Below are positions 1-63,137 of a stretch of DNA of 63,137 nucleotides, piece after piece. The position numbers and the translations under genes are program-made. How positions within the stretch are numbered: the stretch's first letter is position 1; every line of letters starts with the position of its first letter. The stretch is from contig CANQLJ010000006.1 of assembly GCA_947624685.1 (NCBI GenBank), positions 1 through 63,137 on the forward strand, read 5' to 3'. The notes beneath the pieces are model-generated. The model saw nothing but the letters and a program-made list of their open reading frames with translations, made no database searches and was not told the DNA's origin. The stretch is from Candidatus Gastranaerophilales bacterium (GTDB lineage Bacteria > Cyanobacteriota > Vampirovibrionia > Gastranaerophilales > Gastranaerophilaceae).

Positions 1-1207
1 TAGAGTTGCCTCTATTGTCTCCCATCATAAAATAATTTCCTTTAGGAATAATAAAAGGCCCGCAGTACATTCCTGTTGTACAGGGTGTCCAATCGGTTTT
101 AGAAATTATATACGGTTCAAAAAGGGGTTTATCGTTAATATAAACGGTGTATTCATCAGTTTCAAAGTTATATTTAATTTCAAATTTATCCCCCGGCATT
201 CCGATAACTCTTTTGATATAGGCAATGTCTTTACAAAAAATCCCGGATAATCTTGTAAATATTGCCCAAGGGCTGTTTGATAATTGAACTTCAGGCGGAT
301 AAAAGACCAAAATGTCCCCTCTTTTGATTTCTTTTTTAAATGTTGATAATTTTTCCACAAACACTCTATCATGCTCTAAAATTGTCGGGCGCATGGAGCC
401 TGAAGGAATCCACCTTAATTCGCCTATAAAATATCTGATTATTATTACGCTTATTAAAACAAAAATTATCGTGTTAATGATTTCTTTAAATATATCTAAA
501 TCATTTTCATCACAACATTCATTAGGTTCTTTTTCATTCTCGTTATCAGATTTTTTCTCATCAAACAAAACTTTTTTTAAAAAATATTTAAACCCCTTTT
601 CTTTGGTTTTTTTTGCTAAATCGACAATATTATTTTTTTGGGTTTTAAAAAAGGTAAAAAACGTTGTTTTGATGTCTTTTAAGACCATTTTATCTCGAAT
701 TATAAAATAGCAGCAAAATATAAATAAAACAAACGAAGTGCAAAGTATCTTAAAAAACTTTTTTAATGTGCCATAGCTTTTGTGGTAGTTGTCATTTAAG
801 GTTTTTATGTTTAATAATTTTGAATTTTGATAATTATCAAAAACAAAATCCGATATATCATTATAAATGTCGGTTTTGTCGCTTTTTGCCATAAGAGGAA
901 GCGCGATATATAACACTTTTTCGATTTTTTTATCGTAAATATCGTAATTTTGCCTTTCGGGCACATACGATTCAATAAAAGAATATTTTATATTTTTTTC
1001 AAGGAGCTTATTTTCAATTTTTTCTTTATCAATATCAGCATCTTTTGATACGCTATATTCAAGCACAACGCCTCTTTTTAAGATAAAATTAAGCGTTTGA
1101 GAATTAACGTTATATAAATAACAAACTAAAACAAAAATCAGTATAAATACAATTTTTTTAAAATTTCTTTTAAAAAATTGTTTAAAATTATTATAAAATT
1201 TTTGCAA
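1..1207 (-). CDS. lepB: Signal peptidase I with an extra N-terminal membrane/periplasmic domain (C-terminus cut by window edge)
   Basis: Removes signal peptides from exported proteins at the outer face of the inner membrane. Seen: the reading frame is open from a TTG at 1207 to base 1. The catalytic core has the Ser motif SGSMRPT, the Lys motif YIKRVIG and the MGDNRGNS box right at the window edge, so only the last part is missing. The core is preceded by its usual membrane helix (around residue 240). Before that lie about 230 extra residues: a helix (residues 15-32), some 105 polar residues, a second helix (about 150-168) and a charged linker. The TTG start has an AAGGAG box at 1213-1219 and follows the upstream stop by 2 bases. 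An internal ATG at 688 would remove the extension, but the frame stays open without a stop for 173 codons upstream. Last gene of the lpx operon. Confidence 0.85.
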   Translation of the reverse strand, partial: MQKFYNNFKQFFKRNFKKIVFILIFVLVCYLYNVNSQTLNFILKRGVVLEYSVSKDADIDKEKIENKLLEKNIKYSFIESYVPERQNYDIYDKKIEKVLYIALPLMAKSDKTDIYNDISDFVFDNYQNSKLLNIKTLNDNYHKSYGTLKKFFKILCTSFVLFIFCCYFIIRDKMVLKDIKTTFFTFFKTQKNNIVDLAKKTKEKGFKYFLKKVLFDEKKSDNENEKEPNECCDENDLDIFKEIINTIIFVLISVIIIRYFIGELRWIPSGSMRPTILEHDRVFVEKLSTFKKEIKRGDILVFYPPEVQLSNSPWAIFTRLSGIFCKDIAYIKRVIGMPGDKFEIKYNFETDEYTVYINDKPLFEPYIISKTDWTPCTTGMYCGPFIIPKGNYFMMGDNRGNS

Positions 1208-1209
1208 AA

Positions 1210-2127
1210 TCAGCTCCTTAATGTGTATTTGCTTAATTCAATCAATGATTTTTTATAGATTGATTCGTCGAGTTTTTCTAAATCATCAATTGCACTGTTT
1301 AAATATTTTTTTATATCATCTCTTGATTTTTCGATATATTTTTCTAAATCCTTTTTTGTGATTTTGGATAAATCATTTATATCGGATAAGATTGAATTTT
1401 TGTTATCCAAAAAATAATATATCACAGCCAAAGTATAATTACCATTTTTAAAATCGGTATTGTTTTGATAAAAATTGTCCGTGTCGTTTTTAATTTGAAA
1501 AGCAATTGTATAGTTTTTTAAAAACGAACGAAGATATTTTTTTTGATTTTCTTCAATTGTTTTAAGTGAAAACAGGCTCTCAAGCCCAGCAAAAAAAAGG
1601 CTTCCCGTTTTGTTGAAGGTTTTATCTATATAACTTTTTTTATCTAAAATCTTATTTTTATTTTGATTTTGAAAAATTTCGCCCAAAATCGTATCTTTGA
1701 TTCTATCGCAAAATATTTTTATAATCTCGGTGTTTGTTTTGCTCAAAACCCCAAGCGCCAAGCTTAACAAATAATCGCCCTCCAAAAGTGCAATTTTTGA
1801 ATTATATTTTTTATAAAAAGTTAAATCTCCCCGCCTGTAATCTTCTTCATCAATTACATCATCATGGACTAAAGTCGCACTATGAATGATTTCAAGCGCA
1901 AGAGCGATGTTTAAGACAAAATCAAAGTTATTAATTTTAAGGATGTTTGAAAACAAAAATACAAAAATCGGACGAAGCCTTTTGGGTTCACAAAAGATAA
2001 ATTTATTTATATCTTCATTGAAAAAATTATCTTTTTCATCAATTATTTTTTTTAGTTCAAGCTCAAATTGCGCCAATTGCGCGCTAATCGGGTATACAAT
2101 ATTTTTGATTTCATCCGAATTTGTCAT
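1210..2127 (-). CDS. Polyprenyl (isoprenyl) diphosphate synthase family, divergent
   Basis: Family enzymes elongate allylic diphosphates with isopentenyl diphosphate to make the carrier-lipid or quinone side chain. Seen: 305 residues, the usual length; KRLRP near residue 49; the first Asp-rich motif HDDVIDEEDYRRG is intact. The second motif, normally DDxxD after FQI, reads QIKNDTDN, and the following GK-T segment reads GNYTL. Two metal-binding aspartates and one lysine therefore appear replaced. Inference: either an enzyme with altered chain length or metal use, or a non-catalytic partner of a heterodimeric synthase. It lies between the aminopeptidase gene and lepB in the lpx operon, with gaps of 33 and 2 bases. 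Confidence 0.8.
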   Translation of the reverse strand: MTNSDEIKNIVYPISAQLAQFELELKKIIDEKDNFFNEDINKFIFCEPKRLRPIFVFLFSNILKINNFDFVLNIALALEIIHSATLVHDDVIDEEDYRRGDLTFYKKYNSKIALLEGDYLLSLALGVLSKTNTEIIKIFCDRIKDTILGEIFQNQNKNKILDKKSYIDKTFNKTGSLFFAGLESLFSLKTIEENQKKYLRSFLKNYTIAFQIKNDTDNFYQNNTDFKNGNYTLAVIYYFLDNKNSILSDINDLSKITKKDLEKYIEKSRDDIKKYLNSAIDDLEKLDESIYKKSLIELSKYTLRS

Positions 2128-2160
2128 TTTATATTTTTTCGCTTGCCCAATAAAATTACA

Positions 2161-3267
2161 TCAGATTACAAATTTGCCGTTTTCATAGATTAATTTATCA
2201 TCCGCAAATATTTTTCCGCCGTTTTTCATATTTTTTATCATATCCCAATGAAGCCCGGATTCATTTTTCCCGTTTGCTTCGGGGTAACTTGAACCAAGCG
2301 CCATATGAATCGAGCCGCCTATTTTTTCATCAAACAGGATGTTTCCCGTAACATCCGTTATTCTATCATTTGTTCCGATTGCAATTTCGCCCACAAACCT
2401 TGAACCGCAATCCATGTTCAGCATATCTTGCAAAAATTCGTTTCCGACTTGAGCACTTGCTTCAACTACTTTTCCCTGTTCAAGAGTTAAATATACTTCT
2501 TTTGCACAAGACCCATTGTAGTTTTGAGGAAAATCAAAATAAATTTTACCGTTTGCGCTATCTTCAACAGGGGAAGTGAATATTTCGCCATCGGGAAAAT
2601 TCATATTACCCGAGCATGGAATCCATAATCTGCCTTTTGTTGAAAAAGAAATATCAGTTTTATCCCCGACAAACCTTATTTTTTCGGTTTTATTTAAAAT
2701 TGAAGCGATTCTTTTTTGTTCTTTGTCAATTTCAAGCCACTTTTCTCTTGGGTTATCTAAATCAAGATAGCAGGAATTTATCAAAAATTCGCAATATTCA
2801 TCATAGCTCATATTTGCTTCCTGAGCTAAAGCATTTGTCGGATAATCCGCTATTACCCAGCGCATTTGATTTTTAGCGCTTCTATCCAATCTTCTTTTTA
2901 ATATCGGTTGAGTTGCCTTTGATCGGAGTGCGAGTTTTGAGCTATCCGCTTTTGCCATATTTTTAACATTGCTTGGCGCACCGATGAATATCATAACGTC
3001 AGCTTTCTCGACTTCAATTTTTGACATTTCATCAATAAAGTTTAATTGCTCAACATTAGCGTATTTTATAAAGGTTTCTGCGATTCCATCCATATTAACT
3101 TTAACAATAGGATTAGCTCCATTTATTAAACATAATTTATATATTTCTTTAACAAGCGGCTGAGCACTGTAGCCTCGAGCGTAAATTATTACTAAATCGC
3201 CTTTTTTGACTGATGTTGAATAATTAACCAGAACATCAGCGTATTTTTGAATCAAAGGATTGAACAT
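2161..3267 (-). CDS. M29 family aminopeptidase (AmpS/PepS/AmpT type)
   Basis: A cytoplasmic dinuclear-metal exopeptidase that releases N-terminal residues from peptides. Seen: 368 residues, typical for M29 proteins (about 370-410). The N-terminal half has the family layout (KKGDLVIIYARG near residue 21). The C-terminal half carries the expected metal-ligand blocks in order: GEIFTSPVEDSANG (Glu), GEIAIGTNDR (Glu), GSIHMALGSSYPE (His) and GLHWDM (His, Asp). It is embedded in the lipid A operon 22 bases after lpxA, with no obvious functional link to lipid A. A second, unrelated leucyl aminopeptidase (pepA) lies at about 54-55 kb. Confidence 0.88.
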   Translation of the reverse strand: MFNPLIQKYADVLVNYSTSVKKGDLVIIYARGYSAQPLVKEIYKLCLINGANPIVKVNMDGIAETFIKYANVEQLNFIDEMSKIEVEKADVMIFIGAPSNVKNMAKADSSKLALRSKATQPILKRRLDRSAKNQMRWVIADYPTNALAQEANMSYDEYCEFLINSCYLDLDNPREKWLEIDKEQKRIASILNKTEKIRFVGDKTDISFSTKGRLWIPCSGNMNFPDGEIFTSPVEDSANGKIYFDFPQNYNGSCAKEVYLTLEQGKVVEASAQVGNEFLQDMLNMDCGSRFVGEIAIGTNDRITDVTGNILFDEKIGGSIHMALGSSYPEANGKNESGLHWDMIKNMKNGGKIFADDKLIYENGKFVI

Positions 3268-3289
3268 TTTTTATTTCCTCTATATATTT

Positions 3290-4123
3290 TTATTGTTCTT
3301 CTTGATTATCTTCTTCCATTACACCATGGTAAGCAGCTTTATATCTTAATGTGCAGCCTCTTTTTGAGCTTCTTACAAATTCAACAAGATTATCAACGTA
3401 TTTATTTCCTTTAAATTCTTTTTCAATTAATTCCAGCGCTTGAGTTGTATTATATTTTTCATCTCTTAATAACCTTATTGCTTTATGAATAGCGTCGCGC
3501 GATTCTTTATCCACTCCTTTTCGTCTTAAACCTATTGCATTTAACCCTATTGGTAAACACGGAATACCTTCAGCTTTGCAATAAGGGATAATATCCAATC
3601 GAGCGGCAGAAGCGCCCGATATAATTGCCATATCGCCGATTCTAAGGTTTTGATGAAAGACGCTCATTCCGCCTAAAAACGCACCAAACCCGACATGACA
3701 ATGACCGCCTATTGTTGCGGCATTTGCCATAATGACGTTATCCCCAAGTACGCAATTGTGAGCAACGTGAGTATAAGCCATAAGCATGCAATTATCGCCC
3801 ACTATTGTGTTATTTCCCTCACCTGAAGCACGGTTAATTGTTGCAAATTCTCTAATCCAGCAATTTTTACCTATGATTACACCCGTTTTTTCGCCTTTGT
3901 AGCCTAAATCCTGCGGTTCTCCGCCAATTGAAGCAAAGGGAGAAATTCTTGTGTTTTCACCAATATGGGCGTATTGGATATTTGCGTTTTCTCCGATAAC
4001 ACAGCCTGAATCAATTACAACATCTTTTCCGATTATTGTGTAAGCTCCGATTTGAACATCGGGAGCGATTTTTGCGCTTTCGTCAATAAGCGCGGTCTTA
4101 TGAATTTTTTCTAATGTCATCAT
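3290..4123 (-). CDS. lpxA: UDP-N-acetylglucosamine O-acyltransferase
   Basis: First step of lipid A synthesis: transfers a 3-hydroxyacyl chain from ACP to the 3-OH of UDP-GlcNAc in the cytoplasm. Seen: 277 residues, close to the usual 260-270; left-handed beta-helix hexapeptide repeats over about residues 5-190; the catalytic His is in THVAHNC (H122, equivalent to E. coli His125); the HQNLRIG stretch and a helical C-terminal domain (ALELIEKEF region) are present. AAGGAA precedes two tandem ATGs (4123, 4120), so the start is uncertain by one codon. It follows fabZ by 13 bases, the conserved order lpxD-lpxC-fabZ-lpxA. Confidence 0.96.
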   Translation of the reverse strand: MMTLEKIHKTALIDESAKIAPDVQIGAYTIIGKDVVIDSGCVIGENANIQYAHIGENTRISPFASIGGEPQDLGYKGEKTGVIIGKNCWIREFATINRASGEGNNTIVGDNCMLMAYTHVAHNCVLGDNVIMANAATIGGHCHVGFGAFLGGMSVFHQNLRIGDMAIISGASAARLDIIPYCKAEGIPCLPIGLNAIGLRRKGVDKESRDAIHKAIRLLRDEKYNTTQALELIEKEFKGNKYVDNLVEFVRSSKRGCTLRYKAAYHGVMEEDNQEEQ

Positions 4124-4136
4124 ATTTCCTTCTATT

Positions 4137-4583
4137 CTATTTTAACGCAACCGTTAAAACTGCTTCGGTACATAATTTACCATCTACAAAAGAGCGTCCG
4201 ACGCATTTTGCAATCGGGCCTTTAATTTTTAAACATTCTGTTTCCATATCGAGCCTATCGCCGGGGCGAACGATATTTTTAAATTTAGCATTTTCAACAC
4301 CCGCAAAAAGAGTCAATTTACCTTTATATTCATCAATTAACATTAAAATTGGAGCAGCCGTTTGAGCGAGCGCTTCAATTTGTAAGACCCCCGGCATGAT
4401 GGGGTTATTCGGGAAATGCCCTTGGAAAAATGGTTCATTAAAAGTGATATTTTTATAACCCTTCGAATATTGCCCCGGAACACATTCCACGATTCTATCT
4501 ACCAATAAAAACGGATAGCGGTGAGGCAGCATCTTTAATATTTCATCATACCCTAGTGAAATTGGCGTAATAACATTATCCAT
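4137..4583 (-). CDS. fabZ: 3-hydroxyacyl-[ACP] dehydratase
   Basis: Dehydrates 3-hydroxyacyl-ACP in fatty acid synthesis, competing with LpxA and LpxD for the same substrate, which explains its place inside the lpx operon. Seen: 148 residues, full length; hot-dog fold signature LPHRYPFLLVDR at residues 19-30; catalytic His56 in GHFPNNPIMPG and catalytic Glu70 in LQIEALAQ. The ATG at 4583 has a GGAG box just upstream. It lies 28 bases after lpxC. Confidence 0.97.
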   Translation of the reverse strand: MDNVITPISLGYDEILKMLPHRYPFLLVDRIVECVPGQYSKGYKNITFNEPFFQGHFPNNPIMPGVLQIEALAQTAAPILMLIDEYKGKLTLFAGVENAKFKNIVRPGDRLDMETECLKIKGPIAKCVGRSFVDGKLCTEAVLTVALK

Positions 4584-4611
4584 TTTTATCTCCTTACCCT
4601 TACCTTATACA

Positions 4612-5436
4612 TTACTTGTCTAGCATTTGTTTTAACATTTTAGAAACTTGGCAATGATACCCATGGCCCGCTTCTTTTACAATGATATTTGATTTTATCT
4701 TTAAAGGATTATACCCGCTTAGGTATAAATCACCGATTATATCAAGAATTTTATGTTTAGCCGGCTCATAATCGCTTCTTAACGGTACCGTATACCCGTC
4801 ATCCGTGAGTCCAACGGTATTATCTATTGTTACCCCTTTTGAATAGCCCATGGCTTGAAATTTTTCCAAATCTTTTAAATAGCCAAATGTTCGAGCTTCA
4901 ATTATTTCATTTAAATTTTTATCCAAATCCAAATTTACCCAGCGATTGTTTAAATCGGGATGTTTAAAATTAACGCAATAAGTTATTGTCGTCTTATTGT
5001 CGCTCGGCAAAAGTATAATAGAAGAATTATCTTTTATAAAATAAACAGGTTCGTTTAATTGTTTCGTTGGCTCAACATCTCCCACAATTCCGATTTCACT
5101 AAATTTTTTAACCCAGACGCTCGCCGAACCGTCAAATATCGGCATTTCAAAACCGAGTGAATTTATATAAACATCAAGTGCATCAATATCGCAAATTGCG
5201 CATGACGCCATAAAATGTTCAATTAGAGCGACTTTATTTTTAGCGCCATTTTCAATATCGGCAATTATTACACAATGCTCCGAGCTTACGACATTATTAA
5301 CATCGGCCGCAATTACGCTATCGTTTATATAAAAACGAATACCCTTTTTATCTGACGGTTTAATTTCAAGCTCAACCGGAGCATTAAACATTAAACCGTT
5401 TCCGTTTACTTTAAAACTAGATTTTACCGTCTTCAT
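4612..5436 (-). CDS. lpxC: UDP-3-O-acyl-N-acetylglucosamine deacetylase
   Basis: Zinc amidase for the committed step of lipid A synthesis. Seen: 274 residues; the zinc ligands are visible as IEHFMA (H74) and HKILDIIGD (H228, D232), with the catalytic loop AGHGYH (H258); MPIFDGSA marks the substrate-binding region of domain 1. The protein ends soon after the last motif, without the longer C-terminus of proteobacterial LpxC. Its first 20 bases overlap the end of lpxD, which suggests translational coupling. Confidence 0.95.
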
Positions 5437-6526
5437 TTAAAAATTTCTCATAATCTTCTAATAAATGTTGATATTTTTTATACTTTTTAACCATAATTTC
5501 AGCTTCATCAAGATATTTTAATCTCTTTATGAAATCTTTTCTTAATACCGCAGGAGCGCCCATTATGACCGATTTTGGCCCAAATGATTTTGAGACTCCG
5601 GCTTTTGCTAAAATTATAGAATCATCCCCTATTTCAATATGGTCTTTTAAGCCTGCTTGGCCGGCAATTACTACTCTATCACCGATTGTACAGGAGCCCG
5701 CTATACCTACTTGAGAAACGATAGTACAAGCACGACCTATTTTACAGTTATGACCAATCATAACAAGGTTATCAATTTTTGTTTGAGCTCCGATTGTTGT
5801 GTTTTCAATCGTTCCTCTATCAATTGTTGTATTTGCGCCGATTTCAACGTCATCTTCAATTATAACCGAACCCAATGAAGGAATTTTAAAGACTTTTACT
5901 TCTTTATTTACTTCTTTAATTGCGCCTTGTTCGCGAGCTTGTTCAATGTTATTTGGAGCTTCGGTTACAAAAGAAAACCCGTCAGCTCCTAAACTTACTC
6001 CATGGTGCAATATACAGCGCGAACCCACCTGTACAAAGTCTCCGATGTTGACTCCGGGGTGAAATAAACAATCTGAACCTATAACAACATCTTTTCCGAC
6101 ATAAACATTTGCCATAAGAGCAGTGTTGTCGCCAATTACGCTGTTTGCTCCGATTACAACATTAGCTCCTATTGAAACATTTTTCCCTAATTTGGCGCTC
6201 TCATCAATGACGGCGCTTGGGTGAATTGCTCTTGGGGTATCGGGGCCGATATAAAAAGCATTTAACAATTTCATAAAGGCAAGTCTGGGGCGTTCGACTT
6301 CGATTGTTGAAATGCCCTCTAAATTAACTCCCAAAGGTACCAGTACAGCGCGAGCCTTGCTTTGCGAAATGTTTTCAATCTCATCTTCATTCATCGCAAG
6401 CGCTAAAGTATTTTCATCCGCTAACTTTGGCGGTGCTACGCGAGTTATTTCAATATCACTTACTTTTGTTAAAATACCTTCCGTTAATTGTGCTAACTGT
6501 TCAAGGCTGAATTTTTTCTCTCCCAT
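5417..6526 (-). CDS. lpxD: UDP-3-O-acylglucosamine N-acyltransferase
   Basis: Third enzyme of lipid A synthesis; it N-acylates UDP-3-O-acyl-glucosamine from acyl-ACP. Seen: 369 residues. An N-terminal uridine-binding domain (about 1-100) is followed by hexapeptide beta-helix repeats (about 105-320), the uracil/nucleotide loop LGADGFSF near 180, the catalytic His259 in [10 protein letters not shown], and a short helical C-terminus. A roughly 25-residue polar insert after GFSFVTEAP is somewhat long. It is first in the tight lpx run and sits 81 bases downstream of rfaE2. Confidence 0.95.
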
Positions 6527-6607
6527 TTGATACTCCCTATCGAAATCTTATTTGTATATCTATTTTATAACAACATTAAAAAAAATGCTAATATCTTAAT
6601 ATGTTTT

Positions 6608-7072
6608 TTATCTTATTTTTTCAATAATTTTAGTTGTCGACTTACCTTCAACAAGGTCAATAAACTTTATTTCAATATTATTTTCTTTGGCGCATTTTGT
6701 TTCGGGTAACGTTTCAAGATTATAATCCGCTCCTTTTGTATAAATGTCGGGTTTTAGCTCTTTTAAAAGGTTACACGGGCTTAATTCATCAAAAACAATA
6801 ACATAATCAACACTTTTTAGCGCGCATAAAACTTCTGCTCTATCTGATTCGTTATTTATAGGGCGGCTTTCGCCTTTTAATTTTTTAACGGAGCTATCTG
6901 AATTTAAGCCCACAATTAAAACATCGCCACATTGAGCGGATTTTGATAAATACCTTACATGCCCTACATGTAAAATATCAAAACATCCGTTTGTAAAAAC
7001 GATTTTTTTATTTTGAGCGCGAAGGTTTTTTATTATGTTTTTTAGTTCGTCAATTTTTACAACATCACCCAT
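6608..7072 (-). CDS. rfaE2: D-glycero-beta-D-manno-heptose 1-phosphate adenylyltransferase
   Basis: Activates heptose-1-phosphate to ADP-heptose for the LPS inner core. Seen: 154 residues of nucleotidyltransferase fold with TNGCFDILHVGHVRYL (HxGH, residues 35-38), GLNSDSSVKKLKG and KPDIYTKGADY. The kinase half found in bifunctional HldE is absent, so this is the stand-alone form and a separate kinase is expected elsewhere. Its place directly upstream of lpxD fits a shared LPS role. It is separated from the next upstream gene by a strong terminator. Confidence 0.92.
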   Translation of the reverse strand: MGDVVKIDELKNIIKNLRAQNKKIVFTNGCFDILHVGHVRYLSKSAQCGDVLIVGLNSDSSVKKLKGESRPINNESDRAEVLCALKSVDYVIVFDELSPCNLLKELKPDIYTKGADYNLETLPETKCAKENNIEIKFIDLVEGKSTTKIIEKIR

Positions 7073-7088
7073 TTTTAGACCTTTCGGG

Positions 7089-7140
7089 ATAAAAATGCCG
7101 CTTTAGATAAAACTAAAAGAATTTTATTTTAAAGCGGCAT
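7089..7140 (-). terminator. Intrinsic terminator after the mfd/parvulin operon
   Basis: On the minus strand an 11-bp perfect stem (ATGCCGCTTTA with TAAAGCGGCAT, 7095-7105 and 7130-7140) with a 24-base loop is followed by TTTTAT. It separates the 7.1-16.6 kb operon from the rfaE2-lpx operon. Confidence 0.85.
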
Positions 7141-7152
7141 AAATAATTAAAT

Positions 7153-8313
7153 CTATTTTTCTTGATTAGCTTTTTCAATTGCTTTCAATTTTGATTTTGG
7201 AGCCCCTTGAGTTTGTTCATTTTCTTTTTGTTTAGGAAGAGCTTGTTCAATTTGTTTTTTGATGTTTTCGGGTGATAAATTTTCATCAACATATACTATC
7301 GTTGCATTTTCTTTTAACCCTTCGATTAGTTTTTGCAAAGCATCGAGTTTGCTTTTCTTTTCAAGATACAATTTAAGCTCGGGTTTAATTTCGGCTAAAG
7401 TTTGTACCCCGCCTTTTGATTTATCTTTAAGATAGATGATATGAGAACCGTATTGAGTTTTAACAATCGGGCTAATTGTGCCGACTTTCATTGAAAAAGC
7501 CATGTCGCCAAATTCTTTAACGACATCGGATTTTGCAACATAACCTAAATCCCCGCCGTTTTGAGCGCTTGCTGTGTCAATTGAATTTTCTTTTGCCAAC
7601 GAAGCGAATTTGGAAGGATTTTTGTCTGCTTGTTCTTTTAAGGATTTAATCAAATCTTCATTTTTCTTAACTTGTTCTTTTGCCATTTTATCAATTTCTT
7701 CGGTTGATAATTTAGCTTCTTTATCGTCATCCGTTATTTTTCTTTTGATTGTTTCATAATTTGTGTCAACTAAGATATGAGAAACTCTGACACGCTCTGG
7801 CATGACAAATTGGTTTTTGTTTTGTTTATAGTAATTTTCGACATCTTTATCGCTGATTTTTTTATAATCAAGCATTTCAAGCAATTTTTCCATTCTGACA
7901 TCCTGTGCTAAATCAGAATTAAGTTTTTGCTCGCTAATGTCATTTTCTTTTAAAAGATTGTTGAATTTTTCAACCGAGCCCACTTGTTTGATGATTGCAT
8001 CTTTTTTTGCATTGATTTCATCTTGCGATGCTTCAATTTTTCTTCTGTCAAATTCTTGTTTTAAAAGCTCTCTGACTATTAAATCGTTTGTGAATTTATC
8101 TTTAATCGATAAAGCAACATAGCTTTTGTCGTTTTGATATTGCTTTGGTACAAATTTTAATTGAGCATTTTTGATTTTATTGTAATCACTATCAAATTCC
8201 GCTTTTGTTATTTGCGTGTCGTTGATTTTTAAGACAACATCACTCTTTTTAGAGCATCCGCAAAAAATCAACATCGAAATAAAAAAAGTAACTGCGATTT
8301 TTGTAAACTTCAT
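7153..8313 (-). CDS. Parvulin-type peptidyl-prolyl isomerase, probable lipoprotein (SurA/PrsA family)
   Basis: Extracytoplasmic folding factor. Seen: about 386 residues; N-terminal hydrophobic leader ending in a Cys-containing box (MLIFCGCSKK), so probably a lipoprotein; a SurA/PrsA-like helical chaperone region (about 25-180); one rotamase domain with RVRVSHILVD, NGGDLGYV and FGDMAFSM...YGSHIIYL; and a Lys/Gln-rich tail. I start at the ATG at 8313 (MKFTKIAV) because an AAGGAG box sits 7 bases before it; the ATG at 8337 would overlap mfd and add eight residues before the signal sequence. It follows mfd by 10 bases. Confidence 0.88.
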   Translation of the reverse strand: MKFTKIAVTFFISMLIFCGCSKKSDVVLKINDTQITKAEFDSDYNKIKNAQLKFVPKQYQNDKSYVALSIKDKFTNDLIVRELLKQEFDRRKIEASQDEINAKKDAIIKQVGSVEKFNNLLKENDISEQKLNSDLAQDVRMEKLLEMLDYKKISDKDVENYYKQNKNQFVMPERVRVSHILVDTNYETIKRKITDDDKEAKLSTEEIDKMAKEQVKKNEDLIKSLKEQADKNPSKFASLAKENSIDTASAQNGGDLGYVAKSDVVKEFGDMAFSMKVGTISPIVKTQYGSHIIYLKDKSKGGVQTLAEIKPELKLYLEKKSKLDALQKLIEGLKENATIVYVDENLSPENIKKQIEQALPKQKENEQTQGAPKSKLKAIEKANQEK

Positions 8314-8323
8314 TTCCGTCTCC

Positions 8324-11300
8324 TTATTTATTATCATTTAGTTTAAAATTCAAAATTACCTCAGATATATGATAAAACAAATCCGCCAATTTGTTAAATA
8401 TTTCATCAAAATCATCTTCATTTTTATTCATAAGAAGGATTCCTTTTGTTTTTGCAAGGTTTTTTGGAGGATGAGTAAATGTAAAATATTTTACATACTT
8501 TTTCTCGATTCTTGATTTTAAAATATTCCATTCATTTAATGTAAAAGGTGTGTTAATCCTTATTTGATTTCCAAGCTCGCGAACATGCGTGATATTAGCG
8601 TTTGTCGCTAATATTCTTAATCTTATTAATTTTATTAAATTATCAACACATTTTGGAATTGACGAGAATCTGTCTTTGAGGTTCAATTCCATGTTATCTA
8701 ATTCAACAAGGGTTTTGACGTCTGATAGTCTTTTATATTCAAGGATTTTTTGTTCATAGCTTTGGGCCCAAGAATCCGGTATATAAGCATCCGCATTAAT
8801 ATCAACAATAGCGGGCTCATTTTTTTGAATTTTATTATATTCGTAAGGGTTTTTGTTTTGCCTGTTTCTAATATCTTCAATACATTGATTCAAAAGTGAA
8901 CAGTACGTGTCAAAGCCGACATTGAGCATTTGGCCGTGCTGGCTTGTACCCAAGATATTTCCGACACCTCTAATTTCAATATCCCTTAGGGCAATCTTAT
9001 AGCCGCTTCCGAGGCTTGAAAAATCTTTTATTGATTGGAGCCTTTTTTGTGCTTGTTCGTTAATCATTTGAGATTTTTTATAAAAACAGAAGCAATAAGC
9101 CTGTTTTTCGCACCTTCCGACCCTTCCTCGAAGCTGATAGAGTTGTGCAAGACCGAAGTTTTGAGCGTCATGGATAATAATAGTGTTAGCGTTAGGAATA
9201 TCCAAGCCCGATTCAATAATTGTCGTACACAATAAAACGTCATATTTTCTGTTTGTAAAATCATATATGACTTCTTCCAGTTCTTTTTCGTTCATTTGAC
9301 CGTGAGCAATGGCAATTTTGGCGTTTGGAACAATTGAAGAGAGTTTTTGTTTAAATTTTTCTATTGTTTCAACTTTGTTATATAAATAAAATACCTGCCC
9401 GTCTCTTTGAAGTTCTTGATTTATCGCGTTTTTAACATAGGTCTCATTGAATTCCGTCACATAAGTTTTAATAGGAAGCCTGTTTTTAGGAGGAGTGTTA
9501 ATAACAGATAAATCTTTTAGGCCTGATAATGCCATATTTAATGTCCTTGGAATGGGAGTAGCACTTAGCGATAGTACGTCAATATTTTCTTTTAATTTTT
9601 TTAATTTTTCTTTGTGTCTAACACCAAACTTATGTTCTTCATCCACCACAAGCAAACCCAATTTTTTAAATTCAATGTCATTTGATAACAATCTATGAGT
9701 CGCAATAACGACATCGATATTACCTTCTTTTAAATTATTAATCGTTTCTTTTTGTTCTTTTTTGGAACAAAAGCGATTTAAAAGAGCGACATTAACGCTA
9801 AAAGGTTTAAACCTTTCTTTAATTACTTCAAAATGCTGCATGGTAAGAATCGTGGTGGGCGCTATCATTGCCGCTTGATAGCCTGACATCACGGCTTTAA
9901 ATATTGCTCGCATCGCAATTTCAGTTTTTCCAAAACCCACATCGGCGCAAATCAACCTATCCATCGGTCTTGTTGCTTCCATATCTTTTTTTGTATCAAT
10001 TATCGCCTTCATTTGATCGGGGGTTTCCGTGTATTCAAAATTTTCTTCCATTTCATATTGCCAAGCGGTATCGGGAAGAAATTCGATGCCATCAGACATT
10101 TTTCTTTTTGCGTATAAATCTAACAGGTCATAAGCAATGGCTTCAACTTCTTTTTTGGCTTTGGATTTTGTCAGCTCCCAAGACGCCCCTCCCATTTTGG
10201 ATAATTTTGGTTTAGTGTTGGCGCCACCTCTAAATCTGCACAAAAGATTAATCTGCTCCGCCGGCATAAACAGTTTATCCGACCCTTGATAGATAATTTC
10301 AAGGTAATCTTTTTGATTGTCATCAATTGTTTGTTTTGTAATACCGTTATATATACCTATCCCATGGACGCTATGAACAACGTATTCGCCGATTTTAATA
10401 TCATTAATCGAATCAATAAAATCAGCGCCTTGCTTATTTGAATAGTGTTTTTTTGTGGTTATATCTTTATTGTGGCGGTTGAATAGTTCTTTATCGGTTA
10501 GAAAAATTATATTTTGTGAGCTGATTTTTTTATCTGCCGATATTACACCCCCTGTCGTAATATCGGGGAAATAGAAAATGTCATCACTAAATATTTCAAA
10601 TTCGTCAAATATTTCTTTAATTCGATTAGGATAGTTTGTGCATAGAAAAATCTTATAGTTTTGATTTAAGTATTTTTTAATAAAATTTGATACTTCATTA
10701 ATATCAAAAGAAAACACGGGAGCTAAATCCATATCAAATTCAAGAGTTTTATCAAAATCATTATTTAAAAATGAATCAATTCCTATTCTTTTGAATTTCT
10801 TCAGTTTTTCTCTAAATTCACTATACGTAACATGATTTAAGTTTTCTAAAGGCAAAAGAAGATTGGTTTTGATGTTATCGTTATAGTCTTTTATAAAATT
10901 GTCGTCGATATTTTGAAATTTCGATAATATTTGAGTTGTTTGATTTAAAACGACAACATAATCATCCAAAAAATCAAAAGCACAGTAACTATCGTCTAAA
11001 ATATAATTAATATAATATTCAATCCCTTCAAAATAGCCGGCATTATTAATTTTTTCAATTAATTCATCTTTGATTTTTTTTGTAAAATCGTCGTCTTTTT
11101 TGATTTTTTCTATGTTTCTTATAAATTTATTCTTATTTTCATCATTTAAAATAAATTTAAAAACAGGATAAACATCCGCTTTTTCAATATGGGAGAAGCT
11201 TTTTTGAGTGGTTGGGTTAAAATATCTTATATCTTCAATAACATCGGCGAAAAATTCGATTCTAATCGGATTATAATCGAGAGCATAAATATCCAAAATA

Positions 11301-11803
11301 TCCCCTCGAAGCGCAAACTCACCAATATCAACAACATTTGTCACTCTTTTATAGCCAAAATCAATGAGTTTTTTTGCAATTAGAGAATAGTCAATCGAAT
11401 CATTTTTTTTAAAAGTCAAATGATTATTTATATAAAAATCCTTCTTTGTAAATTTTTCGCTAAATGCCTTAACGGGCGCAATCACAACCTCGGGCTTATT
11501 TAAAAATATATTAATCTGCTCTTGATATATATAATAGTTTTTCTCAAGCTCGCTATAAAGAGAAATCTCCTGGGGGTAGAGTATTTCGCTTTTAATTTTT
11601 AGAAGGTTTTCAAGGTCTTTTTGTGTTTTTAGAGCGGTTTGTTCGTCAAGTGCGATATAGAGGACTTTTTTGTTTTGTTTAATTAAAGATTTTATTAAAA
11701 ACAGATTAAAAGGCGGCAAAAACCCTGTCAAAACAAGATTATTGAGCGTTTTAGAATTGATAAAATTTAAAATAAAATCAAGTTTTATAAAATCAAAATC
11801 CAT
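8324..11803 (-). CDS. mfd: Transcription-repair coupling factor Mfd
   Basis: DNA translocase that removes stalled RNA polymerase and recruits UvrA. Seen: 1159 residues, full length. The N-terminal UvrB-like module is followed by the CarD-like polymerase-binding domain (GEYVVHSVHGIGIY, about residue 475), RecG-like helicase motifs (Walker A ADVGFGKTEIAMRA, box II VVDEEHKFG, SATPIPRTL), the translocation region (TIIESGLDIPNANT, QLRGRVGR) and the C-terminal regulatory domain (YIPDSWAQSYEQK). One base separates it from the acyltransferase gene upstream. Confidence 0.97.
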   Translation of the reverse strand: MDFDFIKLDFILNFINSKTLNNLVLTGFLPPFNLFLIKSLIKQNKKVLYIALDEQTALKTQKDLENLLKIKSEILYPQEISLYSELEKNYYIYQEQINIFLNKPEVVIAPVKAFSEKFTKKDFYINNHLTFKKNDSIDYSLIAKKLIDFGYKRVTNVVDIGEFALRGDILDIYALDYNPIRIEFFADVIEDIRYFNPTTQKSFSHIEKADVYPVFKFILNDENKNKFIRNIEKIKKDDDFTKKIKDELIEKINNAGYFEGIEYYINYILDDSYCAFDFLDDYVVVLNQTTQILSKFQNIDDNFIKDYNDNIKTNLLLPLENLNHVTYSEFREKLKKFKRIGIDSFLNNDFDKTLEFDMDLAPVFSFDINEVSNFIKKYLNQNYKIFLCTNYPNRIKEIFDEFEIFSDDIFYFPDITTGGVISADKKISSQNIIFLTDKELFNRHNKDITTKKHYSNKQGADFIDSINDIKIGEYVVHSVHGIGIYNGITKQTIDDNQKDYLEIIYQGSDKLFMPAEQINLLCRFRGGANTKPKLSKMGGASWELTKSKAKKEVEAIAYDLLDLYAKRKMSDGIEFLPDTAWQYEMEENFEYTETPDQMKAIIDTKKDMEATRPMDRLICADVGFGKTEIAMRAIFKAVMSGYQAAMIAPTTILTMQHFEVIKERFKPFSVNVALLNRFCSKKEQKETINNLKEGNIDVVIATHRLLSNDIEFKKLGLLVVDEEHKFGVRHKEKLKKLKENIDVLSLSATPIPRTLNMALSGLKDLSVINTPPKNRLPIKTYVTEFNETYVKNAINQELQRDGQVFYLYNKVETIEKFKQKLSSIVPNAKIAIAHGQMNEKELEEVIYDFTNRKYDVLLCTTIIESGLDIPNANTIIIHDAQNFGLAQLYQLRGRVGRCEKQAYCFCFYKKSQMINEQAQKRLQSIKDFSSLGSGYKIALRDIEIRGVGNILGTSQHGQMLNVGFDTYCSLLNQCIEDIRNRQNKNPYEYNKIQKNEPAIVDINADAYIPDSWAQSYEQKILEYKRLSDVKTLVELDNMELNLKDRFSSIPKCVDNLIKLIRLRILATNANITHVRELGNQIRINTPFTLNEWNILKSRIEKKYVKYFTFTHPPKNLAKTKGILLMNKNEDDFDEIFNKLADLFYHISEVILNFKLNDNK

Positions 11804-11804
11804 T

Positions 11805-12635
11805 TTATTGTCTGTTTTGCTCTTTCATTCCGATATTTTTGAGTCTTCGCTCAATATCTCTCCACCAGCTTAATCTTTGTTTAAATAAATATCGATAGCC
11901 CTCAAAGTTGCCTTTTGAAATTTGTTCCTGCTGCTTATCGCAAAATACTTCAAATTCGCGCTCTAATTTATGGCAAAATTCTTTTCTGTCATAGTGAAAT
12001 TCGCTGTAAGTTTGAACATTTCCAAATTCCAAAACGACTTCGGGCTTATCTTGTCTTAAAAACGTATAATTTACGCTCACGGGACAAATATTAATCCCGC
12101 CATATTTTTTTATGGCATTTTCGATTAAATATGCAATTCCCGTTTGAAAAACTTTCGGTTTGAAATGAGGCGGTCTGATTATTCCTTCGGCAAAAAGCCA
12201 AAAATTAATATCCGGTTTATCCAATGTTGTTACGGCATACCTTAGCGCTTTAACGGCGTCTTGGGGAGTTTTTTTATTAATCGGGAAGCAGCCTATATAT
12301 TGAAACAAAGGAAATCTGTTCATTTCTTCTATCATAAGGCGCAAGCGGCCTTTCATGATAAATCTTGCAACATTAAAACCTATTATCCCGTCCCACCAGT
12401 TGTTGTGATTGGTATAAAAAAGAATAGCTTTGGTTTTATCTCTGTTTTCAAGATTTTCAATACCTTTATACATCATGGAATGAAATCTTGCTTTAACCAT
12501 TCTCGGGAAAACAAAATCAGCAATAAAAAGCCAGAAAGGAATATCTTTTGCTGTTCTGAATTTTTCTTCTCGGTTTCTTAAAATAGTAGGAGGTACATTG
12601 CTGTATAAATGTTGAGGAGTTTCACTTACAGTCAT
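11805..12635 (-). CDS. PlsC-like 1-acyl-glycerol-phosphate acyltransferase family protein
   Basis: The family acylates lysophospholipids or related acceptors at the membrane. Seen: 276 residues; catalytic HX4D motif NHNNWWD (H77, D82); the glycine motif reads FAEGIIRPP instead of the common FPEGTR; ICPVSVNYTF forms the later conserved block. The tryptophan-rich box and the length resemble the less-studied PlsC branch rather than canonical PlsC, so the acceptor lipid cannot be named. It lies between the large ATPase gene (8-base gap) and mfd (1-base gap). Confidence 0.8.
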   Translation of the reverse strand: MTVSETPQHLYSNVPPTILRNREEKFRTAKDIPFWLFIADFVFPRMVKARFHSMMYKGIENLENRDKTKAILFYTNHNNWWDGIIGFNVARFIMKGRLRLMIEEMNRFPLFQYIGCFPINKKTPQDAVKALRYAVTTLDKPDINFWLFAEGIIRPPHFKPKVFQTGIAYLIENAIKKYGGINICPVSVNYTFLRQDKPEVVLEFGNVQTYSEFHYDRKEFCHKLEREFEVFCDKQQEQISKGNFEGYRYLFKQRLSWWRDIERRLKNIGMKEQNRQ

Positions 12636-12643
12636 AATTTCAC

Positions 12644-15600
12644 CTATTTATCTTGTAATATCCGATTTAGCTGACAATAAGCCTTAAAAGAAGTTAGCTT
12701 CTTTTCTGTTTTCTTTATATAATTTTTTAAGTTCAATTTAGCCGCCAAGTCAATTACCCTGTTGTACAATTTTATTATGTTTTGGGCATAGATATATTTT
12801 CGATTGTCGGCTTGTTCGTTTAGTCTTTCTCTTGCAATATCCGCTTTCAAAATTCCAAGACGCACTTGAAGATATTCAAGTTCATTACTTTGGGCACATT
12901 GCAGTGCAATATCGCAATACATTTGAGCGCTTTGTTTGTCATTTAATTTTAAATATGACTTAGCCAAAAGCTCTTGGAAAAGTATTTTAAAGAAGTAGTT
13001 ATTGTTTCTTGCGTTTTCACAGATTTTAACCGCTTTTTCACAAATTTCAATGCAATACATATCGGCTTTATTATTTGCCGTTGCGGCAGCTGAAATATAC
13101 CAGGCCAAAAGCGCACCGAGCGCAAGTTTTTTAGATGAAAAATATTGCATTTGTTCGCTTGATACTTCAATTGCCTTCAGATATGACCCTTCTTCAAGCA
13201 TTACATATGCAAGCAGTGTTTTTAAGAAATTTTTAGCGTTTTCATTGGCGCAATTATTAGCATATGTCGTTGCATCAAAAAGTTCTTCTTTAATTTTTTC
13301 AAAATCGAGCCTTAAAACTTTATTTATCGCATTAATTATATTCCATTCACAGACCAAATCCGCGGTATCTATGATATAAGCGTAGTTTTTGACAATATCT
13401 TGCAATATTGCATCCGATTCGTCAAAAAATCCTCTCGAAGTATTTGCCATAGCTTGGGCGTATTCGAGTTTGACCTTAAGATAATCAACGTTTGTGCCTT
13501 TTTCTTTTTGCAAAACCCTATCTATCTCATTTACAAGTTCAAACGCCAAAGGCGAACCTTGCTGGCAATAGCTTTGAGCAAGGATTATATTAGCGTCAAT
13601 CCAGGTGTAAAATATTTCGTTTTGGCTAATCCATTTATGTTTCGAAAAGAAGCTCAGGTGCTTTTGCAAAATCGGGTTTATTTCGCTATTAACAAGGCTT
13701 GAAATTTCTTCCCAAGAGCCTAATTTCAAAAGCGCATCAAGTTTTCTTGTTTTAATCAGTGCAATTTGAAGCTCAACATCGGATTTCTTTTGAGTTTTAT
13801 CTTTTGTATCAAAATATTTTAAAACGTTATCAACAAGCTCAACTACCGCATTATAGTCTTGTGTTAAATATGAACTTTTGATTAAATAGCCCGAAATATC
13901 GATGATTTTATTTTCATCGTCATTTTTTTGAGCGGATAAAATAACGTTTGTCAGATAATCTTTTGCTTCGCTCGGGCTTTTGTCATAGATTAATTTTCCC
14001 AAACGTTCACAGATATTGTTTTTAATGTAGTCGAAATTGTCCGTTTTTACACTCTCAAGCAAAATCAAGCTTTGCTTTTGGGCCATCGAATAGATGTTAA
14101 TGTCGCCAATATAGTTTGCATATTGGAGATTTTTTGTCCAAAGACTAAACGCAAGCTCTTTGTTTGATATAATTTGAGCTAATATCGGACAAATAAGAGG
14201 AGTTGAAATTGTCTTATTATTTAATTCTATCAAAAGTTTTTTGGCCGATTCTTTGATTAAATCTTCTTCTTTTGCTCTGATATAGCAATATGACCAGGTT
14301 AGAGAATTTTTAAAGCCATAAATATCGTCAACCTTTCTCTTTAAATATCCTTTTTTATCTAAAGAAGAAACGGTTGCGAAAAATTCAACTTCATTCAATT
14401 GAAAAACGTTCGATAACAATTGATAATCAAGCTTATCCCCCAATAGTGAAGCAACAAGTAAGAAAACGTATTCCTTTTGGTTTGTTTCTTTAAGAAAATC
14501 TAATCTTTCAAAGAAGCAATTTTCAAGCGTCGAAGGCAATTGAACATCGATATATTTTTCGTCAAATTTAACAATTTTATTTTGAACTTTTAGTATTTTT
14601 CTCTCAAAAAGATATTGTAAAATCTGCTCGATATAAGCGATGTTGCCTTGGGCATTATAGGCAATTTGAGAGAGTATTTCGTTATTTACTTCGCAATTTT
14701 CACCAAGAACTTTTTTGATAAATATTTTATTTTCGGAAATATTTTGGCTTCGAAGCGAAATATTCAAGCAATTGTTGTTATTTAAGACATTTGTTTGAAA
14801 ATACATTGAAATTGAATGTTGGTTTTTATAGCCTAAGACAAGCTTTGCGTCTCTTTCAAAGTAGTTTTCGTTGATTAAATATTTTAAAAATCCGTAAGAA
14901 GATTCGTCAATCAAATCAAAATCGTCAATTATGAAAATAACGTATTTTTGGTGTTTTAATAGGTCAAAGACGTCTTTTAAGTATTTATAAGTAATGTCTT
15001 TGTTGATTAAGATATTTTCAAAATAATCTTTTTTCAAAGGATATATAAGATTAGCAAGCGTTTCAAGCTTTTCTTCTTCGATTTTTTCAAGTTTTAATTT
15101 ATCCAGAACCCTTTTTTCAAAAGCTTTTATATTAAATTCATCTCTCAATACGCAAGGGCATTCAAAAAGATTCATAAAGAAGCTTTGAATTAGACCATAG
15201 GGGCTAACTTGGGTCAGTGCGCTGCATTGAGCGTGGAAAATATAAGAGTTTTTGGACTTTTGTCGATATGTTTTATAGTATAAGTCGTTTAAAAGATGGG
15301 TTTTACCCGCACCTCTTGGCGCATTAACAGACATTGCCCGAATTGAAGATGCGCTATCTAAGATATTATCAAGCAATATTGAAAGCGCTTTGTCATATTT
15401 CAATTCTTGAGATTGCTCAAAAACGGGTTTTTGTTCTAAAAATATCATTTTATATGAATTGGATGATATTTTAATGAGCGATAATTCGGCACAAAGCGTA
15501 GAATAAGCTCCGATTGAAACAATTATATCTTTTTCAAAACCGTATTTAAGAGTAATTATCTCATCAACCTGTTTAACTTCGCTTGGCGAAATAATAGCAA

Positions 15601-16639
15601 ATTTATAAGTTAATGAGCTGTTTAATTTTCGCTCAAGTATTTGGTTAAATTTGTCAAACTCGGCTTCAAATTGTTTAATTCTATCTAAAATTTTTGTGCT
15701 TTTAACGTAGTTATAGTTAAACATAACGATATGAGAATTTACAAATTCGCACATCGCTCCAAAGGATATTTTTATTGTCGTTTTGATGTTTTGAATAATT
15801 TCTTTTTCAAATTCTTTTCTGTCATACTGTTCAAGAACTTTTTCAAGATTTATAAAATCGATATATATTGCAAGCTGTCTCGGTTTTTGAACCGGTTGGT
15901 TATTGGATTCAATTGGCAAAATAGTATTATTCTTTGCTTCTTGAGGGTTTGTTTGTGTGTTTTGGTTTTGGGGATTTTGCGTTAGCTTTAAATTTTGCGT
16001 TGTATTTGAATTTTGTGATGTTTTAGGATTTTGTGTGTGGGGATATTTTTGTTTTTCAATTGGGGAAGAAGCGCCGGCGATGGTTTTAGCTTCATTTAAA
16101 ATATCATTATCTTTAATTTTAAATTTATGAATATCAGCTAATTGAGTGTCATTTTCAATAACGGAAGTTTTGCTGTTGGGTTGGTGAGATGAGTTAGAAG
16201 AATTCATCTCATTTAGAGCAGCTTTTGAAGTTATCTTATTTTGCATATCAAAACGAGAAAGAGTCGTTTGGCTGATATTAAGCTCTCTTTTTGAGTTTTT
16301 AACAAGATTAGAGTTATTGTTATTGTTGATATTATCAGTAATATCATCATCGATGGCTTTGTTTATGGCATTATCGATAGTTTTGTTAGTTGTTTTATTA
16401 TTTGGGGAAGCCGAAGAAAAGACATGGCCGCATTTTCTGCAAGCAGTGCTGTTTGGATAATTTGCACTTTTGCATTTCGGGCAGAATTTGACAAATTCAA
16501 ATCCGCACTTCGAACAGCTGACCATCCCAAGTCGGACGGGGGATGAACACTTGGGACACTTGAAGACTAATTTTAATTTACAGTTGGGACATATTGTATC
16601 TTCATTTGATACGTGTGTCTTACATTTCGGACAGATCAA
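12644..16639 (-). CDS. Large zinc-ribbon / cyclase-like / ATPase / TPR protein
   Basis: A 1331-residue multidomain protein. Seen in order: three C4 zinc ribbons (C3/6/17/20, C28/31/42/45, C53/56/67/70); a low-complexity Asn/Thr/Gln linker (about 75-252); a region resembling a degenerate class III nucleotidyl cyclase fold (about 255-400, starting QLAIYIDFINLEK); a STAND/AAA-type ATPase with Walker A APRGAGKTHL (440-449) and Walker B VIFIIDD (567-573); then about 650 residues of helical, TPR-like repeats. The known cyclase-ATPase-TPR layout suggests a signalling scaffold; the usual cyclase metal residues are not evident. It starts at a TTG with AGGA upstream. First gene of the operon with the acyltransferase and mfd. 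Confidence 0.8.
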   Translation of the reverse strand: MICPKCKTHVSNEDTICPNCKLKLVFKCPKCSSPVRLGMVSCSKCGFEFVKFCPKCKSANYPNSTACRKCGHVFSSASPNNKTTNKTIDNAINKAIDDDITDNINNNNNSNLVKNSKRELNISQTTLSRFDMQNKITSKAALNEMNSSNSSHQPNSKTSVIENDTQLADIHKFKIKDNDILNEAKTIAGASSPIEKQKYPHTQNPKTSQNSNTTQNLKLTQNPQNQNTQTNPQEAKNNTILPIESNNQPVQKPRQLAIYIDFINLEKVLEQYDRKEFEKEIIQNIKTTIKISFGAMCEFVNSHIVMFNYNYVKSTKILDRIKQFEAEFDKFNQILERKLNSSLTYKFAIISPSEVKQVDEIITLKYGFEKDIIVSIGAYSTLCAELSLIKISSNSYKMIFLEQKPVFEQSQELKYDKALSILLDNILDSASSIRAMSVNAPRGAGKTHLLNDLYYKTYRQKSKNSYIFHAQCSALTQVSPYGLIQSFFMNLFECPCVLRDEFNIKAFEKRVLDKLKLEKIEEEKLETLANLIYPLKKDYFENILINKDITYKYLKDVFDLLKHQKYVIFIIDDFDLIDESSYGFLKYLINENYFERDAKLVLGYKNQHSISMYFQTNVLNNNNCLNISLRSQNISENKIFIKKVLGENCEVNNEILSQIAYNAQGNIAYIEQILQYLFERKILKVQNKIVKFDEKYIDVQLPSTLENCFFERLDFLKETNQKEYVFLLVASLLGDKLDYQLLSNVFQLNEVEFFATVSSLDKKGYLKRKVDDIYGFKNSLTWSYCYIRAKEEDLIKESAKKLLIELNNKTISTPLICPILAQIISNKELAFSLWTKNLQYANYIGDINIYSMAQKQSLILLESVKTDNFDYIKNNICERLGKLIYDKSPSEAKDYLTNVILSAQKNDDENKIIDISGYLIKSSYLTQDYNAVVELVDNVLKYFDTKDKTQKKSDVELQIALIKTRKLDALLKLGSWEEISSLVNSEINPILQKHLSFFSKHKWISQNEIFYTWIDANIILAQSYCQQGSPLAFELVNEIDRVLQKEKGTNVDYLKVKLEYAQAMANTSRGFFDESDAILQDIVKNYAYIIDTADLVCEWNIINAINKVLRLDFEKIKEELFDATTYANNCANENAKNFLKTLLAYVMLEEGSYLKAIEVSSEQMQYFSSKKLALGALLAWYISAAATANNKADMYCIEICEKAVKICENARNNNYFFKILFQELLAKSYLKLNDKQSAQMYCDIALQCAQSNELEYLQVRLGILKADIARERLNEQADNRKYIYAQNIIKLYNRVIDLAAKLNLKNYIKKTEKKLTSFKAYCQLNRILQDK

Positions 16640-16730
16640 AACGAATATCCTAGATAACGTAAAATAACTACATTAGTATTATAATACAAATAATTTATTT
16701 TAAAAATATTATGTTAATTTTGTAAATTTT

Positions 16731-16759
16731 TTATTAAATTTCGATTTTTGATGTAAAAT
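16731..16759 (+). promoter_or_regulatory. Possible promoter giving a leaderless pdxJ transcript
   Basis: An extended -10 (TG then TAAAAT, 16754-16759) lies only 7 bases before the pdxJ ATG at 16767, with a poor -35 (TTATTA, 16731-16736, 17-base spacing). No Shine-Dalgarno precedes the ATG. If this -10 is used, transcription would begin at or next to the start codon. Confidence 0.4.
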
Positions 16760-16766
16760 TAAAACT

Positions 16767-17474
16767 ATGAAATTAGGAGTAAATATTGATCATATCGCGA
16801 CATTGAGAAATGCTCGCGCCGGGCTTGAACCCGATATAGTCGCTGCAGCTAAATTAGCATTAAATCACGACATTTTAGCTCTCACCATGCATCTGAGGGA
16901 AGATAGGCGCCACATAAAAGACGAGGATTTATATGAAGTTAAAAAACTGGGTGCAAAAATAAACCTCGAAATGGCCGCAACAAAAGAGATTCAAAAAATC
17001 GCTCTTGATATTGTCCCCTATAGCGTCTGTTTAGTCCCCGAAAGGCGCCAAGAAATCACCACAGAAGGCGGTTTAGATGTTGAAAGTCAAAGGGAATATC
17101 TAAAAGACTTTATTAAACCCTTAAAAGAAAAAGGTATTATAGTGAGCCTCTTTATTGATGCGCAAAACGGGCAAGTTCGCGCCTCAAAAGAAGTCGGGGC
17201 GGATTATATCGAACTTCACACGGGCAAATTTTCAAACGCTTTTGAAAAAGGAAGCTGCCAAAGGGAGCTAAATGAATTAAAAGATGCCGCAAAATACGCT
17301 CAAAATCTAGGTTTAAAGGTCAATGCCGGCCACGGGTTAAATTATAAAAATGTTTATTTAATGAAAGAAATAGATGGGCTTTGTGAACTTAATATCGGCC
17401 ATTCAATTATTTCAAAAGCGATTTTTTGCGGATTGGATAGGGCGATAGAAGAAATGCTCGAACTTATTAAATAA
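16767..17474 (+). CDS. pdxJ: Pyridoxine 5'-phosphate synthase
   Basis: Closes the pyridine ring of vitamin B6 from 1-deoxyxylulose 5-phosphate and 3-amino-2-oxopropyl phosphate. Seen: 235 residues, the normal size; TIM-barrel signatures LGVNIDHIATLRNAR at the N-terminus, MHLREDRRHI, VCLVPERRQE, SLFIDA, ELHTG and NAGHGLNY, all characteristic of PdxJ. It is divergent from the large ATPase gene. No ribosome-binding site is visible upstream. Confidence 0.96.
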   Translation: MKLGVNIDHIATLRNARAGLEPDIVAAAKLALNHDILALTMHLREDRRHIKDEDLYEVKKLGAKINLEMAATKEIQKIALDIVPYSVCLVPERRQEITTEGGLDVESQREYLKDFIKPLKEKGIIVSLFIDAQNGQVRASKEVGADYIELHTGKFSNAFEKGSCQRELNELKDAAKYAQNLGLKVNAGHGLNYKNVYLMKEIDGLCELNIGHSIISKAIFCGLDRAIEEMLELIK

Positions 17475-17488
17475 TTTTTAAAATTGGC

Positions 17489-17517
17489 TTGACAGAATTT
17501 TTTGTCTTGTATATATT
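17489..17517 (+). promoter_or_regulatory. Strong promoter of rplU-rpmA
   Basis: Consensus TTGACA (17489-17494), a 17-base spacer and TATATT (17512-17517), 72 bases before the rplU start. One of the best sigma-70-like promoters in the window. Confidence 0.85.
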
Positions 17518-17521
17518 AGAA

Positions 17522-17585
17522 AATGCAGATAGGTTGGTCGTGTCAAAATGCCTGGTTAGGCTACGATCCCTCAAAAGAAAGGACA
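17522..17585 (+). promoter_or_regulatory. Structured leader of rplU (L21 leader-like)
   Basis: The transcribed leader can fold: GGTCGT (17536-17541) pairs with ACGATC (17563-17568), enclosing GCCT/AGGC (17550-17553 with 17558-17561). L21 operons in several phyla carry leaders thought to bind a ribosomal protein. I infer similar autoregulation from position and fold only; I cannot match it to a described motif. Confidence 0.5.
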
Positions 17586-17589
17586 CAAA

Positions 17590-17949
17590 ATGTACGCAAT
17601 AGTTGAAACAGGCGGAAAGCAATATAAATTCGAAGAAGGCAGATATGTCGATATAGAATTGCTTGAAGCTAATGAAAACGATAAAATCACTTTTGATAAA
17701 ATTGTAATGCTTGTAAACGGCAAAAAATCAAAAGTCGGCAAACCTTATGTAGCTTCTGCTGCGGTTGATGGTACGGTTATGAAAAATGACAAAGCAAAAA
17801 AAGTAATCGTATACAAACAACGTCCCAAAAAAGGTACAAGGGTTAAACAAGGTCACAGACAACAATTCACTCGCGTTATGATTAACAAAATTAATACAAA
17901 ATCAAAAGCTGCCGCAAGTGAAAAAGCTGAAGAAGCAGGAGAACAATAA
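17590..17949 (+). CDS. rplU: 50S ribosomal protein L21
   Basis: Binds 23S rRNA in the large subunit. Seen: 119 residues; [17 protein letters not shown] at the N-terminus and the signature [20 protein letters not shown]; the C-terminus has an extra Ala/Glu-rich tail of about 16 residues. AAAGGACAC precedes the ATG. Paired with rpmA, 2 bases apart, as in most bacteria. Confidence 0.97.
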
Positions 17950-17951
17950 CA

Positions 17952-18206
17952 ATGGCACATAAGAAGGGTGTAGGTTCATCTAAAAACGGAAGAGACTCCG
18001 AAAGCAAGAGATTAGGTATCAAAAGATATGCTAATGAACAAGTTGTTGCCGGAAATATTATCGTTAGACAACGCGGAACAAAAATTCATCCGGGCAATAA
18101 CGTTGGTATGGGTAAAGACTATACAATCTTTGCTTTGACGGACGGAATTGTGAGATTTGAACCTTTCAGAAGAACAAGAAAAAAAGTCAGCGTTTACGCT
18201 CAATAA
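17952..18206 (+). CDS. rpmA: 50S ribosomal protein L27
   Basis: A protein near the peptidyl-transferase centre. Seen: 84 residues; it begins directly [16 protein letters not shown], without the N-terminal extension that Firmicutes remove with a protease, followed by [25 protein letters not shown] lies inside the end of rplU, 7 bases before the ATG. Co-transcribed with rplU. Confidence 0.97.
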
Positions 18207-18260
18207 GTTTAGTTTAGCTTTTGCAAAATGTGCTTATTGAAACTTATTGGAATCGAACTC

Positions 18261-18290
18261 GACAAAATGAGACAAAATGAGACAAAATGA
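18261..18290. repeat. Three tandem copies of a 10-bp repeat
   Basis: GACAAAATGA occurs three times head to tail in the spacer between rpmA and tRNA-Asp. No function can be read. The rest of this spacer (18207-18432) shows no gene. Confidence 0.9.
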
Positions 18291-18432
18291 CGCGATAAGA
18301 TGATTCAACAGGATAAATAATTTATTTAATTGGACATTATTCTAAGGCCTAAACAATAGCGTAAAGCACACAATCTTTCTTGATTTTATTGATTTATCAA
18401 AAAAGATGTAAATTGAAAGTTTAATTATGGTT

Positions 18433-18510
18433 GGGAGCGTAGCTCAGTTTGGTTAGAGCGCTTGCCTGTCACGCAAGAGGTCGCGGGTTCGAGCCCCGTC
18501 GTTCCCGCCA
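18433..18510 (+). tRNA. tRNA-Asp (GTC)
   Basis: A full cloverleaf can be drawn: acceptor GGGAGCG/CGTTCCC, D-arm GCTC/GAGC, anticodon stem CTTGC/GCAAG with loop CTGTCAC (anticodon GTC), T-arm GCGGG/CCCGT with TTCGAGC, discriminator G and an encoded CCA. It is followed 28 bases later by an intrinsic terminator. Confidence 0.97.
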
Positions 18511-18538
18511 TAGTTATAACTATCTATATATAAATAAC

Positions 18539-18567
18539 AAAAAAGTAAGCTCAAAGCTTGCTTTTTT
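18539..18567 (+). terminator. Terminator after tRNA-Asp
   Basis: A-tract, stem GTAAGC/GCTTGC (18545-18550 with 18556-18561, one G-U), 5-base loop, then T6. Confidence 0.85.
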
Positions 18568-18639
18568 GTCTTTATAAAGTTTGGTTTATAAATAAATTTT
18601 AAACCTAAACATTATTTTAAGATTGCACGTTTCTTTGTC

Positions 18640-19112
18640 GCTTGCCTTCAAAAACTCTCAAAGAACGAATTTAGGGAAGTTTTCAAATGAGTTTTCGCCT
18701 TCATCAAATGTCTGGTTCAATTAACCAACCTTTTTTGCCATGGCGTTTGTTTATATTTCTCACGCCAAAATTCTTGTGTGATTCTTCCTTTAAGTTTGCC
18801 GGTATATAAATTGTCTGATATGTTTTAAGGACGCAATATTTGCTTCAGCATTGCTTATACATTGCATATTTTCGAGTTTGATTTTATTTTCCGCAATTTC
18901 CGCTTACTGCTTTTATATTTCTTCAAATAATCCGTCTTTGGGGGTCTTTTGGGTTTGGAGTTGGGGGTTTTGTTTTTTTTGGGGGGCTGAAAGTTCATCA
19001 ATTAATCATAAAAATACATCATCAATTTTTTCTTCCTAGATATAATTTTTTACCCCGCCTCCTCGTTTGTAGGCACAACAATAATAAACACATTTGCCTT
19101 TCAGTTTTAAAA
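18640..19112 (-). pseudogene. Decayed C-terminal part of a large serine recombinase
   Basis: Conceptual minus-strand translation, with stops and a frame change, gives KLKGKCVYYCCAYKRG then VKNYI, EEKIDD and IDELSAP (about 19110-18980), a coiled region (AEIAENKIKLENMQ), then after a +1 shift DNLYTGKLKGRITQEFWREK (18815 downward). Known: the recombinase zinc-ribbon domain has this CxYYxC...KxYIxEExID...L pattern and is followed by 'LYexkLxGkIxxeFw'. At least four in-frame stops and one frameshift are present, and the catalytic N-terminal domain is missing. The fragment abuts the repeat array on its 5' side. Probably the relic of an integrative element near tRNA-Asp. Boundaries are approximate. 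Confidence 0.75.
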
Positions 19113-19130
19113 TTTATTTTTTAAAATTTC

Positions 19131-20030
19131 ATCTATAGCCACAGTTTAGCAATTGCCCGAGTCTATAGATAAATCGTCAATTGAAGAGATAAATTGTTTT
19201 TGAAAGTTTACCTATAGCCACTGTTAGCAACTACCTAAGTCTATAGATTAATCATCAATTGGAGAGATAACATATTTTGAAAGTTTATCTATAGCCGTTT
19301 ATTAGCAGCTATCCGCCATACATAAAATCATCTATAGATTAAACAATAACGATAAGAATTTATGACTAAGCTTCCAATGTTTTACTTCTGTTTTATAGCT
19401 CTCTTATTCAAAAGTTAATCCGTAAACACCGCCAGTAAGTATCCAAGTACATAAGATTAGTCTATGAATTAATTTATATAAAGACTTATGATTTGATTAA
19501 GTTTTCAATAATCTTATTTTGTTTTATTCCCCTTGTTCAAAGTTTATCTATAGCCGTTTATTAGCAACTATCCGCCATGCATAAAATCAAAATCTATAGA
19601 TTAATCAATAACGATAAGAATTTGTGACTAAGCTTCCAATGTTTTACTTCTGTTTTATAGCTCTCTTATTCAAAAGTTAATCCGTAAACACCGCCAGTAA
19701 GTATCCAAGTACATAAGATTAGTCTATGAATTAATTTATATAAAGACTTATGATTTGATTAAGTTTTCAATAATCTTATTTTGTTTTATTCCTCTTGTTC
19801 AAAGTTTATCTATAGACGCTTCGTGTAGTCACTAAGTCTGCAAGATTAAAATCTATAGATCATGCTATAACAGTAAGCACTTATGGTAAAGTTTTCAATA
19901 ATTTTATTTTGTTTTATTCCCCTTGTACAAATTTTATCTATAGACACCGTCAAGCAGTACGCAAGCCCATAGAATTAATCTATAACAATCAGAGCTTATG
20001 AATAAAATCCTGGCAAATCATATTTGATTT
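19131..20030. repeat. Array of eight related 77-132 bp repeats with a TCTATAG core
   Basis: Units begin with (A)TCTATAG(C/A)C or a variant at about 19131, 19210, 19287, 19417, 19546, 19678, 19808 and 19936. The first two are about 78 bp apart, the others 128-132 bp. Most units contain a second TCTATAGATTAAT-like core 25-40 bases on, then a TTATG-ACTAAG or TTATG-ATTTGATTAAG block and a TTTTATTCCCCTTGTTCAAA block. TCTATAGA is self-complementary, so each unit can form a hairpin. No ORF with coding character crosses it. Confidence 0.9.
19280..19800. repeat. Recent tandem duplication of a 259-262 bp double unit inside the array
   Basis: Bases 19280-19538 and 19539-19800 are nearly identical: I count five substitutions and one 3-base insertion. 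Each copy holds two of the array's repeat units, so the array has grown by duplication of a dimer. Confidence 0.93.
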
Positions 20031-20043
20031 TAAGAATTCGGCC

Positions 20044-20105
20044 CGATTAAATATCTGATTTAATATTCGATTAAGCATCTAATTAAATCTGATTACTCCG
20101 ATTAA
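20044..20105 (+). promoter_or_regulatory. Cluster of CGATTAA / TCTGATT boxes upstream of a promoter
   Basis: CGATTAA occurs at 20044-20050, 20068-20074 and 20099-20105, with TCTGATT at 20054-20060 and 20088-20094, immediately upstream of the -35 at 20112. The clustering suggests a repeated regulator site, but chance in AT-rich DNA is possible. Confidence 0.35.
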
Positions 20106-20111
20106 ATAATT

Positions 20112-20140
20112 TTTACAAACTTTAAAAACCTTGCTATAAT
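20112..20140 (+). promoter_or_regulatory. Promoter of the YDKYGNK-repeat protein gene
   Basis: TTTACA (20112-20117), 17-base spacer, perfect TATAAT (20135-20140). The predicted leader is about 215 bases, A-rich. It begins with a small GC hairpin (CCGCC/GGCGG, around 20155-20167) and carries an imperfect direct repeat containing CAAAAAATTCAGATT about 90 bases apart (near 20236 and 20317). No gene was found in the leader. Confidence 0.75.
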
Positions 20141-20364
20141 TAAAAAAACACATTCCGCCTTGGGCGGGGGTTAGATTAATGATAAAATAGAAATAATAAA
20201 AGTAATAAAATTAAAGGAAGCAAAGAAGCCAAACAAAAAATTCAGATTTATAATACCAATGTAAAGAAATAAAAGAAACAAAAAGTAAGAGAAGCAACAG
20301 AACCAATAAACCAACAAAAAATTCAGATTAATAAAAGCTATAAAAGTAACGAAAGAAAAAAGCA

Positions 20365-20817
20365 ATGAACGCAGCAAAAAATATAAAAATTTTTAAAATT
20401 TCAACAATTTTAACCGTTATAACCCTGGTTATCGCCTTAGCGCCACCGGTTTTCGGGGTTAATTCTTATGATAAATACGGTAATAAAACGGGAAGCTACC
20501 GCAAAAATTCTAACACCGTAACAAAATATGACCGCTACGGCAATAAAACTGAAACATACAGAAAAGATAACGCAAAAACAATCACTAAATACGATAAATA
20601 CGGCAATAAAACAGGTTATTTTAAGAAAAATTCCGACAGCACAACAAATGAATATGACCGCTACGGCAACAAAATAAGAACATACAAAACCAATTCAAAC
20701 GGCACAACAACGCTTTATGACCGCTATGGCAACAAAACCGGCTCATTTAAAAAAGACAAAAACGGAAACGTAACATCATACGACAAATATGGCAACAAAA
20801 CCGAAAGCTTTAGATAA
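20365..20817 (+). CDS. Secreted protein of six YD(K/R)YGNK repeats
   Basis: A 150-residue protein of unknown function. Seen: a lysine-containing N-terminus with a hydrophobic segment (about residues 12-31) ending near VFG, read as a Sec signal peptide; then six tandem units of 20-22 residues, each with YD(K/R)YGNK(T/I) followed by an aromatic and basic pair (for example TGSYRKNSNT). Almost the whole mature protein is repeat, rich in Tyr, Asn, Lys and Thr, with a strongly basic character. It has its own strong promoter and a weak terminator. Repeats of this type occur in uncharacterised secreted proteins of several gut bacteria; I infer an envelope or host-contact role only loosely. Confidence 0.75.
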   Translation: MNAAKNIKIFKISTILTVITLVIALAPPVFGVNSYDKYGNKTGSYRKNSNTVTKYDRYGNKTETYRKDNAKTITKYDKYGNKTGYFKKNSDSTTNEYDRYGNKIRTYKTNSNGTTTLYDRYGNKTGSFKKDKNGNVTSYDKYGNKTESFR

Positions 20818-20844
20818 TTTTTTTAAAAAAAATAATTGAAACAT

Positions 20845-20864
20845 TGCTTAACAAAGCATTTTTT
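20845..20864 (+). terminator. Weak intrinsic terminator
   Basis: Stem TGCTT/AAGCA (20845-20849 with 20854-20858), 4-base loop, then T6. Placed 28 bases after the YDKYGNK-repeat gene. Confidence 0.55.
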
Positions 20865-20903
20865 AAAGGCAATTATAATTTTGAGCAGACTTAAATCTGT
20901 TAT

Positions 20904-21854
20904 ATGAAAGTGAATTTTTTAAATAATATTAATAATTACTATCCAAAAAGCTATGCCAAAGCTGATTTCAAGGTGAATTTTAAAAGCGCGCGCTTGCCAC
21001 TGCCATTAAAAACAACAAAGCCAATAAAACCAGCAAATCCAAAACTCGCGGCAAATAAAGATGTTTTTAACTATTCAAACAAGCATTTCAGCCACGTCAA
21101 AGTCTTTGGTGTGAATGATTATTTAAAGCTCGACAAAAACCAAAAAGCCCAAATCGATGATTTAGTCAAAGATGACGAAGATATTTTTGATGATTGCGAC
21201 ATAAATACGCTTATTGCGCCAAAATTAAAGGATTATTTAGACAAAAAATATAATGAAGACGGCTACGTCTTTATAAGTATCGGCACTTCGCCTTCTTCAA
21301 TCGCCAGAGTTCTTGAATTTATGGGGGTGGAAGTAAAATACCTTCCCGTGTCGGGATTAAAAAATTTTGATATTTATAGCGATGTTGAAATCGAAGCGGG
21401 AGCCAAGGGCACAAAAGAATATAAAAAATTTCTCGATAAACAAAAAATAAACGACAGACACATCAAAAAATCAAAGAAAAAATATCTCTTTATTGATTAC
21501 ACCGATTCGGGAAAATCCCTTAAAATCTATCAAGACTTAATCAGAAATGTTTTTAAAATAAATAGCGATAACGTCGAATTTTTAAGCCTCAATAAAATAA
21601 TCGGTGATTTATCGGACGGAAGCGAAGATTTTGACAAACTGGTTCGATATTACATTTATAACTATCTTGTTAAAAACGGCTCAAGCCACATTTGCGCGAT
21701 AAAACATCTCACCCCAAAAGAATTTCAATATATTAACAAACAAATTTTAAGAAAAATTTCCCAACAAACCCAAATGTATAACTATTGCGTAATGAAAATT
21801 TTAGACAAAAACAATTTATTAAAATATAACCCAAAAAACAAAAATAGCCTATAA
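20904..21854 (+). CDS. Uncharacterised protein with a PRTase-like motif
   Basis: A 316-residue soluble protein. Seen: N-terminal low-complexity Lys/Pro segment containing VNFKS (residues 24-28); then a globular part with YVFISIGTSPSSIARVLE (about 120-137) and YLFIDYTDSGKSLKIY (about 194-209). The second motif resembles the PRPP-binding loop of type I phosphoribosyltransferases (hydrophobics, two acidic residues, then T/S-GxS/T), and the first could be the preceding strand-loop. The second acidic position is occupied by Tyr-Thr-Asp, so activity is uncertain. No clear family match from reading. It ends 6 bases inside the convergent TolC-like gene. Confidence 0.65.
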   Translation: MKVNFLNNINNYYPKSYAKADFKVNFKSARLPLPLKTTKPIKPANPKLAANKDVFNYSNKHFSHVKVFGVNDYLKLDKNQKAQIDDLVKDDEDIFDDCDINTLIAPKLKDYLDKKYNEDGYVFISIGTSPSSIARVLEFMGVEVKYLPVSGLKNFDIYSDVEIEAGAKGTKEYKKFLDKQKINDRHIKKSKKKYLFIDYTDSGKSLKIYQDLIRNVFKINSDNVEFLSLNKIIGDLSDGSEDFDKLVRYYIYNYLVKNGSSHICAIKHLTPKEFQYINKQILRKISQQTQMYNYCVMKILDKNNLLKYNPKNKNSL

Positions 21855-23216
21855 ATTTTCTTTATCCAAAATATTTTTCCCGTCCGAGGCTTTATATAGT
21901 GAAATTGTTGAAATTATATAATTTATAGTATTTTCGACGTTTTTCCTATCAACCAAAAGCTTATTTTCTTTTTCATACAGTGTATCAAGATTTGATAAAG
22001 TACCGATATTTTCTTTAGTAAGCGATATATCATAAATATTATCTTCAATTTGCTTTTGATTGGTTAATTCAAGATAGTTTTCTTTTGAGGTTTTGTTTTG
22101 ATTAAGCGCTAAATTTAGTTCATTTAAATCTTCGACGACAACTTTTCGAAAATTGTTTAAAGCCTCATCATACTTATATTTCTGCAATTTTAAGTAAGCA
22201 TATTTATATCCGCCATCAAATATATCAAGGTTTGGAACGATACCAATATTTGCTAATTGAGTCGAATTTTTAAAGATATTTGATATATCATAGGCATTAA
22301 ACCCTAATGCTCCAAAAACGGTAAATGAAGGCAGAAGCTCCCTTCTGGCAGCCTTTACGTCATAGCCGATTTTTTTTAGAAATTCAAGATTAGCTAAATA
22401 ATCGGGTCTTGATTCGATTGTTTTAGAATCCAAGCTTTCGGGCATATCGTGGATTAAAACAATATCATCAAATTTGATTCGATTAATTTTATCATCATTT
22501 ATCGAAAGATAATTTTTTAGTACATTTATTACATTGTCTTTTTTATCTTTTAAATTATTTTTTTCTTCCTCTAACACAGAAAGTGTCTTTTGCTCTTGAA
22601 GCACCAAATCAATAGAACCCATACCGAAATCTTGCTTTTGTTTTGTTTTTAAAACAATTTCATTTTGGGTATTTATCAATTCCTCTTGAAGTTCAAGCAA
22701 TTTATCAATCATTACAAGATTATAATAATTTGAGACAAAATCACTTGTGAGGGTAATATATGTTGCTCTTTGAGATAATTTTGAAATTTCAATATCGGAT
22801 TTTAAGCTTTTTGTTTTGAAATGGTTTTTGCCGAATATATCAATTTCATAAGATGCCATTAGGGGAAGCTGAAAATTACTTTGAGAATAATTTGGAATTT
22901 TCATATTCCCATATTGTTGAATGGACGAGCGGAGGTCTCTTTTAAATAACCCATCAAATGATATTGAAGGCAATTCATTAGCCAGTCCCATTGAAGCAAG
23001 CTTTTCGCTTTGTTTAATTTTGAGCTTGGTATTTTTTAAATCCTGATTTTTGTCATATAAATCAACAAGATTTTGAACCAGTATTTCATCGTTATAATTT
23101 TTCCACCATTCAAGATTAAGGTAGTCAATTTCGCTTATTGAAAAAGCTTTTAGCGACATAAATTGCGCTAAAATTACTATAGATATGGCAAAAAATATTT
23201 TTTTAGATACTTTCAT
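21849..23216 (-). CDS. TolC-like outer membrane efflux protein
   Basis: Forms the outer-membrane channel of tripartite efflux or type I export systems. Seen: 455 residues; signal peptide (MKVSKKIFFAISIVILAQF, cleavage near residue 25); two long helical, Gln/Lys/Asn-rich halves typical of the OEP fold; SRPDYLANLEFLKKIGYDVKAA and RRELLPSFTVFGALGF match the conserved 'RPDL..AE..l..a...i..Ar..ylPsl.l.g..g' block. It is divergent from the emrA-like gene across an 89-base gap, so it is likely co-regulated with it and probably its outer-membrane partner. Confidence 0.87.
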   Translation of the reverse strand: MKVSKKIFFAISIVILAQFMSLKAFSISEIDYLNLEWWKNYNDEILVQNLVDLYDKNQDLKNTKLKIKQSEKLASMGLANELPSISFDGLFKRDLRSSIQQYGNMKIPNYSQSNFQLPLMASYEIDIFGKNHFKTKSLKSDIEISKLSQRATYITLTSDFVSNYYNLVMIDKLLELQEELINTQNEIVLKTKQKQDFGMGSIDLVLQEQKTLSVLEEEKNNLKDKKDNVINVLKNYLSINDDKINRIKFDDIVLIHDMPESLDSKTIESRPDYLANLEFLKKIGYDVKAARRELLPSFTVFGALGFNAYDISNIFKNSTQLANIGIVPNLDIFDGGYKYAYLKLQKYKYDEALNNFRKVVVEDLNELNLALNQNKTSKENYLELTNQKQIEDNIYDISLTKENIGTLSNLDTLYEKENKLLVDRKNVENTINYIISTISLYKASDGKNILDKENL

Positions 23217-23305
23217 TATAAAAAAACTCTTTCTAAAATTTATCTTATGATATAATTAGACCATAAAGAAAATTTTTTGACACATAAAGAAACATTAACA
23301 ACGCT

Positions 23306-24280
23306 ATGGAAGAAAATCAAACACAAATTCCGGAAATTGATACTCGTCCGGAATACAAGAAAAAAAGAGTATTTGTACCATTAATCGTCATTGCCGTATT
23401 TATAGTTTGCGCAATATTTTTCTCAATACGCTCATCAATCTATAAATCAACCGATGACGCTTTTGTGGAAGGGCATGTCGTAAATGTTGCCCCGAGAGTA
23501 AATGGGATTGTAACAAAATTAAATATTGAAGATAATATGGAAGTTAAAAAGGGCGACCTGCTGCTTGAAATCGACCCGAACGATTATATTGTCAAATTGA
23601 AACAATCTCAATCAAAATTAAACGAAACAAAACTTTCTTTAATTAACGCAAAAAGCGAAGTTCAAAAAAAAGATATTGAGCTAAAATTTGCAAAAGAAGA
23701 TTTTTCAAGATATTCTTTAATGTTTTCTAAAAAAATCGCCTCAAAACAAGATTACGACAAAGCAAAAACAAAATTTGAAAGCGCTAAAGAAGATAAAATA
23801 ATGGCAAGCGCAAAATATGAAGAATTAAAAGCCTCAATAAAAAGACTTGAAGCGCTTGTGGAACAAGATAGTTTAAATCTTTCATATACAAAAATTTACG
23901 CTTCTCAAGACGGATTAATCACAAACAGAACCGTCGAAGAAGGGAATTATGTTCAAATTGCACAAAATATGTTCGCAATAGTCCCGAAAGAAGTTTGGAT
24001 TGTAGCAAATTTTAAAGAAACGCAAATTAAAAATATGAAAAAAGGCCAGCCGGTCAAAATCAAAATCGACGCCTACGGCTCAAAAAGATTTATTGGCGAA
24101 TTAGACAGCATCCAAAAATTAACAGGCGCAAAATCAAGCCTTTTTCCGCCCGAAAATGCCGTCGGAAGCTATGTAAAAATCGTCCAAAGGGTTCCCGTTA
24201 AAATTATTTTTAAAGAAGATATAACAAAATATAACATAATCCCCGGGATGTCTGTTGTGCCTGAAGTAAAGGTTAAATGA
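23306..24280 (+). CDS. emrA: EmrA/HlyD-type membrane fusion protein
   Basis: Periplasmic adaptor linking an inner-membrane pump to TolC. Seen: 324 residues; one N-terminal membrane helix (about 22-42); the STDDAFVEGHVVNVAPRV signature of EmrA proteins; lipoyl half-motif NMEVKKGDLLLEIDP; a coiled-coil hairpin (about 95-190); beta-barrel region with VWIVANFKETQIKNMKKGQ. The stop overlaps the start of the emrB-like gene by 4 bases (ATGA). The 89-base gap to the TolC-like gene contains a TATAAT at 23251. Confidence 0.9.
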   Translation: MEENQTQIPEIDTRPEYKKKRVFVPLIVIAVFIVCAIFFSIRSSIYKSTDDAFVEGHVVNVAPRVNGIVTKLNIEDNMEVKKGDLLLEIDPNDYIVKLKQSQSKLNETKLSLINAKSEVQKKDIELKFAKEDFSRYSLMFSKKIASKQDYDKAKTKFESAKEDKIMASAKYEELKASIKRLEALVEQDSLNLSYTKIYASQDGLITNRTVEEGNYVQIAQNMFAIVPKEVWIVANFKETQIKNMKKGQPVKIKIDAYGSKRFIGELDSIQKLTGAKSSLFPPENAVGSYVKIVQRVPVKIIFKEDITKYNIIPGMSVVPEVKVK

Positions 24281-25821
24281 TGGCAAACGCTGTTTCATCA
24301 AACAAAAAAGCGCCTCTTTGGCTTGTTTCGCTTTCCATTTTAATCCCTGCGTCATTTTCCTGCCTTGCAACATCTGCCACAAACGTTGCAATACCTCATA
24401 TTGCAGGGTATTTCGGTTCAACTACCGATGAAGCAAACTGGGTCATAACAAGCTATATGATAGCAAATGCTTGCTTAATTTTAATGACGGGCTGGCTTGA
24501 AAATTTAATGGGAAGGAAGACTTTTTTAAAAGTTTTTATAGCAATTTTTACGATAGGTTCGCTAATTTGTGCAACCGCTCCGAATCTTAATTTTATGGTT
24601 TTAGGAAGATTAATTCAAGGTATCGGCGGAGGCCCTATGACGCCTATTGCGCAATCTGTCTTATTGAGTGCATTTCCTTTTGAAAAAAGAAGTGTGGCAA
24701 TGAGCCTTTTTGGTTTTGCTGTAATGATTTTTGCGGTTCTTGGGCCGACTTTTGGCGGGTTGATTGTGGATAACGCGACGTGGCAATGGATTTATTTAAT
24801 CAATATTCCGGTTGGAATCATATCAATTTCTATGATTCACGCTAATATTGAAGAATTACCCAATCGAAAAAAAATCGAAAAAATTGATTTTTTAGGAATG
24901 ATAAGTCTTGTTATCTGGCTTTTAACGATGCAGATAGTTCTTGATAAAGGGCAGCAATACAATTGGTTTGATTGCCCCTGGATTTGTGCACTGAGTGCAA
25001 TAAGCGCCATTGCGCTAACATTTTTTATCGTTTGGGAGCTCGAGTATAAAAATCCATTAATAAATTTAAGAATCTTTAAAGACAAAAATTTTATCTTCGG
25101 AACAATACTATCGGCTAGTGTTAATGTAATTGTATTTTCTTCGATGGTGTTATTGCCTCAATTTATGCAGGGGATGATTGGCTATAGCGCATCATCAAGC
25201 GGTATGGCGCTTGCGCCAAGGGTAATATCATCCGTTGTAATGATAATTTTAATCAATCCTTTGATGAAAATTTTTGATAACAGGCTGTTAATTTCAATCG
25301 GCTTTTTCTTCCTTGGCATATCAATTTTGATGTACGCCAATTTAAATTTAACGGTTTCATTCAGCTTTATTTCACTGCCCAATATTTTGCTTGGCGTTGG
25401 TATAATTATGGTTTTTATTCCTGTGTCATCCCTTGTTTTGGGAACACTACCCAAAAGCGAATTATCAAACGGCGCAAGCTTGCATAATCTTTGTAAAACC
25501 GTCTGTATGGCGCTCTCGGCTTCCATTGCCAACACTTTTGTTTTAAGGCATTTGCAGGTTCATCAGACATATCTTGTTAAAAATTTAAATGAATATAATT
25601 TGGTATTTTTAAAAAGAATGAATAATTTAGTCCACGTTTTTTCAAATTCTCAATCGCATAATATCGCCCAAATTAAAGCAAACGCCTATATTTATAAATC
25701 GCTTCTTGTTCAATCAAAATTAATGGCTTATGTGGATGTGTTTTTGTGTATAGCATTAATTGCGTTTTTGCTGATTCCATTCAGCGTATTTTTAAATGTC
25801 GACCCCCGAAAACAAAATTAG
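24277..25821 (+). CDS. emrB: DHA2-family MFS efflux transporter (EmrB/QacA type)
   Basis: Proton-driven drug or metabolite exporter. Seen: 514 residues with about 14 hydrophobic segments; motif A-like WLENLMGRKTFLKVF after helix 2; motif C-like VLGPTFGGLIVDNATWQW in helix 5; the loop DEANWVITSYMIANA typical of EmrB. It is translationally coupled to emrA. Together with the divergent TolC-like gene this makes a full efflux set; the substrate cannot be told. Confidence 0.92.
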   Translation: MMANAVSSNKKAPLWLVSLSILIPASFSCLATSATNVAIPHIAGYFGSTTDEANWVITSYMIANACLILMTGWLENLMGRKTFLKVFIAIFTIGSLICATAPNLNFMVLGRLIQGIGGGPMTPIAQSVLLSAFPFEKRSVAMSLFGFAVMIFAVLGPTFGGLIVDNATWQWIYLINIPVGIISISMIHANIEELPNRKKIEKIDFLGMISLVIWLLTMQIVLDKGQQYNWFDCPWICALSAISAIALTFFIVWELEYKNPLINLRIFKDKNFIFGTILSASVNVIVFSSMVLLPQFMQGMIGYSASSSGMALAPRVISSVVMIILINPLMKIFDNRLLISIGFFFLGISILMYANLNLTVSFSFISLPNILLGVGIIMVFIPVSSLVLGTLPKSELSNGASLHNLCKTVCMALSASIANTFVLRHLQVHQTYLVKNLNEYNLVFLKRMNNLVHVFSNSQSHNIAQIKANAYIYKSLLVQSKLMAYVDVFLCIALIAFLLIPFSVFLNVDPRKQN

Positions 25822-25839
25822 AGCAAAATTAGTTTGAAA

Positions 25840-27336
25840 TTAAGCATGGCTTTTTGCTTCAAGAACTTTTGCCCAATTTTGAAAACTTTGGTGGGAAGTG
25901 TTTTTTAAATTGTCTTGAGAAGGGTTTTGAATTGAATTTTGAGAAATATTTGGAGCGTTCTTTTTTTTGGACTTAAAGTTATTTTGAGGAATGTTTAGGG
26001 CATTCTTTTTTTGATGATTATATCTATATTGCGTCCAAAGCCTTGTTATAGCTGAAAGCGTAAAACCCATAAATATCAAAGAAAACAGATAAGGAACACC
26101 CGTTGTAATTGTCTTTTTCTTAATTAAATCTTTAAAGACCGTGTTTACATCTTGATTTTTCTCTTTGGCAAGTTTTCTTGCTAATTCCGGTAATTCTGTT
26201 CTTGTCGGAACACTTAGTGCGCCATCGGCACCTTTTTTTATAATATCTTTATATTTTTCATTTTTAGATAACGATTTAATAAAGCCTTTTTCAAATAATT
26301 CACTTCCAAAGATTGTATAGAATACGACCAAAGGCACCCTTGTCCAAACTTCATAAACATCCAATTTGCCTCTGTCTTTTGCCGCTTTAGAATATCCAAA
26401 AAGCCCCACTAGCGCAGTTAAGCCCAATTGTCCTTTTGAAAGCGCCAGTTTTCCGTTATTTGAAGCAAAGTCAAAGCTCAATTTATCCAATGTTTTAAAT
26501 AATTTTTCATTTTTTACTCCTAATGAATTTAAGCCTCTTGAAAGAGCTTTGCCCGGTTCAAGGATATTTTGAGCGAGATTTTGGGCTTTTGGCGATTTAT
26601 GACCAAATATTGCAAGAGCGCTTCCTGCTAAAACTCCCGCAGCTGAGATTATTGCAGCTTTTTTGAGCTGATTTTTAGAGCTTTTTTCAACTTGTTTTTG
26701 ATGTTCGGTATCCTCTTTTTCATTTTTTGCTTTATCTAAATTTGCGATATTATTAAAATTGCTCTTTTTAAAAGTTTTTAGAGTGAAAAGGTTTTTTGCA
26801 AAGCTTAAAGTATATTCGGCCACAGGAATCATCAAACACGCAAGGACAATACCCGCTTTAGTTGTTATGGCGCGGTTTTTAATTTGGGAAGGAATCTTAA
26901 GATTGCTTGTAATTTCTTTAACCGGTTTTGCAATAAGATTATTTACATCATTTTTGATGTTTTTTGGATGAAAGTTTTTAAAAATCAAATTCCGAAACAG
27001 TTTTTCACCCAATATCGGAGAGGCAAAATAGAATATAGCGGACTCAATAAATTCTAAAAAACTCATTTCGCAAAAGTCTTCTTTGCTTCTTGAAAAAATT
27101 GCCTTTGGAAACCAGTTTGTGGCCGTATCTTGGATGAATCTTGTGGAAGAAAGGTTTTCTTGAGATTTTATAAAAGTATTCGCTAAACCCATTGCGCCGT
27201 TTAGGGTTTTAAATAAAGCGTCATCCGCGCCTTTAAAAGATAAAGATTGCGAGTTTTTATCGCCGTTAATAGCTTTTTCGTTTAGTTTAGATTTTTTGTT
27301 AATGTTGTTTTTTAAATAATTTTCAATTCTAATCAT
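25840..27336 (-). CDS. Membrane protein of a three-member paralogue family, unknown function (member A)
   Basis: 498 residues. Seen: N-terminal SLSFKGADDA motif (residues 31-40); a block EFIESAIFYFASPILGEKLF matching the 'EF..gAIW.f.iP' block of the other two members; hydrophobic segments near 155-180, 215-235, 325-345 and 410-430; LVGLFGYSKAAKDRGKLDVY matching their 'DG...l.R...AR....e' block; a final membrane segment followed by a Tyr/Arg/Lys stretch. The C-terminal 60 residues are repetitive (KKNALNIPQNN, KKNAPNISQNS). No recognised domain. It lies downstream of a Met/Cys-rich small ORF and a strong terminator on the same strand. Confidence 0.7.
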   Translation of the reverse strand: MIRIENYLKNNINKKSKLNEKAINGDKNSQSLSFKGADDALFKTLNGAMGLANTFIKSQENLSSTRFIQDTATNWFPKAIFSRSKEDFCEMSFLEFIESAIFYFASPILGEKLFRNLIFKNFHPKNIKNDVNNLIAKPVKEITSNLKIPSQIKNRAITTKAGIVLACLMIPVAEYTLSFAKNLFTLKTFKKSNFNNIANLDKAKNEKEDTEHQKQVEKSSKNQLKKAAIISAAGVLAGSALAIFGHKSPKAQNLAQNILEPGKALSRGLNSLGVKNEKLFKTLDKLSFDFASNNGKLALSKGQLGLTALVGLFGYSKAAKDRGKLDVYEVWTRVPLVVFYTIFGSELFEKGFIKSLSKNEKYKDIIKKGADGALSVPTRTELPELARKLAKEKNQDVNTVFKDLIKKKTITTGVPYLFSLIFMGFTLSAITRLWTQYRYNHQKKNALNIPQNNFKSKKKNAPNISQNSIQNPSQDNLKNTSHQSFQNWAKVLEAKSHA

Positions 27337-27370
27337 TTTAATTTCCGTTTCACTTTTTATATATACACTA

Positions 27371-27420
27371 AAAAACAGCCTTCCTTTTACTTTTAAAATC
27401 GTTTCAGGAAGGCTGTTTTT
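27371..27420. terminator. Strong bidirectional terminator between the Met/Cys peptide and member A
   Basis: 14-bp perfect stem AAAAACAGCCTTCC with GGAAGGCTGTTTTT (27371-27384 and 27407-27420), 22-base loop, T-tracts on both strands. On the minus strand it ends the Met/Cys peptide transcript or acts as a regulated stop before the 25840-27336 gene. Confidence 0.88.
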
Positions 27421-27439
27421 ATTTTATTATTTTATTTAT

Positions 27440-27592
27440 TTACCTTAAAAACCCTGCCCAAAACGACACGCACATCATTATGCACATCATGCACATCATT
27501 ATGCACATCATGCACATCATCATTTGCATCATTTGCATAATTGGCATTTTGGGCATACTCATTTCTTTTTGGTTCAAGGTTAAATTCATCAT
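27440..27592 (-). CDS. 50-residue methionine/cysteine-rich small protein
   Basis: A short ORF with a clear ribosome-binding site (AAGAAGGA just before tandem ATGs at 27592 and 27589). The peptide starts MMNLTLNQKEMSMPKMP, then runs through units of MMC/IMMC (five Cys spaced by two or three Met/Ile residues at positions 27-41) and ends VSFWAGFLR. About 22 of 50 residues are Met and 5 are Cys. The DNA shows 9-21 bp tandem repeats (GCACATCAT and similar). Possible roles, all inference: a soft-metal (copper) binding micro-protein, a membrane micro-protein, or a Met/Cys-sensing leader of the downstream gene. It has a TTGACA-based promoter region and a terminator, consistent with real expression. 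Confidence 0.6.
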   Translation of the reverse strand: MMNLTLNQKEMSMPKMPIMQMMQMMMCMMCIMMCMMCIMMCVSFWAGFLR

Positions 27593-27632
27593 AAATCCTT
27601 CTTCTTAATTTAAAGCTATATTAAATTTAAAA

Positions 27633-27677
27633 TTTTGTCAATAGTATACAAAAAACATAAACGAGCTATTGACAAAA
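27633..27677. promoter_or_regulatory. Inverted repeat carrying two divergent -35 boxes
   Basis: TTTTGTCAATAG (27633-27644) and CTATTGACAAAA (27666-27677) are a perfect 12-bp inverted repeat with a 21-base centre. Each arm contains TTGACA reading outward. On the plus strand TTATAT follows after 17 bases (27692-27697). On the minus strand a TATAGC follows after 15 bases. The two outward transcripts encode the His-rich leader (plus) and the Met/Cys peptide (minus). Confidence 0.7.
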
Positions 27678-27726
27678 AATTTTGTTTAATGTTATATTTC
27701 AGATACTATCACAGAAGGAAAAATTA

Positions 27727-27816
27727 TGTTAAATATATCTAAAAAACAACATCATCATTTCCATATTGTCCTTAAAAAGACTGTGGAATTGATGTGCGGC
27801 AATTTTAGATATTAAA
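27727..27816 (+). CDS. 29-residue His-containing leader peptide
   Basis: AGAAGG (27713-27718) precedes an ATG opening a 29-codon ORF that begins MLNISKKQHHHFHIVLKK and ends CGNFRY. Four His codons fall in a run of five (27751-27765). The segment just after them, 27771-27785, is complementary to the 5' arm of the downstream terminator. Position, size and codon cluster are those of an attenuator leader peptide such as hisL, although the downstream gene is not a histidine gene. Confidence 0.65.
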
Positions 27817-27888
27817 ATCAAATTTAATTCAATTCTTTTAATTTCTTATTAAAAACGGTCTTTTTAAGGTTAAAGACCGCTTTTTAGT
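27771..27888 (+). promoter_or_regulatory. Transcription attenuator with mutually exclusive hairpins
   Basis: Terminator: CGGTCTTT (27857-27864), 8-base loop, AAAGACCG (27873-27880), then CTTTTTAG. Antiterminator: CCTTAAAAAGACTGT (27771-27785), inside the leader ORF, pairs over 15 positions (one G-U) with ACGGTCTTTTTAAGG (27856-27870), consuming the terminator's 5' arm and loop. The leader stop codon (27814-27816) lies 29 bases after the antiterminator strand, which differs from the classical his/trp layout. Confidence 0.75.
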
Positions 27889-27930
27889 GTTTTTGTAAAT
27901 TACTTTAAAAATTAAAAGATTGGAGAAAAA

Positions 27931-29181
27931 ATGAAACTTACATCAATTATATCGGCTATTGGCAACAACGACAGCATCTACCCGCTTCTTATAAGAGATT
28001 GCGGAATTGAAAACCCCACAAAGGTCGTAATGACTTATAAACAAAATAAAGCGGATAAAAATATCGCAAAAAACGCAACTCGAGAAAGAATAATAGATGA
28101 ATACATAACTTCCTCGATTTGGCTCGGGGGAATTCCTTTGGTTACTAAAATATGCGATAAACTAATTAAATCAAAAGGTTTTAACCCCGATATTTCAATT
28201 GAACTTTTAAAAGATAACAAAAACCAAAGCCTAAAAACAAATATCGAAAACTTTCGCTTTAAAGCTCCTAAAGAAGCAAATGATTTAATCAAAGTTCAAA
28301 ATAATCTATCCTGCTTTAAACAATTAAACACATTTAAGACAATCTCCTCTATTGTAATTCCGACAATAGCGATGGGGTTTATTTTACCTAAATTAAATTT
28401 CGCGCTCACAAGAAAAATTATGAAAAAACCCTCTAAAAACGATATTTCATTTAGAAATCAAATGACATTAGATGAATTTAAAAATAATACAAAAAGCCAA
28501 AATAATATTTCTTTTACCTCGCTTTCAACCGTTCAAAAAATGGCAATAACAGATGGGGGTTTGAGTATAGGCAGAGTCGCCTGCGCAAGAAACAAAAACG
28601 AAGCTTTTGATAACGGCGTCAAGATGGCGGGGATGATGTATTTAAACTACATCGCGCCAAAGCAGCTTGCAAAATTTCTAAATAAAATGTCGCAAATGAT
28701 TTTTAAAACCCAAGTAAATCTTGATTATAAAATTTTATGCGACGATGAATTTATTAAAAAAGTTAAAGAAAATGCAATATTGCTGCCAAACAAAACAGAC
28801 GAAAAAGAAATTTTGGATTTTATAGATAAAAATATCAATTCAACATTTGTCCAAAGCGCCAAAAAAATCAATCTCATAAAAACTCTCGACAATAACACTC
28901 GAGACCCGAGAAAATATGTCGATACAAATGAAATTGTAAAATTAAAAAATGATATTTATGAATTCATTAAAAACGCAAAAAACAGCAAAAACTTTGATTC
29001 ATTTATCAAAAAAGCAAGAGCAATTAAAGGGTTAAATATTTTGGCTAATATTGTAATAAGTTCGTTTTTGCTTGCTTTTGCGCTTCCTAAATTTCAATTT
29101 TTGTTAAGACAAATCGTAATAAAAAATAAATTTGAACCGGGCCTTGTGGATGATAACTATAAAAAGAGCAAAAAGCAATAG
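27931..29181 (+). CDS. Membrane protein of the paralogue family (member B), under attenuator control
   Basis: 416 residues, unknown function. Seen: N-terminal DEYITSSIWLGGIPLVTKIC; a first hydrophobic helix with MGFILPKLNFALTRKIM (about 145-165); two short motifs NDISFRNQ and NNISFTSL; TDGGLSIGRVACARNKNEAF; a second hydrophobic helix with LAFALPKFQFLLRQIV near the C-terminus (about 375-400). The GF/AxPKxxxxxR pattern after each helix points to an internal duplication. All blocks line up with member C at 49886-51217 and more weakly with member A. GGAG lies 7 bases before the ATG, 43 bases after the attenuator. Confidence 0.75.
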   Translation: MKLTSIISAIGNNDSIYPLLIRDCGIENPTKVVMTYKQNKADKNIAKNATRERIIDEYITSSIWLGGIPLVTKICDKLIKSKGFNPDISIELLKDNKNQSLKTNIENFRFKAPKEANDLIKVQNNLSCFKQLNTFKTISSIVIPTIAMGFILPKLNFALTRKIMKKPSKNDISFRNQMTLDEFKNNTKSQNNISFTSLSTVQKMAITDGGLSIGRVACARNKNEAFDNGVKMAGMMYLNYIAPKQLAKFLNKMSQMIFKTQVNLDYKILCDDEFIKKVKENAILLPNKTDEKEILDFIDKNINSTFVQSAKKINLIKTLDNNTRDPRKYVDTNEIVKLKNDIYEFIKNAKNSKNFDSFIKKARAIKGLNILANIVISSFLLAFALPKFQFLLRQIVIKNKFEPGLVDDNYKKSKKQ

Positions 29182-29210
29182 AAAGCTTGGCTTTAAAAAA
29201 CCATAAAAGA

Positions 29211-29903
29211 TTATTTCATGCGAGCGACTTTTTTATCAACTTTTGAAATAAAACTAAGTACATAGTTGGAAGGAAGCGCAAAACCGATTCCGATGTTTGA
29301 GCGGTTGTTATCGGGGTTATAGATTGATTGATTAATCCCAATGACTTCGCCTTTCAGATTCAACAATGGCCCGCCCGAACACCCCGGGTTTATTGCGGCA
29401 TCGGTTTGAATTTTGTTTCTTTCGTAGTCAATTCTTGATATAATTCCCGTTGTTAATGTATCTTTAAAACCAAAAGGGCAGCCTATGGTGAGCACTCTTT
29501 GACCAACTTTAACGTTATCCGAATTAGCGAATTTTACAAGCTCAAGGTCTTCTTTTGGGCTTATTTTTAGCAAAGCTAAGTCATTTTTGTTTTTTAATAT
29601 TGCCATAACGGAAGCTGTATAGGTTTTTCCGCTGTGGGTTGTGACAGTTATGTTTCTTGCGTTTTCTATTACGTGGGAGCTTGTTAAAATAATACCGGAT
29701 TTTGATATAACACAGCCCGTGCCGCCTGATGTGCCGTTATCAATATCGGCTTCAATAGAAACGATTGAAGGAAGAGTCTTTTCATATACTTCAATAAAGT
29801 TTTTTTCTTCATTGGAAGAATATTCAAAAGCGTAAAGGCAGCTTGTGGATGAACACAAAAGCATAAAGAGAATCGAAATTTTGATTATTATATTTTTAAT
29901 CAT
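29211..29903 (-). CDS. HtrA/Deg-like trypsin-family serine protease without PDZ domain
   Basis: Probable periplasmic quality-control protease. Seen: about 230 residues; signal peptide (MIKNIIIKISILFMLLCSS...); protease core with catalytic His in TSSHVIENA, Asp in KNDLALLKI and Ser in NPGCSGGPLL; the usual GNSGGPL reads GCSGGPL. The protein ends after the protease domain, with no PDZ. I start at the ATG at 29903 (GAGG box 7 bases upstream), which gives a clean signal peptide; an upstream ATG at 29954 adds 17 polar residues. Divergent from ycf23. Confidence 0.87.
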   Translation of the reverse strand: MIKNIIIKISILFMLLCSSTSCLYAFEYSSNEEKNFIEVYEKTLPSIVSIEADIDNGTSGGTGCVISKSGIILTSSHVIENARNITVTTHSGKTYTASVMAILKNKNDLALLKISPKEDLELVKFANSDNVKVGQRVLTIGCPFGFKDTLTTGIISRIDYERNKIQTDAAINPGCSGGPLLNLKGEVIGINQSIYNPDNNRSNIGIGFALPSNYVLSFISKVDKKVARMK

Positions 29904-30013
29904 TTTAACCTCACATTTACTTGAGATATTAACAAAGTTGATAGTATGACACATTGCACAGCATATTTAATTGTGATAAAATTCAAGTGATAAATAAAAG
30001 AGGAATTTTTTAA

Positions 30014-30796
30014 ATGGGGATTGACGTTTTTAAAAGACATATTCGAGAAAAAAGAGCAATCATTGTTTCGACAAAGAAAAACAAAAATAATATAGAATTT
30101 ATCTCGAGCTTGGCCTCTTGTGCTCAAAGCGCAAAAGCAAGCGCAATTAGCGTCATTGCAGATAAAAAGATATTTGATGCCGCAACAAAATTTACCAAAC
30201 TTCCCGTTTTTGTTTCCTCAATTCATCCTTATGAAATTTTGCATGCCGTTCAATGGGGCGCAAGAGCAATTGAAATTGGCGATTTTAGCGAAATTTATCA
30301 AAAAAATTCATCTTTTTCTATTGGGGAAATTTACGACATTATTCTTGAGACAATGGGACTGATTAATAACTATGACGTGTATACAAGCGTATGTTTAAGC
30401 GCCGATCTTGATATTGAAAGTCAAATTAAGCTTATAAAAAAACTTGAAATATTAGGGGTTGATTTAATTGAAGTTCAAGGGCTTGAAAAAATCGGCCAAA
30501 GCTATAAAGATAACATTATCCACTACATTAAAAGCCCCAAAGCGACAATTGATAACACTTATAAACTATCAAAGAGAACTATAATCCCAATTGTCTCTAC
30601 CTCGATGGATTATGAAAATTCCCTTAAAGCTTTCACTATGGGTGCAAGCGCCGTTAAAATAGATAGCGCATTAGATAAATTGGAAACAAAAAACCAACTC
30701 ACAATGGGCATTTCAAAAATCGTGGGGCTTATAAATTATCGAAATTCAATAAACAAAGAAATTGTAAAAACTCCCCAAGAACTTGAAATTATATAA
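30014..30796 (+). CDS. ycf23: Ycf23 / DUF561 family TIM-barrel protein
   Basis: 260 residues. Seen: the family pattern of alternating strands with ASAISVIADKKIFDAATKF, LPVFVSSIHPYEILHAVQWG, ARAIEIGDF, a FSIGEIYDIILET helix and GASAVKIDSALD. It resembles a phosphate-binding TIM barrel (related in fold to indole-glycerol-phosphate synthase and PdxJ-like barrels) but lacks their catalytic signatures. The family is known mainly from cyanobacteria and red-algal plastids; its reaction is not established. Its presence supports a cyanobacterial-phylum host. AGAGGA precedes the ATG. Confidence 0.75.
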   Translation: MGIDVFKRHIREKRAIIVSTKKNKNNIEFISSLASCAQSAKASAISVIADKKIFDAATKFTKLPVFVSSIHPYEILHAVQWGARAIEIGDFSEIYQKNSSFSIGEIYDIILETMGLINNYDVYTSVCLSADLDIESQIKLIKKLEILGVDLIEVQGLEKIGQSYKDNIIHYIKSPKATIDNTYKLSKRTIIPIVSTSMDYENSLKAFTMGASAVKIDSALDKLETKNQLTMGISKIVGLINYRNSINKEIVKTPQELEII

Positions 30797-30864
30797 TATT
30801 GTATGATAAAGGCGCTTAAAAATTTAAGCAAATAATAAAGCAAAGCTATTATTACATTATCAAA

Positions 30865-31791
30865 TTAAACCGCTAACGACGCATATTCAAACATTTTATC
30901 TATACATTTTACGGCATTTTTTGCAACTTCATCTTCAATTGTAATTTCATTTGTCTCATTTAACAAAGTGCTATAGATATTTTCAAGCGTATTTTTTTTC
31001 ATATTGGGGCAAACGATGTTATCGTTAATTAAAATAAATTCTTTATTCCAAGAGTTTTGTATATTATCGCGACAGAGGCGGTCATACACGCCTTTTTCTG
31101 TCGCAATAATATATTGTTTATGATTGGATTTTTGACAAAAATCCATTATTTCCTTGGTTGAACCCACAAAATCACATAGTTTAATAACTTCGCTGTGGCA
31201 TTCAGGATGTGCTAAAATCTTTGCGCTCGGGTAATTTTTTCTTGCGTTTTCAATGTCATTTATTCTGATTCGAAGATGTGTCGGGCAAAAACCATTATAG
31301 GTAATTACTTTGACATCATCCAATTTCGATTCAACATATTTTCCCAAATACGTATCGGGAACAAACAAAATCTCCTTTGCGCCCAGATTTTTAACAACAT
31401 CAATTGCATTTGATGAAGTACAGCAGACATCACTCAATGCTTTCACTTCCGCCGTTGAATTGATATAGCAAACAACAGGCAGATTAGGATGTTTGTTTTT
31501 AAACGCAATTAAATCGTCTCTTGTTATCATATCAGACATCAAACAGCCCGAATCAAGATTTGGCAAAAGCACTTTTTTATTTGGAGATAAAAGCTTTGCG
31601 CTCTGTGCCATAAAATAAACGCCCGCAAAAACAATAATATCAGCGTCGGTTTTAGAAGCCATTTTGCTTAAATAAAACGAATCACCCACAAAATCGGAAA
31701 CTTCATCAATTTCTATATTTTGGTAGCAATGAGTTAATATTATTGCATTTTTTTGCTTTTTTAATTCGTTTATTTCTTTTATCAGGTTCAT
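30865..31791 (-). CDS. nadA: Quinolinate synthase A
   Basis: 4Fe-4S enzyme that condenses iminoaspartate and dihydroxyacetone phosphate to quinolinate for NAD synthesis. Seen: 308 residues; the three cluster ligands are at C83 (SGCLMSD), C169 (NGFCPTH) and C261 (IVCPNMKKNTLE); HCYQNIEID near residue 21 and HPECHSEV are family blocks. nadB and nadC are not in the window. It is 109 bases downstream of ddh on the same strand; the gap shows no gene. Confidence 0.95.
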   Translation of the reverse strand: MNLIKEINELKKQKNAIILTHCYQNIEIDEVSDFVGDSFYLSKMASKTDADIIVFAGVYFMAQSAKLLSPNKKVLLPNLDSGCLMSDMITRDDLIAFKNKHPNLPVVCYINSTAEVKALSDVCCTSSNAIDVVKNLGAKEILFVPDTYLGKYVESKLDDVKVITYNGFCPTHLRIRINDIENARKNYPSAKILAHPECHSEVIKLCDFVGSTKEIMDFCQKSNHKQYIIATEKGVYDRLCRDNIQNSWNKEFILINDNIVCPNMKKNTLENIYSTLLNETNEITIEDEVAKNAVKCIDKMFEYASLAV

Positions 31792-31900
31792 TTATTTTTA
31801 ATCTTTGCGTTTGAAATTTAATTGCGTGTATTATCTTATTAAACTACAATGATGTTTTTTGGTCAATTACTTAATCGCATTAAGCATTATTAGAGCATTA

Positions 31901-32875
31901 CTAGAGCATTGTCGATATAAGTTCTTGATGAGTCTTAGGGCTTAGGTAGCTTGGAGCTATGTCAAATACGGTTTTAGCGCCATAATTTCCTTCTTTATTC
32001 AAGCGATAAATTGCTCTTGCATAAGCAATAAGAACGCTTGTTGTAAATTCGGGGTTAGAATCAAGCTTCAAACTGTATTCAATAACATGCTTTACATTTG
32101 GCGATGTTTCACCGCAGCGAATTACAAAACCGCCATGAGGAATACCGGAGTGGTTTTTATCGAGTTCTTCTTTGGTGATGAAATGAACCGTTGTATCATA
32201 TTCATCAAAATAATTTGGCATTGTAACGATTTGTTGTTCGACTTTTTTTGGATCAGCTCCTTCTTTTAATACAACAAAACATTCTCTTTTGTGTTTTTCT
32301 CTTGTTGTAAGTTTAGGATTTTTGCCTGCTCTAACAGCTTCTAAAGCACTCTCAATCGGAATAGTGTATTGTCTTGCGTCAAGCACTCCTTCAATTCTTC
32401 TTACAGCATCGCTATGACCTTGGCTAACGCCTTTTCCCCAGAATGTATAGTCGCATCCGTCAGGCATTATGCAATTTGCATAGAGTCTATTTAATGAGAA
32501 CATGCCAGGGTCCCAGCCAACCGAAATTGCAGCTGTTTTTTTATTAGCTCGAGATGCTTCATCGACGTTTTTAAAATGTGTAGGAATTTTAGCGTGAGTG
32601 TCAAAACTATCTACAACGTTAAACATTTTTGCGTATTTTGGAGTTTGTTCGGGTAAATCAGTTGCCGACCCGCCGCAAAGAATCAAAACATCAATTTTTC
32701 CCTGCCAACTTTCAATTTCAGATACGTTTAAAACAGGGGCAGCCGATTTTGTTGTTAATGTCTTTGGGTCACGCCTTGTAAAAATTGCAGCTAATTTCAT
32801 ATCGGGATTTTTTAAAACTGCTTTTTCAATACCTTTACCCAAGTTGCCATAACCTAAAATTGCAATGTTAATCAT
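31901..32875 (-). CDS. ddh: meso-Diaminopimelate D-dehydrogenase
   Basis: NADPH-dependent direct amination route from tetrahydrodipicolinate to meso-DAP for lysine and peptidoglycan. Seen: 324 residues; Rossmann motif GYGNLGKGIE at residues 8-17; FTRRDPKTL; LCGGSATDLPEQTP; VVDSFDTHAKIP; SVGWDPGMFSLNR; WGKGVSQGHSDAVRRI; HGGFVIRCGETSP. These are diagnostic for Ddh. GGAGG is just upstream of the ATG. Confidence 0.96.
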   Translation of the reverse strand: MINIAILGYGNLGKGIEKAVLKNPDMKLAAIFTRRDPKTLTTKSAAPVLNVSEIESWQGKIDVLILCGGSATDLPEQTPKYAKMFNVVDSFDTHAKIPTHFKNVDEASRANKKTAAISVGWDPGMFSLNRLYANCIMPDGCDYTFWGKGVSQGHSDAVRRIEGVLDARQYTIPIESALEAVRAGKNPKLTTREKHKRECFVVLKEGADPKKVEQQIVTMPNYFDEYDTTVHFITKEELDKNHSGIPHGGFVIRCGETSPNVKHVIEYSLKLDSNPEFTTSVLIAYARAIYRLNKEGNYGAKTVFDIAPSYLSPKTHQELISTML

Positions 32876-32971
32876 AAAATCCTCCTATATTTTTATTGAT
32901 TCAAATATAACATAAATTTTTTCGGGTGGTTATTAAGATTGTATATAGATTTTTATATGTAACTTGAATAC

Positions 32972-33010
32972 AAAAAAGCCTAAAAAAGCGTTTTGTTTTT
33001 TTTAGGCTTA
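32972..33010 (-). terminator. Terminator after the M16/GH13-like/ferritin-like operon
   Basis: On the minus strand AAGCCTAAAAAA pairs with TTTTTTAGGCTT around a short loop, followed by a T-tract (32972-32977). Confidence 0.85.
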
Positions 33011-33033
33011 ATGGTTTTAATTTTTATAATTTC

Positions 33034-34329
33034 TTAGTATAGATAGCTTTTTGGGCAAACATCCCTAAAAGAATCATACTGTTTTTTAGATATTGTATTA
33101 GGTGCTTTTTGTTTTTCCAATGATTTTTCCAATATATCCCCTTGCATTTTAAGCATTTTTTCATCAGCACATGCAACATCTCTTCCTATTGAATTAATTG
33201 CAAGATTAATTGCCTGTTCCGACGGCGCACCGTCTCGAGAAACGGCTTCTTGAATTTTATAGCTCGGCCATGATTCATCTAACTTATCAACTGTATTATA
33301 GGTTCCATCTTTATCCACTCTTTTATTAACCTCATTTACAATAACTTTATTTACATATTCTTTTTGAGATTCAAAGTGGCATGGATAAATCATTTTATCG
33401 CCTATAATTTCAACGGCATCTTTCTTTTCATATTTTTGATAACAATCAATTGCGCTATGAAGATGATTCAATTCCATTTGGCACATTTGTTCGTAAATTA
33501 GTTTAATTCTTTCATCCGGCTCATCTTTATAGCAGTTATAATAGCAGCATAATTCGGTAAATTCATGTAAAAGCCATTTTTCAAAAGGTGATTCATTTGA
33601 ATCAACAAGCGTTTCATACATCGTAACGTGTTCTTCTTCAACATCGCAAATTTCAGCGTAAAGTCTTTTTAAATCGGGATTTCCGTACATGAAGCCGTGT
33701 TCTGCGTAGAAATTATGCGTTTGTTGTTCTGCGCTTATTAAAGTCAGGATGTTGACTTTTGTCTTAGCGTTAGCTTTATTTTTATCATAAGCGTTTCTGA
33801 TTCTAATAGCGTTAGAATTGTGATGATATTGTGTCGGGCGGGCAATTAAGACATCGGTTGATTCATGCAAGATAATATTAGGATCAACATCATCAACTAA
33901 ATTTGCAAATTGGCTATATCTGTAAAGGTGGTCAAAATCCTCTAATAAACCAAAATCAAATGTTTCTTTAACATAAGAATCATCTTCGTTTTGAGCAAGC
34001 CATGCGGTGAGGTCAACAGCCACTTGTTCGTAGCCCAAAGTCGTATCTAAGACGGATTGGTTATAAGGAGTGAGCCAGTTGATTGTTGTTTGCTGTATAT
34101 CTTCGATGCGTCTTATATTTACCAAAAGCTTTTTTAACTCGGGATCGTCCATTTTTCGAACCCAGCAATGTTTAAATCCCCAAGCTTCAATTTCAATTCC
34201 GTTCATTAAAATTTGGCGGGTTCTTGTATAGCAATCGGCAAGTTCTCTGTTAAAGGGTCTTTTTACTATTTCATGCCATGATTTAACTTGTTTTTCTAAG
34301 GGCATTCCCTTTTCTTTTAAAAAATCCAT
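33034..34329 (-). CDS. Ferritin-like diiron protein, probably two helical bundles
   Basis: 431 residues with no signal peptide. Seen: a complete ferritin-like ligand set in the second half: E201 (SAEQQTHNF), E231xxH234 (VEEEHV), E256 (LLHEFTEL), E286xxH289 (MELNHL). The first half has a similar but weaker arrangement (E76, E101, E130/D131 to H134 in LEDFDHLY), suggesting a duplicated bundle with one active site. Rubrerythrin-like oxidative-stress or oxidase functions are possible; no rubredoxin domain is present. Third gene of an operon after an M16 peptidase and a GH13-like protein. Confidence 0.65.
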   Translation of the reverse strand: MDFLKEKGMPLEKQVKSWHEIVKRPFNRELADCYTRTRQILMNGIEIEAWGFKHCWVRKMDDPELKKLLVNIRRIEDIQQTTINWLTPYNQSVLDTTLGYEQVAVDLTAWLAQNEDDSYVKETFDFGLLEDFDHLYRYSQFANLVDDVDPNIILHESTDVLIARPTQYHHNSNAIRIRNAYDKNKANAKTKVNILTLISAEQQTHNFYAEHGFMYGNPDLKRLYAEICDVEEEHVTMYETLVDSNESPFEKWLLHEFTELCCYYNCYKDEPDERIKLIYEQMCQMELNHLHSAIDCYQKYEKKDAVEIIGDKMIYPCHFESQKEYVNKVIVNEVNKRVDKDGTYNTVDKLDESWPSYKIQEAVSRDGAPSEQAINLAINSIGRDVACADEKMLKMQGDILEKSLEKQKAPNTISKKQYDSFRDVCPKSYLY

Positions 34330-34374
34330 ATTAACCTTATCCTTTCTCTATCATGTATTTTTTATGTTTAAACT

Positions 34375-35694
34375 TTACAAACATAGCGCATGGGAAAATA
34401 AAACCGCAACGTCGTGGTTGTAATTTGCGCCATCTTGTTTTGTAAATAAATTTTCTATGTGGCTTTTATTCGTCCCATCAAGCGAATAATTGGGGTTTGT
34501 CATCATTATATGGTGAGTGCTAGTATCATACCTTAGAGGGAAAATATCATTCATCTGCATAAAACTCGGTAACTTGTCGCTTGCTCTAAAATAAGCAAAA
34601 AGTGCCGTATTTATCCTATTAAGCCTTTGCTCGTAGCTGATACCCCCTTCATAGTTATCGTTTTCTATTTCAACCCCGGGAGCATAGTCTCTATTATATT
34701 TTAAGCTTTCAGAGAGGTTTCTTACACTTTCAAAATCGTCTCCCGTTATAAAATCCGTTCCTGTTGTAAGGCCCATATTTTTATACCTTTCAAAATCATC
34801 CGAGCTTTTTTCGCCCGCAATTGATATTGCACTATTTGCGCTTCTTTGTCTGATTTCGTTAAAAATATATTGCGCTTGATGATACTCGGGCAATGCCCCG
34901 ACGCCTGTGTAATTATTCATATCATATCCGCCAATGTGTTTTGCGCTATCGACAAATATTGCTTCAAACCCAAGATTAATTAATTTTACATGTTCATTTA
35001 TATATAATTCCTGATGCTGCGGGTTTTTCCAATCAAATGTTTCTTCATGGTTAATAGAGCATACTTTCATCTGATCAGCTGAAATTATCGTTCTAAACCC
35101 GCATTTAATTCCTCTAAAATGGCAAATGTCGCAAAAAGCTTTTAATTGTTCTTCAGGGGAGATAATATCAACGATGTTAAAATCGATTATATTTGAACTA
35201 TAGCCGGAGTTTAATTTAAGCCCGTAAATAGAATTTTCAACATCGGGCGCTTTGTTATATCCGTCACCAAAGATATTAGGAAAAATTTGAGATAAAATTA
35301 CACAATTTGCCCATGATTTAGCGCTCGGAGGGATTGCGTTTAATAATTTTATAGTATTAATTATCCCGCAGCAGCACCTGTCGGCCTCCATATCAGCAAT
35401 TGCGCGGTTATTTATTTCGATGTAATTAGCAAATCTTCCCCAATTATCACCATAGTTTGGAGTATTTATCGTATCGGGAAACGTTTCATAAAATTCCCCT
35501 TCAGATAAAGTCATTGTTAAATCGAGCGATTCTTTAATATCAAGGTTTAATATATCAGAAGGGACAATACCCGCAATCCATTTTTTATTTTTATAACACC
35601 CGATTGAACGATAGGTTTTATCGCTAAATTTATCGGATTTTTTTAAGATAATATCTTTATTATATGCTTCTAATAATTTATTAACGCTGTTCAT
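34375..35694 (-). CDS. GH13-like (alpha-amylase superfamily) barrel protein, cytoplasmic
   Basis: 439 residues, no signal peptide. Seen: TFDWKNPQHQELYINEHVKL followed by LGFEAIFVDSAKHIGG, which matches the GH13 beta-4 region ('G.DGFR.D..KH') with candidate nucleophile D249; a candidate acid/base Glu295 in ISIAGEKSSDD; and a later DFITGDDFESVRN segment. The Arg two residues before the nucleophile in GH13 is replaced (FVD rather than RxD), so the family is assigned with caution and activity is uncertain. 45-55 base gaps to its operon neighbours. Confidence 0.5.
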   Translation of the reverse strand: MNSVNKLLEAYNKDIILKKSDKFSDKTYRSIGCYKNKKWIAGIVPSDILNLDIKESLDLTMTLSEGEFYETFPDTINTPNYGDNWGRFANYIEINNRAIADMEADRCCCGIINTIKLLNAIPPSAKSWANCVILSQIFPNIFGDGYNKAPDVENSIYGLKLNSGYSSNIIDFNIVDIISPEEQLKAFCDICHFRGIKCGFRTIISADQMKVCSINHEETFDWKNPQHQELYINEHVKLINLGFEAIFVDSAKHIGGYDMNNYTGVGALPEYHQAQYIFNEIRQRSANSAISIAGEKSSDDFERYKNMGLTTGTDFITGDDFESVRNLSESLKYNRDYAPGVEIENDNYEGGISYEQRLNRINTALFAYFRASDKLPSFMQMNDIFPLRYDTSTHHIMMTNPNYSLDGTNKSHIENLFTKQDGANYNHDVAVLFSHALCL

Positions 35695-35749
35695 AGATAA
35701 AATTTAAATCGAAGCAGCATTTTTTAAATTACCCACATTATTATATTAA

Positions 35750-38668
35750 TTAGACATTTTGAACTTCGCCCAATGTTTTTAGATAAGGCATTTGAGATTT
35801 TATGGTGTCAGGGCTTGCTAAAACAGATATTATCGGGTTATATGAAAAAATATATTTAGCAGCGTCCATTATGTCTTGTTTTGTAATTTTATCAATCGCT
35901 TCAAGATATTTGTCTATTCTTTTTATTCCATAGGGCTCGAGGGAGTTTTGAACCAATAAGTTTGTTTTATAAAGAACATCTTGAAAATCTTCAAGCAGAT
36001 TTTGTTTGAGGCGGTTTTTTGCGCTTTGAAGCTCCTCATCCGATACATATTCATTTTGCAACAGTTCAATATGTTTTTTAAAACCTTCAAGCGATTTTTG
36101 AACGTTATCAAAAGATTGGACATTTTCTTGTTTATCATCCGTCGTTGTTTGAATATTTAAAGTCAATATACCCGTATTTTCAAATTGTTGGATGCCCGAT
36201 GAAACACTATAAGCAAGATTTTGTTTTTCTCTTAAGTCTTGGAATAATCTGGCATTAGGGGTTGCACCTAAGATAGAATGAACCATTTCAAATTTAACTT
36301 CATCATAGATGTTACCTGAAATCGGGAATTTATATGATTGACAGATTTGCGCTTGGTTTAAATCATCGGTATCGTAAATTACTCTTGGCTTATCATTAGC
36401 AAAAAATATGGGTTCAAGTTGTGTTACATTTTGTTTAAATTTGATATTTGGCATATTTTGATATGCAATGATTAAATTTGCGATATTTGGATTATTTTTA
36501 AACGGAGCACTGGCCACAAAAGAAGATGAAGCATTTTTTAATAATTCCTGATAAAATTCTTTAACATCATCAAGTGTCAGATTATCAATCGTTTGAAGCC
36601 TTTGTTCTTTTGTGGGGAAAAACCCGGGGTATAATTTATCTAAAAGGGTTTCAGTTGCGTCTTTTTGAATTGAATTAAGATAATCTTTTTCGGCTTTAAT
36701 AGCTTCATCAAAGTCATTTTGAGTAAGATTAGGACGAAAGAGCTGTTCATTCATTATCTCAAGAGCAGTGGCACAATTTTCACTAAGACAGGTAGCACCT
36801 ACGCTGATTTTTTTCTCATTAACGTCAAAAGCCGTTGAAATAGCATTAAGTTCTAATATTCTATCTAATTCTTTTTTATTTTTATACTGCGAACCATTCT
36901 CAAGCATACTTGTAAGAACACCCGGGATATTAGGGTTTTTTGGTTTAATTAAAGAAGTGTTTATTGTCCAATCAAAAACACATAAATCAGAATTTGAATC
37001 GTTTAAAATTAAATTAGTGTTATTTGATAAACAATAGTTTTGAACATCGTCAACAGAGAGGTTTTTTATGGAGCCGAATGAAATTTGAGGAGTTTTATTA
37101 TCTTTATTTATATTTTTTAAATTGTATTTTGATTGTTCGTAATTTCTTTTTATATCTTCATTTGTGACTGTTGTCGGATGTACGATTACAATTGAAGTTT
37201 TATTCAAGTTATAATATTTTCTTGCAAAATTTAAAATGTCAGCTGCCGTTATGCTATCTAAGATATTAAGTTCATTTTTTAAATCCAAGCAAGTGTTGTC
37301 TCGAACACAGGAGCCTATCATGTCACATTGAACGGAGCTATCTTGAAGATTGTAGATAAAAGATTTTTTATATTTATTTTTTAGGGCTTGTAAATCTTCA
37401 TTTGAAATCAATGTCGTTTGCATTTTTTTAACCATATCATAAAATGCATCAAGGCACTTTTGTTCACAGTTTGGATAAGTATCAATCGCAACGATTAAAG
37501 CATAAGGGTCATAATCGTTTAATCCGACTCTTTGGGTATCGTTTGAATATATTGAATTTAATTTAAAGAGCGAATCTTTAAGTTCACTTGTTGAAAAGCC
37601 GCTTATATAGTTATTAAAAAGCTGATTTAGTATGAAATCTTTTGTTTCATTTGGCTTTGGCCCGCAAAAACCAAGCATCACGGTTGTTGAATTAGTCTTT
37701 GAGCTTCTTATATCCGTTCTTTTTGAAACATTAATCGGATTTAAGAGTTCTTTTTTAATTGGGATTTTTTTATCTTTAACATATCCGGATTTAAAAGATT
37801 TTTCAACTTGATTCATTATATCATCAAGATTATTTTCCTCATCGCAAACAATAACAGTTGTCATATTACTTGGTTCATAATAGGTTTGATGATAGTTAAA
37901 CATATCATCTTGTTTTAAACCCATAACGGTATCAATTGAACCTGCTACAAGGTTTTTTGAGTTTGATTGAATTTGAAATAAATCCCTAATTAACCTATCA
38001 TACGCAACATTAATAGGGTTATCATTCATCATTGATATTTCAGAACATATCGGAGCTTTTTCACTCTCCATTGCTTCAATATCAAACTTAGGGTTATATA
38101 TCATGTCCCCTTGAATCTCAATTGCTTTTTTTAAATTGTCTTTATCTAAATAGGGAGCGGATATATAATAATCAACATTTGCAAAATCGGTTGAGGCATT
38201 TGTCGAAGCACCCATTGAACCGACAAGCCTAAACACATCGCCGTCATTAAATTTTAATGAACCTTTAAAAAGTCCGTGCTCATTAACATGGGACACCCCT
38301 CTTTTTTCGTCCGTTTCGTTCATTGAGCCTGCGTTAATGAATGTTTTTACGATGTTAGATGCATTTTTTCGAGGCAAAATTGCAACTTTATGCCCGTTTT
38401 GAAGCTGATAAAAATGAATCGTTTCGTTGTTAGAATTTGTTATTTGCCCGATTTTACAATAGGGTAAATCAGCTTCATTTTTAACATCAAATTGATTTAC
38501 CAATTGAAAATAAGGGTAAATTATCCCGCTGTTGTTATAAAAGCTCGTTTGATAAGGATTAGTCACGCTGTTATTTTGAACAACGGTATTTTGATTATAA
38601 CCATAAGGTTTAAAGATATATTGAGCACTATTTACAACACCATACGGACAATTATATTGAAAAGACAT
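35750..38668 (-). CDS. M16 family metallopeptidase, two tandem M16 modules
   Basis: 972 residues. Seen: inverted zinc motif HVNEH (127-131) with the third Glu about 75 residues on (ICSEISMMNDNP); a second, non-catalytic M16 module in the C-terminal half with the conserved LREKQNLAYSVSSG Arg/Tyr pair; between the modules a linker with PQISFGSIKNLS. The first 60 residues are Asn/Tyr/Gln-rich low complexity, and I see no signal peptide, so it may be cytoplasmic or exported by another route. First gene of the operon with the GH13-like and ferritin-like genes. Confidence 0.85.
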   Translation of the reverse strand: MSFQYNCPYGVVNSAQYIFKPYGYNQNTVVQNNSVTNPYQTSFYNNSGIIYPYFQLVNQFDVKNEADLPYCKIGQITNSNNETIHFYQLQNGHKVAILPRKNASNIVKTFINAGSMNETDEKRGVSHVNEHGLFKGSLKFNDGDVFRLVGSMGASTNASTDFANVDYYISAPYLDKDNLKKAIEIQGDMIYNPKFDIEAMESEKAPICSEISMMNDNPINVAYDRLIRDLFQIQSNSKNLVAGSIDTVMGLKQDDMFNYHQTYYEPSNMTTVIVCDEENNLDDIMNQVEKSFKSGYVKDKKIPIKKELLNPINVSKRTDIRSSKTNSTTVMLGFCGPKPNETKDFILNQLFNNYISGFSTSELKDSLFKLNSIYSNDTQRVGLNDYDPYALIVAIDTYPNCEQKCLDAFYDMVKKMQTTLISNEDLQALKNKYKKSFIYNLQDSSVQCDMIGSCVRDNTCLDLKNELNILDSITAADILNFARKYYNLNKTSIVIVHPTTVTNEDIKRNYEQSKYNLKNINKDNKTPQISFGSIKNLSVDDVQNYCLSNNTNLILNDSNSDLCVFDWTINTSLIKPKNPNIPGVLTSMLENGSQYKNKKELDRILELNAISTAFDVNEKKISVGATCLSENCATALEIMNEQLFRPNLTQNDFDEAIKAEKDYLNSIQKDATETLLDKLYPGFFPTKEQRLQTIDNLTLDDVKEFYQELLKNASSSFVASAPFKNNPNIANLIIAYQNMPNIKFKQNVTQLEPIFFANDKPRVIYDTDDLNQAQICQSYKFPISGNIYDEVKFEMVHSILGATPNARLFQDLREKQNLAYSVSSGIQQFENTGILTLNIQTTTDDKQENVQSFDNVQKSLEGFKKHIELLQNEYVSDEELQSAKNRLKQNLLEDFQDVLYKTNLLVQNSLEPYGIKRIDKYLEAIDKITKQDIMDAAKYIFSYNPIISVLASPDTIKSQMPYLKTLGEVQNV

Positions 38669-38833
38669 TATTCACCCTAAAAATTCTTTTATATTTATTT
38701 AAAAAACAAAAAACACAAAAAAATTGTCAAAAAATTAAAAAATTCTCGCTTTAGTTTATAATAATTAATATTTTTAAATGTTTTTGTTTATTGTATCATA
38801 AAAACAAGCAAATATGAATTTAACAGGGAAGCT

Positions 38834-39871
38834 ATGAACAAAGATAAAACAATCGGAATACCTAAAGCAATGCTTTATTACACATATTTTCCGTTTTGGT
38901 ACGGTTTTTTTAATGAATTGGGTATAACAATAATTCTATCTGATAACACAACCAAAAAAACAATCACGGATGGCGCTTCGCTTGTCGTTACTGAAACATG
39001 TCTTCCGATTAAAGTCTATGTCGGGCATGTGTTAAATTTAATATCAAAAAATGTCAAAAATATATTTGTTCCTTCAATTCAATCAATTGCTCCAAAAATA
39101 TACAATTGTTCAAAAATAAGAGGACTGCCCGATTTAATTCGAAATGTTGTTAAGGGCGATTTTAACATCATCGAAGCAACTTTCGATAAATCACAAAAAG
39201 ACAATGACACGGATGATTTTCTCTTTGAAATAGCAAATCAATTTGACATTAAAGACAAAGAAAAAATAAACAAAGCTAAAAAATCCGGCCTTATTGTTCA
39301 AAACAACTTTAACACAATGGTTTTAAACGGTCTTGATTTTGATTGCGCACTTGATTACGCCAAAAAAGGCCAAATCTTAATCCCCCCGAAAAAAGAAGAC
39401 AGACCCATCAAAGTCGCGCTTATCGGGCATGGGTATAATATTTATGACAAAAAAGTCTCAATGGATATAGTTAAAAAACTGAATAAAATGGATGTTGAAG
39501 TGTTTAATGCGCATCAATTAAGCCCCGAGCAGCTTAAAGGCGGACTTAATTGCCTTAAAACAAGCCTCTATTGGGCAAATCAATATGAAATGACAGGTTG
39601 CGCGGGCCACTATCTTCAAGATGATAAAATCGACGGAATCATTACTATCACCGCCTTTGGCTGCGGGCCGGACAGCTTAATGCTTGAAGATATAAGAAGA
39701 AAATCAAAAGGCTTTAATAAACCTTTGCTTAATTTAACACTCGATGAGCACACAGGAGAAGCCGGCTTCATTACAAGGCTTGAAGCATTTTGCGATATGC
39801 TTTATCGAAACAAAAGAGCAAAAATGCAAAAACAAAGATTAAAAGAAGAAGAACTTTTATCAAGACTGTAG
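38834..39871 (+). CDS. DUF2229 / acyl-CoA dehydratase activase-related protein
   Basis: 345 residues. Seen: the family N-terminus KTIGIPKAMLYYTYFPFW; VTETCLPIKVYVGHV (C56); TAFGCGPDSLMLEDIRR; LTLDEHTGEAGFITRLEAF with a later Cys. These Cys blocks suggest a 4Fe-4S cluster as in 2-hydroxyacyl-CoA dehydratase subunits. In many bacteria this domain is fused to a BadF/BcrA ATPase; here it is alone. Substrate and reaction are unknown. AGGGAAG precedes the ATG; divergent from the M16 peptidase gene across 165 bases that show no gene. Confidence 0.8.
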   Translation: MNKDKTIGIPKAMLYYTYFPFWYGFFNELGITIILSDNTTKKTITDGASLVVTETCLPIKVYVGHVLNLISKNVKNIFVPSIQSIAPKIYNCSKIRGLPDLIRNVVKGDFNIIEATFDKSQKDNDTDDFLFEIANQFDIKDKEKINKAKKSGLIVQNNFNTMVLNGLDFDCALDYAKKGQILIPPKKEDRPIKVALIGHGYNIYDKKVSMDIVKKLNKMDVEVFNAHQLSPEQLKGGLNCLKTSLYWANQYEMTGCAGHYLQDDKIDGIITITAFGCGPDSLMLEDIRRKSKGFNKPLLNLTLDEHTGEAGFITRLEAFCDMLYRNKRAKMQKQRLKEEELLSRL

Positions 39872-39899
39872 ATATTTATTTATCATATTACTCATCGCA

Positions 39900-40217
39900 T
39901 TATTCATTATCAGATTCAAGTTCATCAGCTTCATTTATTGCGCTTACCACATTATTAAATTCTTCGTCGCTTTCAATGATTTCAAACGTGCATTCGTCTT
40001 GATTATCTTTATCCATCAACATTCTCATAACGACCAGTTCATCATCTTCATCGTTGTCGCAAGTGGGCAGTACATCATCTTTCACAACGGATAAAAGCGC
40101 ATAGTCCTTATTATCCACACTTATCACTTCTTGAAGCTTCATATAAACAACTTCGCCATTTTCACCCGTTGTTTTAATAATTTGCTCATCTATAGTTTGG
40201 TTTAAATTTTCGCTCAT
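39900..40217 (-). CDS. DUF1292 family protein
   Basis: 105 residues, very acidic. Seen: the short DUF1292 beta core (NGEVVYMKLQEVISVDNKDYALLSVV ... ELVVMRML), then ECTFEIIESDEEFNNVVSAI. In Firmicutes this small protein is encoded next to ruvX (yrzB); the same neighbour relation holds here, 20 bases after ruvX. Function unknown. Confidence 0.85.
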   Translation of the reverse strand: MSENLNQTIDEQIIKTTGENGEVVYMKLQEVISVDNKDYALLSVVKDDVLPTCDNDEDDELVVMRMLMDKDNQDECTFEIIESDEEFNNVVSAINEADELESDNE

Positions 40218-40237
40218 TACTTATCCTTTTTGAAGTC

Positions 40238-40669
40238 TTAATTTTTTGAAGTCTTTATATATTCTAAATAATCATTTAAAATTATGCAAGCGGCAAGTTT
40301 ATCGACTTGTTTTTTATTATGGGTATATTTAATGTTTCTTTGTTTTAAAATATCTTCCGCCTCGGATGATGATAGTCGTTCGTTGTGGTATAATATTTGA
40401 TAGTTTTTTTTCTTTAACGGTTCAATAAATTTAATACAATCTTTTGCTTGAAAACCCATTGTTCCATCCATATTATAAGGTATTCCGATTAAGATGGTGT
40501 CGGTATTATAAGATTTGCACAAGGCTTCGATTTTTTCTATCGCTCTGTTGTCGGGTTTTCTGTCTATTGTATCAATCGGGTTTGCCCCAAGCCAAAAAGC
40601 ATCGCTTATTGCGATTCCGATTCTTTTTGTACCAATATCAAGCGCTACTATTCTTTTTTTTATGTCCAT
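40238..40669 (-). CDS. ruvX: Putative Holliday junction resolvase / pre-16S rRNA nuclease RuvX (YqgF)
   Basis: RNase H-fold nuclease implicated in 16S rRNA 5' processing. Seen: 143 residues; VALDIGTKRIGIAISD at residues 8-23 (first catalytic Asp), ILIGIPYNMDGTMG, YHNERLSSSEAE (Glu) and KKQVDKLAACIILNDYL (Asp). The start overlaps the end of the upstream 543-codon gene by 10 bases. Confidence 0.93.
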   Translation of the reverse strand: MDIKKRIVALDIGTKRIGIAISDAFWLGANPIDTIDRKPDNRAIEKIEALCKSYNTDTILIGIPYNMDGTMGFQAKDCIKFIEPLKKKNYQILYHNERLSSSEAEDILKQRNIKYTHNKKQVDKLAACIILNDYLEYIKTSKN

Positions 40670-42291
40670 TTTTCCTCAAATTGAGCCAATAACATCATAA
40701 TTTCATCTTTTGTAAAATTAGTCTCGGCTTCTTTTTTAAAGATGTTATTTTGGTTTTTACCGTCTAATTTTAATATAAATTGATAATAAATGCTTCGATT
40801 AAAAACTAAAGAAATGAAATATTCAAGATTTTTTAATTCAAAACAGATGCTATAAAGACAATTTGCACTCATTTTATAGCCAGCAAGACTTGCAATATAA
40901 CTTTGAATCAAAAGTTTTGAGCTGAATGTTTTAGCTAATTCGCAATTTATATCATTGTTCATTTTGTCTTTTAAACATTCATCAATTATTTTTTCGATTT
41001 TTTCCAGCTCGCATATTTTTTCGTCTTCAATTTTTTTGACAATTTTATCAACGTCAGGATTTTCATTTTTTTCAAAAAACCAGCTTTGCATAATTTCGGA
41101 TTTCAAGATTTTAAATATAACATTATGATTAACCGGGATTTTTTCCAATTCCAAATTAATGTATTCGCTAATATCAAGCTTTAATTTTTCAATATCATCG
41201 GATAATTTCTTACAAACAATTGCTTCATAAGGCATCAAAAAGTTGTTTTTAAGGGTTTTTTCATAATAAAAATCAAATAGTGCCCTAAAAGGCTTTGGCT
41301 CGATTGAAATTTGAGGATAGTCGTTAAAAACGCGCTTTGTAAGCTTTATAAGCTCGTTTTTTGAAATATTTAAAAAAGGAATACAAGAATCTATCCCGTA
41401 TTCAATGTTTATCGTATAAAACACGCAATCAATTATTCCGTTATCATATATTCTTGATAACATCATTGAAAAATCACCCTTGCCATCGAGATAGCCAAGA
41501 TAGCATTTATATATTTTTGATTTTAAATTGAGCAAATCTTTTTCGCAATTTGGGTTTGAAAGGTGGATTTTTTTGAGCCTGCGCTTAATTTTTTCTTTTT
41601 TTAATTCATCAATTTGTTCATAATTTAATACATAATTAAGCCCCGAAATGCAATAGGGGGAATTAATATCCAAAAGACTATCGAGCATGAGCTCAAACTC
41701 ATCTTTTAAATCCATATTTGCCAGTTTTATTGAAATTAAAACGGAAAAAATGCAAGCAACATTATCCTTATTTGAATCGTCTTTAAGCGAATTTAAGAAA
41801 AAAATCCGCTCGTCTTTTGCTAAATTAATATAAAAATCAATTATATCAATCTGAACACTGAGATTATTTATAGCATTATCGATATAATTGTTTATTTCAG
41901 CCGAAGAAATATCCTCATCAAGATTCAAGTAATTTACATAATCATTAAAATCAAAATCGGGGTTTTTTTGTTTCAAAATCATCAAAACAATCATTTTAAC
42001 TTCATCGGAATTATTATCGTTTTTTAAAAAATTTAGCGCTTCTTTTTCTAATGAATTAAAATTAATCGCTTCAAGAGCAATGATTGATGCCGCTTCAAGA
42101 AATTTTTGAGTAGGGGGATTTTTAAGCTCGCAAAAAAACATTTTTGCAATAAAATCTTGGTTTGGAAACTTGGAAATCAGAAAAACATCATTTTTAAGCT
42201 CGTTTCTGTCAATGTGTTCGCAAAAACGATACTTATTTAAGATATTTAAAAAAAGCACACGTTGGTTGAGCTTTTGGCGAGCGTGAGACAT
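40660..42291 (-). CDS. Large helical protein of unknown function
   Basis: 543 residues, no signal peptide or membrane segment. Predicted almost wholly helical from its Leu/Ile/Lys/Asp pattern, with repeated hydrophobic helical pairs suggesting an alpha-solenoid (HEAT-like), though I cannot define repeat borders. No catalytic motif recognised. It is translationally coupled on both sides: its ATG shares a base with the stop of the zinc-finger gene, and its end overlaps ruvX by 10 bases. This suggests a role in the same process as RuvX and the small zinc protein. Confidence 0.7.
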   Translation of the reverse strand: MSHARQKLNQRVLFLNILNKYRFCEHIDRNELKNDVFLISKFPNQDFIAKMFFCELKNPPTQKFLEAASIIALEAINFNSLEKEALNFLKNDNNSDEVKMIVLMILKQKNPDFDFNDYVNYLNLDEDISSAEINNYIDNAINNLSVQIDIIDFYINLAKDERIFFLNSLKDDSNKDNVACIFSVLISIKLANMDLKDEFELMLDSLLDINSPYCISGLNYVLNYEQIDELKKEKIKRRLKKIHLSNPNCEKDLLNLKSKIYKCYLGYLDGKGDFSMMLSRIYDNGIIDCVFYTINIEYGIDSCIPFLNISKNELIKLTKRVFNDYPQISIEPKPFRALFDFYYEKTLKNNFLMPYEAIVCKKLSDDIEKLKLDISEYINLELEKIPVNHNVIFKILKSEIMQSWFFEKNENPDVDKIVKKIEDEKICELEKIEKIIDECLKDKMNNDINCELAKTFSSKLLIQSYIASLAGYKMSANCLYSICFELKNLEYFISLVFNRSIYYQFILKLDGKNQNNIFKKEAETNFTKDEIMMLLAQFEEKWT

Positions 42292-42545
42292 TATTTTTTA
42301 TTAAGCCCCCAAAGTAAATCCAGTATCTTTTGAGCTTGAGCGCTCATAAGCCCGTCTTGAAGAATTAAATACTGTACCGCAATTAATGTACATTCCGAAC
42401 AAATGTTGACTCCGGGGCCTTTAACCATCTTTGGAACTTGGGTATTCGGACGTTTGCAAAAGCTGCAATATTCAATTTCTTGGGTTTTTTCGCTATTTTG
42501 CGCTTTATGCTGTTTTTTAAATGAAAGTACTTTCTTTTCTTCCAA
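42291..42545 (-). CDS. Stand-alone ClpX-type C4 zinc finger protein
   Basis: About 84 residues from a TTG at 42545. Seen: YCSFCKRPNTQVPKMVKGPG followed by VNICSECTLIA, the zf-C4 ClpX pattern (CxxC...CxxC), without any AAA+ domain. The TTG start is chosen because AAGGAG lies 8 bases before it; an ATG at 42599 would add 18 residues but has no such site. ClpX zinc fingers dimerise and bind adaptors or substrates, so this could be an adaptor-like module. First gene of the coupled four-gene ruvX operon. Confidence 0.75.
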   Translation of the reverse strand: MEEKKVLSFKKQHKAQNSEKTQEIEYCSFCKRPNTQVPKMVKGPGVNICSECTLIAVQYLILQDGLMSAQAQKILDLLWGLNKK

Positions 42546-42726
42546 AATTTTCTCCTTAATCTTAAATAATATTTTAGAATATTTTGCCGACAGATACAAT
42601 ATATTAAGCCATAATTTGATTTAATATATTAAGATATGTTAAGAAAATTTTTAATATTTTGGCAATTATTTTTCACAAAAATACTTTATTAAGATAACAG
42701 AGGATAAAAATAAGGATAATTAATTT

Positions 42727-43077
42727 ATGGCAGTCGGAGCAAAAGACAAGTTGGATAAAGCACTTGTTAAAAAGTATCAATCACTAAAGATGGATAACCC
42801 CGTCATTCAAAACTCAATGATTGATCCGAATAAAATGATGGCAACAATGACCGATTATGCAAATGCGCATATGGAGGCATTTCGAATACAACAGGCAGTT
42901 AAAGACATCTGCCAAAAGGCAATTTCAATGAATATTCAATATATCAAAATGAAAGCGCCAAAATCCAAAAAAGAACGTATGGCAGAAGCGGCAAGAAAAG
43001 TCGTTGCTGCACAAATGGCAAAGAAAAATGAGCTTATGCAAAAACTGGCCAAAGAACCAAGACCCAATTTGGCATAA
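42727..43077 (+). CDS. Small basic hypothetical protein
   Basis: 116 residues, Lys/Met/Ala-rich, helical by composition, no signal peptide, membrane segment or known motif. The C-terminal half (KSKKERMAEAARKVVAAQMA) is a strongly basic amphipathic helix. AGGATAAT lies before the ATG, and a good intrinsic terminator follows 35 bases after the stop, so it is a monocistronic unit and likely a real gene. Function unknown. Confidence 0.7.
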   Translation: MAVGAKDKLDKALVKKYQSLKMDNPVIQNSMIDPNKMMATMTDYANAHMEAFRIQQAVKDICQKAISMNIQYIKMKAPKSKKERMAEAARKVVAAQMAKKNELMQKLAKEPRPNLA

Positions 43078-43111
43078 AACAAATTTATTGGTTTTGTGTG
43101 TGTTAAACGAG

Positions 43112-43139
43112 CCTCTTTGAAACAAAAGAGGTTTTTTTT
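43112..43139 (+). terminator. Intrinsic terminator after the 116-residue hypothetical gene
   Basis: Stem CCTCTTT/AAAGAGG (43112-43118 with 43125-43131), short loop, then T8. Confidence 0.9.
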
Positions 43140-43203
43140 ATTTACAGAATCACATTTATGTTGTTTAATAAAATTGTAGACAAAAATTGAATCGCGAGCT
43201 TTT

Positions 43204-44157
43204 ATGATTGAAATTCTAAAAACCACGGATAACAATAAATTAATCGAATTAGGCATAAACGAAGCCCAAAGCGGTTCATGGTTTAATTTGATTAACCCTA
43301 CGTATGATGAAATTCAAAAAGTTTCGCTGATTTTAAATCTCGATGAAAGTTTTTTAAGAAATTCTCTTGACGTCGATGAGCGCTCGCGTATTGAGCTTGA
43401 GGATGATTGTCTTTTAATCATCACAAACATTCCTTTAATGGAAGATGAGGGAACGTATGATACGTTGCCTTTGGGGATAATTTTTACCGACAGAGGTTTT
43501 ATTACCGTATCATCAAAGAAAAATAACGTCATATCATCATTCAACAAAGACACATCAAATTCTTTTGACACAAAAAATAAGACAAAATTTCTTTTGGATA
43601 TTCTTTTTCGCTCGACAAAATATTATTTAAGATATTTAAACAATATCTATAAACAATCGGAAGAAATTGAACAAGATTTAAGAAAAACAATGAAAAATAA
43701 AGCACTATTCCAGCTTTTTGAAGTCCAAAAGTCTTTGGTATATTTTACAACGGCGCTAAGAGACAACTATATGGTGTTACAAAAAATTATGCGCTTAAGC
43801 CAAAATTCAAGACAAAACTCTCTTTTAAGGTTTTCAGAAGATGATATAGATTTATTGGAAGATGTCATAATCGAAAATAAACAAGCGCTTGAGATGGTCG
43901 AAATGCACAGAAACATCCTTGAAAATATGATGGATGCTTTTGCTTCAATTATTTCAAATAACTTAAATAACGTTATGAAATTTTTAACATCAATTGCAAT
44001 TATTTTTGCAATCCCCACTATGTTTTCAAGTTTTTGGGGAATGAATGTTGCGGTTCCTTTTGCAAACAATGAATTCGGGTTTTTAATTGTGGGGTTAATT
44101 TCGCTTTTTGCTGCAATTATGGCGGCTATTTTCTTTGCTAAAAAGGGTATGTTTTAA
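43204..44157 (+). CDS. corA: CorA-family divalent cation transporter
   Basis: Magnesium (or cobalt/nickel) channel-transporter of the inner membrane. Seen: 317 residues; long acidic/helical cytoplasmic domain; two C-terminal membrane helices with the signature FWGMNVAVPF (GMN motif) between them; a short lysine tail. Its last 20 bases overlap the end of the convergent ugd gene. Confidence 0.93.
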   Translation: MIEILKTTDNNKLIELGINEAQSGSWFNLINPTYDEIQKVSLILNLDESFLRNSLDVDERSRIELEDDCLLIITNIPLMEDEGTYDTLPLGIIFTDRGFITVSSKKNNVISSFNKDTSNSFDTKNKTKFLLDILFRSTKYYLRYLNNIYKQSEEIEQDLRKTMKNKALFQLFEVQKSLVYFTTALRDNYMVLQKIMRLSQNSRQNSLLRFSEDDIDLLEDVIIENKQALEMVEMHRNILENMMDAFASIISNNLNNVMKFLTSIAIIFAIPTMFSSFWGMNVAVPFANNEFGFLIVGLISLFAAIMAAIFFAKKGMF

Positions 44158-45451
44158 CTCCTATGCAATAATATTCGATTCCAAGACACTTTAGCTCATC
44201 AGGGTCAAACTGATTTCTGCCGTCAAATATAATCGGTGTTTTCATAATATTTATAATTTTATCAAAATCGAGCCTTCGAAATTCGTTCCATTCCGTCAAA
44301 AGAAGCATACAATCGCAATTTTTAATTGCATCATAGGAATTATTGCAATAGGCGATTTTGTTATCAAAGATTTTTTTGACGTTATCAATTGCCTTTGGGT
44401 CATACACTTTTATTTTTGCGTTTCTTTTTAAAAGCTCGCTTATTATTGTAACTGAAGGAGCATAGCGAATATCGTCGGTCTTTGGTTTAAATGAAAGCCC
44501 CCAGATACCAAAATTCAGATTTTCGATTTTGTTATTAAATCTTTTTAATATTTTTTTAATGAAATATTCTCTTTGCGAAAAATTGACTTTATCGACAGCA
44601 TTTATAAGCGGTGTTTCGATATTATTTTCATCAGCTAATTTAATTAAGGCTTTAACATCTTTTGGTAAACACGACCCGCCATAGCCAAGCCCGGGAAATA
44701 AAAATTTATTTCCGATACGGCTGTCGCTTGCCATACCCATTCGCACAAAGCGAATGTCAGCATCTAATTTTTCACAAAGCAAAGATATTTCATTCATAAA
44801 TGATATTTTAGTAGCCAGAAATGAATTAGAAGCATATTTTGTCATCTCGGCCGATTTTACATCCATCACAATTAATCTATTTTCGGTTCGAAAAAAGGGT
44901 GAATAAATTTCTTGCATAATTTTTGTGGCACGCTCACTGTTTGAACCGATTATTACTCTATCCGGATGTAAAAAATCATCAAGCGCACTTCCTTGCTTTA
45001 AAAATTCCGGATTTGAAACAATATCAAAATCGCAATTTGTTTTTTGTTTAATTATTTCTTCCATTTTTTGTGCCGTTCCGACAGGCACTGTCGATTTATT
45101 TACGATGAGCTTATATTCATTGATTGACAGCGCAATTTTATTTGTAATATCAAATATATTTGATAAATCGACTGACCCGTCATCATTTGAGGGAGTGCCG
45201 ACACAAATGAAGCAAACAGACGTTTTTTTAATTGCAAAATCAATGTCACTTGTAAAAGTAAGGTGGTTATTTTTTAAATTATAATTTAAAATTTCACCCA
45301 AACCCGGTTCAAAAATCGGCACAATACCTTTTTTGAGGTTATTAATTTTTTCTTCATCATTATCGGCGCAAATCACCTCGTTTCCCGTATCGGCCAAACA
45401 TGCGCTCACAACAAGCCCGACATAACCCAATCCTATTACACAAATTTTCAT
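44138..45451 (-). CDS. ugd: UDP-glucose/GDP-mannose dehydrogenase family (probably UDP-glucose 6-dehydrogenase)
   Basis: NAD-dependent four-electron oxidation of a nucleotide sugar to the uronic acid for surface polysaccharide. Seen from the ATG at 45451: MKICVIGLGYVGLVVSACLA (Rossmann), CVGTPSNDDGSVDLS, STVPVGTAQ, NPEFLKQGSALDDF, catalytic Cys in GLGYGGSCLPKD, FKPKTDDIRYAPS. The frame opens 18 codons earlier, but the start at the conserved MKICVIG matches the family length (about 437 residues). No other polysaccharide gene lies nearby, so the sugar is inferred from sequence only. Confidence 0.9.
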   Translation of the reverse strand: MKICVIGLGYVGLVVSACLADTGNEVICADNDEEKINNLKKGIVPIFEPGLGEILNYNLKNNHLTFTSDIDFAIKKTSVCFICVGTPSNDDGSVDLSNIFDITNKIALSINEYKLIVNKSTVPVGTAQKMEEIIKQKTNCDFDIVSNPEFLKQGSALDDFLHPDRVIIGSNSERATKIMQEIYSPFFRTENRLIVMDVKSAEMTKYASNSFLATKISFMNEISLLCEKLDADIRFVRMGMASDSRIGNKFLFPGLGYGGSCLPKDVKALIKLADENNIETPLINAVDKVNFSQREYFIKKILKRFNNKIENLNFGIWGLSFKPKTDDIRYAPSVTIISELLKRNAKIKVYDPKAIDNVKKIFDNKIAYCNNSYDAIKNCDCMLLLTEWNEFRRLDFDKIINIMKTPIIFDGRNQFDPDELKCLGIEYYCIGVKTYPF

Positions 45452-45547
45452 AGTCTCTATGCTATCACAAAAATAAATTTCGTTTAAGTCTTTTACAATA
45501 AACAAAATTAGATTATACTGAATTATAAAATAAGGAATTTATGGAAT

Positions 45548-46165
45548 ATGGAAGCTGATTCAATTAATTCAATTAAATTAATCACAAAGGAAAACAAAAA
45601 TTTTGATAAAAAAATTCTCATTATTGGCGTATTTCACGGTGATGAACCCCAAGGAGAATATTTTATCAAGTCATATTTGAATAAGGCGGATTTTAATAAT
45701 TCAAAAAACGCTCTTTATTTCATCCCAAGACTCAATCAAAACAACAAAAGAAAAAACCCAAACGGTGTCGATTTAAACAGAAATTTCCCCACAAAAAATT
45801 GGATTTTAAGCGATATGAATAGTGACTATTTTGGAGGAAATGAGCCAAATAGCGAACCTGAGACAAAATTTCTTGTTGATTTAATTAAAAATAATAAGTT
45901 TGATGCAATAATTACCATCCACTCACCCTATAAAACCGTAAATTATGACGGAGACGCGCTTGAACTTGCGCAAAAAATATCAGATATCCTATCCTACCCC
46001 CCATCATCCGACATTGGTTACCCTACACCCGGGAGCTTTGGGACATATTGCGCAATTGAAAGAAACATCCCAACACTTACTATTGAAATAGATGAAGAAG
46101 AAGACCTTGAAAAATTAAACGAAAAATTCTATCTCGTCTTTGAATTTTTAAAAAACGAATTTTAA
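45548..46165 (+). CDS. M14-type zinc amidase/carboxypeptidase (MpaA-like)
   Basis: 205 residues. Seen: HxxE zinc pair in GVFHGDEPQGE (H30, E33), GVDLNRNFPTKNW (substrate Asn/Arg), third zinc His in TIHSPYKTVNYDG and a catalytic-type Glu in PTLTIEID. The short length and HGDE/DLNRNFP motifs match murein peptide amidase A, which cleaves the gamma-D-Glu-DAP bond during peptidoglycan recycling. No signal peptide, so it is cytoplasmic as expected. ddh elsewhere in the window would feed the same DAP pool. Confidence 0.82.
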   Translation: MEADSINSIKLITKENKNFDKKILIIGVFHGDEPQGEYFIKSYLNKADFNNSKNALYFIPRLNQNNKRKNPNGVDLNRNFPTKNWILSDMNSDYFGGNEPNSEPETKFLVDLIKNNKFDAIITIHSPYKTVNYDGDALELAQKISDILSYPPSSDIGYPTPGSFGTYCAIERNIPTLTIEIDEEEDLEKLNEKFYLVFEFLKNEF

Positions 46166-46172
46166 TATTTTT

Positions 46173-47036
46173 TTAGGTTCTTGAAAGCTCGATTCTTTTC
46201 TTTTCTCGAATCAATTTATCATAAATCCAATCGGGGACAAAGTTTTTACCCATCAAAATTGTCCCGTGGTTGATTGAAGGCGCATGAAAATCCGAGCCCC
46301 CCGTTACAATAAGACCGTATTTTTCGGCTAATGTTGAAAAATGTTCAACAGCGGCAGGAGAGTGTTTTCTGTGGTATGCTTCAATTCCTCTTAAGCCGCA
46401 ATTAACAAGTTCAGAGGTCAAACTATCCGCAATATCAACATCAATCGGATGAGCAAAAACGGGGATTCCTCCCGCTTCAGAGATAATTTCAACGGCATCA
46501 TGGGGGCAAACCGTTTTTCTTTCAACATAAACGTCTGATTTATTATTTATAAATTTAGCGTAAGCCTCCATAATATTAGCGCTTCCCCCGCAATTAGTGA
46601 TGGCTCTTGCGATATGGGGGCGGCCCAAAGAGCCGTTTGGCGCAACGAGTTTTTGTACATCTTCAAATTTTATCCTGAGACCCTGTTTTTTAACCAATAA
46701 ATCAATGATTTTGTGCGCTTGTTCGATTCTGGCTTTTTGTTGAAAATTAAGCATATCAACAAATTGAGGGTTGTTCTTATCCATAAAATATCCTAAAATG
46801 TGGACTTCATAGCCTTTAAAAATAGTGTTAATTTCAACACCCGGGATAATTTCCAGGTCTAATTTATTTTTGTTTACATAATCAAGGGCGATTTTGTGCG
46901 ACAAGACATTATCATGATCTGTCAGTGCAATACAATTAAGACCGCAATCAATGGCTGTATCTACAATTTCATTTGGATTCAACATTCCGTCAGAATAAGT
47001 TGTGTGGATATGTAAATCAACTTTCACTTTCCTCAT
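46173..47036 (-). CDS. PHP-domain phosphoesterase (RNase AM / nucleoside bisphosphatase-like)
   Basis: About 287 residues. Seen: the four PHP motifs in order, DLHIHTTYSDG, ALTDHDNV, IPGVEINT / HILGYF, and FAHPIDVD...GGSDFHAP. Related proteins hydrolyse 3',5'-nucleoside bisphosphates or trim RNA 5' ends. The start is uncertain: ATGs at 47057, 47042 and 47036 and a GTG at 47027 lie within the end of the ymdB gene. I use 47036, with an AGGATGAGG stretch before it. The overlap suggests coupling to ymdB. Confidence 0.85.
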   Translation of the reverse strand: MRKVKVDLHIHTTYSDGMLNPNEIVDTAIDCGLNCIALTDHDNVLSHKIALDYVNKNKLDLEIIPGVEINTIFKGYEVHILGYFMDKNNPQFVDMLNFQQKARIEQAHKIIDLLVKKQGLRIKFEDVQKLVAPNGSLGRPHIARAITNCGGSANIMEAYAKFINNKSDVYVERKTVCPHDAVEIISEAGGIPVFAHPIDVDIADSLTSELVNCGLRGIEAYHRKHSPAAVEHFSTLAEKYGLIVTGGSDFHAPSINHGTILMGKNFVPDWIYDKLIREKKRIELSRT

Positions 47037-47835
47037 CCTCATCCATACTATATTCAAAACTTATTCTATTAATACTTTTAGCACAATTTTTCGAAAATTC
47101 AATTTCGCAAGCATTAAGTATATATGGCTTTGACATTTCAATTTCGAACCTTTGGGGAATCGAAGTCATAAGCCTTTTTAATGATGTTTCATAATCCATG
47201 CCGATAATTCCCTGTTTGCTTCCGCAAAAACCGACATCTGTTAAATAAGCGCACTTAGATTCAATTATTGTTTCATCTGCAGTCATAACGTGAGTATGCG
47301 TCCCAATGACGCAATTTACGCCCAATCTTGCAGCATAGCGCGCAAAGCTTTGCTTTTCGGCAGTTGCTTCGGCATGGAAATCAACAAAAACAATCTTTTC
47401 TTCTATATTATATTTATTTTTTATTTCGCCCATTATTTCTTCAATCGCCACAAACGGGCAAAACGTATATGGCATAAAGGTTTTACCCAAAAGATTTATC
47501 ACAATTATATCGTCATATATCCTATAGCCTACGCCCGGCACGTCTCTTCCGTAGTTATAAGGGCGAATAAGGCAAGGCGACTCGTCGATGAAAGCAAAAA
47601 CATCTTTTTTATCCCAAATATGATTCCCCGATGTCATAGCATTAATTCCGTATGAAATAAGTTCATCATGGTTTTTTAAGGTCAAGCCAAAGCCGTGGCT
47701 TGCGTTTTCAACGTTTGCTATAACAAAATCATAGCGCGATTTATTATCATCATCAAACAGGTACTTTCGGACGATTTTTCGTCCGCTTCTTCCCACTATA
47801 TCACCTATAAATAGTAATTTAAAATTATCTTTCAT
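47017..47835 (-). CDS. ymdB: YmdB-type metallophosphoesterase (2',3'-cyclic nucleotide phosphodiesterase family)
   Basis: 272 residues. Seen: LLFIGDIVGRSGRK (first metal Asp), VIANVENASHGFGL, MTSGNHIWDKKD (GNH), VDFHAEATAEKQ, IGTHTHVMTADE, the TIGR00282 signatures. In Bacillus YmdB affects biofilm and motility genes and sits directly downstream of rny, as here (13-base gap). The extreme C-terminus is acidic (DEDEESES). Confidence 0.93.
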   Translation of the reverse strand: MKDNFKLLFIGDIVGRSGRKIVRKYLFDDDNKSRYDFVIANVENASHGFGLTLKNHDELISYGINAMTSGNHIWDKKDVFAFIDESPCLIRPYNYGRDVPGVGYRIYDDIIVINLLGKTFMPYTFCPFVAIEEIMGEIKNKYNIEEKIVFVDFHAEATAEKQSFARYAARLGVNCVIGTHTHVMTADETIIESKCAYLTDVGFCGSKQGIIGMDYETSLKRLMTSIPQRFEIEMSKPYILNACEIEFSKNCAKSINRISFEYSMDEDEESES

Positions 47836-47848
47836 TCACCAAATTCAA

Positions 47849-49423
47849 CTATTTGGCAACTTCGACAACTCTCGCTTCACGAACAACAGTTACTCGAATT
47901 TGTCCGGGGTACTCAAGTTCATCTTCAATGCGTTTTGCTATGTCGCGGGCAAGTTTTGCGCTTGCAATATCATCAAACACATCGGGTTGAACTATAACCC
48001 TAACCTCTCGACCTGCTGACACGGCAAATGTTTGCTTAATACCTTCATAGCTGTTGGCGATTTCTTCCAGCTTTTTGAGGCGTTTAATATAGATTTCAAG
48101 CGTATCGCGGCGAGCGCCCGGGCGGCCTGCCGAAATTGTGTCGGCGATTTTAACGAGTGCATCGGTTAAGGTATTGCAGGCAACATCGTCATGATGAGCT
48201 TCAATAGCGTGCACTACGACTTCTTTTTCGCCATATCTTCGACATAAATCAGCGCCTAATTGAACGTGCGTACCTTCTTGTTCTTGATCAACCGCTTTTC
48301 CTATGTCATGCAATAATCCTGCGCGCTTGGCAAGTTTCACGTCAGAGCCGAGTTCGCTCGCCAGCATTCCTGCGATTTGACCAACTTCAATTGAATGTTT
48401 TAAAACATTTTGCCCGAAGCTTGTTCTATAATATAAGCGTCCAAGTGTCTTTGAAAGCTCTTTGTTAAGGTTCATAATTCCAAGGTCAACGGCTGCGCGC
48501 TCACCTTCTTGTTTAATTTTGTTTTCGACTTCTTTTAGCGATTTTTCATATATTTCTTCAATTCGAACAGGGTGGATTCTGCCGTCTTGAATAAGTTTTT
48601 CTATTGTTAATTTGGCAACTTCTCTTCTTATGGGATCAAAGCAAGATAATACCACGGCTTCCGGAGTATCATCGATGATGAGGTCGACTCCTGTCAGTGT
48701 TTCCAATGTGCGGATGTTTCTGCCTTCTCTGCCTATTATTCTTCCTTTCATCTCATCGGACGGTAAAGATACAACGCAGACGCTTGTTTCAATAACTTGT
48801 TCAATTGCGCATTTTTGCATTGTTTGGCTTAGGATTTCTCGAGCCTTTTCTTCGGCATCTTCTTTGATTTTCATTTCATTTTCGCGAATGAGCTGAATTT
48901 GTTCGCTTGCAAGTTCTTCTTTTAATTGCGAAAGAAGTTCTGATTTTGCTTCTTCTCTTGACATTTGCGCAACGCGCTCGAGCTCTGTTATTTGTTTTGC
49001 GATAGTATCAGCTAAATAATCTTCCTTTTGCTCGATTTCACGATATTTATTATCGAGCATGGTTTCTTTTTTCAAGATATTAGAACATTTTTGGTCATAT
49101 TCATCTTGTTTTTTTGATATTTCAAGCTTGATTTTGTCAAACTCGTTGTTTTTGTCGCGAATCAATTCATCAAGCTCCATTCTTTCTTGGTGGAGCTGTT
49201 CTTTGGCCGAAATTAATGCTTCTTTTTTTAGGAATTGTTCTTTTTCTTTGAAGTCATTAATATATTTTTGTTCGTTTTTTTCCAAAACCTCAACTTTTGC
49301 TTTTTGGCGTACAAAAAGCATAGTCATAAGTGCACATGCAACAACTAAAATTGCTATTAATGTAATAAATATTGTATTAATTTTCCTGTTCCTCTTATTA
49401 TCTGTGTATTCAAAGATAAACAA
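47849..49423 (-). CDS. rny: Ribonuclease Y
   Basis: Membrane-anchored endoribonuclease initiating mRNA decay. Seen: 524 residues; N-terminal membrane helix (about 15-37), a long coiled coil (about 40-200), a KH domain with GRIIGREGRNIRTLE, and an HD domain with ...KHSIEVGQIAGML and LLHDIGKAVDQE, ending in IRVTVVREARVVEVAK. Upstream of ymdB and the PHP phosphoesterase, making an RNA or nucleotide turnover cluster. Confidence 0.97.
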   Translation of the reverse strand: MFIFEYTDNKRNRKINTIFITLIAILVVACALMTMLFVRQKAKVEVLEKNEQKYINDFKEKEQFLKKEALISAKEQLHQERMELDELIRDKNNEFDKIKLEISKKQDEYDQKCSNILKKETMLDNKYREIEQKEDYLADTIAKQITELERVAQMSREEAKSELLSQLKEELASEQIQLIRENEMKIKEDAEEKAREILSQTMQKCAIEQVIETSVCVVSLPSDEMKGRIIGREGRNIRTLETLTGVDLIIDDTPEAVVLSCFDPIRREVAKLTIEKLIQDGRIHPVRIEEIYEKSLKEVENKIKQEGERAAVDLGIMNLNKELSKTLGRLYYRTSFGQNVLKHSIEVGQIAGMLASELGSDVKLAKRAGLLHDIGKAVDQEQEGTHVQLGADLCRRYGEKEVVVHAIEAHHDDVACNTLTDALVKIADTISAGRPGARRDTLEIYIKRLKKLEEIANSYEGIKQTFAVSAGREVRVIVQPDVFDDIASAKLARDIAKRIEDELEYPGQIRVTVVREARVVEVAK

Positions 49424-49576
49424 ATAATTAAGTTTTTATTTATATAAAAATAATATTAGTCATCTTAACAATACCATTGTAACATAATAATAAAAATTTG
49501 AACATATTTTAAACTTTTTGTTACGATACCAAACATTTGTTTGATTTTACCTAATTTAAAAAATGTTACAATAATT

Positions 49577-49604
49577 TTGACAAGGGAGAAAATTTTATTA
49601 TAAA
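49577..49604 (+). promoter_or_regulatory. Promoter of the 84-residue small protein gene
   Basis: TTGACA (49577-49582), 16-base spacer, TATAAA (49599-49604), about 15 bases before the likely transcript start and just upstream of the 49626 ATG. The remaining rny/49626 spacer (49424-49576) shows no gene. Confidence 0.7.
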
Positions 49605-49625
49605 GATAATAAAAAAGGTTAAAAT

Positions 49626-49880
49626 ATGTTTTCAAATTTAGTTTCATTAATCAACAAATCACTCAACACTCATCCAAATACAAATGTTAGCGCAATTAAA
49701 CCCAAAAGTAACAATCCTTTTTCGCTTATCGCGCAAGATAATTTAAACCCTTTTTTATCGACAACATTTGGAACAAGTTCTCACTATGGCAAAAACCAAC
49801 CCGTCCAAGGAGGATATTTTGCCGGATATTATAACGGAAAACCAAATATTGTAGGAAGAAGATTATTCATTGAAGTTTAG
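49626..49880 (+). CDS. Small hypothetical protein
   Basis: 84 residues: a polar Asn/Ser/Pro-rich N-terminal half and a conserved-looking C-terminus GGYFAGYYNGKPNIVGRRLF ending EV. No signal peptide. It has a good promoter and an AAGG box before the ATG. It ends 5 bases before the convergent paralogue-family gene. Function unknown. Confidence 0.65.
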   Translation: MFSNLVSLINKSLNTHPNTNVSAIKPKSNNPFSLIAQDNLNPFLSTTFGTSSHYGKNQPVQGGYFAGYYNGKPNIVGRRLFIEV

Positions 49881-49885
49881 GTTTT

Positions 49886-51217
49886 TTAATTTTGTTTTTT
49901 TCTTAAAAGTTCTTCCTGTTTAACTATAGCGGGGTTTCTGTTGTCGCCTTGGTTTAATTTTTTCCTCATTAAAATCGTGAGCTTAGGTTGAACAAAACCC
50001 ATCATAAAAGATACAAGAGAAATATTAGCCAAAACCGCAAACACTTTAAATGCTTTTGATGCGCCTAAATTGACGTTATTTTTTGAAATATCAAGAAAAC
50101 TTTTTAGTGTTTGTTTAACTTTTTGCTCATCAATCATCTTTAGGTAATTAATCGCAACATTCTGATTTTGTTTTTTTATTGTTGAAATTGCGTCATTTTT
50201 TTCTAAAAGCTCTATGATTGTTGATTTTGCATCGAGTTTTAATATATCGTTAGAAAGATTTTTGCTTTTTAATAAAGAATTAATAGTATCATTTTGCGAA
50301 GTTATTTTTTCTTTAAGATTTTTTGAAAAAATTACATTTGGATCAAGCTCAATCGGGCAATTGATTTTTTTTGCAACAAACTCAAAAAACCTTTGAATCG
50401 GCACATTTAAACCATACACAAAAAGTATCTGGCAAATTTCTTTAAATAATATCTCTTTCTTTTCGCCGTTTCTTGCTTCTTTTAATCTTGTAAGCGCTAT
50501 AACGCCATCTAAGATTGATGTATTTTTTACGGGATTAAACATAAAATCCGCCAAAAAGTCTTTTGCGCCGCAGAAAGAAAGGTCATTTTGTTTTTTTGTT
50601 TTTGACATAAATTGAGAAAAAGAAATTTGATTTTTTGAATATGAATTTTTATGGTTGTTTTTTTCTTTTTGAATGTCGTTGTTGATTCTTTTTTTGGTCA
50701 GGTTTTGTTTAAATTTAATAATTTTAGCTAAAAGCATAGCGGCAATAAGAGTCGAAGAAAGAAATTTGACCCCATGCAAAGCTTTATATAAATCTTTATT
50801 TTTGATATTTTTTAATACCGAATTATTTTGATAAAGTGAATCAAAAAACTCTTTTTGCTCTTTTAGATTGATGTCATTTGAATTTTTTAGTAAATTTTTG
50901 CTAAATTCAAGCTGATTTTCGTTTTTTAAAAGCCTTATATCAAAATCGGGGTTTTTTAATTTAAAAATTTTATATATTGATGAATCAAATAATTTTTTAA
51001 TGACAGGAATTGCAAAAAGCCAAATTGCGCCTGTTCCAAATTCATCTATCGCTTTTTCTATTGCATCATCTCGTGTTGCATATTTACTGTATGTATAAAC
51101 CGTTGTGCCATCGGCAATCCAGTCTTTTACGACCATCGGCACCAGCGAACTATCATTTTTGGATAATCCGGATAAAAATTTTATGCTGTTGTTTGTTAAA
51201 ATGCTTCCTATGCTCAT
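49886..51217 (-). CDS. Membrane protein of the paralogue family (member C)
   Basis: 443 residues from the ATG at 51217 (AAAGGGG just upstream; a TTG at 51244 would add nine). Seen: GTGAIWLFAIPVIKKLF near residue 65; a first hydrophobic helix near 155-175; two motifs NQISFSQF and NDLSFCGAKDF; ILDGVIALTRLKEARNGEKK; a last helix with MMGFVQPKLTILMRKKL near the C-terminus. Each block aligns with member B (27931-29181). Unknown function. Preceded by an Arg-rich leader ORF, an attenuator-like hairpin and a further 23-codon ORF. Confidence 0.75.
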   Translation of the reverse strand: MSIGSILTNNSIKFLSGLSKNDSSLVPMVVKDWIADGTTVYTYSKYATRDDAIEKAIDEFGTGAIWLFAIPVIKKLFDSSIYKIFKLKNPDFDIRLLKNENQLEFSKNLLKNSNDINLKEQKEFFDSLYQNNSVLKNIKNKDLYKALHGVKFLSSTLIAAMLLAKIIKFKQNLTKKRINNDIQKEKNNHKNSYSKNQISFSQFMSKTKKQNDLSFCGAKDFLADFMFNPVKNTSILDGVIALTRLKEARNGEKKEILFKEICQILFVYGLNVPIQRFFEFVAKKINCPIELDPNVIFSKNLKEKITSQNDTINSLLKSKNLSNDILKLDAKSTIIELLEKNDAISTIKKQNQNVAINYLKMIDEQKVKQTLKSFLDISKNNVNLGASKAFKVFAVLANISLVSFMMGFVQPKLTILMRKKLNQGDNRNPAIVKQEELLRKKQN

Positions 51218-51231
51218 AATTCCCCTTTTGA

Positions 51232-51303
51232 TTATAGTCCCCAAATAAGATTCATAAGCATTTGATAGCGTTGGTTTATGATTAAATTTTGACTATTTTT
51301 CAT
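51232..51303 (-). CDS. Possible 23-residue peptide between attenuator and member C
   Basis: AAGGAAAAATT precedes an ATG opening a 23-codon ORF (MKNSQNLIINQRYQMLMNLI and three more). Its stop is 14 bases before the member C start, so it could couple translation. Composition is unremarkable and it may not be a real gene. Confidence 0.35.
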   Translation of the reverse strand: MKNSQNLIINQRYQMLMNLIWGL

Positions 51304-51389
51304 AATTTTTCCTTATCTACTTTGTTTTTAAAAACTCTAAATTCGCATTTTTGCCAAATTTTTTTATTTTGTGTACAAAATTTAACAAT

Positions 51390-51478
51390 AAAAAAGGCCC
51401 CTTTATTTCAAAGAGGCCTTTTGTTTAAAATCTTTTTTCGTCCCGCTCAATAGGGACATAAACAAGCCCTCTTTGAAA
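51390..51478 (-). promoter_or_regulatory. Attenuator-like alternative hairpins before member C
   Basis: Minus-strand terminator: AAGGCCTCTTT (51420-51410) pairs with AAAGGGGCCTT (51404-51394) and is followed by TTTTTTATTG. An upstream strand inside the leader ORF, TTTCAAAGAGGGCTT (51478-51464), can pair with AAGGCCTCTTTGAAA (51420-51406) in 14 of 15 positions, removing the terminator's 5' arm. The two structures exclude each other. The leader stop codon (51425-51427) lies 4 bases before the terminator arm. Confidence 0.7.
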
Positions 51479-51535
51479 ACTTGAAAATGTACGTCGTGCG
51501 ATAACTCTAATTATATTTAATAATTTTATAAACAT
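51425..51535 (-). CDS. 36-residue Arg-rich leader peptide
   Basis: GAGGAT (51541-51546) precedes an ATG opening a 36-codon ORF starting MFIKLLNIIRVIARRTFSSF and ending ERDEKRF. Six Arg codons are present, including an adjacent pair (CGA CGT at residues 14-15) 13 bases before the antiterminator strand. Architecture matches the His leader at 27727-27816 upstream of a paralogous gene. Confidence 0.6.
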   Translation of the reverse strand: MFIKLLNIIRVIARRTFSSFQRGLVYVPIERDEKRF

Positions 51536-51572
51536 TAAAAATCCTCATATACAATTTTAAACAATAATATTT

Positions 51573-51601
51573 ATTTTACACCATAAAATAAATTTTGTCT
51601 A
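51573..51601 (-). promoter_or_regulatory. Promoter of the Arg-rich leader / member C transcript
   Basis: TAGACA (51601-51596), 17-base spacer ending in TG, TAAAAT (51578-51573): a good extended -10 promoter about 31 bases ahead of the leader ORF. Confidence 0.7.
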
Positions 51602-52147
51602 TCATATTTGTGTTCTATCTTGCAATTTTTTTGCTTTGTTTAGTTTAATTATTTTTTCAATCAAAACATCTTTTTGATTGTCATTTAAAAAAGCAATTTT
51701 TTTGATATTTTTAGTAATGCTATTGTCAAAACCTTCATCATTTGGGACTTTTGAAATATCTTCATCATTTAAAAAAACGGGTTTATCTTCAATTTCATTG
51801 CTTTTATCCTCAAGCTTTACAGGCGAAAAGTTTTTGTAATCAAAAACAATATCTTTAATTTCAATCCCCAAAGGAATTGAATAGGAGTTTAGTTTTTTTA
51901 GGATTTTATCTTTTAGTAAATTAAGCTCTTGAATAATAACCGGGCTTTTTGCGCTCACAAAGAGTTTTTTGGATTTTATTGAAACGGGTCTTGAAAATTT
52001 AGAAAATTTCTTTCCGACAACAACTCCCCAAAAAGAAAAAATAGTCGAGCGCTTAATCATCTCTGACATTTTATCTTTTTTAAAATCATCAAAAATATTA
52101 TCGTTTAAAATCTGCGATATTTCTAGCGTTTCATTAATCTTTTTCAT
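51602..52147 (-). CDS. DUF721 / DciA-like protein
   Basis: 181 residues. Seen: the DUF721 core with IFSFWGVVVGKKFSKFSRPV and LFVSAKSPVIIQELNLLKDK, a KH-like fold. DciA proteins load the replicative helicase DnaB in bacteria that lack DnaC/DnaI. The C-terminal 70 residues are an acidic/Lys-rich extension of no clear family. Expressed independently of metK, which lies beyond a bidirectional terminator. Confidence 0.75.
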   Translation of the reverse strand: MKKINETLEISQILNDNIFDDFKKDKMSEMIKRSTIFSFWGVVVGKKFSKFSRPVSIKSKKLFVSAKSPVIIQELNLLKDKILKKLNSYSIPLGIEIKDIVFDYKNFSPVKLEDKSNEIEDKPVFLNDEDISKVPNDEGFDNSITKNIKKIAFLNDNQKDVLIEKIIKLNKAKKLQDRTQI

Positions 52148-52168
52148 ATAAACTCTTTAAATTTAATT

Positions 52169-52202
52169 AAAAGGGGCAATAATATTGCTTTTTGCCCCTT
52201 TT
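52169..52202. terminator. Terminator of metK
   Basis: Stem AAAAGGGGCAA (52169-52179) with TTGCCCCTTTT (52192-52202). The A- and T-tracts make it usable on both strands; on the minus strand it ends the metK transcript. Confidence 0.88.
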
Positions 52203-52219
52203 AAAATTTTAAATTCAAC

Positions 52220-53485
52220 TTAAACTAAAGCTAATGACGCTTTTTCTTTTAAAATAGACGCCATTTGCGTTTCTTCCCAAGGAATCGAAAAATCTTCCCT
52301 TCCCACATGACCGTAAGCAGCAAGTTTTTGATAGAATTTTCCGCCATTTTTAGCGGGCAGATTTCTTAAATCAAATTGCTTGATTATTGCTGCGGGTCTT
52401 AGGTCGAATGTTTCTCTTACTATTTTTGATAATTCTTCATCAGAAATTTTTCCCGTTGAAAAAGTATCCACAAGAATCGATACGGGTTGAGCCGTTCCTA
52501 TTGCATAGGCTAATTCTATTTCACATTTTGAAGCAAGCCCAGCTTTTACGATGTTTTTAGCTACCCATCTTGCAGCATAAGCAGCCGAGCGGTCAACTTT
52601 GGTCGGGTCTTTACCCGAAAAAGCACCGCCACCGTGGCGAGCGTAACCGCCATAGGTATCAACGATTATTTTCCTTCCCGTTAAACCGGCGTCGCCTTGA
52701 GGCCCGCCGATTACAAATCTTCCCGAAGGATTAATTAAATATCTTGTTTTTTCATCGGGTTTTATATCGTAATTTTCAAAAACCGGCTTTACAACAAGAT
52801 TAATCATATCTTCTCTAATAATTTGTTGGATTTTTTGATTATCGCTGATTCCTCTGATTTCAGGGTCATGTTGAGTTGATATAACGATTGTATCAATTCT
52901 ATAGGGTTTGCCGTTTCTATATTCAACGGTGACTTGGCTTTTGCCGTCCGGTCTTAAATAATCAACAAGTTTTTGTTTTCGAATTTGCGATAATCGATAT
53001 GCCAATTTATGAGCAAGCGAAATAGGCAAAGGCATTAGTTCGCTTGTTTCATCACATGCAAACCCAAACATAATACCTTGATCGCCCGCGCCAATATCTA
53101 AAGTTTCATCTTTTGAAGTATCGGCGTTGTCGCTTCTTGTTTCATAGGCTTTATTAACGCCGCCCGCTATATCAGACGATTGTTCATCGATTGAAGTTAA
53201 GACAGCGCAAGTTTTATAATCAAATCCTCCGCCTTCTTCGCCGTTATAGCCGATTGATTTAATTGTATTTCTAACGACAGAGGGAATATCAACATAGCAA
53301 TTGGATGTAATTTCGCCGCAAACAAGCGCCATACCCGTAGTAACTGTGGTTTCAGCCGCAACACGAGATTTTGGGTCTTTTGTTAGAAATTCATCCAAAA
53401 TAGCATCGGATATTTGGTCGCAAACTTTGTCGGGGTGTCCTTCTGTGACGGATTCCGACGTGAACAAAAAGTTTTGTAATGTCAT
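52220..53485 (-). CDS. metK: S-adenosylmethionine synthase
   Basis: Makes SAM from methionine and ATP. Seen: 421 residues, slightly long; [20 protein letters not shown] at the N-terminus, [24 protein letters not shown]-type segment, [36 protein letters not shown]. The segment after SIGYN ([13 protein letters not shown]) matches the long-loop bacterial form. AAGGAG lies 8 bases before the ATG. Its leader may be regulatory. Confidence 0.97.
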
Positions 53486-53510
53486 TTTTTTTCTCCTTAA
53501 TTTTTATTAA

Positions 53511-53568
53511 CCACCGGTAAGGTTTTTAATTCCGACCCGGTAAATAACATTGTAATACAAAGATTATA
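53511..53568 (-). promoter_or_regulatory. metK -10 box and compact structured leader
   Basis: A TATAAT (53568-53563) would start a transcript with a leader of about 70 bases. In it ACCGG (53541-53537 on the minus strand) pairs with CCGGT (53517-53513) around a 19-base loop containing GGAATTAAAAACC, and a following UUAAU could pair back into the loop as a pseudoknot. I do not recognise a known SAM riboswitch class. No good -35 is present. Confidence 0.35.
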
Positions 53569-53631
53569 GAATATAAAATATATTCTGATTTTGTTCACTT
53601 TTCTTAATATTAGCTTTTAGTTTAGCAAAAA

Positions 53632-53910
53632 CTAAATCCTATTATGCCACACCCCGCCGTCTCTATCAACAATAGCATCATAAAATGACCAGATTCTAAA
53701 TACTCCGGTTAACCCTAAAACCGCGTGGGTGACGTTTTTTTCTGTCGTTTGGCCATTAATAGCTTGACCTATTCCGGGCCAAATAATTAATGAACATAAT
53801 GAAGCTCCGACACTTCTGCCTGAGATTTTACCGTCTTTTCCGTGAGTCCCTGCAAAAACAGGTACCGTTAAAAACATAGATACAATTAAAAGCGCAAATA
53901 ATTTTTTCAT
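53632..53910 (-). CDS. Small exported protein
   Basis: 92 residues: signal peptide (MKKLFALLIVSMFLTVPVFA, cleavage after it), then a short polar stretch and two hydrophobic segments (SLIIWPGIGQAINGQ and VLGLTGVFRIWSFYDAIV). The pattern resembles small 'TM2-like' membrane proteins with a glycine turn, but I cannot assign a family. Own transcription unit between metK and pepA. Confidence 0.7.
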   Translation of the reverse strand: MKKLFALLIVSMFLTVPVFAGTHGKDGKISGRSVGASLCSLIIWPGIGQAINGQTTEKNVTHAVLGLTGVFRIWSFYDAIVDRDGGVWHNRI

Positions 53911-53958
53911 ACCTTTTTCTCCTTCTTAATTCCACTATACGTTTTTTATCATTATAAA

Positions 53959-55467
53959 CTATATTGACGCAAAATAATTTATAAGACTTCTTATCATCAC
54001 ACCCGTTGGGCCTGACAATGTTTCGCGATTTGATTTATCGATATAAGCGGTTCCTGCAATATCAAGATGCATCCAGGATTTTGATTTTGTGAAGTTCGAT
54101 AAAAACCACCCCGCAGTTGATGTTCCTGCGTTTCTTCCGCCTGTGTTTTTAAAATCAGCGATTTCTGATTTCAAGTTATCTTTAAGTTCTTCCAATATCG
54201 GCATTTGCCAAGTGTTTTCGCAGGATAACTTTGAAATTTCTCTGAATTTATCAATTTGCTTTTGGTTATTCCCTAAAACTCCCGTTATATTATGCCCCAA
54301 AGAAACAATAACAGCACCCGTTAGAGTTGCAATATCAATAACCTCGTCGACACCTAAGGTATCAGCGTAACAAAGAGCATCCGCCAGAGTCAATCTGCCT
54401 TCGGCATCTGTGTTATCTATTTCTATTGTTTTTCCGTTCATGGCAGTTAATATATCGCCCTGTTTATAAGCACAGCCTGATGTCATATTTTCGCATAGCG
54501 CACTTATTGCGTGAAGCTCTATATCAAGCTCCAGCTTGCTTACCGCTTGAATAATTCCAAGAACGCTTGCAGCACCTGACATATCAGACTTCATCGTAAG
54601 CATAGACGTTGCGGGTTTTATATTCATCCCGCCCGCGTCAAAGGTGATACCTTTCCCAATTAGCGCTATTTTTCTTTTCGGCTCGTTGTTTTTGGGTTTA
54701 TATGTCAGATGAACAAACCTGGGTTCATTGGGGCTTCCTTGAGAAACAGCTAAAAATGCGTTCATATTCAATTCTTTTATTTGAGTTTTATTTAATATTT
54801 TTGCTTCAAGCTTGTGTTCTTTTGCTATCTCTAACGCCTTAGATGCGACATAGCAAGGGGTCACAATCTGCGCCTGTTCATTAATTAAATCTTTTGCAAA
54901 TTTCATTGCAAATGAGCTATATACTCCAACTTGAGCTTTTGAATCAATGTCGGGCGTTATATTATCATCAATGAGCTCTAAAACTTCGACATTTGGTTTT
55001 TTATTTGATAAATATTTGTTAAATTCATATAACCCTATTCGAGCGCTGGTTGTAATGATATTAGCGCAATCCGCTTTTGAAAAATTAAAAAATTTCGATT
55101 CCTCTTCATCACTTTCACTTTTTAAAAAATTTTCGATTAATTCAAACCCTATTGTTTTATTGTTTGTGAAATTCTTTGCAATTCGGCTGGCATTTGCAAC
55201 GGCAATTGCAAACTTTTTCCTTGAAAGTTCTTCTTTTTTTCCTAAAAATACAACCAGAACTTTTAAATCTTTATTTATAGAATATTTAAAAGTTTCATTA
55301 TAAGAATTTTTAACAGTGCTATATTCAAAAATCTGCCTGTATAATTCATTATTTGATAGTTCGTTTAAGTAATTAAATAAACTGCTCCTTTGATTATCGC
55401 CGTCAAACAAAAAAGTGACAATAACATTTGACTTATTTTCTTTTATTTTTGATGTTAAAAACCGCAT
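53959..55467 (-). CDS. pepA: Leucyl aminopeptidase, M17 family
   Basis: Dizinc cytosolic aminopeptidase. Seen: 502 residues; variable N-terminal domain; catalytic domain with IGKGITFDAGGMNIKPA (Lys, Asp), MKSDMSGAASVLG (Asp), IDNTDAEGRLTLADAL (Asp, Glu and the catalytic Arg), and the closing WMHLDIAGTAY. 17 bases after trmFO, so probably one transcript. Confidence 0.95.
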   Translation of the reverse strand: MRFLTSKIKENKSNVIVTFLFDGDNQRSSLFNYLNELSNNELYRQIFEYSTVKNSYNETFKYSINKDLKVLVVFLGKKEELSRKKFAIAVANASRIAKNFTNNKTIGFELIENFLKSESDEEESKFFNFSKADCANIITTSARIGLYEFNKYLSNKKPNVEVLELIDDNITPDIDSKAQVGVYSSFAMKFAKDLINEQAQIVTPCYVASKALEIAKEHKLEAKILNKTQIKELNMNAFLAVSQGSPNEPRFVHLTYKPKNNEPKRKIALIGKGITFDAGGMNIKPATSMLTMKSDMSGAASVLGIIQAVSKLELDIELHAISALCENMTSGCAYKQGDILTAMNGKTIEIDNTDAEGRLTLADALCYADTLGVDEVIDIATLTGAVIVSLGHNITGVLGNNQKQIDKFREISKLSCENTWQMPILEELKDNLKSEIADFKNTGGRNAGTSTAGWFLSNFTKSKSWMHLDIAGTAYIDKSNRETLSGPTGVMIRSLINYFASI

Positions 55468-55484
55468 ATAATTTTACTCCTTCA

Positions 55485-56834
55485 TTAGTTTAATTCTATA
55501 TAATTTTTAATTTTTTCAATTTCATCAAGCGAACGATTTTTTCTTAATTCATTTTTATATTTTTTATCTTTTAATTTTTTTCTCTCTTCCTTTGTAACAC
55601 AATCTATTTCATCCACAATTGCCCAATTTGAATTTACGGGTTGAATATTTTTGTGTCCGACAAACGTTATATAATTAATGAGCGCTCCTAAAATCGTTTT
55701 AGATGATAATTCAATTAAATCAAGCTTTTTTAAGTATCTATCCATATTAATTGCAGCAAATAACCCCGTCGCTATACTTTCGCAATAGCCTTCAACGCCT
55801 GTTAATTGTCCCGCAAAGAAAATATTATCAAATTTAAGGGCTTGAAGGTGTTTATTTAAGATTTTTGACGAATTTATAAAAGTATTGGCATGCATCACGC
55901 CATATCGCACAATGTTGGCATTTTCAAGCCCGGGGATAGCTTGAAGAAGCTTTTTTTGTTCATCCCATTTAAGATTCGTCTGAAAACCGACTAAATTATA
56001 TAAATTTGCCATTTTATCATCTTGTCTTAATTGAACAACCGCATAAAATTGGCACTTTTTATATTCTGTTTTTATTCTTCTGTCAAACAACCCAACAGGC
56101 TTCATCGGCCCAAAGCGAAGCGTATCAACACCTCTTTTTGCCATTACTTCAATTGGCATACAGCCTTCAAAATACTTTGCTTCAAAATCCCTTAACGGCG
56201 CTCTTTGAGCGTTAATTAAAATATCATAAAATTTTTCATATTCGTGCTTGTCCATCGGGCAATTAATAAAATCCGCTTCCCCCTTATCCCATCTTGAAGC
56301 ATAAAAAGCCTTATCAAAATTAATCGAATCTTTCTCAACAATTGGCGCAATGGCATCATAAAAATGAAAATTCTCTTGCCCGAATACGGTTTTTATATTT
56401 TGCGCTAACCTTTGCTCGGTCAATGGGCCTGTTGCAATAATTGTCGGGATATTAGGGTCAATTTCATCATATTTTTTATTTACTATTTCTAAATTATCAA
56501 ATTTATTCAGTTCATCTTTTACAGCCTTACAAAACCCAAATCTATCGATTGAAAGAGAATTCCCGGAAGGAACCGAGTTTTCTTTTGCAATTGCAAACAA
56601 TCTTGAACCCAATTCCAGCCCTTCTTGTTTTAATAACCCCGAAGCACTTAATGAATCAAGAGACCCGAGGCTATTGGAGCAGACAAACTCAGCCGGGTAA
56701 TCGGTTTTATGAGCGCCTGTAGAATATTTTGGGCGCATTTCAATTAATTCAACACTATAGCCTTTATTTAATAAATAAAGTGCGGCTTCACTTCCTGCTA
56801 AACCTGCACCAACGATTCTGACTTTTTTATCCAT
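55485..56834 (-). CDS. trmFO: Methylenetetrahydrofolate-tRNA-(uracil-5-)-methyltransferase
   Basis: FAD enzyme that makes m5U54 in tRNA using methylene-THF. Seen: 449 residues; VRIVGAGLAGSEAALYLL (FAD-binding), IEMRPKYSTGAHKTD, FVCSNSLGSL with the conserved Cys, IATGPLTEQRLA, FYDAIAPIVEKDSI, GLFDRRIKTEYKKCQFYAVV, FFAGQLTGVEGYCES. Widespread in Gram-positives, cyanobacteria and alpha-proteobacteria in place of TrmA. Confidence 0.97.
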   Translation of the reverse strand: MDKKVRIVGAGLAGSEAALYLLNKGYSVELIEMRPKYSTGAHKTDYPAEFVCSNSLGSLDSLSASGLLKQEGLELGSRLFAIAKENSVPSGNSLSIDRFGFCKAVKDELNKFDNLEIVNKKYDEIDPNIPTIIATGPLTEQRLAQNIKTVFGQENFHFYDAIAPIVEKDSINFDKAFYASRWDKGEADFINCPMDKHEYEKFYDILINAQRAPLRDFEAKYFEGCMPIEVMAKRGVDTLRFGPMKPVGLFDRRIKTEYKKCQFYAVVQLRQDDKMANLYNLVGFQTNLKWDEQKKLLQAIPGLENANIVRYGVMHANTFINSSKILNKHLQALKFDNIFFAGQLTGVEGYCESIATGLFAAINMDRYLKKLDLIELSSKTILGALINYITFVGHKNIQPVNSNWAIVDEIDCVTKEERKKLKDKKYKNELRKNRSLDEIEKIKNYIELN

Positions 56835-57027
56835 AAAACCATTATAGCTTTAAAATTTCAGTTTAATTCAACTTAATAAAATTTAACAAAATACTAAAGT
56901 TTTAGAAGATTTTGACGAAATAATTAATATATAAATAGTATATAAAAACAAAATAAAGCAAGACCATAAAAACAAAAAACGCAAGAGCACAACAAAACCG
57001 GCAAAACACAAATACAAGGGCAAAAGC

Positions 57028-57171
57028 ATGTTTGAGACACTGAAACCACAAACAAATTTCATATCTTCCAATTACCTTATTAAAAAAGCTATGCTTAAAA
57101 GAAGGCAGATGGCTCGTGCCGCCATTTTAAAAATTCAAAACAAAGCTGAAAAAATCAGAATTGTTAAATAA
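57028..57171 (+). CDS. Possible 47-residue basic protein
   Basis: AAGGG lies 8 bases before an ATG opening a 47-codon ORF: MFETLKPQTNFISSNYLIKK, then a very basic amphipathic stretch (KRRQMARAAILKIQNKAEK) ending IVK. No promoter is obvious. Plausible because the codons look like those of neighbouring genes and the two flanking genes are oriented away or toward it without overlap; unproven. Confidence 0.45.
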   Translation: MFETLKPQTNFISSNYLIKKAMLKRRQMARAAILKIQNKAEKIRIVK

Positions 57172-57188
57172 TTTAGCAAAAAATAAAT

Positions 57189-57629
57189 TTACATTGCCAT
57201 TTCATCGTCTTTATTGAATTTTGACGCAAAATTTTCAAGAAATTTTGCAAATGAATTTTCGTTTCTGTCGTTTTCTTCTTCCTCGTCATGCGGTTGATTG
57301 ATGATGACTAAAACTTCATCCTTAGCAGCCATTTTGAGGTTATTTCTTGCAATGGATTCAACTTTATACATTGAGCTGAAGTTTTTAATTTCATTTTTTA
57401 AATTTGAATTTCTCGATTGCGCAGCAGCATAAAGACTCTGCGCTTTTGCAATTTTTGCTTGATATACAACAATTTTTGCCAAATTTAATAAAGCGGAATA
57501 GCTTATTTGAATCACGCACAGCAACAAAACTATCGTCAAAAATGAATGATAAAACCTCACTTTTCGGATTTTCTTTTTTTGTTGATGTTGAACTCTCGAT
57601 TTTAAATTATTAAATTCCGCATTTGCCAT
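57189..57629 (-). CDS. FtsB/DivIC-like septum formation initiator
   Basis: About 146 residues from the ATG at 57629. Seen: short basic N-terminus, one membrane helix (FYHSFLTIVLLLCVIQISYSA), a coiled coil (about residues 50-90) and the typical end SIARNNLKMAAKDEVLVIIN, then an acidic tail. These bitopic proteins join FtsL in the divisome. The frame opens 20 codons earlier with a hydrophobic stretch, but that would give an odd double helix; no clear ribosome site for either start. Follows the 57682-58467 gene by 52 bases. Confidence 0.75.
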   Translation of the reverse strand: MANAEFNNLKSRVQHQQKKKIRKVRFYHSFLTIVLLLCVIQISYSALLNLAKIVVYQAKIAKAQSLYAAAQSRNSNLKNEIKNFSSMYKVESIARNNLKMAAKDEVLVIINQPHDEEEENDRNENSFAKFLENFASKFNKDDEMAM

Positions 57630-57681
57630 ATGAATAATTTTAGCGTAAATTTTATTATAAAACAATAAAAAATAAGAAAAA

Positions 57682-58467
57682 TTAATCATTAATATTTAAA
57701 ATTTTTCTCAATCTTTTTTTCATAATCAAATTTTCGTTTTCAAGCCTCGATATTTCGCGCTGCATGCGTGTTAATCTGTCTTGAGAAGCTTCTTTGGTGT
57801 CAAATTGAAATGACGTGAAGCCGATACTTGAAGGAAGGCGCCTTTTTGCTTCATCTTTCAACATCAAAAGACTGTCTAAACCTTTATCCGTTATAAAACC
57901 AAGCTTTATTAAAATGCTCGCCATTTTAATATGGCGGCCCTGGTCGTTTAATTCCTTTTGGTATCTTATTGCTTGTTCCAATTGGATGACGGAGATTTTT
58001 CCGATTCTTTTTAAAAATTCGCCCGTTTTGAGTTTTCCTGCCAAAAACATTGCAATAGCAACGTTTTTGTTGTTTTCAAAATCCGGAATGGATAAAAATT
58101 CTAACTCAATCAGCCTCACAAATATTTTTGCGCTGTCGGCCAATGTCCAATTGTTTTTCACCGTGATTTCAAGAATGGTATTTTCCTCAAGTAAATCTTT
58201 CAAGAATATATAATGCCCATCCGACAAATTAAGATTTTTTTCTTCAAGCTCCTGTTTACCTTTAAAAGTCACCTTTGGACACATGTATTGAAATAAATCA
58301 TCGACTTGAGTTAATTGAGAAAATTCTTCTAATTTATGATTCAAATCATCAAATATTTCTTTTGTAATAACTTGTTTAACCCAAATGGGGAGGCTCCTTA
58401 TGTTTTCAATAAATAATTCTGACACTTTCTGCATATTCGTATTTTCCACTAAAATATTTTCCATCAA
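57682..58467 (-). CDS. Hypothetical protein with a GspE/PilB N-terminal (MshEN)-like region
   Basis: 261 residues. Seen: a helical N-terminal half without a clear match; KLKTGEFLKRIGKISVIQLE then GRHIKMASILIKLGFITDKG (about 150-205), which resembles the MshEN domain ('lG.lLvekgliseeqLe.Al..Q...g.rlGeiLv..G.i....l') that binds cyclic-di-GMP in some type II/IV pilus ATPases; a C-terminal coiled coil. A regulatory role is inferred. Divergent from the flagellar chaperone genes. Confidence 0.65.
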   Translation of the reverse strand: MMENILVENTNMQKVSELFIENIRSLPIWVKQVITKEIFDDLNHKLEEFSQLTQVDDLFQYMCPKVTFKGKQELEEKNLNLSDGHYIFLKDLLEENTILEITVKNNWTLADSAKIFVRLIELEFLSIPDFENNKNVAIAMFLAGKLKTGEFLKRIGKISVIQLEQAIRYQKELNDQGRHIKMASILIKLGFITDKGLDSLLMLKDEAKRRLPSSIGFTSFQFDTKEASQDRLTRMQREISRLENENLIMKKRLRKILNIND

Positions 58468-58548
58468 TAAAATTTAATAATTACATCATATAATTTATAA
58501 GCAAAATTGTAAAACATGTTACAATATTTTTACCAAAGGAGGATGATT

Positions 58549-58977
58549 ATGGGTCTTGACGGGATTTCAATCAATCAACTCAGAGTGACACAGGAAAATA
58601 GTCCGAGCGAAATAAACAGAAACATTAAAACACAAAACGAAAACAATCCCAAAATAATCGACGGACTTTCGCAAGGCCAAAGGGTTGACCCAAATAAAGA
58701 TAGAGAGCATAATAGTAATGACGAATTTAATTTTGAGCAAAATGAACAACAAGAAAACAAAGAAGATGATGAAACAAATGAATCAACGCAAGTAATAAAA
58801 TACGACCTGTCTCAAAGCAATAAATATGAACTAAAAATTGATGATAATTCAAATACAATTTTAATCATTGAAAAAGCCACACAAAAAACAGTTGAAAAAA
58901 TTGACGCACAAGAACTGTCAAATTATGTTCATTTTTTATCTAATTCGCAAGGAAGTATCGTAAATAGGAAATTTTGA
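58549..58977 (+). CDS. FlaG-like flagellar protein
   Basis: 142 residues from the ATG at 58549 (AAAGGAGG 7 bases upstream; the ATG at 58543 is too close to the site). Seen: a polar, Asn/Glu-rich disordered N-terminal part and a C-terminal FlaG-like fold (KYELKIDDNSNTILIIEKAT, then EKIDAQELSNYVHFL). FlaG affects flagellar filament length. It directly precedes fliS (1-base gap), a common FlaG-FliD-FliS neighbourhood, although fliD is absent here. Confidence 0.72.
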   Translation: MGLDGISINQLRVTQENSPSEINRNIKTQNENNPKIIDGLSQGQRVDPNKDREHNSNDEFNFEQNEQQENKEDDETNESTQVIKYDLSQSNKYELKIDDNSNTILIIEKATQKTVEKIDAQELSNYVHFLSNSQGSIVNRKF

Positions 58978-58978
58978 A

Positions 58979-59500
58979 GTGAATCAATATACAAAACAAT
59001 ATCAAAAAGCAAGCATCGAAACAGCCTCAAAAGAACAAATATTGATTATGCTCTATGACGGAGCAATCCAATATCTAAACAAGGCAAAAATCGCCATGCA
59101 AAATAAAGAAATAGAAAACACTCACAACAACATAATGGGGGCTGAAAAAATCATTCAGGAATTCATAAATTCAATGGATAGACAAGTCGCTCCACAATTG
59201 GCAGAAAACCTTATAAGTTTATATGAATATTTTATAAGACGATTGGTTCAAGCTAATATTAAAAAACAAGTTGAACCTATTGATGAAGTTTTAACGTACC
59301 TTAAATCCCTAAAAGCTACTTGGGAACAAGCTATAGCCCTTGCGCAAAAAGAAGAAAGAGAATCATTAAAATCAAACGGTTCAACAGGTATTGATTATTA
59401 TGACGATGGCGGCTCGGCGGCAGACGAAGACGAAGACGAAGACGAAGACGATGACGAAGAAGATGAAGAAGATGGTGAAGACGACGAGGACGAAGAATAA
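58979..59500 (+). CDS. fliS: Flagellar export chaperone FliS with long acidic tail
   Basis: Binds flagellin in the cytoplasm and keeps it unfolded for export. Seen: GTG start; ASIETASKEQILIMLYDGAI is the FliS signature, with the four-helix bundle continuing to about residue 125 (LTYLKSLKATWEQA). The remaining 40 or so residues are unusual: a Gly/Ser linker then about 30 residues that are nearly all Asp/Glu, encoded by a GACGAA microsatellite. The stop shares a base with the next ATG. Confidence 0.9.
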   Translation: MNQYTKQYQKASIETASKEQILIMLYDGAIQYLNKAKIAMQNKEIENTHNNIMGAEKIIQEFINSMDRQVAPQLAENLISLYEYFIRRLVQANIKKQVEPIDEVLTYLKSLKATWEQAIALAQKEERESLKSNGSTGIDYYDDGGSAADEDEDEDEDDDEEDEEDGEDDEDEE

Positions 59501-59880
59501 TGCTTAGTATTAATGATTACAATCATCTTAAACTTTTATATGAAAATTTTTTTAAATTTAATACATACATAAAAGATTTAATCGAAAGCCAAGATTATGA
59601 CAGCATCGATGTTGCAATTCAAGAAAAAGACAGCTTAATAAGACAGATAATTAACTTTGAAAAACCAAGAATTGATGACATTAAAGAAAACCCCGAGCTT
59701 CATAAAATCAGGCTTGATTTAATTGAAAAAGAAAAAGAAAATATAGTTTTGTTGACCTCGATTCGAGATAAAATCAAAAATGATATTACGGCACTAAACA
59801 AAGCAAAAAAAGTCATAAATACCTATGAACCCCAAACCGTTGAGCCATCTGCAACTTTTGAAATTAAAGAAGAAGAATAG
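59500..59880 (+). CDS. FliT/FlgN-like small flagellar chaperone candidate
   Basis: 126 residues, all helical with heptad character (residues 10-110) and an acidic end (EIKEEE). No catalytic motif. Translational coupling to fliS (shared base) and its size and helicity fit a FliT- or FlgN-type type III export chaperone. The assignment rests mainly on position. Confidence 0.55.
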   Translation: MLSINDYNHLKLLYENFFKFNTYIKDLIESQDYDSIDVAIQEKDSLIRQIINFEKPRIDDIKENPELHKIRLDLIEKEKENIVLLTSIRDKIKNDITALNKAKKVINTYEPQTVEPSATFEIKEEE

Positions 59881-59961
59881 TTTTTTGTTAAATAAACAAA
59901 TTGACCAAATTTAAAAAATATTATTTAATTATTTTGTAATATTTTTATAGGGGTTTACCAA

Positions 59962-60864
59962 ATGAAGAAATATTCATTATTTTGTTTATGCTCTTTTTTG
60001 TGCTTATCAAGCACTTTTACTGTTGCTTGCGCGCAAACCGATGTTACAAATAACGTCGGAAATTTAATCGTAAATGATATTGAACAAGTTACACAAATTG
60101 CAAAAAGTAACGATAAGCCTAAAATTGTTCGCAATGAAACATTTAAGCAAAAGGATAACACTGCTCAGCCAAGCGTAGCAAATACAGAACCTTCTAAAGG
60201 TAAAATTATTCCGACCAGAACAGAAAAAATGAAAGACGATTCATCTGAATTAAAATCTATTGGCGATGCCCCTGATAAAGGTCAAATTGTTCCTATGGAT
60301 TCAAAAAAAATAAAAGATGATGCAGTATCAAATTCATCAAATATGGACCCCGCCAAAGGCGAAATTGTTCCGGTAAAACCGGCAAAGGCTAAAAAAGACA
60401 CCGCTCGTTTAAAATCATCGGGTAACAACCCATCTAAAGGTGAAATAATTCGGATTAATACTTTGCCCCAAAAAGACGACCAAGAATTGTTAAAATCAAC
60501 AACCGCTGATTCGGACAAAGGTCAATTCATTGAAACAAAAACATTTCACCAAAAAGATGACTCGGCAAATTTGCAGGCATTAAAATCAATTGACCCGTCC
60601 AAAGGCGAAATTGTTAATCCATCCGAAAGAATCATTAAAGACGACTTAAAAGCTGCAAATGAAATAAATAATACATCGGATAAAATTGAATACAGTTCTT
60701 CACGTGCTTTTAAAGTTAAAGATACGACAAATAGTGTTTCAGATAAAATTGAATATAACTCTTCAAAAGCTTTCAAAGTTAAAGATATAACAAATAGTGT
60801 TTCAGATAAACCGGAATATAATTCTGCACAAGCTTTCAAAGTTAAAGATACGACTAAAAAATAA
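59962..60864 (+). CDS. Secreted protein with two kinds of tandem repeat
   Basis: 300 residues. Seen: signal peptide (KKYSLFCLCSFLCLSSTFTV, cleaving near ACAQ); then about seven units of 26-30 residues built around (P/D)(S/A/D)KG(E/Q/K)I(V/I)...KDD, and at the end three units of 18-19 residues with SDKIEYNSSKAFKVKDTTN. Lys and Asp dominate, with no aromatic core, so it is probably extended rather than folded. Function unknown. Own transcript: T-rich upstream and a strong terminator downstream. Confidence 0.7.
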   Translation: MKKYSLFCLCSFLCLSSTFTVACAQTDVTNNVGNLIVNDIEQVTQIAKSNDKPKIVRNETFKQKDNTAQPSVANTEPSKGKIIPTRTEKMKDDSSELKSIGDAPDKGQIVPMDSKKIKDDAVSNSSNMDPAKGEIVPVKPAKAKKDTARLKSSGNNPSKGEIIRINTLPQKDDQELLKSTTADSDKGQFIETKTFHQKDDSANLQALKSIDPSKGEIVNPSERIIKDDLKAANEINNTSDKIEYSSSRAFKVKDTTNSVSDKIEYNSSKAFKVKDITNSVSDKPEYNSAQAFKVKDTTKK

Positions 60865-60886
60865 TATTTAAGAAACTTAACTTAAA

Positions 60887-60913
60887 AAAGGCGATATAAA
60901 AAATATCGCCTTT
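60887..60913. terminator. Bidirectional terminator between convergent genes
   Basis: Stem AAAGGCGATAT/ATATCGCCTTT (60887-60897 with 60903-60913) with a 5-base loop; T-rich tails on both strands. Serves the repeat protein (plus) and the permease (minus). Confidence 0.92.
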
Positions 60914-60923
60914 GATTTTATTT

Positions 60924-62456
60924 TTAACTTCTAAGATTTTTATAGCTAAAGCCAAAATAAATCCCGACCCCGATTAGTATCCAAAGCGGGAACATAATCG
61001 AACTTGTGGTTAGTTGTTTAAGAGAGAAAAACATCAATGCCATACATGAAATTATCCCCAAAATCGGAAACAAAGGCACAAAAGGGACTTTGAAGGGTCT
61101 TTTTAAATTCGGCTCTTTTTTTCTTAAGATAATTACCGCAACACAAATTGCAATAAATGAGGTAAATGTCCCGTAATTACATAATTGCGCCGATATGTTT
61201 AAATCCATAAATAGCGCGCACACAATTATTACCAGCCCCACAACAATTGTCATTATATGAGGGGTGCGATATTTTTTGTGAATCGACCTTAAGACCTTAG
61301 GCAAAAATTTATCCCTGCTCATTGCGTATAATATTCTTGTTGCCGCAAGCTGACAAATTAAAAATACGCTAGCGAGTGCGCACACGGCGGCAATTGAGAT
61401 GAATCCGGCGAGAAAATCTTTATTGATTAATTTTAAAGCTGCGCTAATGGGCGCCGTCGGGTTAATTTGATTTATGGGTACAATCCCTGTTAAAACAAGA
61501 GCAACAAGGATGTATAAAATCGTACAAAAAACAAGTGTCCCTAAAATTGCGAAAGGTAAATCTTTTTGAGGGTTTTTTGTTTCTTCTGCTGCGGTTGAAA
61601 CGGCGTCAAAACCGATGTAAGCAAAAAATATTATAAAAGCACCCATCAAAATCCCTTCAATCCCGTTTGGAGCAAAAGGAACCCAATTGGAAGGTTTTAC
61701 ATAAAAAGCGCCGACAAAGATAAAAGATAAAATCATAAAAAGATTTAATCCGACCATAACAGAAGCAAATCTTGTGGATTCTTTGATTCCTCGAATCAGA
61801 ATAAGGGTCGATAAAATCGTTAAAATAATAGCGGGAAGGTTAATTGCAACGGGGATTTTATCAAATAAATAAGGCATTTTATCATGCGCATCAAGCCCGT
61901 ATCTTTCGCACATATGATAGATTGTTCGAACATCGCTCCTTAGCCAAAGCGGAAAATTTAGGATAAAATTAGGTAAATGAGCGCTAAAACCCTTTAAAAG
62001 CTGGGTTAAATACCCAACCCACGAGCTTGCGACGGTGACATTACCTATGACATAATTTAACATCAAAACCCAACCCACAAGCCAAGCCAAAAATTCGCCC
62101 AAAGTCGCATAACAATAGGTATATACGCTTCCCGATACCGGAATAATGGAAGCAATTTCGCTATAGCATAACGCGCTAAAAACGCACGCGATAGCAGCTA
62201 ATACCATTGAAACAATAATAGCAGGCCCGGCACCAAGACTTTCGGGGCCGCCTTGGATAGCTGTTCCGATTATGGTTAAAATTCCCGTACCCACAACGGC
62301 ACCTATACCTATGACAAAAAGGTCAAAGGCGTTAAGGGACTTTTTTAAAGAGGAATTTTTAGCTCTATCCAAAAGCTCTTTTGCGGATTTTTTTGTCAAC
62401 AAGTTATTTACAACATTTGTTATTTTTTCTTTATTAAATATCTTCATTATTTCCAT
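60924..62456 (-). CDS. APC-superfamily amino acid permease (first of a tandem pair)
   Basis: Inner-membrane amino acid uptake or exchange, cationic amino acid transporter type. Seen: 510 residues, 12 or more hydrophobic segments; the APC helix-1 motif IGIGAVVGTGILTIIGTA; SGSVYTYCYATLGEFLAW in helix 3; FFAYIGFDAVSTAAEETKNP and DLPFAILG. The start may be the ATG at 62447 rather than 62456; both overlap the end of the upstream paralogue, so the genes are coupled. Substrate unknown. Confidence 0.9.
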   Translation of the reverse strand: MEIMKIFNKEKITNVVNNLLTKKSAKELLDRAKNSSLKKSLNAFDLFVIGIGAVVGTGILTIIGTAIQGGPESLGAGPAIIVSMVLAAIACVFSALCYSEIASIIPVSGSVYTYCYATLGEFLAWLVGWVLMLNYVIGNVTVASSWVGYLTQLLKGFSAHLPNFILNFPLWLRSDVRTIYHMCERYGLDAHDKMPYLFDKIPVAINLPAIILTILSTLILIRGIKESTRFASVMVGLNLFMILSFIFVGAFYVKPSNWVPFAPNGIEGILMGAFIIFFAYIGFDAVSTAAEETKNPQKDLPFAILGTLVFCTILYILVALVLTGIVPINQINPTAPISAALKLINKDFLAGFISIAAVCALASVFLICQLAATRILYAMSRDKFLPKVLRSIHKKYRTPHIMTIVVGLVIIVCALFMDLNISAQLCNYGTFTSFIAICVAVIILRKKEPNLKRPFKVPFVPLFPILGIISCMALMFFSLKQLTTSSIMFPLWILIGVGIYFGFSYKNLRS

Positions 62457-63137
62457 TGTTTTCGTTATTTATGTTATCTTCATTTTCGGTGTTTAAAACC
62501 ATCTGAGGCATTTCAATTGCTTCTTTTTGCGCTTGTCGTTGGCGAGAATAGCTATATGTCAAATAAAATACGATTCCTAAAATTACCCAAACCGGAAACA
62601 GAACTCTTGATGTTTTTAAAAATTGCATCGAATAAATCATCAAGCCCCCGCAGCATAATATCCCCATTAAAGGTAAATATGGGCAAAAGGGCACTTTAAA
62701 AGGACGCTCACGATTTGGATCGGTCTTTCTTAAGATTAATACAGCAACACAAACAATTATAAAGGAGGCAAATGTCCCAAAGTTGCATAATTCAGCGGCT
62801 GTTGAAATATTGAGCAAAAGCGAACCTATAATACAAATCAACCCTACAATAATTGTTAAAATATGAGGGGTTTTATACTTTGGATGGAGCGTTTGTAATA
62901 TCTTAGGCAAGAAATTATCCCTACTCATAGCATATAATATTCTTGTCCCTGCCAGCATCAAAACCAACAATACCGAAGTTAAACCGGTTAAAGCACCGAT
63001 TGAAATAAGCCCTGCAACCCAATTTTGACCGACCATCCTCATAGCCGAAGCAATCGGAGCTTGGAGGTCAATTTGATTTATCGGTACAACGCCTGTTAAA
63101 ACAAGGGCCACAAGAACATATATTATCGTACAAACGC
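62434..63137 (-). CDS. APC-superfamily amino acid permease (second copy, N-terminus beyond window)
   Basis: C-terminal 234 residues of a close paralogue of the neighbouring permease. Seen: the frame is open to the last base (YVLVALVLTGVVPINQID at its left part); ILYAMSRDNFLPKILQTLHP, then LRKTDPNRERPFKVPFCPYL, align block by block with the 60924-62456 protein. The C-terminus has an extra acidic/Asn-rich tail (ENEDNINNENNGNNEDI). Two tandem permeases suggest duplication with different substrates. Confidence 0.9.
   Translation of the reverse strand, partial: VCTIIYVLVALVLTGVVPINQIDLQAPIASAMRMVGQNWVAGLISIGALTGLTSVLLVLMLAGTRILYAMSRDNFLPKILQTLHPKYKTPHILTIIVGLICIIGSLLLNISTAAELCNFGTFASFIIVCVAVLILRKTDPNRERPFKVPFCPYLPLMGILCCGGLMIYSMQFLKTSRVLFPVWVILGIVFYLTYSYSRQRQAQKEAIEMPQMVLNTENEDNINNENNGNNEDI

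Follow-up and report, generated by a model that had tools for sequence, protein, structure and literature searches.

The locus and its setting

The window, that is, the whole stretch of 63,137 nucleotides that was analysed, is contig C6 of a 2.0 Mb Candidatus Gastranaerophilales MAG that is 99% complete, and its nearest GTDB relatives are mostly titled Candidatus Gastranaerophilales MAGs from animal guts. Two attenuators share one intergenic region in divergent orientation, a His attenuator on the plus strand and a Met attenuator on the minus strand (27373-27589, -). The gene behind the His attenuator (27931-29181, +) encodes a 416-aa helical membrane protein that contains no histidine at all.

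The His leader ORF has the Shine-Dalgarno sequence GAAGGA at 27714-27719 (+) and encodes the peptide MLNISKKQHHHFHIVLKKTVELMCGNFRY at 27726-27815 (+), in which four His codons (CATCATCATTTCCAT) lie at 27750-27764. The antiterminator strand, strand 2 (CCTTAAAAAGACTGT, 27770-27784, +), forms 15 pairs with strand 3 (ACGGTCTTTTTAAGG, 27855-27869, +), which is common to antiterminator and terminator. The intrinsic terminator, a hairpin at 27856-27879 plus a T-run (27856-27887, +), has a core stem of 8 bp in which CGGTCTTT (27856-27863) pairs with AAAGACCG (27872-27879) across a loop of 8, followed by CTTTTTAG; the stem becomes longer when A/T pairs are counted. The RNA from 27702 to 27892 folds with z = -6.1 against shuffles, and 0/200 shuffles folded as well.

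The leader, antiterminator, terminator and gene had all been named in an earlier note, and all are present, with most of the coordinates given there one base too high. That note also proposed a promoter TTGACA-N17-TTATAT; the site is found instead as TTGACA-N18-TATATT at 27669-27698 (+), with 11/12 consensus matches. Promoter-like sites in the region occur at chance level (20 observed against a chance mean of 19.1), so that this pair is a possible promoter and no more than suggestive.

Conservation of the His leader

Orthologues of the regulated gene were found in 158 of 288 family genomes (E <= 1e-50, roughly 42-60% identity), and a profile search adds a few further genomes. A DNA search with the leader sequence returned only short fragments because the leader evolves too fast, and the protein search recovered relatives where the leader search did not. 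In all, 164 orthologous upstream regions were read, 151 of them distinct.

A short ORF with a cluster of 3-7 His is present in 164/164 of these upstream regions, and the His codons are retained in every lineage read. Since the leader was chosen by script as the ORF with the most His, which could introduce a bias, the same choice was applied to shuffled upstreams, and 0/151 of them gave an ORF with at least 3 His in 8 residues. The leaders, of which MNRFVKLFNKHHHFHIVLKG, MFTPSVKRHHHNHHHCH and MKNIVSRQFHHHHHSNLKRL are examples from relatives, are 14-29 aa long in a set of 111, and their histidine is encoded almost always by CAT (624/660). The His leader is thus shown by comparative sequence. One leader, L044 of genome G017, has its His run reduced to HHQQH and a hairpin followed by A instead of T, in a genome without hisD; it may be a translational-type or decaying attenuator.

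Elsewhere in the same genome, the other HHHxH sites lie in ordinary or repetitive frames, none of which is recognisable as a leader. Furthermore, no convincing His leader was found at 20 hisG/hisD loci of relatives, and hence an origin of the attenuator in the his genes is not indicated. Rfam gave no match for the window leader, including the His_leader covariance model even below threshold.

Alternative helices

The antiterminator in relatives has a median length of 14 bp and starts a median of 5 nt past the last His codon, while the leader stop lies at a median offset of 0 nt from the end of the antiterminator strand (158 scored leaders). Both distances are as in a classical attenuator. Of the upstreams, 6/164 gave no antiterminator/terminator pair by a simple finder. 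The pairing is specific to each genome, with an antiterminator score of 29.0 for own partners against 19.3 for partners swapped between genomes and 14.9 for shuffled ones. In a 17-sequence alignment, both sides change in 8/12 antiterminator pairs, and double-sided changes fill 27 cells against 9.8 in shuffles; the corresponding count for the terminator, which also covaries in relatives, together with the helix P0 described below is 29 cells against 10.8. Antiterminator and terminator are mutually exclusive structures backed by covariation, and the alternative helices, like the leader, are shown by comparison. Median duplex energies are -19.8 kcal/mol for the antiterminator and -10.6 kcal/mol for the terminator. 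If the His region of the window leader is treated as occupied, the fold of strands 2 and 3 including the loop reaches about -26 kcal/mol, compared with -16 for the terminator segment by itself.

The stop codon of the window leader lies 29 nt past the antiterminator strand, at the far end of the range, and this position had been raised in the earlier note as a caution against a classical attenuator. The median offset of 0 nt resolves it: the late stop is a local oddity, unusual for the group. It leaves strand 2 exposed behind a finishing ribosome, so that the window leader must rely on the 1:2 hairpin, which is weakly conserved (16.3 own vs 14.7 swapped).

A helix sequestering the Shine-Dalgarno sequence

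A further helix, P0, is supported by sequence, fold and covariation. Its 5' strand (27828-27844, +) precedes the terminator and pairs with 27909-27924, and its 3' strand (27909-27925, +) includes the Shine-Dalgarno GGAG of the regulated gene (27922-27925), most of which is covered by the pairing. P0 is nested with the terminator and incompatible with the antiterminator in the nested fold, and the full window leader folds more stably with terminator plus P0. Its covariation score is 20.2 for own partners vs 16.5 for swapped and 14.4 for shuffled ones, so that the helix too is shown by comparative sequence.

A hairpin with a T-run is found in 86/151 leaders, and about 40% have no clear T-run. 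In several genera (g40, g27), antiterminator and P0 are present and the T-run is missing; in g40 the anti-SD is ACUCCUUU instead of UUUCAAUUC, changed together with the SD context. Inferred from the sequence alone, leaders with P0 and without a T-run look like translational attenuators and the window leader like a double one, and control in the window is probably both transcriptional and translational.

The regulated protein

Searches of Pfam, NCBIfam and PDB sequences with the regulated protein were empty, so that by these searches the target gene is not a his biosynthesis gene, hisS or a known His transporter. An AlphaFold2 model is confident and all-helical (pLDDT 85.9, pTM 0.79). In fold searches with it, nothing rose above helical matches at chance level (Foldseek best E 0.5, VIA best Z 6.7), scores that are not meaningful for a helical model. 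The protein has two strongly hydrophobic segments, 141-159 and 367-385. An internal repeat, GFILPKLNFALTRK / AFALPKFQFLLRQI, is weak (hhalign P 0.0003, probability only 40%). The protein family is new, and the attenuator itself is of a known kind with a translational variant.

Histidine is nearly absent from the product throughout the family. Only 9 His occur in 39,099 residues of 94 unique orthologues (0.023%), against 1.76% over 90,497 aa of neighbouring ORFs and 0.2-1.8% in paralogues with other leaders; among neighbours of at least 300 aa, 0/124 ORFs lack His altogether. This near-total exclusion, shown by the comparison, exceeds the low cognate bias known for amino-acid biosynthetic enzymes (PMC4209129), which is a statistical tendency of enzymes, whereas the protein here is a membrane protein outside biosynthesis.

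Link to histidine auxotrophy

Neither hisG nor hisD was found in the genome of the window. The gene occurs without hisD in 153 of the 288 genomes and hisD without the gene in 76, while both are present in 5 and neither in 54; a more sensitive profile gives 162, 76, 5 and 45 in the same order. The exclusion is seen inside genera, namely g1 (gene 9 vs hisD 10, no overlap), g6 (10 vs 7, 3 with both) and g57 (1 vs 16, exclusive), and so a single ancient split does not account for the pattern. Mutual exclusion with hisD is thereby shown. A Fisher p of about 1e-27 for it ignores shared ancestry and is not readable as a probability.

The link of the gene to histidine auxotrophy is strong. With 45-54 genomes lacking both the gene and hisD and 5/288 carrying both, the gene is not strictly required, and its exclusion with hisD is not absolute. 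Outside the 288 set, G007 likewise combines hisG/hisD with the His-attenuated gene; its hisG and hisD lie close together on one contig (C9, 32253-34875), unlike in most other genomes tested, and may represent a reacquired his cluster. An amino-acid ABC binding protein (PF00497) occurs in 34/34 genomes tested regardless of His status, and could possibly import His. The absence of TrpA is non-discriminating, with no match over the cut-off in any genome of the window's genus.

The earlier note had missed helix P0, the Met attenuator on the opposite strand and the connection with auxotrophy. Its central claim, a His-codon attenuator before a membrane protein of unknown family, held by conservation and covariation and withstood the comparative part of the refuting conditions set there, with His codons in every lineage and the antiterminator pairing retained in nearly all lineages read.

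Sister systems with Met and Trp leaders

The divergent leader peptide is rich in Met and Cys (MMCMMCIMMC..., MMCMMCIMMCMMCIMMC, 27440-27589, -), and a Met-rich leader is conserved in L253-L256. Its antiterminator pairs 27466-27453 with 27412-27399, and its terminator lies at 27373-27418 (-). The gene under this control (25840-27336, -) encodes 498 aa with 5 Met. In its family the leaders are of Met or Trp type: the paralogues L257-L260, about 40-45% identical, carry Trp leaders (WW or WWW), with antiterminator and terminator as in the Met type. The His family shows no detectable homology to the Met/Trp family (hhalign probability 0.9%).

The Trp-leader proteins have 1 Trp in 1,702 residues (four proteins), and the Met-leader proteins 0.7-1.3% Met vs 2.2% (five proteins). 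The rule that the leader codon is the residue avoided in the product is thus followed in the His and Trp systems and in part in the Met system, with small samples for Trp and Met.

Other leaders were observed before paralogues of the His-controlled protein. One such paralogue in the window (51217-49889, -) has two tandem leaders at 51535-51425 and 51303-51232 (-), the first, MFIKLLNIIRVIARRTFSSFQRGLVYVPIERDEKRF, with a 14 bp antiterminator and a terminator, and the second, MKNSQNLIINQRYQMLMNLIWGL, directly before the gene. Just before distant paralogues across the order (L047-L054, L056-L058), a peptide ending in (M)NL(I/S/A/L)WGL and a stop codon is conserved, and in L047/L048 a segment within it can pair with a segment beside the SD (AUAACUCAAG/CUUGAGUUAU). 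The WGL peptide might be an arrest peptide or might couple translation; the products behind it show no clear depletion of any single residue. Upstream of the WGL leader in L047, L048 and L049, a short ORF MRIRKYQRRCFYTN (or similar) is followed by a terminator-like hairpin, and could be an Arg-type leader or the end of a small gene.

Comparison with known systems

The leader resembles the hisL-type His operon leader of enteric bacteria (Rfam His_leader) in its run of His codons, in its alternative antiterminator and terminator, and in a stop codon by strand 2 in most relatives. It differs in the lack of an Rfam match, in a target outside histidine synthesis that is found mostly in genomes without it, in the extra helix sequestering the gene's SD, and in its Gastranaerophilales host. 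Outside Proteobacteria, His leaders with several His codons and competing hairpins are likewise known from Firmicutes (PMC9413887; PMC2965389), where the targets (his operons, hisS, hisZ) are known his genes or aminoacyl-tRNA synthetases, whereas the target here is an unannotated protein family. In some attenuators an RBS-sequestering structure takes the terminator's place (PMC9413887). In Firmicutes and Actinobacteria, certain His auxotrophs retain a His transporter that is itself His-controlled (HisR or T-box; hisXYZ, yuiF; PMC9413887). The present case is alike in that an auxotroph keeps a His-responsive gene, which in those bacteria serves uptake; it differs in protein family and control mechanism, and transport is not shown here. 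No paper connecting Gastranaerophilales with such leaders was found in the literature searched.

Proposed mechanism

The reading favoured here is that a ribosome-mediated His attenuator controls a membrane protein by which His-auxotrophic gut bacteria likely obtain histidine. That regulation is exerted through the His codons is well supported and very likely, while stalling on uncharged tRNA-His and the expression response are inferred. When His-tRNA is ample, the ribosome would translate past the His codons as far as the leader stop and withhold strand 2 from pairing, so that strand 3 would pair with strand 4 to form the terminator, and any RNA escaping termination would have its Shine-Dalgarno sequence locked in P0. 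When His-tRNA is scarce, the ribosome would stall on the His codons immediately ahead of strand 2, which would then pair with strand 3; terminator and P0 would be blocked, and the gene would be transcribed and translated. The product would be makeable in His shortage because it contains almost no His.

That the protein acquires histidine, by import of His or His-peptides, is favoured by a modest margin only. Since no transporter family or fold was matched, this role is inferred from regulation, composition and distribution. The suggestion in the earlier note of a histidine-related protein gains weight from how little His the product contains and from the mutual exclusion with hisD.

Alternative explanations

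It remains possible, though less likely, that the attenuator is real and the protein is a His-starvation stress protein, acting in envelope remodelling, peptide release or dormancy and mainly needed by auxotrophs. In favour of this, transporter homology or fold is lacking and strongly hydrophobic segments number only two, a low count for a secondary transporter; moreover, regulation and His avoidance would look identical. Against it, exclusion with biosynthetic genes is predicted by a substitute supply route and not by a general stress role, and the Met or Trp leaders of another protein family of this order point to amino-acid-specific roles. A second alternative concerns the level of control, which might be mainly translational, the His leader exposing or hiding the gene's SD and the terminator being secondary or lost. 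The covariation of P0 and its inclusion of the SD, the g40 and g27 leaders with their altered anti-SD in g40, and the greater stability of the terminator-plus-P0 fold speak for it; the hairpin with a T-run in the window and in more than half of the distinct leaders speaks against it, and the two layers are not mutually exclusive. On balance, this alternative is the less likely one.

His-rich peptides can bind metals, and the leader peptide might accordingly sense Ni, Zn or Cu instead of tRNA-His charging, a reading that the earlier note had left open and that is not supported. The codon position is fixed relative to the antiterminator, the product avoids His, the gene tracks his gene loss, and the sister systems use Met or Trp runs; none of this follows from metal sensing, which is very unlikely and was set aside. 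Chance, in the form of a His-rich short ORF beside an ordinary terminator, could draw on the chance density of promoter-like sites in the region, but is all but excluded by conservation in every upstream region against none of the shuffles, together with covariation.

Implications

A physiological context, histidine starvation in auxotrophs, is given from sequence alone to an unannotated membrane family of a widespread, largely uncultured gut lineage. The family shows, in a natural and extreme form, how a protein can be cleared of the residue whose shortage switches its gene on, and the match between leader codon and avoided residue offers a route to substrate prediction for unknown genes. In a bolder reading, for which the evidence is evenly balanced, Gastranaerophilales possess hitherto undescribed proteins for acquiring amino acids. 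These would comprise no fewer than two families, one for His and one for Met/Trp, whose members are each controlled through an attenuator for the cognate amino acid and contain little or none of that residue, with the His member present where his biosynthesis was repeatedly lost. If this is true, the His member would represent a novel type of histidine importer.
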